The notes under the pieces: generated by a model
What the model saw: the letters and a program-made list of their open reading frames with translations, nothing else
Told to the model about the DNA's origin: nothing
The model's database searches: none
Program-made: the position numbers and the translations under genes
Part shown: positions 1 to 33,609 of the stretch, in pieces
How positions within the stretch are numbered: position 1 is the first letter of the stretch
Layout: each line of letters starts with the position of its first letter
From: an uncultured Gammaproteobacteria bacterium
GTDB taxonomy: Bacteria; Pseudomonadota; Gammaproteobacteria; Pseudomonadales; Pseudohongiellaceae
Assembly (NCBI GenBank): GCA_903876785.1
Contig: CAIRBI010000124.1
Span: 1-33,609, forward strand
Length of the DNA: 33,609 nt
Reading direction: 5' to 3'

Positions 1-82
1 CGTTGCCTTACGGCCACATTCCCTTTCGGGGTACCACCTTGCACAGCTGCAGGTTGGCGGGGCGTCAGCCCTCTCTTAATGA
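1..82 (-). ncRNA. structured small RNA, C4/P4-cI-like candidate (runs off window)
   Basis: Read on the minus strand this stretch folds into at least four successive short hairpins with tight loops: 60-71 (GGGC-UGAC-GCCC), 36-54 (ACCU/GCA stem, GCUG loop), 21-31 (CCC-CGAAA-GGG) and 5-14 (GCC-GUAA-GGC). It starts about 7 nt after a near-consensus sigma70 promoter and no good reading frame begins in it. The hairpin series and phrases such as CCCCGCCAACC and GGUACCCCGAAAGGGAAU resemble, from memory, the C4 antisense RNAs of phages P1/P7 and the cI immunity RNA of P4, which silence a downstream replication or antirepressor operon. The position beside AlpA and primase genes fits. The family assignment is an inference; the structured RNA and promoter are visible. 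The 3' end lies beyond base 1. Confidence 0.55.
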
Positions 83-88
83 GTTTTT

Positions 89-117
89 AGTATTGTCTCG
101 TTGCTGGGGAAAGTCAA
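89..117 (-). promoter_or_regulatory. sigma70 promoter of the structured RNA
   Basis: On the minus strand TTGACT (117-112), a 17-nt spacer and AATACT (94-89) form a near-consensus sigma70 promoter. Transcription should start near base 82, at the foot of the first hairpin. This is one of the best sigma70 matches in the window. Confidence 0.65.
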
Positions 118-181
118 CATCATCTTGTTGCAGCGATAACCTATAAAGAGCCTCCTGCGTATGCGATATATAGCACAAAAC

Positions 182-415
182 TCAGAAGCCCATCGACTCC
201 ATCTGCGTCAACACTTCCTCTACGGTAAGGCCCGGGTGCCTCGCCACTGTCGCCTGCGCTATTTCCAAGCGCATTTCGTCTAGCGGTGTAGAGCCTTTGC
301 TGGTCTGCTCGGAAGTTGTTGAGGAACTGGGTGCGTCGCTCAGAAACGGAGCTCCCACCTTGAGTATTCCGAGCATCGCCTGATCTAAGACTTCCGTCGG
401 GGTTGGCGTTTTCAA
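182..415 (-). CDS. small hypothetical protein of the mobile element
   Basis: A 77-aa frame with a TTG start at 415. I do not recognise the family. The first half is rich in P, S and T (residues about 25-45) and probably disordered. The second half (about 46-77) is a charged amphipathic helical stretch ending VEEVLTQMESMGF. A stop lies three codons upstream of the TTG and there is no good ribosome site at normal spacing, so the start is weak; a later ATG (residue 14) is possible. An AAGGAG lies about 22 nt upstream but serves a frame that has no normal start codon. A sigma70-like promoter is seen at 484-512. The gene lies between the iteron region and the structured RNA and reads in the same direction as the primase. 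It could be a real small element gene or chance coding. Confidence 0.4.
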   Translation of the reverse strand: MKTPTPTEVLDQAMLGILKVGAPFLSDAPSSSTTSEQTSKGSTPLDEMRLEIAQATVARHPGLTVEEVLTQMESMGF

Positions 416-483
416 ATTGTCTTACGATATTATCAAGCTCCTTTCTGTTAGCTTCTGGTTGTATTTACCACGATCGCTCTGGA

Positions 484-512
484 AATATTTTTTTGCAAAA
501 AATTTTGGTCAA
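484..512 (-). promoter_or_regulatory. sigma70-like promoter upstream of the 77-aa gene
   Basis: Minus-strand TTGACC (512-507), 17-nt spacer, AATATT (489-484). The spacer is very A/T-rich. Predicted start near 477, about 60 nt before the 77-aa frame. Confidence 0.4.
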
Positions 513-763
513 ATGTAGTTTAAAACAAAGGGGGGGTGTTTCAAGGATAACCTAAGAATGTAAAGTTTCTATCGATTTGAATGCGCCAGCGAATTTGAGA
601 GGTGTCACCTGGTAGCTGAGACTGCAGTAAAAACACTTTGGGCCGGTAATTGACTGCGTCAAAGCGGGCTATAGCTGCCGCTCACAAGACGCGGGTCGTT
701 TTGGGGGATCAGCCAATTGAGGCAGCACCCCGCAGAACAAAACACACCTAGGGTGCCTGCTAT

Positions 764-787
764 TTCCGGTAATGTTAATTACCGGAA
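764..787. repeat. perfect 10-bp inverted repeat
   Basis: TTCCGGTAAT, spacer GTTA, ATTACCGGAA: 10-bp perfect arms around 4 nt, in non-coding DNA beside the iterons. There is no T-run after it, so it is more like an operator or origin element than a terminator. Confidence 0.6.
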
Positions 788-940
788 TTAGTGATTCCAA
801 TGAAATCAATGACTTACGATTATCCCCGTCGGTTCTGGGGGTGTCCGGGTCCCTTTTGGGTCGTTTTTCGGCCAAAACGGTCGATCCGATGGGCCGGTCC
901 GGTTTTTTGGGCCGCTCGTCTCGCGAGATTGCTTTAGCCC

Positions 941-959
941 TATTTCACACAGTGAAATA
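941..959. repeat. perfect 8-bp inverted repeat next to the iterons
   Basis: TATTTCAC, ACA, GTGAAATA. Ends 17 nt before the first iteron. A 10-bp palindrome TCTCGCGAGA lies just before it at 919-928. Both are typical of protein-binding sites flanking a replication origin, though the function is inferred. Confidence 0.55.
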
Positions 960-975
960 TGTTTCAAAAGCAAAT

Positions 976-1070
976 GGCGTTAGGCGTAGGGGCGTTACGG
1001 CGTAGGGGCGTTACGGCGTTACGGCGTAGGGGCGTAGGGGCGTAGGGGCGTAGGGGCGTTAGGCGTAGGG
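976..1070. repeat. iteron array, twelve copies of GGCGT(A/T)..
   Basis: Twelve head-to-tail units starting at 976, 983, 991, 999, 1007, 1015, 1023, 1031, 1039, 1047, 1055 and 1062. There are two main kinds, GGCGTAGG and GGCGTTAC. Two units (976 and 1055) are 7-bp GGCGTTA, and the last runs on to GGCGTAGGG. The units alternate at first, then four GGCGTAGG follow in a row. The array lies about 400 bp past the 3' end of the primase/helicase gene, the arrangement of plasmid and satellite origins whose Rep or primase binds iterons. The repeats are certain; the origin role is inferred. Confidence 0.85.
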
Positions 1071-1115
1071 CCAATCTGGCCAATCTGGCCAAACCAGCCA
1101 ATCTGGCCAAATCAC
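1071..1115. repeat. second repeat set, 9-mers CCAATCTGG
   Basis: Follows the iterons without a gap. Exact CCAATCTGG at 1071-1079, 1080-1088 and 1098-1106, a variant CCAAACCAG at 1089-1097, and a partial CCAAATCA from 1107. Each unit is partly self-complementary (CCA..TGG), so the set can also fold. Confidence 0.8.
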
Positions 1116-1240
1116 CATAGCCCCTAAAATTTTTTGCAAAATTCAAACGAATTGCGCCCCACGCAAACACCAGCCGTGATTCTTTTCACCAGTAAAGGCA
1201 ATAGGCAGCGCGCACGAAGCATCTCTACCCACTGCGTTTT

Positions 1241-1455
1241 TTTCATCAGTTCCCATCAGTTCCCATCCGTTCCGTGTTAATTTCAGCCAGCGGGAACGGA
1301 AGCAGGATGGGGGGCAAAAAGAGCCCCATCCATAGATTCCATTGATTCTTTCTTAAGGGAACGCATGGATCGGGAACGCATGAAATAGCTCTCCCGCTGC
1401 ATGATGCCCCCGCCGAAAACACTTCCCTTGCGTTCTCGGTCGGAACGCATGAAAT
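1241..1455. repeat. decamer and GGAACGCATG repeats near the primase 3' end
   Basis: Three 10-mers in tandem at 1241-1270 (TTTCATCAGT, TCCCATCAGT, TCCCATCCGT). Three spaced copies of GGAACGCATG follow at 1358-1367, 1373-1382 and 1442-1451, the last two extended by AAAT. These may be further sites for the replication protein. Confidence 0.6.
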
Positions 1456-1474
1456 GCTGTTCTCTACTGTTCAT
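1283..1474 (-). CDS. possible 63-aa protein coupled to the primase gene
   Basis: An ATG frame starts inside the last codons of the primase gene (11-nt overlap), which would allow translational coupling. The product is small and basic, with the motif FMRS twice (about residues 8 and 32) plus a further MRS at about 37; all three are encoded by the GGAACGCATG DNA repeats. I do not recognise it. The repeats alone could keep the frame open, so it may not be a gene. Confidence 0.25.
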   Translation of the reverse strand: MNSREQHFMRSDRERKGSVFGGGIMQRESYFMRSRSMRSLKKESMESMDGALFAPHPASVPAG

Positions 1475-3770
1475 CTTGTGTTTCTTCCTTGGCAGCTTTC
1501 GGTTGTTTTTTCCATGTCTCTGGGATATCCAACAATTCCGGCGGTAACGTCCTAACGGCCAGATACTGCTCCCGCTGCCCCTTGTTCAGTCCAACAAGGA
1601 ACTTATTGCGCTTGGGGTGCGTCCTCATGGCCTGCGGCACGCTGACTTCAACGGCCCAGCTACTTTCGATAACGTCCCGAATCAGATCCTTGGTAGCCTT
1701 TGCGTTACCGCCGATCTCCTTGGCAACTTCAGTGCGGTTCAATGGCTCGCCCTCATCGCAAGCCTTATTTATCAATTCGATGATTTCCTGTTTCTTGTCG
1801 GCGTCTTGTTCGCGCTTGGCTGTATCCTCCGCTTCGGCATTCATCTCTCCACGTGTCTTGCATTGTGGACTGGCAACTGCCCACCTCAAGGTCAATTCCT
1901 CTTGTTCATCAAAATCATTGAGAGCGTTTTTTATGCTGCTGTAAGACTCAATGCGAAGTTCATCCCAGCTCGCCTCGAATCGGGTCTTGCCTCGCACCAG
2001 CCAGCGGGTATCGTCCTTTTCTTTGACCAAATACAGCACTTGATGCGCGTCTGCTTCAAAGGCACTCGCTCCCCTGAATGTCGGCATTCCAGATTTCGCT
2101 CCATCGCGTGACAGATCTGCCTTGCTAACGTGACCAACGATCCAAGTAGGCAGTCCTGCAAAGCGCTGCTTGATCGCTGCAATCATCTTGCTGGCTTCGG
2201 CGTTGTCGTTATCGTTTTCCAGTTCAAACACTGCGGCCTTGGTGTCGAACACAATCAGCGGCAGAAGAGCAACTTCGCGCCCTGTTACGGTGGTGACCGT
2301 GCGGGTGTAATGCTCCCGATACCACGGCCCTGCGAGAACAACGGCATCAGCAGGCATGCGGGCTGCCTCGACAACGTGCAGTCGCTCCCCGACACTGACG
2401 GGCGTCTCTCCGATGGTTGGTGCATAGCCTGCAATGATTCGCTCAACCTGGTGGCTATCCTCAGTGATATAAACAACATGCCGCCACTGTCTTGGCGCAA
2501 GCGCATAGTCGTTCTCATGCAATCCAGCGGCTGCCATGCCCAACGGAAGTATTGCGGTTGTTTTACCAACTCCATGCGCTCCGGCAATGATGACAACCCC
2601 CGCGCCGATGAAGTGCGGCAAGATCCAGGTCGGTGGTTTCATGCTGTTACCGGGATCTAGGACTTTGGTTAGCGGGTGCTGCCATTCCTGCTTTGGCTTA
2701 TCCTCTTTGCCTACATGCTCGGTAGGTTCGGGGACCTCTGCGAAGCTCTTAACGACTGACTCAATTTCGGCCTGTCGCTGCGCTTCCTCAGCCGCTGCCA
2801 GATCGCCATTGTGGTCAAGCTGAACGTGTGCAGCCCACGGGTCAAACGTGCCGTGCAGGGGATCGCCCGCATGATCTGACTGCCAAAGATCATCCTTGCC
2901 GGGTATGAGTCGAATGCCGGGCGCACCAGTCGCGCCGGGGTGACTGTAACGCTGCTCTGTGACGTGCCACTTGTAGCCGTGCCGCTCTGCTATTGGCTCA
3001 AACTTGTGAGTGCGGTTATAGCTTGAGCGGCAGGTTGACTGGAATGCCAACTTCTTACCGCTGCCCATCGGTGGGCGATGCTGTGCCTCTTTACCATTAA
3101 CCTTAAATCCGGCAGCAGCGATAGCCTCACAGAATTTAAGATCATACTCGCGCAGTGCGTCATCATTGGTAGATAAATACAGCCAAAATTTTGCAAAGCT
3201 GTCCGGCAACAGAGGGGCATTATCAAAGCGGTTTTCGTTGGCGTATTGTTGGGTGCATAACTCTCCGGTTGTCTTATCCACATACACCACGCCGGGAACG
3301 CAGTCTTGAAGGTTCTCCGCTTTGGCACGTAACTCCAGAACAGTGATGCTTTTGCCCTCACCATCATAGACTTTAAATGTCAGCCAACGCGCCATCTCCA
3401 TCTCATCAGTCGCGAACGCCGAACGCCCCCCGCTGCCGGGGCGGGTTGAGCTAGTGCGAACACCAGCAGCCAGCAGGTCGTCTAGATTAAAGCCCCACGC
3501 TTTAAGTCCTATTCGTGCCATGGCTACATGGTCGGGGTCGATTGAGCATAACCCGTTTGCAGCAAGCGGTATTCCGTAGCCGGTAGCCTTGGGGTCGATA
3601 CTCGTTGCAGGGTTCTTGTTCCAATTTAGTCCGATGGGTTGTTTTGTGTAAGGGTGCAATTTGACCAGCATCATGCCGCTATTCAATAGGCGCTGTGCTT
3701 CGCTAAGGTCTGGTTGTAAATAGCTTTCCACTCTGCCCTCAGCATATAAGATATAAGGTAATGCACTCAT
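1464..3770 (-). CDS. primase-polymerase / RepA-type hexameric helicase (satellite replication protein)
   Basis: A 768-aa two-part replication protein. Residues about 25-165 look like a PrimPol-type primase: DPD at 78-80 as the metal-binding motif, STRPGSGGRSAF at 108-119, and ELRA at 146-149. Residues about 375-610 are a RecA-fold helicase of the RepA/AAA_25 kind: Walker A GAHGVGKT at 397-404, Walker B LIVFD ending at D509, and WIVGHVSK at 543-550 with the sensor His. The C-terminus (about 665-768) is charged and may hold a winged helix for origin binding. It should prime and unwind the element's own origin in the cytoplasm, as P4 alpha does with a different domain order. The start is supported by GGGGAGG about 8 nt upstream and by an ATGA overlap with the preceding gene. 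The iterons at 976-1115 are a plausible target. Confidence 0.85.
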   Translation of the reverse strand: MSALPYILYAEGRVESYLQPDLSEAQRLLNSGMMLVKLHPYTKQPIGLNWNKNPATSIDPKATGYGIPLAANGLCSIDPDHVAMARIGLKAWGFNLDDLLAAGVRTSSTRPGSGGRSAFATDEMEMARWLTFKVYDGEGKSITVLELRAKAENLQDCVPGVVYVDKTTGELCTQQYANENRFDNAPLLPDSFAKFWLYLSTNDDALREYDLKFCEAIAAAGFKVNGKEAQHRPPMGSGKKLAFQSTCRSSYNRTHKFEPIAERHGYKWHVTEQRYSHPGATGAPGIRLIPGKDDLWQSDHAGDPLHGTFDPWAAHVQLDHNGDLAAAEEAQRQAEIESVVKSFAEVPEPTEHVGKEDKPKQEWQHPLTKVLDPGNSMKPPTWILPHFIGAGVVIIAGAHGVGKTTAILPLGMAAAGLHENDYALAPRQWRHVVYITEDSHQVERIIAGYAPTIGETPVSVGERLHVVEAARMPADAVVLAGPWYREHYTRTVTTVTGREVALLPLIVFDTKAAVFELENDNDNAEASKMIAAIKQRFAGLPTWIVGHVSKADLSRDGAKSGMPTFRGASAFEADAHQVLYLVKEKDDTRWLVRGKTRFEASWDELRIESYSSIKNALNDFDEQEELTLRWAVASPQCKTRGEMNAEAEDTAKREQDADKKQEIIELINKACDEGEPLNRTEVAKEIGGNAKATKDLIRDVIESSWAVEVSVPQAMRTHPKRNKFLVGLNKGQREQYLAVRTLPPELLDIPETWKKQPKAAKEETQDEQ

Positions 3771-3997
3771 GGCCGCGCCTCCCCAGCATCCAGAATCGGG
3801 GCAAATTTGCCGTTCTTTGAATTATCCAGCGCGTTAAGCCCCAGAGCATTAGTAGGGCAAGGCTTTGGTCTGACCGGCCAAAAAGGGCATGATTTTGAGG
3901 TAGAGGCGGCGGTTTGTTGTCTGCATGTCCCATTGCCGTTAATCGGATCGAATGAGCATTCTTTACACTTATAATTGATTGCGCGTCGAAGGCTCAT
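3767..3997 (-). CDS. small zinc-binding-like phage/satellite protein
   Basis: A 76-aa protein with cysteines at 11, 14, 25 and 37 (CKECSFDP ... TCRQQ ... SCPFWPVRP). Short proteins with this CxxC...C..CP(L/F)(W/Y)PVRP pattern recur beside primase genes in phages and integrated elements, and their function is unknown. Its stop overlaps the primase start as ATGA (3767-3770) and its own ATG overlaps the stop of the 59-aa gene upstream in the same way, so the three are probably translated as a coupled unit. An alternative 64-aa frame on the same strand (3739-3933) lacks such features. A role in replication or its regulation is inferred only from position. Confidence 0.75.
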   Translation of the reverse strand: MSLRRAINYKCKECSFDPINGNGTCRQQTAASTSKSCPFWPVRPKPCPTNALGLNALDNSKNGKFAPILDAGEARP

Positions 3998-4173
3998 CGG
4001 CTAGCCCTCCCTTGCAGTTTTTCCATGCCTGAGTGGGTTGGCTGGTATAGGCCATAAGATGACTGGTTGTCGCAATTGCTCAAATACTTGAGGAATTTGC
4101 AACCCACACACAGGCCGCCTTTACTGGCTTCCAACGGGTCGGTTAAGGAAACTTTCAGCACATTAGAATTCAT
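3994..4173 (-). CDS. 59-aa cysteine-containing protein of the alpA-primase operon
   Basis: The ATG at 4173 is preceded by GAGGAG at good spacing; that ribosome site overlaps the alpA stop codon. The protein runs MNSNVLKVSLTDP to GRASR and has C22, C25 and C34 within LCVGCKFLKYLSNC, a likely metal-binding or Arc-like small fold. I do not recognise a family. Its stop forms ATGA with the next gene's start (3994-3997). It lies 12 nt after alpA. The two flanking coupled starts and the strong ribosome site make it likely real despite its length. Confidence 0.65.
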   Translation of the reverse strand: MNSNVLKVSLTDPLEASKGGLCVGCKFLKYLSNCDNQSSYGLYQPTHSGMEKLQGRASR

Positions 4174-4185
4174 CGCTGCTGCTCC

Positions 4186-4392
4186 TCAATCGGCTGCTTT
4201 ACTTCGCTGAAGCATGCGCTCTGCCTGCCAATTCGCGATAGCCGCAGAATCCCAAGCTACTGCTCGGATGCCCAGTTGGATAGGCGCCGGAAATTCACCA
4301 CGACGGATTGCCTCGTAAATCCAACTACGAGACATGCCAGTGGCAGCCTTGACTTGCTTGAGACGAAGAAAGGATCGGAGTTGCTCAGCCAT
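4186..4392 (-). CDS. alpA: AlpA-family transcriptional regulator
   Basis: About 68 aa forming a MerR/excisionase-like winged helix: FLRLKQVKAATGMSRSWIY (helix-turn-helix), then RRGEFPAPIQLGIRAVAW and a final helix ending in WQAERML. This is the AlpA (phage CP4-57 / P4 Vis) pattern; members activate or repress the integrase gene or act as excisionases. The ATG at 4392 is preferred because AAGGA lies 7 nt upstream of it; the ATG at 4398 is almost touching that site. It heads the alpA-59aa-76aa-primase run. The GGGGTAC boxes before the integrase gene are candidate targets. Family assignment is firm; the target is inferred. Confidence 0.9.
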   Translation of the reverse strand: MAEQLRSFLRLKQVKAATGMSRSWIYEAIRRGEFPAPIQLGIRAVAWDSAAIANWQAERMLQRSKAAD

Positions 4393-4405
4393 GTTCATTT
4401 CCTTA

Positions 4406-4448
4406 CGAACAAGGCCGGGCGTTCCGCACTGCTAGGTGGCCTTGTCCG
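4406..4448. promoter_or_regulatory. inverted repeat in the alpA leader
   Basis: Arms CGAACAAGGCC (4406-4416) and GGCCTTGTCCG (4438-4448) match at 10 of 11 positions around 21 nt. They end 2 nt from the alpA ribosome site. They could fold in the alpA mRNA leader and control translation, or bind a repressor. No T-run follows. Confidence 0.45.
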
Positions 4449-4587
4449 TACAATTAAGGATTGCAGCGGATCACCTGGAGAGAAGCTTGCACGGGCAAAA
4501 AATAAGGCGGAAGACTGAAATATTTGCTTTAATTAGTTAAAATCAATGGGTTATTTGGGCAATAAAAGGCATTTGGGTACATCGCGT

Positions 4588-5619
4588 CTACCAATCTTTT
4601 CTTATCCTGCGGACAACCGTTTCTTGTGTCATTCCGAGCTCTTTCGCCAGCAATTTGGCAACCTTGTCCCGCGTCACACGCAAGCCTTTTGCCTTTTGAT
4701 CTTCCGCAATCTGATTTGCTCGTTGTTGCAATACCGGGTCATGATTAAGGTGCCCCTCGGGTTTGGCAGCGGGTGCGCTGTTTAATGTCTGCTCAAAAAC
4801 CTTGAGTGCTTCGGTGCGAACTACAATGACCGCATCTTCCGGTAGTGCACCCGCCGGGTAATAGGTTGCTAGCCTCGCCTTTCCTTCATCCATAAATTTC
4901 TTTCGATTCTCCCCGGCCCGATGCGGTAGCGCTTCATCGTCCGCAGCCCAATCCTTTAGAGGGTCGAGCACCATCATTTGAGCCGAATGATGTTTAAGAT
5001 CTTCCAATTCAGCCTTTAAACCCGACTGGAGTTTTTTGTTGTCGCGCCGCTTTTGAATCTGGCATATCTCCCCGTCAAGTCCTTCTACGAAAGCGCCAGC
5101 AAAAAAACCGCCCGGTTCTATACTTGGGCCGCCAGTCAAATCATGGTATTTGCTTTCAACATGTCGAAGCTCATTGCCAATCATCGGCAAGTCCCACACC
5201 CCCTCCAGCACCGTCAGGTCATCGGATAGTACCAAGAACCGCTCGTCGTCAATGATCAAGTTGAGCAGTCTTCGGCAGTACTTTCCCCGCTCACTCTCAC
5301 AAATCTCATCGTAAAGTGCTTGAAGTTTTGGAGGGTTGGTGCGGCACTGATCGGTTAACCCTGGCACGTCCTGCTCCATTTGTTCGTCCCCAGTAAAGTT
5401 CGGTTCTGGAGCCAGCCTCCAATCCGTTTCATCCCAAGTAACGACCTTTCCGCATCGGCCTTTCGTATGATTCACGAACTGGATCGACAGCCGTAAACGT
5501 CCATCCAGTCCAAGCCGCAGGACGTCGGCATTGGTCACATCCTCACCTAGTACAGTAGAAAGGTGCCTGGCGGCATCATCGATTGTCAGCCATTCTTTAA
5601 GAGAAAATAATTTGCCCAA
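4588..5619 (-). CDS. hypothetical protein with terminal helix-turn-helix-like segments
   Basis: A 343-aa protein of unknown function. The N-terminus (about 8-45, EWLTIDDAARHLSTVLGED...) looks like a helix-turn-helix of the kind used to read sequence or build a complex. The middle holds a long charged region (about 180-215, likely coiled). The C-terminus (about 315-343, TRDKVAKLLAKELGMTQETV) again resembles a helix-turn-helix. Proteins of this form are common in integrase-linked islands without known role. The start is TTG at 5619, with GAAGGA 8 nt upstream; an earlier in-frame ATG was not seen. It lies about 190 nt ahead of alpA on the same strand, so the two may be separately controlled. A regulatory role is a guess. 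Confidence 0.7.
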   Translation of the reverse strand: MGKLFSLKEWLTIDDAARHLSTVLGEDVTNADVLRLGLDGRLRLSIQFVNHTKGRCGKVVTWDETDWRLAPEPNFTGDEQMEQDVPGLTDQCRTNPPKLQALYDEICESERGKYCRRLLNLIIDDERFLVLSDDLTVLEGVWDLPMIGNELRHVESKYHDLTGGPSIEPGGFFAGAFVEGLDGEICQIQKRRDNKKLQSGLKAELEDLKHHSAQMMVLDPLKDWAADDEALPHRAGENRKKFMDEGKARLATYYPAGALPEDAVIVVRTEALKVFEQTLNSAPAAKPEGHLNHDPVLQQRANQIAEDQKAKGLRVTRDKVAKLLAKELGMTQETVVRRIRKDW

Positions 5620-5624
5620 GTTTC

Positions 5625-5663
5625 CTATCCTTCATTTTTTGTTGAACCAGCAAGTCGCACCAT
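5625..5663 (-). CDS. possible 12-aa leader peptide
   Basis: An ATG with AGGAG 7 nt upstream opens a 12-codon frame (MVRLAGSTKNEG) ending at TAG 5 nt before the TTG start of the 343-aa protein. Its end overlaps that gene's ribosome site, so it could couple or modulate translation. Short and possibly chance. Confidence 0.25.
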   Translation of the reverse strand: MVRLAGSTKNEG

Positions 5664-5924
5664 GCGCTCGCTCCTGAGGTTAAATGGCGGTTTGTGTTTG
5701 GATTACTTCGGACGCTATCGCACAGTTGAGTGCTTTTATAGTCTACGAATTCCTCAAGGGGAAATCATGGCCTGTGCCACGACCGCCACGCAGACAGTCC
5801 CTAACGAACCAGAATTCAAGGCATCTATGCGCATTGGTTAAGTCAACGAGCACACTTCAATCATCAACATGATTGGGGTGATGATCCGCTGCTCACCAGC
5901 CATCAGCCAAGACTAAAAAGAAAA

Positions 5925-6170
5925 ATGTTAACTCTTGCCATCCTTACCCCCGGTCTTGCACTAACCGGCACCGGGACGGTTATTGCGGTGGTGCCGATTG
6001 CAGACGGTGCGGTGCAAGTCATGTATCGCGCGTCCGATGGCGGCGTCGAGGAGCGCCTGTTAAATCGGGCTGATGAGTCCTCTCTTCCGATTTTTGTCAT
6101 CAAGTGCCTCCATGATTTACAAGAACGGCGATCCAGTATTGCTGAGGGGGGGGCCAAGTTGTGCAAGTAG
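5925..6170 (+). pseudogene. N-terminal fragment of a SNF2-family helicase (remnant)
   Basis: The first about 50 residues (ILTPGLALTGTGTVIAVV, DGAVQVMYRASDGG, EERLLNRADESSL) resemble the start of the large SNF2/DUF3883-type helicases found in defence and restriction islands, where this beta-rich lead-in precedes the helicase core. After ADESSL the similarity stops, and the frame ends after 81 aa where a protein of roughly a thousand residues would be expected. It is therefore a truncated remnant, or a chance look-alike. It lies on the opposite strand to the rest of the element, beside the integrase 3' end. A run of eight G (6146-6153) falls in its tail. The family call is from memory of the pattern. 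The rest of 5664-6257 holds nothing I can identify. Confidence 0.4.
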
Positions 6171-6257
6171 GACAGGGAAGGGTGCAGCATGATTGGAAAA
6201 GCAAGCCTCCCATACAGACAGGTTCATTGCGATTTATCCCCAAAACAGCTCAATCGA

Positions 6258-7445
6258 TTAGGCTTTTTCGCGTAGTTCGTCCAGATAATCCCCCCACCTC
6301 TGCATCATCTCCTTCCTTTGCTTGAGGTGCCTGGTGCGGTTGTACGCCCGCCCATTGGCATCCCTCACCGCATGCGCCAGCTGTTGCTCAATCCACTCCA
6401 CAGGCACCTCCAGCACCTCGTCCAGCAGCGTTCTGGCCATGGCGCGAAAACCGTGGGGCGTCATCTGCTCGTTGGTGTACCCGATATTGCGCAGCGCTGT
6501 GCGCACGCCGTTCTCGCTGAGTGGGCGGCTGGCACCACGTGCACTCGGGAAAATGTAGAGGCTGCGGGCAGTAATGGGCTGCAGGTCTTTCAAAATCTCA
6601 ATGGCCTGCCGGCACAGAGGAATGATGTGAGGCTGGCCCATCTTCATCTTGTGGCCGGGGATCTCGATGTGACTTTCCTCCCAGTTCACTTCGCTCCACT
6701 CCAGGTGGCGCAGTTCGCCAGGCCGGCAGAAGAGCAGAGGGGACAGCTTCATAGCGGCATGGACCACAGGGGTGCCGTTATATTGATCGATTGAGACCAG
6801 AAGCTTTGCCACTTCCTTTGGGGTGGTAATTGAGGCGAAGTGATTGGTTTTGGTTGTTTTCAGGGCGCCTTTAAGATCGGCGCTGATGTCGCGCTCAACA
6901 CGTCCGGTGGCTACTGCATAGCGGTAGATCAGGCCGACATACTGCATCGCCCGGTGCGCTGTCTCAATGGCGCCACGATCTTCAACACGGCGCACTGTTT
7001 TCAGTAGATCAACTGGAGTGATTTCGTCTATTGGACGGCTCCCCAGCCATGGAAAAAGATCTTTGTGCAGCAGCTTGAGCAGGCGCTTGTCATTGCCTTC
7101 CGACGTCTCGCCGCGCCTACTTAACCACTCGTTAGCAACGACCTCGAAGCTATTGGAACTGGCTGCCTGCTTGGCTGCTTTGACGGCGCGTTTGTTGTCC
7201 ATGGGATCGATGCCATTGGCCAGTAGGGCGCGAGCGGCGTCACGCTTGCCTCTGGCGCTTGTAAGTGTTGTGTCGGGATACACGCCAAGGGCCATTAATT
7301 TTTCTTTGTTGTCGATACGGTATTTTAGGCGCCAGTATTTGCCGCCAGACGGCTTGACTAGTAAGTGCAGCCCTTTTTCGTCGGAAAGCTTGTAGTTTTT
7401 GTCAGTGGGTTTGGCGGTTCTGACTTTCAAATCGGAGAGTGACAT
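6258..7445 (-). CDS. int: tyrosine site-specific integrase, P4/DUF4102 family
   Basis: A 395-aa integrase from the ATG at 7445 (MSLSDLKVRTAKPTDKNYKL), the usual start of this family; a longer frame to 7559 adds a proline-rich tail encoded by the GGGGTAC operator DNA and is unlikely. Residues about 1-90 are the arm-binding DUF4102 domain, about 100-190 the core-binding SAM-like domain, and about 205-385 the catalytic domain with R241 (CRPGEL), H331 and R334 (HGFR), H358 (LAH) and nucleophile Y368 (AYNRT). It recombines the element with the 3' end of the tRNA gene that lies about 175 nt upstream on the same strand, the standard layout for tRNA-targeting elements. All catalytic residues are present, so it looks functional. 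Confidence 0.93.
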   Translation of the reverse strand: MSLSDLKVRTAKPTDKNYKLSDEKGLHLLVKPSGGKYWRLKYRIDNKEKLMALGVYPDTTLTSARGKRDAARALLANGIDPMDNKRAVKAAKQAASSNSFEVVANEWLSRRGETSEGNDKRLLKLLHKDLFPWLGSRPIDEITPVDLLKTVRRVEDRGAIETAHRAMQYVGLIYRYAVATGRVERDISADLKGALKTTKTNHFASITTPKEVAKLLVSIDQYNGTPVVHAAMKLSPLLFCRPGELRHLEWSEVNWEESHIEIPGHKMKMGQPHIIPLCRQAIEILKDLQPITARSLYIFPSARGASRPLSENGVRTALRNIGYTNEQMTPHGFRAMARTLLDEVLEVPVEWIEQQLAHAVRDANGRAYNRTRHLKQRKEMMQRWGDYLDELREKA

Positions 7446-7458
7446 AGGGACCCCAGTT

Positions 7459-7529
7459 GGGGGTACTTCCCTTGGGGTGTTCAGGTACCCCCAGGGAAAT
7501 ACCCCCGGACATGTCGGATTTAGGGGTAC
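7459..7529. promoter_or_regulatory. four GGGGTA(C) boxes upstream of int (operator cluster)
   Basis: GGGGGTAC at 7459-7466, the inverted form GTACCCCC at 7485-7492, ATACCCCC at 7499-7506, and GGGGTAC at 7523-7529. The first pair and the second pair each face in opposite directions. The cluster lies between the tRNA and the integrase start. Likely binding sites for AlpA or the integrase arm domain (inference). Confidence 0.5.
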
Positions 7530-7619
7530 ATAGTAGGACGCCACTGGACGAACTATCAAGCATTACTTAATGAATTTATTGAGGTTTTGGAAGGCTTCGG
7601 ACGTTGCTGGAAGAGTGTT

Positions 7620-7696
7620 TGGTGCCCCGGGCAGGATTTGAACCTGCGACCTGTCCCTTAGGAGGGGACCGCGCTATCCAGCTGTGCCACCGGAGC
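7620..7696 (-). tRNA. tRNA-Arg (anticodon CCU)
   Basis: A 77-nt cloverleaf on the minus strand: acceptor GCTCCGG pairs with CCGGGGC (one T-G pair), the T arm contains GGTTCAAATCC, and the anticodon stem GTCCC/GGGAC encloses the loop CTCCTAA, giving anticodon CCU. The CCA end is encoded (7622-7620). The gene is intact although an element is inserted at its 3' end, as expected when the element restores the tRNA tail. The matching att copy at the other end of the element is not in the window. Confidence 0.97.
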
Positions 7697-7743
7697 ATGG
7701 GTGGAGGTACTGCGAAAAGTCTGGCTGTCTGGACAGCGCGCGG

Positions 7744-7749
7744 AGTATA
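7744..7749 (-). promoter_or_regulatory. -10 element of the tRNA-Arg promoter
   Basis: Minus-strand TGCTATACT includes a TATACT -10, followed by a GC-rich CCGCGCGC discriminator typical of stable-RNA promoters under stringent control. No good -35 is visible. Start expected near 7737, about 40 nt before the tRNA. Confidence 0.5.
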
Positions 7750-7780
7750 GCACGGCAAATTGGGCGGGGAGGAGGGGAGT

Positions 7781-7847
7781 TGTGGGAGCGGGCCTGCCCG
7801 CGATTAATCTCAACGCGCGTTCGATCGCGAGCAGGCCCGCTCCCACA
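7781..7847. repeat. REP inverted pair (Pseudomonas-type)
   Basis: Two 24-bp arms, 7781-7804 and 7824-7847, are inverted copies with one mismatch; they start TGTGGGAGCGGGCCTG and end CGCGAT, with 19 nt between. The same family occurs again at 9960-10025. Such elements are spread by REP-associated tyrosine transposases; none is in the window. It lies between the tRNA promoter and the end of the AP2-like gene. Confidence 0.88.
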
Positions 7848-7885
7848 GGTCAGGTTTGCACAGAGTAAGGTTGTACAGGGTAAGG

Positions 7886-8323
7886 TCAGGCGCTGATCTT
7901 GTTGTTTTCCACTTCGGCACGGCGGCGCTGGATGGCCATGGTGCGGGCTTTCTTGTCGCCGTACTTGTTGATGGAGAAGTAGGCATTGCGCTGGCGGCGC
8001 ACGCCGTCGGTGTTTTCCTGCCAGGTAGCAACCCAGGCGTGATCGCTTTCGGAGTAGCTGACGCCGATTTCACCGGAGGAATTCAATGGGGATACTTTGC
8101 GCGGGCTGAATTTGGTGAAGGGCCAGTTATCGCCGTAGATCTTCTTGCCTTCTTCGTCGCGCTTCTTCATCGCGGCCTTGATGGCCTTGTCCTTGCCGCC
8201 GTATTTCTTGAAGGGGAAGGATTCCTGGAAGCTTTTGTTGTCGTATTTGATACGCACCCAAGCGCAATTGGTGCCGCGGGACTCAATGATGCTGATGTGA
8301 TGAAGCGGATCCAGTTTCTTCAC
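7886..8323 (-). CDS. AP2-like domain protein, two tandem repeats
   Basis: A 145-aa basic protein. Residues about 8-55 and about 80-140 each have the plan of an AP2 DNA-binding module: three short strands ending in an aromatic (CAWVRIKYDNKSFQESFPFKKYG; IGVSYSESDHAWVATWQENT...), then a lysine/arginine-rich helix (DKAIKAAMKKRDEE; DKKARTMAIQRRRAE). Bacterial AP2 domains are otherwise known mainly in phage homing nucleases and integrases, but no nuclease motif is seen here, so a free-standing DNA-binding protein is likely. The start is GTG at 8323, with AAGGAGAGAG just upstream, one of the strongest ribosome sites in the window. It follows the 79-aa gene by 47 nt, probably in one operon. Targets are unknown. 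Confidence 0.65.
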   Translation of the reverse strand: MKKLDPLHHISIIESRGTNCAWVRIKYDNKSFQESFPFKKYGGKDKAIKAAMKKRDEEGKKIYGDNWPFTKFSPRKVSPLNSSGEIGVSYSESDHAWVATWQENTDGVRRQRNAYFSINKYGDKKARTMAIQRRRAEVENNKISA

Positions 8324-8370
8324 AAAACTCTCTCCTTGGATTCAAAATCACTATTAACGTATTGATGCGC

Positions 8371-8610
8371 TTACAGGCGCTCACCCATGTGACAGGCCAT
8401 ATGCTGAATCACGCCCGGCTTTTGACAGGCGATCTTCGCAATCTTGTATTCGTAATCTTTCGCTGCCGGGTCCAGGCCTACTGCTTCGCCGATGGCCGCA
8501 CTCATGTCAGCCTCAGCAGCCTGCCGGGTCAGATAGGGCCCGGAGATGTTCACCTGCAAAGTCGGTTCATTGGGCGCCGTAGCGACAATGTAAAAATTTT
8601 CTGCGTTCAT
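8371..8610 (-). CDS. small hypothetical protein
   Basis: A 79-aa frame from an ATG at 8610. It reads as a compact alpha/beta protein: strand NFYIVATAPNEPTLQVNISGPY, a helix with RQAAEADMSAAIGEAVGL, a lysine-rich segment, and a tail with cysteines at about 62 and 73 and HMACHMGERL. No signal peptide or membrane segment. I do not recognise a family. Same strand as the AP2-like gene and 47 nt before it. A weak AGAAG precedes the start. Confidence 0.55.
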   Translation of the reverse strand: MNAENFYIVATAPNEPTLQVNISGPYLTRQAAEADMSAAIGEAVGLDPAAKDYEYKIAKIACQKPGVIQHMACHMGERL

Positions 8611-8888
8611 TGCTTCTAATGTGCTGATCGCGGCAGGATTCAGGGCTTGTGCCGTCGATCAGATAATTCTCCTTCGGAAATGAGAACGGGAATGTGCCTG
8701 TTTTCTTACCCGTTGGTCCGGAAATATCTCCTTGACATGGCGCACATTATCCTGCTTTCAGCTGGATGTTGATAGCCCTAAATAGTGAAGAAAGCGCCGG
8801 AAGCTGTAATTTGGCAGGCACTGGCATAGAATCGGCGCCGCGCAGGTCTTTTTGGCAAGCCCCCCATTTCGTCATTTGCGAGTGCTCC

Positions 8889-9878
8889 ATGCTTGATACA
8901 CGTCCACTTCTGATTCAAACCGATGCCGGCCCCACAGTGACTTCGGATTTTCCCCGGTTGCGGCGCAGTGCGGTGACGACTCTGCAGGTGAATCTGGGCT
9001 ATCTGTGCAACCTCAGCTGTACCCACTGCCACGTCAATGCCGGGCCGAAACGCACGGAATTGATGGATGCCGCGACGGTGGAGCTGGTGCTGGACTATCT
9101 GCGCCTGCATAACATCCGCACACTGGATATGACTGGCGGTGCCCCCGAGATGAACCCGCATTTCCGCCATCTGGTGACGCATGCGCGTCTGCTGGGGGTT
9201 GAGGTCATCGATCGCTGCAACCTGACTATTCTGGGCGAGCCGGGCTATGAGGACATGGCGGAGTTTCTGGCGCAGCAGCAGGTGGTGATCACAGCCTCGC
9301 TGCCCTGTTATCTGGAGCAGAATGTCGAGAAGCAGCGCGGCAAGGGCGTCTATGGCGAGAGTATCCGCGCGCTCAAGCGCCTCAACGCGCTAGGCTATGG
9401 GCGCGATCCGGCGCTGCAGCTGAATCTCGTCTACAACCCCGACGGCCTGAGCCTGCCTCCCGCCCAGCAGGGGCTGGAGGCGGCCTACAAGCGCGAGCTG
9501 CTCGCCACCCATGGCATCGTGTTCAATCAGCTGTTCACGATTACCAACATGCCCATCAGCCGCTTCGGCGGGATGTTGCTGGCCAAGGGGCTGTATCAGG
9601 AATACATGGATATCCTGCGCCACAATTACTCGGCGGCGAATCTGGCGACGGTGATGTGCAGGACGCTGATCAGCGTCGACTATCAGGGCTTCGTCTACGA
9701 TTGCGACTTCAACCAGATGCTGCAATTGCCGCTGATCGTCAGCGACCGCGCGCCGCGTCCGCACTTGGCCGATATCCTGCGGCAGGATCTTGCCGGCAAC
9801 CCCATCGCCACGGCCGACCACTGCTACGGCTGCACGGCCGGGCAGGGCAGCAGCTGTGGCGGCGCGCTCAGTGACTGA
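8889..9878 (+). CDS. arsS: ArsS-like radical SAM protein (rSAM/selenodomain, TIGR04167-type)
   Basis: A 329-aa radical SAM enzyme. The [4Fe-4S]-binding motif is CNLSCTHC (C40, C44, C47), followed by the DMTGGAPEMNPHF stretch of the SAM site. The C-terminus has the family's second cysteine set: YDCDFNQM, then HCYGCTAGQGSSCGGAL. Members of this family (arsenosugar biosynthesis ArsS) make 5'-deoxyadenosyl-arsenic sugars from dimethylarsenite; others in the family are of unknown use. Some relatives carry selenocysteine here; this one has cysteines. The ATG at 8889 is chosen because the conserved protein starts there; an extension to 8766 has no family support. The next two genes are the usual partners. 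Cysteine placement is seen; the arsenic role is from the family. Confidence 0.85.
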   Translation: MLDTRPLLIQTDAGPTVTSDFPRLRRSAVTTLQVNLGYLCNLSCTHCHVNAGPKRTELMDAATVELVLDYLRLHNIRTLDMTGGAPEMNPHFRHLVTHARLLGVEVIDRCNLTILGEPGYEDMAEFLAQQQVVITASLPCYLEQNVEKQRGKGVYGESIRALKRLNALGYGRDPALQLNLVYNPDGLSLPPAQQGLEAAYKRELLATHGIVFNQLFTITNMPISRFGGMLLAKGLYQEYMDILRHNYSAANLATVMCRTLISVDYQGFVYDCDFNQMLQLPLIVSDRAPRPHLADILRQDLAGNPIATADHCYGCTAGQGSSCGGALSD

Positions 9879-10734
9879 TTCCCGCAAACGCATCAGCATC
9901 ATCATTCCCGTGTTGAACGAAGAGGACGCGCTGCGGCGTCATCTGCCACTACTGCAGGCTGTGGGAGCGGGCCTTGCCCGCGATGCTTTTCCAGCGCTAG
10001 ATCGCGGGCAAGGCCCGCTCCCACAAGGCGATTTGCAGGCACAGGGCGATTTGCAGGCACAAGGCGATTTGCAGGCACAAGGCAATTTGCAAGCACAGGG
10101 CGATTCGCAGACGCAGGTGCGCCCAGAGATCATCGTCGTCGATGGCGGCAGCCGTGACGGGAGCCGTGCAGCCTGCGAGGGCCTTGTGGACCACTTCCTC
10201 ACCAGCGCGCCGGGCCGTGCGCGCCAGATGAATGCCGGGGCGGCGGTGGCCAATGGCGAGATTCTGCTGTTCCTGCATATCGATACGCTGCTTCCCGATG
10301 ACGCGCTGACGCTGCTTCAGGAGCATCTCTCCCGTGTCACTGCCTTCTGGGGCCGCTTCGACGTTCGTCTGAGCGGCACGCGTCCGGCGTTCCGCTGCAT
10401 CGAGTACTTCATGAATCTGCGCTCCCGCGTCTCCGGGGTGGCCACTGGCGATCAGGCGATTTTCGTGCGTCGCGCGGTGTTCGAGCGGGTCGGTGGTTTT
10501 CCCGATCTGCCGCTGATGGAGGATGTGGCGTTGAGCAAGACGCTGCGTCGCCTCGCGCCTCCCGTCTGCCTGCGCGCCAGAGTCGTCACCTCCAGCCGAC
10601 GCTGGGAGCAACATGGCGTGGCGCGCACCGTACTGCTCATGTGGTGGTTGCGCATGTTGTATGTACTGGGAGTTGCCCCTGCCGTGTTGCATGCAAGGTA
10701 CTATAAAAAAGACTATAAAAAGAAAATTAACTAA
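9871..10734 (+). CDS. GT-A glycosyltransferase, TIGR04283 type, with a REP/VNTR insertion
   Basis: A family-2 glycosyltransferase linked to rSAM/selenodomain loci. ISIIIPVLNEEDAL (8-21) and EIIVVDGGSRDGS (about 86-98) are the two nucleotide-binding strands, FLHIDTLLP the DxD-equivalent, and EDVALSK the acceptor-side acidic motif. These two strands are normally a short loop apart. Here about 52 residues (31-82) are inserted, encoded by a perfect REP pair (9960-10025) and five 18-bp repeats (10026-10115), 156 bp in all, so the frame is kept. The insert reads VGAGLARDAF..., then QGDLQA repeated. GTG at 9871 overlaps the arsS stop by 8 nt and gives about 287 aa; a farther ATG at 9790 would lie deep in arsS. 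The lysine-rich AT-rich tail is unusual. Whether the enzyme still folds is unknown. Confidence 0.82.
   Translation: MTDSRKRISIIIPVLNEEDALRRHLPLLQAVGAGLARDAFPALDRGQGPLPQGDLQAQGDLQAQGDLQAQGNLQAQGDSQTQVRPEIIVVDGGSRDGSRAACEGLVDHFLTSAPGRARQMNAGAAVANGEILLFLHIDTLLPDDALTLLQEHLSRVTAFWGRFDVRLSGTRPAFRCIEYFMNLRSRVSGVATGDQAIFVRRAVFERVGGFPDLPLMEDVALSKTLRRLAPPVCLRARVVTSSRRWEQHGVARTVLLMWWLRMLYVLGVAPAVLHARYYKKDYKKKIN
9960..10025. repeat. perfect REP inverted pair inside a coding region
   Basis: Arms 9960-9984 and 10001-10025 are exact 25-bp inverted copies (TGTGGGAGCGGGCCTTGCC... outward), 16 nt apart. Same family as 7781-7847. REP pairs normally sit between genes; this one lies within the glycosyltransferase reading frame. 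Confidence 0.92.
10026..10115. repeat. five tandem 18-bp repeats, in frame
   Basis: Units at 10026, 10044, 10062, 10080 and 10098, consensus RGGCGATTTGCAGGCACA, with the fourth and fifth copies diverged. They encode a six-residue repeat QGDLQA. They start exactly where the REP arm ends. Copy number may vary between strains. Confidence 0.92.
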
Positions 10735-10747
10735 GTGAACTATTCAT

Positions 10748-11473
10748 TTGAATAATAAAGATAAAAACGAATTCGAATTCTCCGCGTCCGTGCTGGCCGT
10801 GTTCGCCAAAGAGCCACGCCTCGGCGAGGTGAAGACACGTCTGCAACCCCTGTTGGGGGCTGGGCGGGCGCTGGCATTGCATGAAACGCTGATCCGTTAT
10901 GTGTTCGGCAACCTGCAGAGCGCGCGGCTGTGTTCAGCCGAGTTCTGGGTGGCAAAGTCGCCTTCCTCTTCCAATCAGGATTCTCACGAAGTGTTCCTAT
11001 CTCTTTGTAATAAAAGCGATATTTATATTCAATCCGGATCGGATCTCGGCGCCCGCATGCGCCATGCCGTCGAGCACGCCTGGTCCCGTGCCGCAAGCGT
11101 GGAGAATGTGGTTCTGGTGGGAGCGGACTGTCCGTCGGTAGATGCGGAGTACCTGCGCGAGGCATTGACGCTGCTGGAAGGTGGCGCGTCGGTGGTGCTC
11201 GGCCCCGCAGACGATGGTGGTTATGTGCTGCTGGGCTTGCGCAAGGGGCCTTGCAGCGCAGCACAGTGCGATGCGATCTTCGGGTTGACTGCGAGTGGCA
11301 CTGGGCTGCCTGACGAATTGCCCTGGGGAACTGAACGCGTGCTGGAAGTGACCCGCGACAGACTGCGCCGGGCCGGGTTGACATGGGTTGAGCTGGAGCC
11401 CCGCTGGGACGTGGATCGCCCGGAGGATCTGCCCCGCCTGGCGACACTGCGACCGCGGTTTCCACTCGGTTGA
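10748..11473 (+). CDS. TIGR04282-type nucleotidyl/glycosyltransferase-like protein (DUF2064)
   Basis: A 241-aa GT-A/nucleotidyltransferase-fold protein of the kind named rSAM/selenodomain-associated transferase 1. LAVFAKEPRLGEVKTRLQP (about 15-33) is the nucleotide-binding N-terminus, GADCPSVDAEYL (about 127-138) the metal-site region, and LGPADDGGYVLLGL (about 155-168) the family signature. It is expected to work with the other two genes in making a sugar-linked product. The start is a TTG with a poor ribosome site, just after the AT-rich end of the preceding gene; a start near 10790 is possible. About 40 residues (SSSNQDSHEVFLSLCNKSD) come from an AT-rich patch at 10985-11035 unlike its surroundings. 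The gene converges on flgZ with only 22 nt between stops. Confidence 0.8.
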   Translation: MNNKDKNEFEFSASVLAVFAKEPRLGEVKTRLQPLLGAGRALALHETLIRYVFGNLQSARLCSAEFWVAKSPSSSNQDSHEVFLSLCNKSDIYIQSGSDLGARMRHAVEHAWSRAASVENVVLVGADCPSVDAEYLREALTLLEGGASVVLGPADDGGYVLLGLRKGPCSAAQCDAIFGLTASGTGLPDELPWGTERVLEVTRDRLRRAGLTWVELEPRWDVDRPEDLPRLATLRPRFPLG

Positions 11474-11495
11474 TCCGCTGCCGAGAGGGCCGGTA

Positions 11496-12209
11496 TCAGG
11501 CCATCCCCTCCCGCTGCAAGAAGGTGACAAAGCGGCTGATGACCAGCTGGGTCGGGCGTTCCAGGTCGACAAAGCGGCAGCCACAAATGGTCAGGTCGCG
11601 TCCCTTGTTGTATTCGGAGTAGACGATCTCCAAATGACACTCCAGATTCTGCTCCTGCGCCTGGATGCGAATCAGCGTGTCGAAACGTTCCTTGACTTGC
11701 AGGTCCGGGGCAACCATGCCGGGGAAGGCGACCCGGATGCCGGTCGCGGACATATTGATGATCTTGCCATGCATAGCCTCTTCGCGCTCGCCGTTGCTGC
11801 AGGTGGCCACCGCCATCATGCTGCCTGGCACCATGGCCCGAAAGGCTCCACGGCGCTGCAGATACAAGAGCTTGGCCGGGAAGGGGATCAGGTAGTAGAG
11901 GCCGGAGTCGTTGCTGAGCGTGCGCACAGACTTCAGATCCTTGGCGTGCACCTTGATGCCGTTGAGGCTGGCGCGAATGCTGAAAGTGATGCCTTCTTCG
12001 ACCTTGCGGTGGCCGTCGCGTGGGGTGACTTCATCGAGCAGGAACACGCGCTCCTTCAGATTGGCCTCGAGCACCATCGTGTTATAGAGTTGGGCGCCGT
12101 TATCAAACTGCACGTTGACGCTGCTGCGCTCTGTTTGCAGTGCGCGCAGTACGCCAAATATGTCACCAGCACCATAGTAATAGCGGTCCTGGCTGTCGGT
12201 AATTGCCAT
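11496..12209 (-). CDS. flgZ: flagellar brake protein, YcgR/FlgZ type (c-di-GMP receptor)
   Basis: A 237-aa two-domain protein. Residues about 1-105 are the YcgR N-terminal domain; about 115-230 is the PilZ domain with the c-di-GMP motifs RxxxR (R120-GAF-R124 after YLQR) and NxSxxG (NMSATG, 152-157). When c-di-GMP rises, such proteins bind the flagellar motor and slow swimming. Both binding motifs are intact. The start is ATG at 12209; a longer in-frame extension overlaps flgN and is not typical. It follows flgN by 31 nt, giving flgM-flgN-flgZ, the order known from Pseudomonas, and would share the sigma28 promoter before flgM. Confidence 0.9.
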   Translation of the reverse strand: MAITDSQDRYYYGAGDIFGVLRALQTERSSVNVQFDNGAQLYNTMVLEANLKERVFLLDEVTPRDGHRKVEEGITFSIRASLNGIKVHAKDLKSVRTLSNDSGLYYLIPFPAKLLYLQRRGAFRAMVPGSMMAVATCSNGEREEAMHGKIINMSATGIRVAFPGMVAPDLQVKERFDTLIRIQAQEQNLECHLEIVYSEYNKGRDLTICGCRFVDLERPTQLVISRFVTFLQREGMA

Positions 12210-12240
12210 GTATGCTTCTGGTCTTCTTTTCAGGTCCCGG

Positions 12241-12702
12241 TCAGGCCTTTGCCAAGGCTCTTGTTTCGCTGGTCTTGTTGGTGCCGCCAACGCTGGTGTA
12301 GAGGCTGGATTGCGTCCCCTTGCCGCGCAGTATATCGAGCACGTGTCGTGTGTTCAGCCTGCTGCGATGCACAATGGCGCCGTTGATGTTGGTCAGGGCC
12401 GCACACTGGGCAATCTGTTCACGCAGCTGATCGTAGAGGGTTGCGCCGCGCGGGGATTCCGAGCAGAAACGCCGCATGCCTTTGTTATCCGCCGGATAGC
12501 CATGGAGCACCAGCAGTTTGCGACGGGCCTCGTCGTTCTGTTCAATGTCCGCCAGTACTTCTGCCTTTTCGATCAATGTTCTGCTGAGTGCGCCGATATC
12601 CCTGTTCTCAAGCTGGGTGCGTTCGGCGCTCAGCAAGTTCGCAAGATCGACGGTGTTTTGCAAGTCTTTTTCCAGCAGGTCGTGCAGGGTCAAATCAGCC
12701 AT
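12241..12702 (-). CDS. flgN: flagellar chaperone FlgN
   Basis: A 153-aa mostly helical protein with the FlgN pattern: a long N-terminal coiled-coil (LTLHDLLEKDLQNTVDLANLL), a second helix (LEKAEVLADIEQNDEARR-type), and a polar flexible tail. FlgN holds the hook-filament junction proteins FlgK and FlgL in the cytoplasm before export. Ribosome site TGGAGTG before the ATG. It lies 187 nt after flgM in the same direction; that gap holds no gene I can support. The very large FlgK in this window would be its client. Confidence 0.85.
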   Translation of the reverse strand: MADLTLHDLLEKDLQNTVDLANLLSAERTQLENRDIGALSRTLIEKAEVLADIEQNDEARRKLLVLHGYPADNKGMRRFCSESPRGATLYDQLREQIAQCAALTNINGAIVHRSRLNTRHVLDILRGKGTQSSLYTSVGGTNKTSETRALAKA

Positions 12703-12889
12703 GGTTCACTCCAGTGCCGGGAATTCGTGGCAGTGAAAACGCAAAAACAGCACCCGCGCCAGTGGCGTCGGGTCCTGTAGGTCAATCTGGCGATCTGATT
12801 GTCGGGCAGATGCCAGCGGCGCTGCCGAAGAGCAGGTCTGGCGAACCAGGCGTGCGCATTCAGTCAGCTGTCCAGCGCGGGGTTCCTGT

Positions 12890-13204
12890 TCAGAACTCCG
12901 CTTCGAAGCCGAGAATCTTGTCAGCGATTCGGTCGGGATTGATCTGGTACTGGCCGTTGGCGATCTGGGTGCGGAGCTCGGCCACCCGGACCTTGTCCAC
13001 ATCGGGGAGTTGGCTGATATGAGCCTCAAGACCCTGCAAATCAATCGCCTGCGAGCTGATGTGCACGGTATCACTGCTTCCGGACACTGATGCTCTGTGC
13101 GAACTCGCCGAGCTGATGGAGACGGGCGATGCGCCGTTCGTACCAGCCGTGCGGTTCTCGTTCGGAGTCGGTGTTGCGTTGCTGCCAATAGTGCTTACAG
13201 TCAT
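12890..13204 (-). CDS. flgM: anti-sigma28 factor FlgM
   Basis: A 104-aa protein with an unstructured Ser/Thr/Asn-rich N-terminus (about 1-45) and the conserved sigma28-binding half: VHISSQAIDLQGLEAHIS, then VDKVRVAELRTQIANGQY and INPDRIADKILGFE. FlgM holds FliA inactive until it is exported through the finished hook, which times flagellin expression. AAGG lies 8 nt before the ATG. A sigma28 promoter with a perfect -35 is found about 55 nt upstream, giving the usual autoregulatory loop. First gene of flgM-flgN-flgZ. Confidence 0.92.
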   Translation of the reverse strand: MTVSTIGSNATPTPNENRTAGTNGASPVSISSASSHRASVSGSSDTVHISSQAIDLQGLEAHISQLPDVDKVRVAELRTQIANGQYQINPDRIADKILGFEAEF

Positions 13205-13258
13205 GACATTTACCTTGATTTACTGGGTATTTAAGCATTCGAGCTGCTTACCCTGATG

Positions 13259-13285
13259 TTTACGACCAATAACAAAAAAACTTTA
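13259..13285 (-). promoter_or_regulatory. sigma28 (FliA) promoter of flgM
   Basis: Minus strand TAAAGTTT (13285-13278), 11-nt spacer, GTCGTAAA (13266-13259). The -35 matches the consensus fully and the spacing is exact; the -10 (consensus GCCGATAA) matches at five of eight. Confidence 0.75.
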
Positions 13286-13345
13286 GTAAAACCCTGTCAA
13301 CAAACGTTGGTTCTTTGACGCATTGCCTGAAACCGTGATTTGGCT

Positions 13346-14095
13346 CTAGAAAACCACTTCTGCCTGTCCCGGTCCCGTCACCACGGCGCGGACCACGATA
13401 TCCGAATTGCTGTTGCGCACCGGGATCTGGGCCCCCAGCTCGCCGTTCTGCATTGCGACGCCCTGTTGCCGGATGGTCACCGGGCCGGACTTCGCGCTCA
13501 TCACCACCGTGTCGCCTCGTTTGATGAGCAAGGGCTGGGCCAGCGCTTCGCGGCTGATGACCGTGTTGGCGGGCAGGGCACGTTTCACCTCCATGCCGAT
13601 CGCCAGTGTGCTGTCCTGCAGATAAGATTGCCGTAGCGTCGACAGATCGGCCTCCGCCAGCTCGACATCGGCGGCACCAACCAGATCACCCCGGGCCAGC
13701 GGCCTGGTGCTCATCAACACAGGGGCGAAGACCCGCACCAGCACCGGCACGTATTTCGACCATGGCACGCTGCCCTGACACTCCACGCGCACATTCACCC
13801 GGCCGACGGCAGTCTGATTCTGCCCGCTCTGCTGACCAAGCTGCATATACAGTGGCGAGTCACAGGCCGGAATTGGCAGGCGCGGATCGATGCTGCTGAC
13901 GTCTATCTCGACGCGCTGCTCTGCAGTCGAGGGGCCATGGATGTCTTCGATGAAGCTCTGCACTGCCTCGCGAATCTGCTGATGCCCGCTATTGCCGTCC
14001 GGCTGTGCCTGAGCGTTGCCAAGGCTGGCAGCTATGATGCCGACTGTGAGCAGGCCTTTCAGCAATAGGTGACCTGAAGGTAAAGCGCTGATCAT
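13346..14095 (-). CDS. flgA: flagellar P-ring assembly chaperone FlgA
   Basis: About 249 aa with a Sec signal peptide (MISALPSGHLLLKGLLTVG... to NAQAQ). The mature protein has the FlgA pattern: a variable N-terminal part, a VRVFAPVLMSTRPLARGD segment starting the SAF domain (about 135-200), and the C-terminal beta domain ending VVRAVVTGPGQAEVVF. It acts in the periplasm to help FlgI form the P ring. The ATG at 14095 is chosen because it gives a normal signal peptide and has GAGAG 9 nt upstream; longer starts to 14227 do not. It diverges from flgB across about 320 nt. No cheV or cheR lies between, unlike Pseudomonas. No clear promoter was found for it. Confidence 0.9.
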   Translation of the reverse strand: MISALPSGHLLLKGLLTVGIIAASLGNAQAQPDGNSGHQQIREAVQSFIEDIHGPSTAEQRVEIDVSSIDPRLPIPACDSPLYMQLGQQSGQNQTAVGRVNVRVECQGSVPWSKYVPVLVRVFAPVLMSTRPLARGDLVGAADVELAEADLSTLRQSYLQDSTLAIGMEVKRALPANTVISREALAQPLLIKRGDTVVMSAKSGPVTIRQQGVAMQNGELGAQIPVRNSNSDIVVRAVVTGPGQAEVVF

Positions 14096-14343
14096 TGCTA
14101 TCGACTCTCTCTTCATCATGGGCTGGTTTGTCAATTTTCCAGCATGGGCTTCTTGATGCCCAGTAACACAGCAATATGCGTGCCGGATTGCGGCGGCAGA
14201 GAATGGATGCTGACACGTTGACCGCATCTATCCCTGCCACCTTGCCGCCCGCAGCGGAAAGGGCTTGCCGATTGCCTCTGTGATCTCCTTCCTGATCGCT
14301 GCGTAAAAAAACATAACCTGATGAAATAAATGACTAATTTTAA

Positions 14344-14360
14344 TTGGCATAAGTATTGCT
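14344..14360 (+). promoter_or_regulatory. sigma54 promoter of the flgB operon
   Basis: TTGGCATAAGTATTGCT fits TGGCAY-N5-TTGCW with the required GG and GC 10 nt apart. Start predicted near 14371, about 45 nt before flgB. An enhancer-binding protein of the FleQ/FleR kind would be required. The rest of the 14096-14416 gap shows no other clear site. Confidence 0.85.
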
Positions 14361-14378
14361 CCTTCCCGTACACAACCT

Positions 14379-14411
14379 AGTCCGGACCCAGTCGGGACCC
14401 AGTACGGAGCA
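14379..14411 (+). repeat. three tandem 11-mers in the flgB leader
   Basis: AGTCCGGACCC, AGTCGGGACCC, AGTACGGAGCA. The last copy contains the flgB ribosome site GGAG, so copy number or folding could affect translation. Confidence 0.65.
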
Positions 14412-14416
14412 AGACC

Positions 14417-14851
14417 ATGACCATCAACTTCAGCAACGCCCTCGGAGTCCACGAACAGGCCCTCCTGTTGCGCGATCAGCGCTCCACGATTCTGGCCAGC
14501 AACATCGCCAACACCGACACACCCGGCTACAAGGCACGCGACTTCGATTTCGCCAGCGTGCTGCGGGGTCGAATGGGGATGGGGTCCGAGGAGGGCCAGG
14601 CGGGCGGCGGGTCTGCCCCCCGGCTGGCGCTGCAGACCAGCAGTGCAGGCCACATTGGCAACTCCGTGTCCACTTTCTCGGACGACGACCTCCTGTATCG
14701 CACCCCCGCGCAACCGTCTCTGGACGGCAACACCGTGGACGAGCAGCTCGAAAATGCTGCCTTCGCCCGCAATGCGCTGGAGCATCAGGCCAGTTTCCAG
14801 TTTCTCAACAGTAAGTTCACCGGCTTGATAAAAGCCCTGCGAGGAGAGTAA
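14417..14851 (+). CDS. flgB: flagellar proximal rod protein FlgB
   Basis: A 144-aa rod protein with the axial-family motif near the N-terminus: LASNIANTDTPGYKARDFDF (about 27-46), where ANxxTPGYK is the signature. The middle (about 50-85) is the variable exposed part, and the C-terminal helix ends FQFLNSKFTGLIKALRGE. It is the first rod subunit after FliE, exported through the flagellar secretion system and located in the periplasm. Normal length. First gene after the sigma54 promoter; flgC follows 4 nt later, so the two are clearly one operon. Confidence 0.96.
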   Translation: MTINFSNALGVHEQALLLRDQRSTILASNIANTDTPGYKARDFDFASVLRGRMGMGSEEGQAGGGSAPRLALQTSSAGHIGNSVSTFSDDDLLYRTPAQPSLDGNTVDEQLENAAFARNALEHQASFQFLNSKFTGLIKALRGE

Positions 14852-14855
14852 TTCC

Positions 14856-15305
14856 ATGAGCCTGATGAGCATCTTCGACATCTCCGGTTCCGCCATGAGT
14901 GCCCAGAGCATTCGCTTGAATGCCACCGCCAGCAACATGGCCAATGCCAACAGCGCCGCTGGCAGTGCCGATGCGGTGTACAAAGCCCGCTACCCGGTGT
15001 TTTCCGCCGTGCAGTCGGCGCTGGCCGGTGGCGGTGCCATCGATCCTTTCGCCATGCAGGCGCCCGACAGCGGCAAAGGCGTGCAGGTGTTGGGCATGCT
15101 GGAGTCCGGGGCGCCACTGCAGCCGCGTTATGAGCCGGAGCACCCACTGGCCGATGCCGATGGCTATGTGTTCTACCCCAACGTCAATGTCGTGGAAGAG
15201 ATGACCAACATGATCTCTTCATCGCGCTCCTTTCAGGCCAACGTCGACGTCATGAGCGCCGCTCGCACGATGATGCAGCGCGTGCTGTCGCTGGGCCAGA
15301 TGTAA
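14856..15305 (+). CDS. flgC: flagellar proximal rod protein FlgC
   Basis: A 149-aa rod protein. The N-terminus MSLMSIFDISGSAMSAQSIR and LNATASNMANANSAAG hold the axial motif; the C-terminus VVEEMTNMISSSRSFQANVDVMSAARTMM is the family's conserved helix. The usual length is about 135-150. Ribosome site GAGGAG overlaps the flgB stop. Followed by a 55-nt gap that carries a GGGTCTGACCC palindrome (about 15332-15342) before flgD. Confidence 0.96.
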   Translation: MSLMSIFDISGSAMSAQSIRLNATASNMANANSAAGSADAVYKARYPVFSAVQSALAGGGAIDPFAMQAPDSGKGVQVLGMLESGAPLQPRYEPEHPLADADGYVFYPNVNVVEEMTNMISSSRSFQANVDVMSAARTMMQRVLSLGQM

Positions 15306-15360
15306 AAGTGAATAAAAAGAATGACATGCGTGGGTCTGACCCGGCCGACAGGAGGCCAGA

Positions 15361-16044
15361 ATGAGTGAAATAGGTGACAACAGTGCGTTGAGCAGGGTTC
15401 TGGCGGATTACTCCCTCGCCGATCGCGGCAAGGAGACGGCCAAGAACAACGACATGGGGCGCAGTGAGTTTCTCAAGCTGCTGGTCGCGCAACTGGAGAA
15501 CCAGGACCCGACCAAGCCGCAGGAGAACGGAGAATTCGTTTCCCAACTTGCCCAATTCTCGTCCCTGGAAGAGCAGCAGAAGATGTCGACCAGCTTCAGC
15601 GACTTCTCGACCTCGTTCCAATCGACTCAGCATCTGCAGGCTACGTCGCTGGTTGGTCGTCCGGTACATGTGCTCAGCAATGTCACCGCCTTGACCGAGA
15701 CGGGCGGGGTCAGCGTGATTGCCGACATTCCGCACGCGACCGGCAACGCGCAACTCAGTGTTTTCAACAGCAGCGGTTCGAAGATTGACAGCTTCGAGCT
15801 CGGACCGCAGGCCGAAGGGCGTGCCGAATTCCTGTGGACAGGTTTCGATGCCAACGACCAGCGTTTTCCACCAGGCATGTACTCCTTCAGCGTGGAAGTG
15901 CCCGAGGGTGATCAGAACAAAGCGCTGCCGATTTTCCTGAGCGCCAACGTCAACAGCGTCACCATCGAGCCCGGTGGCGGACTGACGCTGAATCTGGCCG
16001 GGGTGGGGCCAACGCCGCTTGCCGATGTGATTCAGATTAATTAA
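15361..16044 (+). CDS. flgD: hook-cap scaffold protein FlgD
   Basis: A 227-aa hook-assembly cap. The conserved N-terminus reads GRSEFLKLLVAQLENQDPT and SQLAQFSSLEEQ (about 36-75), which docks to the rod tip. Residues about 95-210 form the FlgD Ig-like and tudor-like domains. Required to polymerise FlgE and then discarded. Preceded by AGGAGG 6-7 nt before the ATG, the strongest ribosome site in the operon. The 95-nt gap after it is very A/T-rich. Confidence 0.95.
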   Translation: MSEIGDNSALSRVLADYSLADRGKETAKNNDMGRSEFLKLLVAQLENQDPTKPQENGEFVSQLAQFSSLEEQQKMSTSFSDFSTSFQSTQHLQATSLVGRPVHVLSNVTALTETGGVSVIADIPHATGNAQLSVFNSSGSKIDSFELGPQAEGRAEFLWTGFDANDQRFPPGMYSFSVEVPEGDQNKALPIFLSANVNSVTIEPGGGLTLNLAGVGPTPLADVIQIN

Positions 16045-16060
16045 AAATGCATTAAATACA

Positions 16061-16081
16061 GATATATATAAGATATATATC
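16061..16081. repeat. A/T inverted repeat between flgD and flgE
   Basis: GATATATAT, AAG, ATATATATC: perfect 9-bp arms, in an unusually A/T-rich 95-nt spacer. Too weak a stem for a terminator; possibly an mRNA processing or protein site. Confidence 0.5.
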
Positions 16082-16139
16082 AAGTATCACGTGATTAATA
16101 ATTCAATGACTTTCAATCCCTGGCGGATGAGGTGACAAC

Positions 16140-19100
16140 ATGAGTTTCAACATTGGTTTGAGCGCCCTGAATGCGGCGCAGGAAGAGATTGCGGTAACCG
16201 GTAACAACATTGCCAACGCCAGTACCAATGGCTTCAAGTCGTCCCGTGCGGAGTTTGCGGATGTCTATGCGGCGACGGTCGGGGGCGGCGGCTCCCGCCA
16301 GCAGGGCGGCGGTGTGGGTCTGCAGGGGATCGCGCAGAACTTCGCCCAAGGCAACATTTCGTTCACCGACAACACATTGGATCTGGCGATCAACGGCGGT
16401 GGCTTCTTCATCCTGCGCGGTGAATCTGGCAACGTCTTTACCCGGGCTGGCGCGTTCGGCACCGATCAGAGCGGCAACATCGTCAACAGTATGGGCGAGA
16501 AGCTGCAAGGATTTGCCGCTACCTCGGAAGGCAAGGCGGCAGGCGGTGGCCCTTTGAGCGATCTGGTGGTGACCACCGGCTCCATCCCACCCCAGGCGAC
16601 AACGCTGGTGGCAAGCGCCATCAACCTTGATGCGGCGGCAACGCCTTCATCCATCATCGGCAGCAAGGTGATCTCCAACGGTGGCGTCTCGGGCGTGCCG
16701 CAACTGGGTGTGCGTATCGCCCGTGAGGCCCATATTGCCGGCAAGATTTCCACCACCGGAACGGATTTTTCAGGCACTACCGCCGCGCGCACTGTGGGCA
16801 GCGTCAACATTCAGAATGGACTGGACTTCGATTCTGCCGGTGGCGCGCAAGGTTTCTCCATCAGTGTCAACGGCGGGCCTTACGTCGCCATCGATCTTAG
16901 CAGTCTGGATACATCGACGGCCACCGAGGTCCGAAATCACGTGCAGGCTCAACTGGATGCGGCGCCCGGTTTGGCCACCCCGAACAACGTCCTGGTCACT
17001 GTCGAGAACAACCGGCTGATTCTGACGACCGCCGCTGAGGGCGACACCGCGCGCATCAACATCAATGCGGTGCAGGGACTGGCGTCCAGCATCGTGTCCT
17101 CGACCGACGTCAATGGCAAGACAGCGCCGCCCACCGGTTTGACTATCAGGCTTGATGGAGTTAGCCGCGAGATCGTTATCGAGGGCGATTTCAGCAATAC
17201 CGGGGCGGCAGCACTGGCTTTGGGTGGCGGTGCAGGCTCCGGCAATGAGGCATTGGAGGACTTCATTCAGGGCGAGATCAACTCCAGCGCCGGGTTGTTG
17301 GGCAAGATCGACGTGTCGATCGACAATCTGGGCAACTTCATTTTCAAGACCACCACCCCAGGCAATCAGAATCTGAGCATCGATCCGATCGTGACCACAG
17401 CGGGCAGCGTCAATTTCAATCAGATCGTCGAGTTTTCCACCTCTCGCCGCACAGGGTCCCTTGATCTGGACAACCTCAACTTTCTGGGCGCCAGTGACAC
17501 CAGTTTCACCATTTCCGTGGGCGACGAGACGCTGCAGATAGCGCTGGAAGAAGACTATCGCGCCTCCGGCGGCCCGGCTGCCAACCTCGGTGAGTATGCG
17601 GAGTCCGGTCTTGAGGCCCTGGAAGACGAGATTCAGAGCCAGATCAACCAGTCGTCGCTGCCTGGCGCCGTCAAGGTATCGATTGCGGCCAACGGTCAGT
17701 TCGTCTTCGAGATCACCGATTCATCCGAGTATGTGTTGAAGGTGGAGTCCGACAGTCTGCCCCCGACCTCCCAGGGTGGTCTGGATGTCAGCAACGGGTA
17801 CGATTTCGCTACCACGCCGTACACCTTTACTGTCTCTTACGAAATTGATGGCGAGCCACCCGTGGTCTCCGGCCCCATCACTCTGGACACCGAATTCGAG
17901 ACTGGCACCGCACTGGTGGATGCCTTGCAGAACCTGATCAATACCGAGATGGGCTTCACCCCCGGCAACATCAAGGTGGTAGCGGGCATGGATCCGCTGA
18001 CCGGTGAACTGACGATCAAGACTGAGAACACCGGGCCGGAATCGTTCCTGTCCGTGCTGATCAGTGACCCGGCGGTGGTGCCGTCGCCTTCGGTGATCGG
18101 TGATACCAGTGCATTGGTCGATCAACGTGCTGCAGGTTCCGGTCCTGGCCTGGACTTTGGGGTCGTGGCGACCTTCTCCGGCAACGAATATGACAATACG
18201 GGTCTGGTCGCGGTCTCCAACGGCTTCACCAGGGAAATCATCGACGTCATCGACAATCATGGCAATAGACAGCAAATTACCGTCCCAGCGGGGGCTTCTG
18301 CGAACGCCGTCGCCGCGCTGTTCTCCAATGTCCCCGGCATTGCTGCCAAGGCCACCACGGTCGCCTATATCACCGGCACCAACAGCGGTGACCCCGAGAA
18401 CAAGGGCTCCATCGATCCGTTCGTCGACGCCAACCTGCCGCTGCGTTTTGCCATCAATGGTGTCAATTTCGAGTCCACCCAGGTGCAGCCCTCCGATCGC
18501 TATACGGATCTGGCGAACCAGATCAATGCCTCGTCCGGCAACATGACAGCGAAGATCGTCAGCAACGCCGACGGCGACCCCATCCTTGAAGTCACCGAGA
18601 ACAATGGTCTTGACCTGGTGTTCAGTGGCGGAATTGACGGGCGCGGCTCCATCACTGTCACCGGCTCCACGCGCAACCTGACCACTGGCACCCATCAGAT
18701 CGCCGTCAATTCTGCGAGCACGCAGATCGACAACCTTGCCAACCTCAACAATGACGCTATCGTCATCGGCGGGGTGGTGGATTTCACGCTGGATGAGAAT
18801 GTCACCATGCAGGATGCGCGCAAGCTTGCGAACGGGGCGGATATTCAGGTCACCCAGAGCAGCATTTTCGGCAATATCGACGATTCGGACGCTCTGCAGG
18901 GCACCCGATTTGAGCTCAATACCTTCGATCCCGAGGATGCCAACACCTACTATCGCTCGACGGCGATCGCGGTATTCGACAGCCTCGGTAACCAGCACAC
19001 GCTCACCCAGTTTTTCGTGAAAGAGCGCCCAACTGAGGCCAGTCCGAGTGGCAGTCTGTGGAGTGTGTACTTCCAGATCGATGGCAAGAACATCGGCTTC

Positions 19101-19727
19101 GATCCCGGCTCGACTGATCATAAGCCTTCGATGGCCAAGGCCAACCTGCGCTTTGCCGCCAATGGCTTGTACGACATTACCCAAGAGCCGATTTACATCA
19201 CCAACTGGACACCGCTGGACTCTTCCGGGCAGCCGGCTGGTGCCGGTCCGGTTCCGGGTGATCACACGGTTGCTGAGCTGACCACCAACTCCAACTTCAA
19301 GATCGACCTGACCAAGCTGACGCAGTTCGGCGGTGACTTCGCGGTGCAGTCCAACACCCAGAACGGGTTTGCCAAGGGGCAGTTGACCGGGCTGGAAATT
19401 GATACCCGTGGACTGATGTCTGCGCGCTTCTCAAACGGGCAGTCGAAGATCCTCGGCGAGATAGCGCTGGCAGATTTCGCCGATCCATCGAAGCTGGCCA
19501 ACATAGGTGGCACGCGCTTTGCTAAAACAGCAGAGTCAGGTGAAGGAACCCCCAGTGGTGCCGGCACCGCCGGTCTGGGCGCGATCCAGTCGGGCGCTCT
19601 GGAAGACTCGAACGTGGATCTGTCCGAACAGCTGGTACAGCTGATCGTCTCGCAGAGAAACTTCCAGGCCGCCGCGCAGATCATCGAGTCTACCGACTCC
19701 GCGACGCAGACCATTATCAACCTGTAA
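16140..19727 (+). CDS. flgE: flagellar hook protein FlgE, giant form
   Basis: A 1195-aa hook protein; usual lengths are about 400-460, with some longer ones known. The N-terminus (MSFNIGLSALNAAQEEIAVT; NNIANASTNGFKSSR) and the FlgE/F/G lead (DLAINGGGFFIL, about 80-95) are normal. The C-terminal end is also standard: AVFDSLGNQHTLTQFFVK (about 940), SGALEDSNVDLSEQLVQLIV and NFQAAAQIIESTDSATQTII. Between about 190 and 900 lies an extra block of roughly six diverged beta-rich units of 80-100 aa, each with an -INS- or -N(G)- turn, a helix with Q-AQLD/IQ-QIN, then a strand ending in -NG-F-F-T. The same plan occurs in FlgK. The hook is external, so these would decorate its surface. The ATG follows GAGGTGACAAC. 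Confidence 0.94.
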   Translation: MSFNIGLSALNAAQEEIAVTGNNIANASTNGFKSSRAEFADVYAATVGGGGSRQQGGGVGLQGIAQNFAQGNISFTDNTLDLAINGGGFFILRGESGNVFTRAGAFGTDQSGNIVNSMGEKLQGFAATSEGKAAGGGPLSDLVVTTGSIPPQATTLVASAINLDAAATPSSIIGSKVISNGGVSGVPQLGVRIAREAHIAGKISTTGTDFSGTTAARTVGSVNIQNGLDFDSAGGAQGFSISVNGGPYVAIDLSSLDTSTATEVRNHVQAQLDAAPGLATPNNVLVTVENNRLILTTAAEGDTARININAVQGLASSIVSSTDVNGKTAPPTGLTIRLDGVSREIVIEGDFSNTGAAALALGGGAGSGNEALEDFIQGEINSSAGLLGKIDVSIDNLGNFIFKTTTPGNQNLSIDPIVTTAGSVNFNQIVEFSTSRRTGSLDLDNLNFLGASDTSFTISVGDETLQIALEEDYRASGGPAANLGEYAESGLEALEDEIQSQINQSSLPGAVKVSIAANGQFVFEITDSSEYVLKVESDSLPPTSQGGLDVSNGYDFATTPYTFTVSYEIDGEPPVVSGPITLDTEFETGTALVDALQNLINTEMGFTPGNIKVVAGMDPLTGELTIKTENTGPESFLSVLISDPAVVPSPSVIGDTSALVDQRAAGSGPGLDFGVVATFSGNEYDNTGLVAVSNGFTREIIDVIDNHGNRQQITVPAGASANAVAALFSNVPGIAAKATTVAYITGTNSGDPENKGSIDPFVDANLPLRFAINGVNFESTQVQPSDRYTDLANQINASSGNMTAKIVSNADGDPILEVTENNGLDLVFSGGIDGRGSITVTGSTRNLTTGTHQIAVNSASTQIDNLANLNNDAIVIGGVVDFTLDENVTMQDARKLANGADIQVTQSSIFGNIDDSDALQGTRFELNTFDPEDANTYYRSTAIAVFDSLGNQHTLTQFFVKERPTEASPSGSLWSVYFQIDGKNIGFDPGSTDHKPSMAKANLRFAANGLYDITQEPIYITNWTPLDSSGQPAGAGPVPGDHTVAELTTNSNFKIDLTKLTQFGGDFAVQSNTQNGFAKGQLTGLEIDTRGLMSARFSNGQSKILGEIALADFADPSKLANIGGTRFAKTAESGEGTPSGAGTAGLGAIQSGALEDSNVDLSEQLVQLIVSQRNFQAAAQIIESTDSATQTIINL

Positions 19728-19797
19728 TCCCAGTCTTCAGCTTCTGATGCCTGGGGCTATGCAACAGGCAGTACTTAACAGGCAACAGGAGCAGAAG

Positions 19798-20538
19798 ATG
19801 GATAAAGCACTCTATGTCGGCATGAGCGCCGCCACGCAGACCATGGTCGCGCAGGCGGTGCATGCCAATAACCTGGCCAATGCGAGCACTGCCGGCTTTC
19901 GGGCTGATCTCGCCCAGGCCAGCGCGCTGCCGGTGACAGGGGACGGGTTCGCATCGCGCGCCTATACCCGTGTGGATAATCCCGCCACGGACTTCACCAG
20001 TGGCCCGCTGCGTCAGACCGGCAATGAGCTGGACATCGCCGTCAACGGCGCGGGTTGGATCGCCGTGCAGGCCGCCGATGGCAGCGAGGCCTATACCCGT
20101 GCCGGCGAGCTGAAGCTGACGCCATTCGGTGAGCTGCAGACCGGAAGCGGCTTGCCGGTATTGGGCAACAACGGTCCCATCGCGTTGCCGCCCTTCGAGA
20201 AACTCGAGATTGGTGCCGACGGCACTCTCTCCATTCGTGAACTCGGTCAGGGGCCGGAGGTCATCTCCGCGCTCGACCGCATCAAACTCGTCAATCCCTC
20301 CAATCAGGACCTCGTCAAGGGTGCCGATGGTCTGTTCCGCCGCCGCGATGGTGCAGCGGAAGAGGCAGATGGCAACGTGCGCGTGAGCTCGGGTTTCGTG
20401 GAGGGCAGCAACGTCAATGTCGTCGACGCCATGGTGGAGATGATCAGCCTCACCCGCAGCTACGAGATGAGTATCAAGATGATGCAGACGGCGCAGCAGA
20501 ATTCTGAAATCTCGGCACAGCTGTTGCAAGTTCAATAA
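19798..20538 (+). CDS. flgF: flagellar rod protein FlgF
   Basis: A 246-aa rod protein from MDKALYVGMSAATQTM. It carries the axial motif NNLANASTAGFRADL (about 23-37), the FlgE/F/G fold (ELDIAVNGAGWIAV; AYTRAGELKLTPFGEL) and the C-terminal pair GSNVNVVDAMVEMISLTRSYEMSIKMM. Proximal rod subunit, periplasmic. The ATG at 19798 is preferred over one at 19747 because conserved sequence starts there and AGGAGC precedes it. It lies 70 nt after flgE and 30 nt before flgG, in one transcript. Confidence 0.95.
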   Translation: MDKALYVGMSAATQTMVAQAVHANNLANASTAGFRADLAQASALPVTGDGFASRAYTRVDNPATDFTSGPLRQTGNELDIAVNGAGWIAVQAADGSEAYTRAGELKLTPFGELQTGSGLPVLGNNGPIALPPFEKLEIGADGTLSIRELGQGPEVISALDRIKLVNPSNQDLVKGADGLFRRRDGAAEEADGNVRVSSGFVEGSNVNVVDAMVEMISLTRSYEMSIKMMQTAQQNSEISAQLLQVQ

Positions 20539-20568
20539 TCAGTTGGCTTCAAACCCAGGAAAAACATC

Positions 20569-21354
20569 ATGCATCCAGCACTTTATGTATCGAAAACCGG
20601 ACTCGCGGCTCAGGACAAACAACTGACCAGCCTTTCCAACAACCTCGCCAACGTGGGCACCAATGGCTTCAAACGTGACCGCGTGGTGTTCGAGGATCTG
20701 CTGTATCAGATCTATCGACAGCCAGGCGCCGCTTCCACCCAGGACACCGAGCTGCCCTCCGGGCTGCAGATCGGTACCGGTGTACGCACCGTCGGCACCC
20801 AGAAGATTTTCACCCAGGGCGCCCTGAAGAATACCGAAGAGCAACTGGACGTGGCGATCAACGGCCGGGGCTTCTTTCAGATCCAGATGCCCGACGGCAG
20901 CGCCGCCTACACCCGCGATGGCCAATTCCACCTGAGCTCCGAAGGTGCGCTGGTGAACGCCTCGGGTCTGACGCTGAATCCCGGTATCAATATTCCGACC
21001 AATGCCAGCACCATCACCATCGGCACCGATGGCACGGTCAGCGCGATGATCTCTGGCGAGACGGCTCCAACTCAGGTTGGCACACTTTCTTTGGTGGACT
21101 TCGTGAACCCGGCCGGCCTGCAGGCGATGGGTGGAAACCTGTTCCGCGAGACCGCCTCCAGCGGCAACCCGCAGGAGACGACTCCTGGCCAGAATGGCGT
21201 GGGGGTGCTGGTGCAAGGCTCGTTGGAAAACTCCAACGTCGAGGTGGTGGAGGAATTGGTCAACATGATCACGACGCAGCGCGCCTACGAGTTGAATTCA
21301 CGGGTGATTTCCACCGCAGACCAGATGCTGCAGTTCATCAGCCAGAATCTTTGA
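20569..21354 (+). CDS. flgG: flagellar distal rod protein FlgG
   Basis: A 261-aa distal rod protein, the usual length. Motifs: NNLANVGTNGFKRDRVVFED (about 24-43), LDVAINGRGFFQIQMPDG and AYTRDGQFHLSSEG, and the C-terminus GSLENSNVEVVEELVNMITTQRAYELNSRVI. It forms the drive shaft crossing the periplasm and outer membrane. Closely paralogous to flgF. AGGAAAAACATC precedes the ATG. Confidence 0.97.
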   Translation: MHPALYVSKTGLAAQDKQLTSLSNNLANVGTNGFKRDRVVFEDLLYQIYRQPGAASTQDTELPSGLQIGTGVRTVGTQKIFTQGALKNTEEQLDVAINGRGFFQIQMPDGSAAYTRDGQFHLSSEGALVNASGLTLNPGINIPTNASTITIGTDGTVSAMISGETAPTQVGTLSLVDFVNPAGLQAMGGNLFRETASSGNPQETTPGQNGVGVLVQGSLENSNVEVVEELVNMITTQRAYELNSRVISTADQMLQFISQNL

Positions 21355-21394
21355 TGTGTCTTCCGCGCCCTTAGCCGCGCATTGAGAGGTGAAT

Positions 21395-22087
21395 ATGAAA
21401 GCCAACGACATCCACACGAGCGCTGGGCTTCTGGGGCTCTGCCTGCTGATCGTCGGCTGTGCCGCACAGCCGGTGGCTCTGCCGGAACCCAACGATCCGC
21501 GCTTTGCCCCGGTGCTGACGCAAAGCGTCGCGCCGCTGCCACAGGCGACGGGCTCGATCTACTCGGCCCGCAGCGCCGTCGACCTCTATCAGCGCCGCGC
21601 CCACCGGGTAGGGGACGTGCTGACCATCGCGCTGAACGAGGCGACTTCGGCCAGGAAATCTTCCGGCACCTCTCTCAGCCGCGAGAACCAGCTGACCGTC
21701 AACGACGCCGCTGTGCTCGGCAATGGCTTGCTGGGCACCGGCCTGAATCTGGGCACCAATGCTTCCAATGCACTGGATTTCGCGGGCACTGGCGAAAGTG
21801 ACCAGAGCAACCAGCTGACTGGCAGCATCACTGTCACGGTCGCCAATGTGTTACCCAACGGCTTGCTGGAAGTGCGCGGCGAGAAGTGGTTGCAGCTGAA
21901 CCGGGGCAACGAATTCATTCGCATCAGCGGGCTGGTGCGCAAGGAAGACATTTCGCCGGACAACACGATTCTGTCCACCCGTGTCGCCGATGTGCGCATT
22001 GCTTACAGTGGCACCGGCACGCTGGCCGACACTAACGAGGCTGGCTGGCTGACGCAGTTCTTCGTCGGCAACCTTTGGCCTTTCTAA
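21395..22087 (+). CDS. flgH: flagellar L-ring lipoprotein FlgH
   Basis: About 230 aa. It has a lipoprotein signal with lipobox LIVGC (C22), so the mature protein is lipid-anchored in the outer membrane where it forms the L ring. Conserved parts are VGDVLTIALNEATSARKSSGTS (about 72-93), GSITVTVANVLPNGLLEVRGEKW and ISPDNTILSTRVADVRIAYSG, ending WLTQFFVGNLWPF. ATG at 21395 has GAGAGGTG at good spacing; a GTG two codons earlier is less likely. Followed by a 65-nt spacer built of 13-mers. Confidence 0.96.
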   Translation: MKANDIHTSAGLLGLCLLIVGCAAQPVALPEPNDPRFAPVLTQSVAPLPQATGSIYSARSAVDLYQRRAHRVGDVLTIALNEATSARKSSGTSLSRENQLTVNDAAVLGNGLLGTGLNLGTNASNALDFAGTGESDQSNQLTGSITVTVANVLPNGLLEVRGEKWLQLNRGNEFIRISGLVRKEDISPDNTILSTRVADVRIAYSGTGTLADTNEAGWLTQFFVGNLWPF

Positions 22088-22095
22088 GAATAATT

Positions 22096-22147
22096 CCACA
22101 GTAATTTCCCAGAGCAACTTCCCACAGCAACTCCCCAGAGCAGGAAC
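22096..22147. repeat. four tandem 13-mers between flgH and flgI
   Basis: CCACAGTAATTTC, CCAGAGCAACTTC, CCACAGCAACTCC, CCAGAGCAGGAAC, filling 22096-22147. The last copy supplies the GGAAC near the flgI ribosome-site position. Confidence 0.7.
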
Positions 22148-22152
22148 TCGAC

Positions 22153-23292
22153 ATGTTGACGACCATCAGAAAGACCACGACCAATCCGCTCATCGCGTTA
22201 TTGCTGACGGTGACGCTGAACGCCAGCCTGTGGGTGGCCCCGGCCAGCGCCGATCGTCTCAAGGATATCGCCAACCTGCAGGGCGTGCAGGCAAACCAGC
22301 TGGTCGGCGTTGGTCTGGTGACGGGGCTGGATGGCACGGGCGACCAGACCACGCAGGCGCCGTTCACGGCAGAATCCTTCCGCGCCTACCTGAATCAGTT
22401 CGGCATCCCCTTGCCACAGGGCCAGAACTTCCAGCTGTCCAACGTCGCGGTGGTGTCGGTGCAGGCGGAGTTGCCCGCGTTTACCAAGCCGGGGCAGACT
22501 ATTGACATCACGGTGTCGTCACTGGCCAATGCCGAGAGTCTGCGCGGCGGCAGCCTGGAGCGCACCTTCCTGCAAGGCGTTGATGGCGAGGTCTATGCGA
22601 TTGCGCAGGGTAACCTGATTGTGGGGGGGCTAGGGGTTGGTTCTGCTGATGGCTCCAGTGTCACTATCAACGTGCCGAGCGTGGGCCGCATCCCCGGCGG
22701 AGCGACCACGGTGCGCGAAGTACTGACGGCTTTCGGCGACGGCGACAGCGTGACCTTCAATCTCAAACGTGCCGACTTCACCACGGCACAGCGTGTCTCG
22801 CAGGCCATCAACATGTTCCTCGGGGAAGGCACGGCCAATGCGATCGACGCGGTGTCCATCAAGGTGTCGGCACCGCTGGATGCGCAGACGCGGGTTGCCT
22901 TTGTCTCGGAGCTGGAAAATATCGAGGTGGAGCAGGGGGCTGCGGTGGCGCGGGTGATCGTCAATTCGCGCACCGGCACTATTGTCATCGGCGAACATGT
23001 GCGGGTTGCGCCGGCTGCTGTGACCCATGGCAGCCTGACCGTGACCATCTCCGAGAGCTTCGAGGTCAGCCAACCCAATGCCTTTGCCGAGGGCGATACG
23101 GTGGTCACGCCGGAGTCAGACCTGACGGTGGCGCAGGAGAGCAATCGGATGTTCCTGTTCGACACCGGGACGACGCTGTCCGAGATCGTGCAGGCGATTA
23201 ACGCTGTGGGCGCGGCGCCGGGCGACCTGGCGGCGATCCTGGAGGCGTTGAAGCAATCCGGGTCGCTTAAGGCCGATCTGATCGTAATTTGA
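22153..23292 (+). CDS. flgI: flagellar P-ring protein FlgI
   Basis: A 379-aa protein with a Sec signal peptide (about 1-34, ending [10 protein letters not shown]). The mature start [20 protein letters not shown] is the FlgI signature; [22 protein letters not shown] and [20 protein letters not shown]-like segments follow, and the C-terminus is LRKAL-type alpha ([18 protein letters not shown]). It forms the periplasmic P ring around the rod with the help of FlgA. Length normal. A run of seven G occurs at 22623-22629 in the codons for VGGL. Confidence 0.97.
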
Positions 23293-23310
23293 TTTTTTGT
23301 CGTCCCTTTC

Positions 23311-23349
23311 AATCCCGTCAGTAATCCCGTCAGCAATCCCATCATCAGT
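23311..23349. repeat. three tandem 12-mers after flgI
   Basis: AATCCCGTCAGT, AATCCCGTCAGC, AATCCCATC(ATC)AGT; the third has a 3-nt insertion. Located just before the hairpin/sigma54 site. Confidence 0.6.
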
Positions 23350-23355
23350 TACGTC

Positions 23356-23393
23356 GACGAGTGCCGGATCAGGTTTCTGGCACTCGTCTTGCT
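23356..23393 (+). promoter_or_regulatory. sigma54 promoter inside the operon, before flgJ, overlapping a hairpin
   Basis: TGGCACTCGTCTTGCT (23378-23393) is a consensus sigma54 site (TGGCAC-N5-TTGCT). Its -24 region is also the right arm of a perfect 10-bp inverted repeat GACGAGTGCC (23356-23365) / GGCACTCGTC (23379-23388). The hairpin could end or slow the flgI transcript while the promoter restarts for flgJKL. Start predicted near 23405, about 120 nt before flgJ. The 23293-23526 spacer holds no gene. Confidence 0.7.
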
Positions 23394-23526
23394 ATATCTT
23401 TGCAAAAGGCCTTCTGGAGGCGTTCGGCGCCTTAAACCCGGCGCCATCGGCAAGAATTGACCTCCAGGCGGCAACCGGTGTCGGCCAATGCTGTCGCCGC
23501 TGACTGACGAGAAAGAGCAACTGAAT

Positions 23527-24447
23527 ATGGTAAGTCGCGTAGAAAATCCAAACATCTACACAGACCTTTCCGGCCTGAATGCGATCTCGCAACTGGGCCG
23601 GGAGAACACGCCTGCGGCGCTGCGTCAGGTGGCGCAACAGTTCGAGTCGCTGTTCCTGAACATCATGCTCAAGGCCATGCGTGACAGCACCAAGTCCTTC
23701 GGCGAAGGCAATTTCCTCAACAGCAGCGAGATGGAGTTCCACCAGCAGAATTTTGACAACCAACTCAGCCTGCACCTGAGCCAGAGCGCTGGCCTCGGCC
23801 TTGCCGACGTGCTCTACGAGCAGATGCTGGGCCAGTTTGGCCTGGAGGCCCCAACGGACGCCCCCCCCCGTGGGTCTGACCCACGCAATCCGTTGATTCG
23901 TTTGAGGATTGAGGAGGAGGCGGGCCCTGGAATGCGGGCTGCAGAGGAGCCGAGCATCGATTCGCCCCAGGAATTCGTGCGTCGGCTCTATCCGCTGGCC
24001 GAGCGGGCTGCCGAGCGCATCGGCGTGGATCCGCGCATGTTGCTGGCGCAGTCGGCGCTGGAGACCGGCTGGGGACGACGCTTGATCACGAGGCCTGACG
24101 GCGCCAGCACCCACAACCTGTTCGGCATCAAAGCCGACGAACGCTGGAGCGGGGCGCGCGCCAACGTCAATACCACCGAATATGAAGACGGCGTGGTGCG
24201 TCTTGAGAAGGCGGCCTTCCGCTCCTACAACTCCTTCGAGGACAGCTTCAACGACTACGTGGATTTCCTGGAAGGCAATCCCCGTTACCGTGAAGCGCTC
24301 AACAACACCCATGACGCCGAATCCTTCGCTCACCACCTGCAGGAGGCCGGCTACGCGACTGACCCGGTGTATGCCCGCAAGCTCACCCGGGTCATGCACA
24401 GCAACACCATGAAGATGGGCCTGCGCCAGCTCGAAGGGAAGAGGTGA
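23527..24447 (+). CDS. flgJ: flagellar rod cap / peptidoglycan hydrolase FlgJ
   Basis: A 306-aa two-domain protein. Residues about 28-105 are the rod-binding cap domain (AALRQVAQQFESLFLNIMLK; EMEFHQQNFDNQL). Residues about 148-300 are the N-acetylglucosaminidase domain with LLAQSALETGWGRR (catalytic Glu179) and HNLFGIKA. It caps the growing rod and opens a hole in the wall for it. The linker (about 106-147) contains the codons of a nine-C run (23861-23869) and of a perfect palindrome (23869-23885), giving DAPPRGSDPR. The ATG at 23527 is chosen as it starts the conserved protein; a start at 23488 adds 13 unconserved residues. Both activities seem intact. Confidence 0.93.
   Translation: MVSRVENPNIYTDLSGLNAISQLGRENTPAALRQVAQQFESLFLNIMLKAMRDSTKSFGEGNFLNSSEMEFHQQNFDNQLSLHLSQSAGLGLADVLYEQMLGQFGLEAPTDAPPRGSDPRNPLIRLRIEEEAGPGMRAAEEPSIDSPQEFVRRLYPLAERAAERIGVDPRMLLAQSALETGWGRRLITRPDGASTHNLFGIKADERWSGARANVNTTEYEDGVVRLEKAAFRSYNSFEDSFNDYVDFLEGNPRYREALNNTHDAESFAHHLQEAGYATDPVYARKLTRVMHSNTMKMGLRQLEGKR
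23861..23885. repeat. C9 homopolymer next to an 8-bp palindrome, within flgJ
   Basis: Nine C (23861-23869), the last of which begins CGTGGGTC-T-GACCCACG (23869-23885). The tract spans codons 112-115 between the two FlgJ domains. CGTGGGTCTGACCC also occurs at 15329-15342 between flgC and flgD, so the palindrome is probably a small repeat family. Confidence 0.8.
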
Positions 24448-24452
24448 TCTGA

Positions 24453-27400
24453 ATGGCGGGATTGATTACTACCGCAATCTCCGGACTCAAGCTGAGCCAG
24501 CTGGCGCTGTCGATCTCCGGACAGAACATCGTCAACGCCAACACCGATGGCTACAGCAGGCAGTCCATCTCCACCGTCACGAGTACGGCAATGAAGACGG
24601 GAGCTGGCTACGTCGGCACCGGCGTCACCGTCACCGACATCTTCCGCAATACCGAGCAGTATCTGGTCGATCAGGTCAGCCGTGACATCTCCGTACTCGC
24701 GGATTTCGATGCCTATCTCTCCAACATCAACCAGGCCGACAACCTGCTCGCCAGCCCATCCAGCAGCCTTTCCAGCAGCATGAACAACTTCTTCGACGCG
24801 CTCAATGAATCGTCGAACGACCCGGCCTCACTGCTCGGACGTCAGCTGCTGCTGACCCAGACCAACATGCTGACGCAGAACTTCAAGAGTCTTGAGTCGA
24901 AGCTGCTCAGCCAGAATCTCGCCATCAACAAACAGTTCGACAGCCTCGCCGCCAACGTCACCACTATCGCGAAGGAGATCGCTCTGCTCAACGACGCCAT
25001 CGGTAACTCGGTGGGTGCGACTGTCGGTAAATACCCCAACGATCTGCTCGATCGTCGGGATGTGCTGGTGCGCGACCTCTCCAAATTTGTCGAGGTGGCG
25101 GTGGTAGCACAAGGCGACCAGACCATCGATGTCTTCATCGGCGAAGGGCAGGGTCTGGTCATCGGCCCGACGCCGAGTGAGGTGGTCTCGATTCCCGGGC
25201 CGATGAAGCCGGATCGCAAAGAGATCGCCTTCAAGGTCAACGGTGAAACCCGTGTGGTGACCAATCAGCTGACCGGTGGTGAGCTGGGCGGGTTGGTGCG
25301 CTTCCGCAAGGAAGCTCTGGAACCCGCGCTGGCCGCGCTGGGGCGCATCGCGCTGGCGTTGTCCGACGGTATCAACAAGCAGCAGCACCTGGGCATCGAT
25401 CTGGAAGGCAATCTGGGGCATTCGATTTTCACCGATATCAATGACCCGGTACTGGTGAAGAACCGCGTGCGTGGCGACGTCAACAATGCCGCACCCAGCG
25501 ATCGTCAGCTCTCTGTCACCATCGACGATGTCAGCCAGTTGACGACCAGCAGCTATGAGTTGAAGTTTCCCGGGCCGGGACAGCAGTACTCCGTGCTGCG
25601 CGAGGCCGATGGCAAACTTGTGGCGCAAGGGGTTCTCAGCGACAAGTTACCCCACAAGATCGAGCTCGATGGCTTCACCATCAACCTGACCTCCGGGTCG
25701 TTCCAGGCTGGTGACAAGTTTCAGATCGAGCCGACCACCAAGGGCGCGAGCGACATCAAGGTGTTGATCACCCGTCCCGAGGCGTTTGCGTTCGCCTCGC
25801 CGGTCCGTACGCAGACTAGTGTCGGCAATCAGGGCGGGGCATTCATTCTGCCCGGGAAGGTGACCGATATCAGCACGGCCGCCTTTACCACGGTGCCGGG
25901 TGAGTTGAGTCCGCCGATCCTGATTCGCTTCACCTCGCCGACGACCTATGATGTGCTGGACTACTCCGACCCCGCCAACCCCGTGTCGTTGCGCCCGCCG
26001 TTGAACAACCAGCACTTCTCGCCGGGGGTGGTCAATGACGTGTTCCCGGATGATCCCGGTGGCACGTCTGTCAGTACTCTGGGCAGTGCTGCGGCCAAGG
26101 CCAATCTCGGCCTGCTCAACAATGGCTATCAGCAGGAGATGGTGACTTTGCTCACCACGGATCCGGTGAATGGCTATGTGACTGAGACGCGCATCCAGAT
26201 CAATCAGAATCAGACAGCGACCCAGGTGGCTCAGCAACTGTCTGGCCTCAAAGGCGTCAGCGCGAGTGCTTCCACGCGCATGCAGTTGTCCGCTTTCACT
26301 ACCGATGGCAGCGGCACCCCGCTGACACTCACCCTCAATGGCGTTGACCTGACTGACCCGCGCGTGATTCTGGAGGGTGCGCTGGTGCCTGAGTTGGTTC
26401 CCGATCCGCTGACCGCCGATTTCCTGCGCGACCGCATCAACAGCAACAAGGCGCTCTCAACCAAGGGGATTTTCGCCCAGAGCGATGGCGAACGACTCAC
26501 CGTACGCTCAACTACAGGGCTCGATCTGCAGGTAAAGGTCAGCGGCAATGCAGGCGATTCCCTGCTGGTTCGCGATGGTGACCTGCGCTCCATCGTCGGC
26601 GACAAGAACCTGAATGCGGGCGTCAACATCGTCGTCAATTCCAGCTTCGGCATCGACATGGGGTTCGGTACGACCACGGTAGCACTGACGCCAGGGGACT
26701 ACGCCGCTCGCGATGTGCTGCGCGCCGTGCAGAAGGATGTCGACAACGCCATGGGGTCCGGCGTAGTGAAGGTCAGCTTGAATGCCGCGGGCTTCATCGA
26801 AATGCGTTCCGCACGCAGCGAGCGCACTCTTGAGGTCAGCGGCATTACCGGGGGTGACCCGCTGGGCATCGAGCCACTGCGTATCAGCGGCCCGGACCGC
26901 GGTGCCTCGCCGGCGGTGTATGCCAGCGGTGTGGATGCTCGCGCCGCCTTTGACTTCAATGCACAGAACGGAAATTTCATACTCAGTGTGGACGATGCCT
27001 ATTCGGATTCAATCACGCTTAATCAAAGTTTCGCGGCCGGTGATGGCAGTGCACTGGTCGCCGCTATTCAGGCACAGATCGATGCCTCCGTCGGCGCCAC
27101 CGGACTCAGCGGACAGGTGACAGTGGATCTGGATGACAACGGGGTGCTGCGCTTTACCACTGTCAGTCAGGGCGCGGACTCCGCTATCAGCATTACTGCA
27201 GGCGCCTTCGCGCAGGATCTGGTGGTCAGCGGCTCGGCAGCAGGTGAGCAGACTTCCGGTTCCAATGCGCTGCTCACGGGAAACGTCAGCATTACTGCCG
27301 GTTTCGATTTCAATGCCAATGGCCCGCATCAGTTTGAAGTGGCTGTTAACGGCGAGGACAGCGTTCTCGTGACGCTGACCGGCAATGCGGCGGATGCCGG

Positions 27401-28127
27401 TGAAGTGGTGGACTTGATTGGGCATGCGATCAATACCGCACTGGCGGCCGAAGGCTTTGATCCGGTCACCGTGGGTGTCGATGGCGCCGGGAAATTGACC
27501 ATTGCCTCGCAAGCGTATGGGCGTGACTCGCAGATTTCGATCAGCGAAGCGCAGGGGACTTATGGTGCGCTGTTTCAAGGTGTCAGCCGCGGCGTGGCGA
27601 CAACCAGCGATTTCACGATTGGTGGCACGGTTGATGTGCAACTGGCGGCCAACACTCGTCTGCTCTCCGATCGCAGCAATGGTTTGTTTGGAATCGAGCC
27701 GGTGGCACAGAGCAACTTCATGGGTTATCAGGTCAGCATCAACAGTGGCCAGGGTGCCAGTGGCGCACCCAAGGCGGGAGACACCTTTCAGGTCAGCTAC
27801 AACACCGCCGGCTCTGCCGACAATCGCAACGGCGCGGCGATGCTGTCTCTGAACAATGACCTGACACTCTCCAACGGCAACCTGACCTATCAGGGTGCCT
27901 ATGGTCAGCTGGTGGAGAATCTGGGCATCCTGACCAGTCAGGGGCGCCTGAGTCAGGCCGCCAGCGAGACCTTGCTGCGGCAGTCGATGTCGGCCCTGCA
28001 GTCGGTGGCCGGTGTGAATATGGACGAGGAGGCAGCACGTCTCATTCAATTTGAACAACACTACAACGCATCGGCCCGCCTGATCTCCATGGCCAAGGAA
28101 ATGTTCGACGCGCTGTTGTCTTTATAA
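24453..28127 (+). CDS. flgK: hook-filament junction protein FlgK (HAP1), giant form
   Basis: A 1224-aa junction protein; common lengths are about 550-680. The N-terminus AGLITTAISGLKLSQLALSISGQNIVNANTDGYSRQS (short parts of it) and the C-terminus, including the segments YQGAYGQLVENLGILTSQGR, LRQSMSALQSVAGVNMDEEA and ARLISMAKEMFDALLSL, are typical D0/D1 regions that stack in the filament axis. The middle, about residues 330-1090, is an enlarged exposed block. Near 830-1030 it holds at least two units of the plan FDFNAQNG-F-LSV...AIQAQID...DLDDNGVLRFTT, like those in FlgE. It is secreted, with FlgN as chaperone. 5 nt after flgJ, ribosome site GAGGTGA. Confidence 0.94.
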   Translation: MAGLITTAISGLKLSQLALSISGQNIVNANTDGYSRQSISTVTSTAMKTGAGYVGTGVTVTDIFRNTEQYLVDQVSRDISVLADFDAYLSNINQADNLLASPSSSLSSSMNNFFDALNESSNDPASLLGRQLLLTQTNMLTQNFKSLESKLLSQNLAINKQFDSLAANVTTIAKEIALLNDAIGNSVGATVGKYPNDLLDRRDVLVRDLSKFVEVAVVAQGDQTIDVFIGEGQGLVIGPTPSEVVSIPGPMKPDRKEIAFKVNGETRVVTNQLTGGELGGLVRFRKEALEPALAALGRIALALSDGINKQQHLGIDLEGNLGHSIFTDINDPVLVKNRVRGDVNNAAPSDRQLSVTIDDVSQLTTSSYELKFPGPGQQYSVLREADGKLVAQGVLSDKLPHKIELDGFTINLTSGSFQAGDKFQIEPTTKGASDIKVLITRPEAFAFASPVRTQTSVGNQGGAFILPGKVTDISTAAFTTVPGELSPPILIRFTSPTTYDVLDYSDPANPVSLRPPLNNQHFSPGVVNDVFPDDPGGTSVSTLGSAAAKANLGLLNNGYQQEMVTLLTTDPVNGYVTETRIQINQNQTATQVAQQLSGLKGVSASASTRMQLSAFTTDGSGTPLTLTLNGVDLTDPRVILEGALVPELVPDPLTADFLRDRINSNKALSTKGIFAQSDGERLTVRSTTGLDLQVKVSGNAGDSLLVRDGDLRSIVGDKNLNAGVNIVVNSSFGIDMGFGTTTVALTPGDYAARDVLRAVQKDVDNAMGSGVVKVSLNAAGFIEMRSARSERTLEVSGITGGDPLGIEPLRISGPDRGASPAVYASGVDARAAFDFNAQNGNFILSVDDAYSDSITLNQSFAAGDGSALVAAIQAQIDASVGATGLSGQVTVDLDDNGVLRFTTVSQGADSAISITAGAFAQDLVVSGSAAGEQTSGSNALLTGNVSITAGFDFNANGPHQFEVAVNGEDSVLVTLTGNAADAGEVVDLIGHAINTALAAEGFDPVTVGVDGAGKLTIASQAYGRDSQISISEAQGTYGALFQGVSRGVATTSDFTIGGTVDVQLAANTRLLSDRSNGLFGIEPVAQSNFMGYQVSINSGQGASGAPKAGDTFQVSYNTAGSADNRNGAAMLSLNNDLTLSNGNLTYQGAYGQLVENLGILTSQGRLSQAASETLLRQSMSALQSVAGVNMDEEAARLIQFEQHYNASARLISMAKEMFDALLSL

Positions 28128-28161
28128 GCTGCTGTTTTTATAAAAGGGATAGGTAGGGAAT

Positions 28162-29406
28162 ATGGGTTTACGACTCTCGACAATGCAGATACACGCCACT
28201 GGCCTGGCCGGAATGCTTGATCTGCAGAAAGCGGTCAGCAGGACGCAGGAGCAGATTGCCGGCAACAAGCGGGTGCTGACCCCAGGAGATGATCCCATTG
28301 CCAGCACACGCATTCTGGCCTTGAATCAGGAACTCGCGCTCAACGATCAATACAACAGCAATCTGGAGACGTTGACCAACCGCCTGCAGCGTGAAGAGGT
28401 CGCTGTCTCCGGCGTCAGCGATCTGGTGATGCGGGCGCAGGAACTGGTGACACAGGCGGGCAACGGGGCTCTGAACAAGGAACAGCGCGGCTTCATCGCC
28501 ATCGAGATGCAGAGTCTGGTGAAATCCATGGCGCAGATGATGAACAGCCGCGATGCCAGTGGCGAATTCATCTTCGCTGGCTACCAGGGCAAGTCCGAGC
28601 CGTTTGTGCTCGGCGACGATGGCCGCTACCGATATGCAGGGGACGAAGGACAGCGCTCCATTCAGATAGCCTCGGCCACCTCCGTGGCGTCCAGCGACTC
28701 TGGCAAGGCGGTGTTCGTCGACGTCAAGAGCGTGGTCAATACGGTGGTGGGACATGCCAACACCAGCAATCGTGGAGTGCCGCCAGCCATCATCGGCGGC
28801 GAGCGCGTTGTCGATCCTGATGCGTTCGCCAAATTCTACCCGGAAGATGTCATCATCGAATTTCGTCCGCTCGAAGAAGTGGAGCCCGCACTGCTGACCT
28901 ATAACATCAAGCAGGCATCCGACGGGCGCATCCTCAAGGAGAACCTGCCCTACCAGTCCGGAGAGCTGATCGAATTCGGCGGCGCGGGTGTACGGATATC
29001 AGGGGAGCCCGCTGTCGGCGATACCTTCATTGTGGAATCCAGCAACAAGAAGGGACTGTTGACCAATCTTGAGGATTTCATCATTTCCCTGAAGGACCTC
29101 AGTGATAGCGGCTCCGACAAGCAGGAACTTGCGCAGCAGGTAGCCAACACGCTCGGCAATCTGAACAACGCGCAGACGACTCTGCTGGAAACACGCAGCT
29201 CTGTGGGGGCGCGACTGAATCTGGTGGAGGCAAGCCGCAGCAACAACGCCGAGTTTGAGCTGGTGATCAAGACGGCATTGTCGGAGATCGCGGATCTCGA
29301 CTACTCGAAGGCGATCAGTCAGCTGAGTCAGGAAAGTTTCATTCTGGAGGCTGCGCAGGCGAGCTTCGCGCGGGTCAGCAGGCTGTCGATCTTCAAATAT
29401 ATATAG
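28162..29406 (+). CDS. flgL: hook-filament junction protein FlgL (HAP3)
   Basis: A 414-aa flagellin-like protein. The N-terminus MGLRLSTMQIHATGLAGM and GDDPIASTRILALNQELALNDQY (about 34-60) is the D0/D1 helix; the C-terminus ends IADLDYSKAISQLSQESFILEAAQASFARVSRLSIFKYI in the segments typical of FlgL. Length is near the long end of normal, in contrast to the giant FlgK. It joins FlgK to the filament. The stop lies 7 nt from the stop of the convergent FliT-like gene. GGGATAGGTAGGGAAT precedes the ATG. Confidence 0.95.
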   Translation: MGLRLSTMQIHATGLAGMLDLQKAVSRTQEQIAGNKRVLTPGDDPIASTRILALNQELALNDQYNSNLETLTNRLQREEVAVSGVSDLVMRAQELVTQAGNGALNKEQRGFIAIEMQSLVKSMAQMMNSRDASGEFIFAGYQGKSEPFVLGDDGRYRYAGDEGQRSIQIASATSVASSDSGKAVFVDVKSVVNTVVGHANTSNRGVPPAIIGGERVVDPDAFAKFYPEDVIIEFRPLEEVEPALLTYNIKQASDGRILKENLPYQSGELIEFGGAGVRISGEPAVGDTFIVESSNKKGLLTNLEDFIISLKDLSDSGSDKQELAQQVANTLGNLNNAQTTLLETRSSVGARLNLVEASRSNNAEFELVIKTALSEIADLDYSKAISQLSQESFILEAAQASFARVSRLSIFKYI

Positions 29407-29413
29407 AAGGCCT

Positions 29414-29749
29414 TCAATGGGGCTTCAACAGCCCCTCTGTATAAGCCGACAAGCCGGCTCTCCCTTTTTGCAGCTTGATGATTTCCTTCGCGAGAAGCTG
29501 TTTGTTCTTGGTCGTCAATTCCAATACAGAGCCGTCAATTTCTTTAAGTTGCTCAATGCGGGCGATTTTTTCCGCTACTTGCAGTGCAAGATTCTTATCC
29601 GAGAAATGCGCAATGAGCAAAGTTTCTCTTGCTGAGATGACATCCTGCAGTGAAATCCAATCGCGCTTTTCTGCACATTCCCGCATCTTCGTGGAGAGAT
29701 TGAGAATTTCCTGCCATTGTCTTTCCAGATGCTCTTGACTGCCTTTCAT
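29414..29749 (-). CDS. fliT: FliT-like flagellar export chaperone
   Basis: A 111-aa helical protein with the FliT size and layout: an N-terminal helix WQEILNLSTKMRECAEKRDW, a middle helix with LLIAHFSDKNLALQVAEKIARIEQL, then LTTKNKQLLAKEIIKLQKG. FliT proteins bind FliD, and in enterics also FlhDC. Here it lies antisense between flgL and fliC, away from the usual fliD-fliS-fliT order, facing away from the fliC promoters. The family match is by pattern and length; similar small helical chaperones (FlgN, FliS relatives) are alternatives. The 3' ends with flgL share GAAGGCCTTC and a GGGGCT/AGCCCC hairpin. Confidence 0.6.
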   Translation of the reverse strand: MKGSQEHLERQWQEILNLSTKMRECAEKRDWISLQDVISARETLLIAHFSDKNLALQVAEKIARIEQLKEIDGSVLELTTKNKQLLAKEIIKLQKGRAGLSAYTEGLLKPH

Positions 29750-29779
29750 GTTATTTCCAGCATATTTTCAAAAATAAAT

Positions 29780-29806
29780 TAATGCTTTTCAGAGTAGGGC
29801 CGATAG
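29780..29806 (+). promoter_or_regulatory. upstream sigma28-like promoter of fliC
   Basis: TAATGCTT (29780-29787), 11-nt spacer, GCCGATAG (29799-29806): 6 of 8 and 7 of 8 matches to the sigma28 consensus with exact spacing. Confidence 0.5.
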
Positions 29807-29876
29807 GGTTCTATCTCGGGTATTTGCAATCTTTTCAATTGCCTACTGCAAAACGACAAAGTTTGAATTGATTCAC

Positions 29877-29903
29877 TAAAGATTTGAGTGGTCGTGTCGT
29901 TAA
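29877..29903 (+). promoter_or_regulatory. sigma28 promoter of fliC
   Basis: TAAAGATT (29877-29884), 11-nt spacer, GTCGTTAA (29896-29903). Each box matches the consensus at six or more of eight. Start near 29909, leaving an 80-nt leader before the ATG at 29988 with AGGAG 9 nt upstream. Confidence 0.75.
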
Positions 29904-29987
29904 CCCTGATAACGCATAGGGGTGAGCAACAATATTTCTCTTCGATATGCGGCTCAGTTTAACGTGTCCAACCAGGAGTATCAAAGA

Positions 29988-32144
29988 ATGGCTCAAGTAA
30001 TCAATACCAATATCGCATCGCTCAATGCACAGCGTAATTTGAATAGTTCCCAGGCTGGTAGTAACCAGGCTTTGGAACGCCTCTCTTCAGGTCTGCGCAT
30101 CAACAGTGCAAAAGACGACGCAGCAGGTCTCGCAATTTCCACGCGCTTCCAGTCTCAGATCAAGGGTCTGAATGTCGCAATGCGCAACGCCGGTGACGGT
30201 GTGTCTCTTGCGCAAACTGCTGAAGGTTCTCTGGGCTCCATGACCGACGGTCTGCAGCGTATCCGTGAGCTGTCAGTACAATCTGCCAACGCCACCAACA
30301 GCGATGTTGACCGGCAGGCACTCCAGGACGAAGTCAGTCAGCTGGTAGCGGAAATCACCCGCCTCGGCGAACAGACCAAGTTCAACGGTATCAACCTGCT
30401 GGATGGATCTTTGTCCACAAAGTTGCAGATCGGTGCTAACGTCGGCGAATCCGTGAGCTTAAGCATTGGCAAACTGACTTCAGACAACATCGGCACAGCC
30501 AAAAATGGTGGTGTGTCCGCAGTCGGCAACAATACTGCTTTAGGGGCAGGTGATTTGAGCATCAACGGTGTCGCGATTCGTGCCTCCAGTTCAGCCGATG
30601 ACGCAAAATCAACCGCCAACGCGGCTACCAGCGCTATCTCCAAAGCCGCCGCCATCAACGCATCCAGCGCTGCAACTGGTGTAACAGCGGTAGTCAATAC
30701 CAATACCGTTGCAGGTAGCGATATGACTGCCGCTGCGGCTTCTGGCTCCATTACCATCAATGGCACGGCGATTTCTGTAACCACTACCGGTGATGCCGAC
30801 AGTAGCCGTACTGCAGTTGTGGAAGCAATCAACGCCAAGAGTGCGCAGACCGGCGTAATCGCCACTGACACTGGTGACGACGACAGAGGCGTGACGCTTT
30901 CCTCCGCCGATGGCCGCAACATCACTACTTCATTTTCTACTGTGACAGCAGCATCCACAGGTATCGCTGCCGCAGCGACTTACACCGGTGGCTATACCCT
31001 GGTTGCAGACGGCGATGTCAGCACGATCACAGTGACTGGTGGCGACGGCACCGCAGGCTCAAGCATTAGCAACTCCGGTCTGGCTGCGGGCACCTACACT
31101 GCAGGCGTCGCTGCAACAACTTCCAATGCGCAGACTGTTGCCAGCGCGGGTACTGCCAACACACTGACCACTGGCGACCTGGTGATCAATGGTGTGGCAA
31201 TCGGCGCCGCGGTGGCCACTGACGATACAGCCTCTGACGTGACTACAACCTCCAGCAGCAAGGCTGCCAGCGGAATTTCCATCGCAGCAGTGATCAATCG
31301 CAGCACTGCTGAGACAGGGGTTACTGCGACAGCCAATGCCACTAACGTGGTCGGTGGTACAGCCGCCAACGTTGCAGCCGCGACAGCCACCGTTGGCGAT
31401 AGCTCAGACTTGTACATCAATGGCGTCAGCGTGGGCACAATGACTGCGACTGCCAGTCAAGCGACTGACATTGCGACCACAGTGGATTTGATCAACGCTT
31501 CTGAAGGCTCCACAGGCGTAACGGCTACCTTCAACGGCGGCTCCATCACCTTGAATGCAGCAGATGGTCGCAACATCTCTGTCGCTGTTGACAAGGCTGC
31601 AGCGAGTACGGCTGTCGGGGCGTACTTCGGCCTTGACGCCAGCGTGGCAGGTATCGGTCAGAGCGACTTCGCAGTCGCGGGCACCTACCTCAACACTGCC
31701 GAGACAACGTATTCCACCGTGACCTTGACCTCTGCCAGTGAGTTTACTGTGTCAGCAGGCGTCAATGGCAACACTGGACTGGCTGCAGTAGGTCTGGAGG
31801 TCGGCAACTTCGGCGGCGCCACCAAGGGTCAGTACGTGAAGGACATCGACATCACTACGCTCGAAGGTGCCAACACCGCGCTAGTGGCGATCGACAATGC
31901 CCTGGCAAGCGTGAGCTCAGAGCGTTCCAAGCTTGGTGCGATCCAGAACCGGCTGGAATCCACTATCTCCAACCTGGCGATTGTGTCCGAAAACCTGACA
32001 GCAGCAAACTCACGAATTCAGGATGCTGACTTCGCGCAGGAAGCCGCTTCACTGTCCAGAAGCAAGATTCTGCAGCAAGCAGGTATCTCGATTCTGTCAC
32101 AGGCAAACGCCGCACCGCAGCAAGTACTGTCTCTGCTGCAGTAA
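29988..32144 (+). CDS. fliC: flagellin, enlarged, with flagellin_IN repeats
   Basis: A 718-aa flagellin; typical lengths are 280-500. [39 protein letters not shown] and [10 protein letters not shown] mark the N-terminal D0/D1, and [18 protein letters not shown] with [15 protein letters not shown] to the LLQ end mark the C-terminal D1/D0. The middle (about 180-600), exposed on the filament, is Ala/Thr/Gly/Ser-rich and carries at least four units with -INGVAI- or -INGTAI- (near 30560, 30755, 31185 and 31410), a helix with AA-IN, then TGVTAT and (G)I-L-SADGRNI: flagellin_IN motifs. The ATG at 29988 starts the conserved protein; a GTG extension from 29922 is not needed. It is secreted and assembled as the filament. 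Confidence 0.96.
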
Positions 32145-32155
32145 CAGGAACAGCC

Positions 32156-32201
32156 CCGCTCTGGACTCCGGCGTGAACCGGAGTACCGGAGCGGTTTTTT
32201 T
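32156..32201 (+). terminator. rho-independent terminator of fliC
   Basis: CCGCTC and ACTCCGG pair with CCGGAGT and GAGCGG around a small internal loop and a CGTGAA apex, followed by seven T (32195-32201). Twelve nt after the fliC stop. Confidence 0.93.
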
Positions 32202-32252
32202 GCTTTGGGTTGGTCGAACCTAAGTCAATGAGACTTGCTCTGGAGGCGTACC

Positions 32253-32690
32253 TTGACTGATATCAGTATTACAAGATTCCTGCCGACCCTCGTCCGGGAC
32301 AAGGTGAGTTCGGTGCAGGCCGGACGCAGCGAGGAAGAGCATCACCGTGCCCCGCACGAGTATGACTCTCACGATGACAGTGCAGGGCAAGAAGAAGAGC
32401 GTGAGGGATTCGCTGATGAAAACGGTGGGTCTGCTGCACGGCATCGTAGTAAAGATCAGACCAGCGACAGGCAGTTGGAGGCAGCGGTAGCGTGCCTTAA
32501 CGACTACGTACAAACGGTGCAGCGCGACATCATCTTTGGCATTGATTCCGGTACCTCGGAACCATCGGTTACCGTTGTGGATCGCCAGTCTCGCAAATTG
32601 GTTCGGCAGTTCGGTGGTAAAGAGGCATTGGAGATGGCGCGCAAGGTTGAGGCTCGGGAGCCGTTGTCACTCTTCAAGGCGCAAGTCTGA
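32253..32690 (+). CDS. flaG: FlaG family protein
   Basis: About 145 aa. The TTG at 32253 is chosen because GGAGG lies 6 nt upstream; the TTG at 32235 would place the protein before that site. Residues about 1-80 are a charged low-complexity region rich in D, E, H and Q. Residues about 85-140 match FlaG: LNDYVQTVQRDIIFGID, VTVVDRQSRKLVRQFGGKEAL. FlaG affects filament length or stability in several genera by an unclear mechanism. It lies after the fliC terminator, so it needs its own promoter, which I could not find. fliD comes next on this strand. Confidence 0.8.
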   Translation: MTDISITRFLPTLVRDKVSSVQAGRSEEEHHRAPHEYDSHDDSAGQEEEREGFADENGGSAARHRSKDQTSDRQLEAAVACLNDYVQTVQRDIIFGIDSGTSEPSVTVVDRQSRKLVRQFGGKEALEMARKVEAREPLSLFKAQV

Positions 32691-32732
32691 CTTGGGGCCT
32701 TGCGGGTGCGCCTTGGGGCGTACCCTTCTTCC

Positions 32733-33200
32733 TTATATGTTCAGCGAGAAAGTATCCCCGACCAGTAGCTCCCCGCTGCTGATCACTGCAGCCCGCAGAC
32801 CTGCGCGATGCAACAAATGCGGTAGTACCAATAGTGTGACCCGTCGCGCAAGAGAGCTGCACGGCTCGCACAATTCTATCCCCTCGAATTCAATAGCCCC
32901 GAGACGAAAGCGCTGACCTGCCAAGGCATTGAGGTTTACACCGCGCGTGACAATGTTGCGCCGTAAATCACCGTAGCCCAATGTCAGACCAAAGGCCTGA
33001 TTGAAAGTGTCGACGGCCTCTGCTTCGATCAGCGTCACCTCTGTCGCCCGTTCCTGCAGTGGACGTTCGAAGAAGCTCGCCTGCGTGTTGCAGTAGCGAT
33101 CACCGGCGATTCCCGCACCCGCCAACACTGAAACCTGGCGCTGACTCACGGGGGCTGCGGCTCGCACTGGGGAGGTGAAAATGGCGAGTACGTTGGACAT
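32733..33200 (-). CDS. MOSC domain protein
   Basis: A 155-aa protein beginning MSNVLAIFTSPVRAAAPV. It matches a MOSC domain: VLAGAGIAGDRYCN (about 26-39), TLIEAEAVDTFNQAFG, GDLRRNIVTRGVNLNALAG (about 78-96), FRLGAIEFEGIELCEPC (about 99-115) with C112 as the likely sulfur or molybdenum-cofactor ligand, ending VGDTFSLNI. MOSC proteins carry sulfur or reduce N-hydroxylated compounds with molybdenum cofactor. The ATG at 33200 is chosen because the conserved domain starts there; a longer frame to 33488 has no such support. It reads against flaG and fliD and has no evident link to motility. Confidence 0.85.
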   Translation of the reverse strand: MSNVLAIFTSPVRAAAPVSQRQVSVLAGAGIAGDRYCNTQASFFERPLQERATEVTLIEAEAVDTFNQAFGLTLGYGDLRRNIVTRGVNLNALAGQRFRLGAIEFEGIELCEPCSSLARRVTLLVLPHLLHRAGLRAAVISSGELLVGDTFSLNI

Positions 33201-33356
33201 GGTGTTGCAAATCCTGCGTGTCGGTAGTTGGTTCATGTAGCCGGAAAGGTAAGGCAGTTGCAGGCGCCGCGCAAGTCTCCTGCTATCGGGTTGAAGTGCA
33301 GCTCTGGTGATACTGCATGAACGGCAAGCTTTTGCCTGCGCGGGCAATTCTCTGCT

Positions 33357-33379
33357 GCAGTGATGATCAAGATCACTGC
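33357..33379. promoter_or_regulatory. 8-bp inverted repeat upstream of fliD and MOSC
   Basis: GCAGTGAT, GATCAAG, ATCACTGC: perfect arms in the 322-nt gap (33201-33522) between two divergent genes. Shape fits a dimeric regulator site; the protein is unknown. Confidence 0.45.
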
Positions 33380-33393
33380 CGGATTGCCGATAT
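33367..33393 (+). promoter_or_regulatory. sigma28-like promoter before fliD
   Basis: TCAAGATC (33367-33374), 11-nt spacer, GCCGATAT (33386-33393). The -10 is 7 of 8 and the -35 is 5 of 8. A weaker sigma54-like TGGCAC-ATAAA-TTGAA lies at 33444-33459, lacking the -12 GC. fliD starts at 33523. Confidence 0.4.
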
Positions 33394-33522
33394 TTTCCGT
33401 GTGCCGGGCCGAATTTGCCTGCGTTCAGCAATACACAGCCCACTGGCACATAAATTGAATTGCACTCGGTGAAATGTGGCAGTCGCACGCGGTTTCCGCT
33501 GGCGTGAATTCAGGAGCAGTGC

Positions 33523-33609
33523 ATGGCATCAATACAATCACTCGGAGTCGGATCGGGTTTGCTGACGAGTGAACTCGTTGAGACTATCTTGTCCGCCGAG
33601 CGGGCACCC
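33523..33609 (+). CDS. fliD: filament cap protein FliD, N-terminal fragment
   Basis: The window ends after 29 codons. They read MASIQSLGVGSGLLTSELVE and TILSAERAP, the standard FliD start. AGGAG lies 6 nt before the ATG. FliD caps the filament tip so that flagellin can polymerise. The gene continues past base 33609. It follows flaG in the usual order, but with an inverted MOSC gene between them. Confidence 0.92.
   Translation, partial: MASIQSLGVGSGLLTSELVETILSAERAP

Follow-up and report, generated by a model that had tools for sequence, protein, structure and literature searches.

Comparison with phage sequences shows that the two tandem arrays lying beside the primase-helicase gene of this contig form the length-variable middle of a block of ~410 bp (759–1171, plus strand), which is carried by at least two phage contigs in the vicinity of their terminase genes. 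The window (the whole stretch of DNA analysed, 33,609 nucleotides, being the entire contig C124 of a fragmented genome and ending at base 1) places these arrays between a probable replication origin, built from other repeats, and a palindrome whose arms match the chromosomal dif site of the host family. Our leading reading, which we hold at slightly less than even confidence, is that the arrays are the expandable middle of a phage terminase-proximal cis region that would act in packaging together with the host Xer recombinase. If this holds, the origin is relocated, the double array becomes part of a phage terminase-type region, in an element where no terminase gene is visible, and that region is tied to the host dif site.

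Array A (976–1069, plus strand) comprises twelve GGCGT units with an 8-bp period, starting at 976, 983, 991, 999, 1007, 1015, 1023, 1031, 1039, 1047, 1055, and 1062 (a spacing of 7, then 8 nine times, then 7); every unit lies on the plus strand, with zero copies of ACGCC in window positions 1–1463, and the variants GGCGTAGG and GGCGTTAC/GGCGTTA alternate irregularly. It passes into array B (1069–1113, plus strand), four to five GGCCAATCT-type 9-mers that are exact at 1069 and 1078 and carry one mismatch at 1096, two at 1087, and three at 1105. Downstream is an A/T-rich stretch (40% G+C in 1100–1159) with the tract AAAATTTTTTGCAAAATT (motif 2, 1126–1143, plus strand), of which a second, inverted copy lies at 489–506 on the minus strand. 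The initial annotation had described exactly this succession of twelve GGCGT units, GGCCAATCT-type 9-mers, and A/T tract beside a primase-helicase gene, all of which is borne out; it made no mention of the inverted tract, of the dif-type palindrome (761–790), or of a further repeat family, here called C (1244–1451). A pattern of three GGCGT units matches seven times in the window against none in 100 dinucleotide shuffles, and a two-unit pattern (at most one mismatch) finds this locus alone in the window's own genome (nine forward matches, zero reverse; the backward-read control gave 0 and 3). The array region itself is repeat-rich to a degree that none of 200 shuffles reaches, and Rfam gave no match within the arrays.

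The block was matched end to end (window ~759–1180) in phage contigs L204 and L259, ~1 kb from the gene for the terminase large subunit (TerL; at 3003–4253 for a site at 1990 in L204, and at 3171–1921 for a site at 4138 in L259). Its order there is palindrome, flank, motif 1, GTTTCAAAAGCAAA, GGCGT units, GGCCAAA, A/T tract, and AACGAATTGCGC.CCAC.CAAACACC, with L204 carrying GGCGTTACGGCGTTAGGCGTAGGGGCC; the window keeps the same motif order. Motif 1 (CTTTAGCCCTATTTCACACAGT, 932–953, plus strand) stands 168 bp from the palindrome in the window, 167 bp in both L204 and L259, and 190 bp in L165. A further copy of the block, in family genome G042, is preserved as two pieces that are 84 and 82% identical. 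Within this shared frame the number of GGCGT copies runs from 12 in the window through 4 in L204, 3 in G042, and 2 in L259 to 0 in L165, which keeps motif 1 and an A/T tract with no array of either kind; array B is likewise absent from G042 and is reduced to a single CCAATCTGGCCAAAA in L259. A constant frame with a differing copy number identifies the arrays as a variable stretch, here expanded, within a phage region close to the terminase genes. The initial annotation had taken them for a satellite replication origin and had proposed a comparison of repeat number in related elements; this comparison tells against it, the block of L165 being array-free.

The association with terminase genes extends well beyond these contigs. 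A scan of viral contigs returned the palindrome in at least 120, although equal centres may mean kinship, so that the 120 are not independent. A TerL-type gene lies within 4 kb of the palindrome in 98 of the 120, and where both terminase clusters are present the palindrome falls between them in 66 of 68 contigs, at a median of 303 bp before TerL; its commonest neighbours are TerL (phrog_38), a weak match to the small subunit TerS (phrog_51), and a large protein with no PHROG match. The consensus of the flank over the 120 sites is GCTAAGTgcTTGATTTtAAacGAATCACTA, and most of these sites are similar to the flank of the element (TAGTGATTCCAATGAAATCAATGACTTA, 789–816). Of the 120 contigs, 51 have motif 2 no more than 1 kb from the palindrome (at most two mismatches) and six have motif 1 (at most three mismatches), with a control of 0 in both cases. 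Among complete-sequence contigs (52 of the 80 listed), three end within 30 bp of the palindrome, where 0.46 would be expected. In phage DSL-LC04 both motifs precede the annotated TerL gene (motif 1 with one mismatch, motif 2 just upstream), which is followed by a gene annotated as PcfJ-like; palindrome arms were absent in the 13 kb examined.

That arrays are a regular part of the phage site is not supported, tandem arrays lying on the flank side of 12 of 73 sites vs. 12 of 73 on the other side; three or more GGCGT units reading away from the site within 60–450 bp occur in only 5 of the 120 contigs. A blind scan of viral contigs with the three-unit GGCGT pattern gave five matches (L009–L013), of which four (L010–L013, two of them near-duplicates) show terminase-like genes by eye; at first set aside, these lend weak support to the phage-block reading. 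No primase of the present family was recognized by eye in L009–L013. Relative to the phages the window is rearranged, in that the primase gene and origin stand where TerL would follow. Small Cys-rich or HNH-like frames begin (by eye) soon after the A/T tract in L161, L165, L204, and L259, and owing to their position just past the block, motifs 1 and 2 may also act as a promoter leader.

The initial annotation had placed the origin of replication beside the primase-helicase gene, which is likely, and had assigned the arrays as its iterons, a part of the claim that the comparison does not support. Using the N-terminal primase profile we collected 26 genome loci with relatives of the gene, and 23 of these have a tandem array in the first 350 bp past the primase stop codon, in some cases with inverted partners (L121, three GTGTGTTGG and three CCTTACACA; L139, three TGTCGGAAA and three TTTCCGACA). 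A 6-mer test of the 350 bp after the stop codon (28 regions, namely the window, the 26 loci, and phage ACF1, with many loci coming from related Pseudomonas and hence not independent) found 16 regions repeat-rich at a level reached by at most 1 of 200 shuffles and 12 that were not, vs. 0 of 28 significant among control regions 700 bp further on. In the window this place (0–350 bp past the stop) is occupied by family C and not by arrays A and B, which lie at +351 to +488 from the stop codon. Family C consists of three CATCAGTTCC/CATCCGTTCC 10-mers (1244–1273, plus strand) and of CATGCGTTCC at 1358–1367, 1373–1382, and 1442–1451 (minus strand), both sets being predicted as probable Rep iterons; eight copies at no more than two mismatches fall within 1114–1463 (shuffle mean 0.40, maximum 3 in 1000), and when the region's best 10-mer family was taken as a more stringent measure, 3 of 300 shuffles reached it. 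The GGAACTGATG array recurs in phage contig L163, where it lies between a primase match and the palindrome. Since the relatives are repeat-rich in this 350 bp and family C lies there, we place the origin next to the gene but with repeats other than those first named, its probable site being the CATGCGTTCC/GGAACTGATG repeats that immediately follow the 3′ end of the primase-helicase gene. The palindrome is no general companion of the primase, a link that we tried and discarded: it is absent from all 26 genome relatives and from all 80 viral primase loci, and just 7 of the 120 palindrome contigs have a primase match. A search of the 26 loci for a Pseudomonas-type dif pattern gave four-mismatch matches only.

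The element carrying these features reads leftward from a tRNA-Arg(CCT) gene (7620–7696, minus strand) that serves as its integration site, with all genes on the minus strand: a tyrosine integrase (6258–7559; Arm-DNA-bind_3, Phage_int_M, and Phage_integrase domains), a 343-aa protein with no family found (4588–5619), an AlpA regulator (4186–4398; Pfam PF05930, E 1.2e-18), and the 768-aa primase-helicase (1464–3770; Pfam AAA_25 at residues 375–551). Synteny with genome G039 starts at 7619, which is the 3′ end of the tRNA. The primase frame is intact, and its product looks replicative, the N-terminal half sharing up to 63 and 66% identity with Onishia and Marinobacter proteins and 43% with the annotated DNA primase of phage ACF1. 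A single-sequence structure model of the protein reached a pLDDT of 36.7 and one built from six sequences 55.3 (of good quality only over residues ~20–335), with no fold match in the PDB (best E 0.12), no PDB sequence match, and no plasmid relative found; defence models gave no match.

The initial annotation had called the element a satellite, and here the integrase and AlpA fit, but the contig ends at base 1 and contains a scrap of a phage gene (177–470, minus strand; 54% over 103 columns, E 8e-21). The scrap corresponds to residues 1147–1245 of 2016 in a protein of L157, encoded by the large gene located beyond TerL in phages, and its presence keeps a decayed prophage in play alongside a satellite; our best reading is an element of the int-alpA-primase type, of either origin. 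No second tRNA fragment that could mark the other attachment site was found within the window. Among the 137 family genomes a primase relative occurs, besides the window's own, only in G042, where the gene is disrupted and a 1,175-aa frame (by eye, a putative TonB-type receptor) comes after it. In G079, from another genus, the same tRNA-Arg(CCT) is accompanied by an integrase fragment (residues 1–116, 70% identical) and AlpA; tblastn found no primase there, with a possible trace by eye. Elsewhere in the window, a SAM-I/IV riboswitch on the minus strand (1–87) is cut by the contig end, bases 1–82 are 98% identical to contig C264 of G037 (more than the 75% identity to G037 over 7619–8629), and REP-like GGGAGCGGGCCTGCCCGCG palindromes lie at 7781–7847 and 9960–10025, with many more copies in genomes of the genus.

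The palindrome (761–790) has 9-bp arms identical to those of the chromosomal dif of the host family but the centre TGTTAA, not TAAAGA. Its pattern is present in 103 of the 137 family genomes (backward-read control 0), with more than one copy in 9 of the 103, and the family site is a perfect palindrome, TTCCGGTAA-TAAAGA-TTACCGGAA. We infer that this is the dif site from its position and from the polarity of surrounding octamers: it sits at 1,677,507 of 3,345,119 in the single-contig genome G034, and across three contigs of 280–360 kb the octamer GGGCAGGG, which scores higher than any other octamer present 60 times or more, points toward it 62 times and away twice. GC skew turns near the palindrome in G047 and G036, and less clearly in G040. 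The centre is TAAAGA at the chromosomal site of the window's own genome and TAATAA in G036 and G044. A tyrosine recombinase of 401–404 aa, 67–88% identical among six genomes, is encoded within ~7 kb of dif in all six (for example, dif at 9805 and the gene at 13292–14497 of L104), and shares 50% identity with a Legionella adelaidensis protein and 39% with Pseudomonas megaplasmid proteins; a search for XerD alone found none above the curated cut-off in five family genomes (4 of 14 controls pass). The family would thus have a perfectly palindromic and probably single-recombinase dif within the Pseudomonadales, outside the Legionellales in which this type is described. The flank beside the palindrome was found in 3 of the 137 genomes (the window's own genome, G042, and G079), in the element copies only, none of which has the usual TAAAGA centre; scores for the flank at 15 chromosomal dif sites were low, with the exception of one at 14 of 23.

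Taken with the phage copies, these features lead us to propose that the element would excise through its own integrase, after which the primase-helicase would bind the CATGCGTTCC/GGAACTGATG repeats and replicate the circle; the phage-type block would act in cis to pass this DNA to the packaging machinery of a helper phage, with the host Xer recombinase acting at the palindrome so that monomers are maintained or produced. The probable role of the arrays is as multimeric sites of protein binding in packaging or resolution, the tandem 8- and 9-mers being envisaged as docking sites for a protein that forms rings or filaments, such as a small terminase subunit. On the model of satellites whose packaging site is that of their helper, we rank a packaging function as the most likely for the block; of the readings in which the phage block is accepted, a pure resolution site comes second. 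All three elements carry palindrome and flank, and tblastn found no terminase gene in the window or in the stretches fetched from G042 and G079; a packaging site alone would not, however, account for arms equal to those of chromosomal dif. The suggestion in the initial annotation that two repeat types imply two functions (initiation and handling) was a fair guess, although the second function looks like packaging or recombination.

That the arrays belong to the origin after all, with the A/T tract between them and family C, has perhaps one chance in a handful of being correct, and is the least improbable of the alternatives. The layout is suggestive, with family C on one side, the A/T tract (1114–1150) in the middle, and the repeat-rich array region on the other, and the 8–9 bp periods are near the 9–11-bp periods of the repeats in many relatives. 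The paired sets of L121 and L139 are, however, one motif in opposite orientations that stays within ~350 bp of the stop, whereas the window arrays have a different motif that starts only at +351; moreover, L165 has the block without an array, and phages have it near terminase genes. A somewhat less likely explanation casts the block as the accessory sequence of an Xer resolution site similar to cer and psi, on which the arrays would bind a topology-setting protein while multimers are resolved at the palindrome. Arms identical to chromosomal dif speak for this, as do a one-sided flank that is absent at chromosomal dif and the lack of TAAAGA in all 120 viral contigs listed and all three elements, since sites recombining only with their own kind would be expected to have non-chromosomal centres; against it, TAATAA, which is the chromosomal centre in G036 and G044, occurs at 2 of the 120 viral sites, a pure resolution site would not be expected between TerS and TerL, and there is no sign that these phages live as plasmids.

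We consider it improbable that the arrays are a neutral repeat expansion in a decaying prophage, despite their erratic copy number, the phage-gene fragment in the window, and the broken primase of G042; the window primase frame is intact, and outside the arrays the block is conserved in two genomes and in no fewer than two phage contigs. Least probable by some way is that the palindrome is an attachment site of the IMEX kind, serving to integrate phage or element into chromosomal dif. There is a precedent in LME-1 of Legionella, which pairs a dif mimic with the single recombinase XerL (PMC9765430), and, as noted above, the host recombinase has a 50% identical counterpart in Legionella; the central 6 bp are nevertheless TGTTAA vs. 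TCTTTA at the chromosomal dif of the same genome, so that the core does not match the host site, and the element is inserted at a tRNA and encodes an integrase of its own. A reading of the arrays as a KOPS cluster was also examined and judged unlikely: the GCGTAGGG unit resembles GGGNAGGG, but at three chromosomal dif sites it points 7 times toward and 7 away. At the same sites GGCGTTAC points 17 times toward and 14 away, vs. 62 and 2 for GGGCAGGG, and GGCGTAGG leans to dif (19 toward, 6 away); window positions 1–7620 contain one GGGNAGGG.

Set against known systems, the packaging reading draws on parts of known kinds, namely a PICI-like gene order, a phage terminase region, and a dif mimic. 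In Gram-negative PICIs, too, a site-specific integrase adjoins the attachment site at one end of the element, followed in one direction by an AlpA regulator and a primase plus replication initiator that are sometimes fused (here the AAA_25 protein, for which no fold match was found), and their published layout has repeats directly 3′ of the replication gene and an A/T tract between repeat sets. Family C occupies that directly 3′ position in the window, whereas the arrays beyond the A/T tract are other motifs and part of the phage block; the window also differs in showing no second attachment site and in containing a phage-gene fragment. Satellite P4, which lacks a terminase of its own, shares its cos site with P2. 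The element resembles that pair in carrying, with no terminase, a cis site of the kind that stands beside the terminase genes of related phages, as a cos or pac site would; in the element this is a candidate packaging site. DSL-LC04 and its metagenomic relatives share motifs 1 and 2 upstream of TerL, yet DSL-LC04 differs in the missing palindrome arms, and its PcfJ-like protein gives no match to the window fragment.

Filamentous phages, islands, and plasmids are already known to use Xer recombination. Tailed phages of a large clade, together with the integrated elements that depend on them, may hold a copy of dif with a non-usual centre in the gap between TerS and TerL, where Xer would take part in monomerization or packaging and the arrays would be a docking module; we regard this wider proposal as possible but doubtful. 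If true, the dif-arm palindrome between the terminase genes (66 viral contigs) would be a new use of Xer recombination. Neither the placement of dif arms between the terminase genes of tailed phages nor this combination of parts turned up in searches of the open-licence literature (PMC9765430, PMC6092414, PMC10111431, PMC5357621, and PMC11389934). The single-recombinase dif of Legionella XerL, with its IMEX LME-1 (PMC9765430), is alike in its perfectly palindromic dif, ~400-aa tyrosine recombinase, and mobile element with a dif mimic, and unlike in that the window's centre departs from chromosomal dif and its element integrates at a tRNA through its own integrase. The plasmid sites cer and psi place a host-recombinase core on a replicating circle (PMC5357621), as predicted here; the window adds a one-sided conserved flank, and its palindrome type stands beside terminase genes in phages.

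Palindromes of this type were also seen in other settings. Pseudomonas plasmid pNY11382-IMP (L142) encodes a related recombinase and has a perfect palindrome at 7351–7378, 103 bp after the gene, which may be the plasmid's own resolution site. G128 has two canonical dif copies near contig ends, and the stretches fetched around extra dif copies in G018, G049, G089, and G136 gave no primase, integrase, or terminase match. In G136, two dif-arm palindromes with different centres lie 9.5 kb apart (L144, 7054 and 16530), more than 1 Mb from the canonical copy, and are possibly a further mobile element. In G047, a dif-arm palindrome lies ~320 bp after a tRNA-Leu-like stretch (read by eye and not reported by ARAGORN) with 9-mer repeats between the two, and this region (L108, 9574–9980) is perhaps the end of a vanished element.
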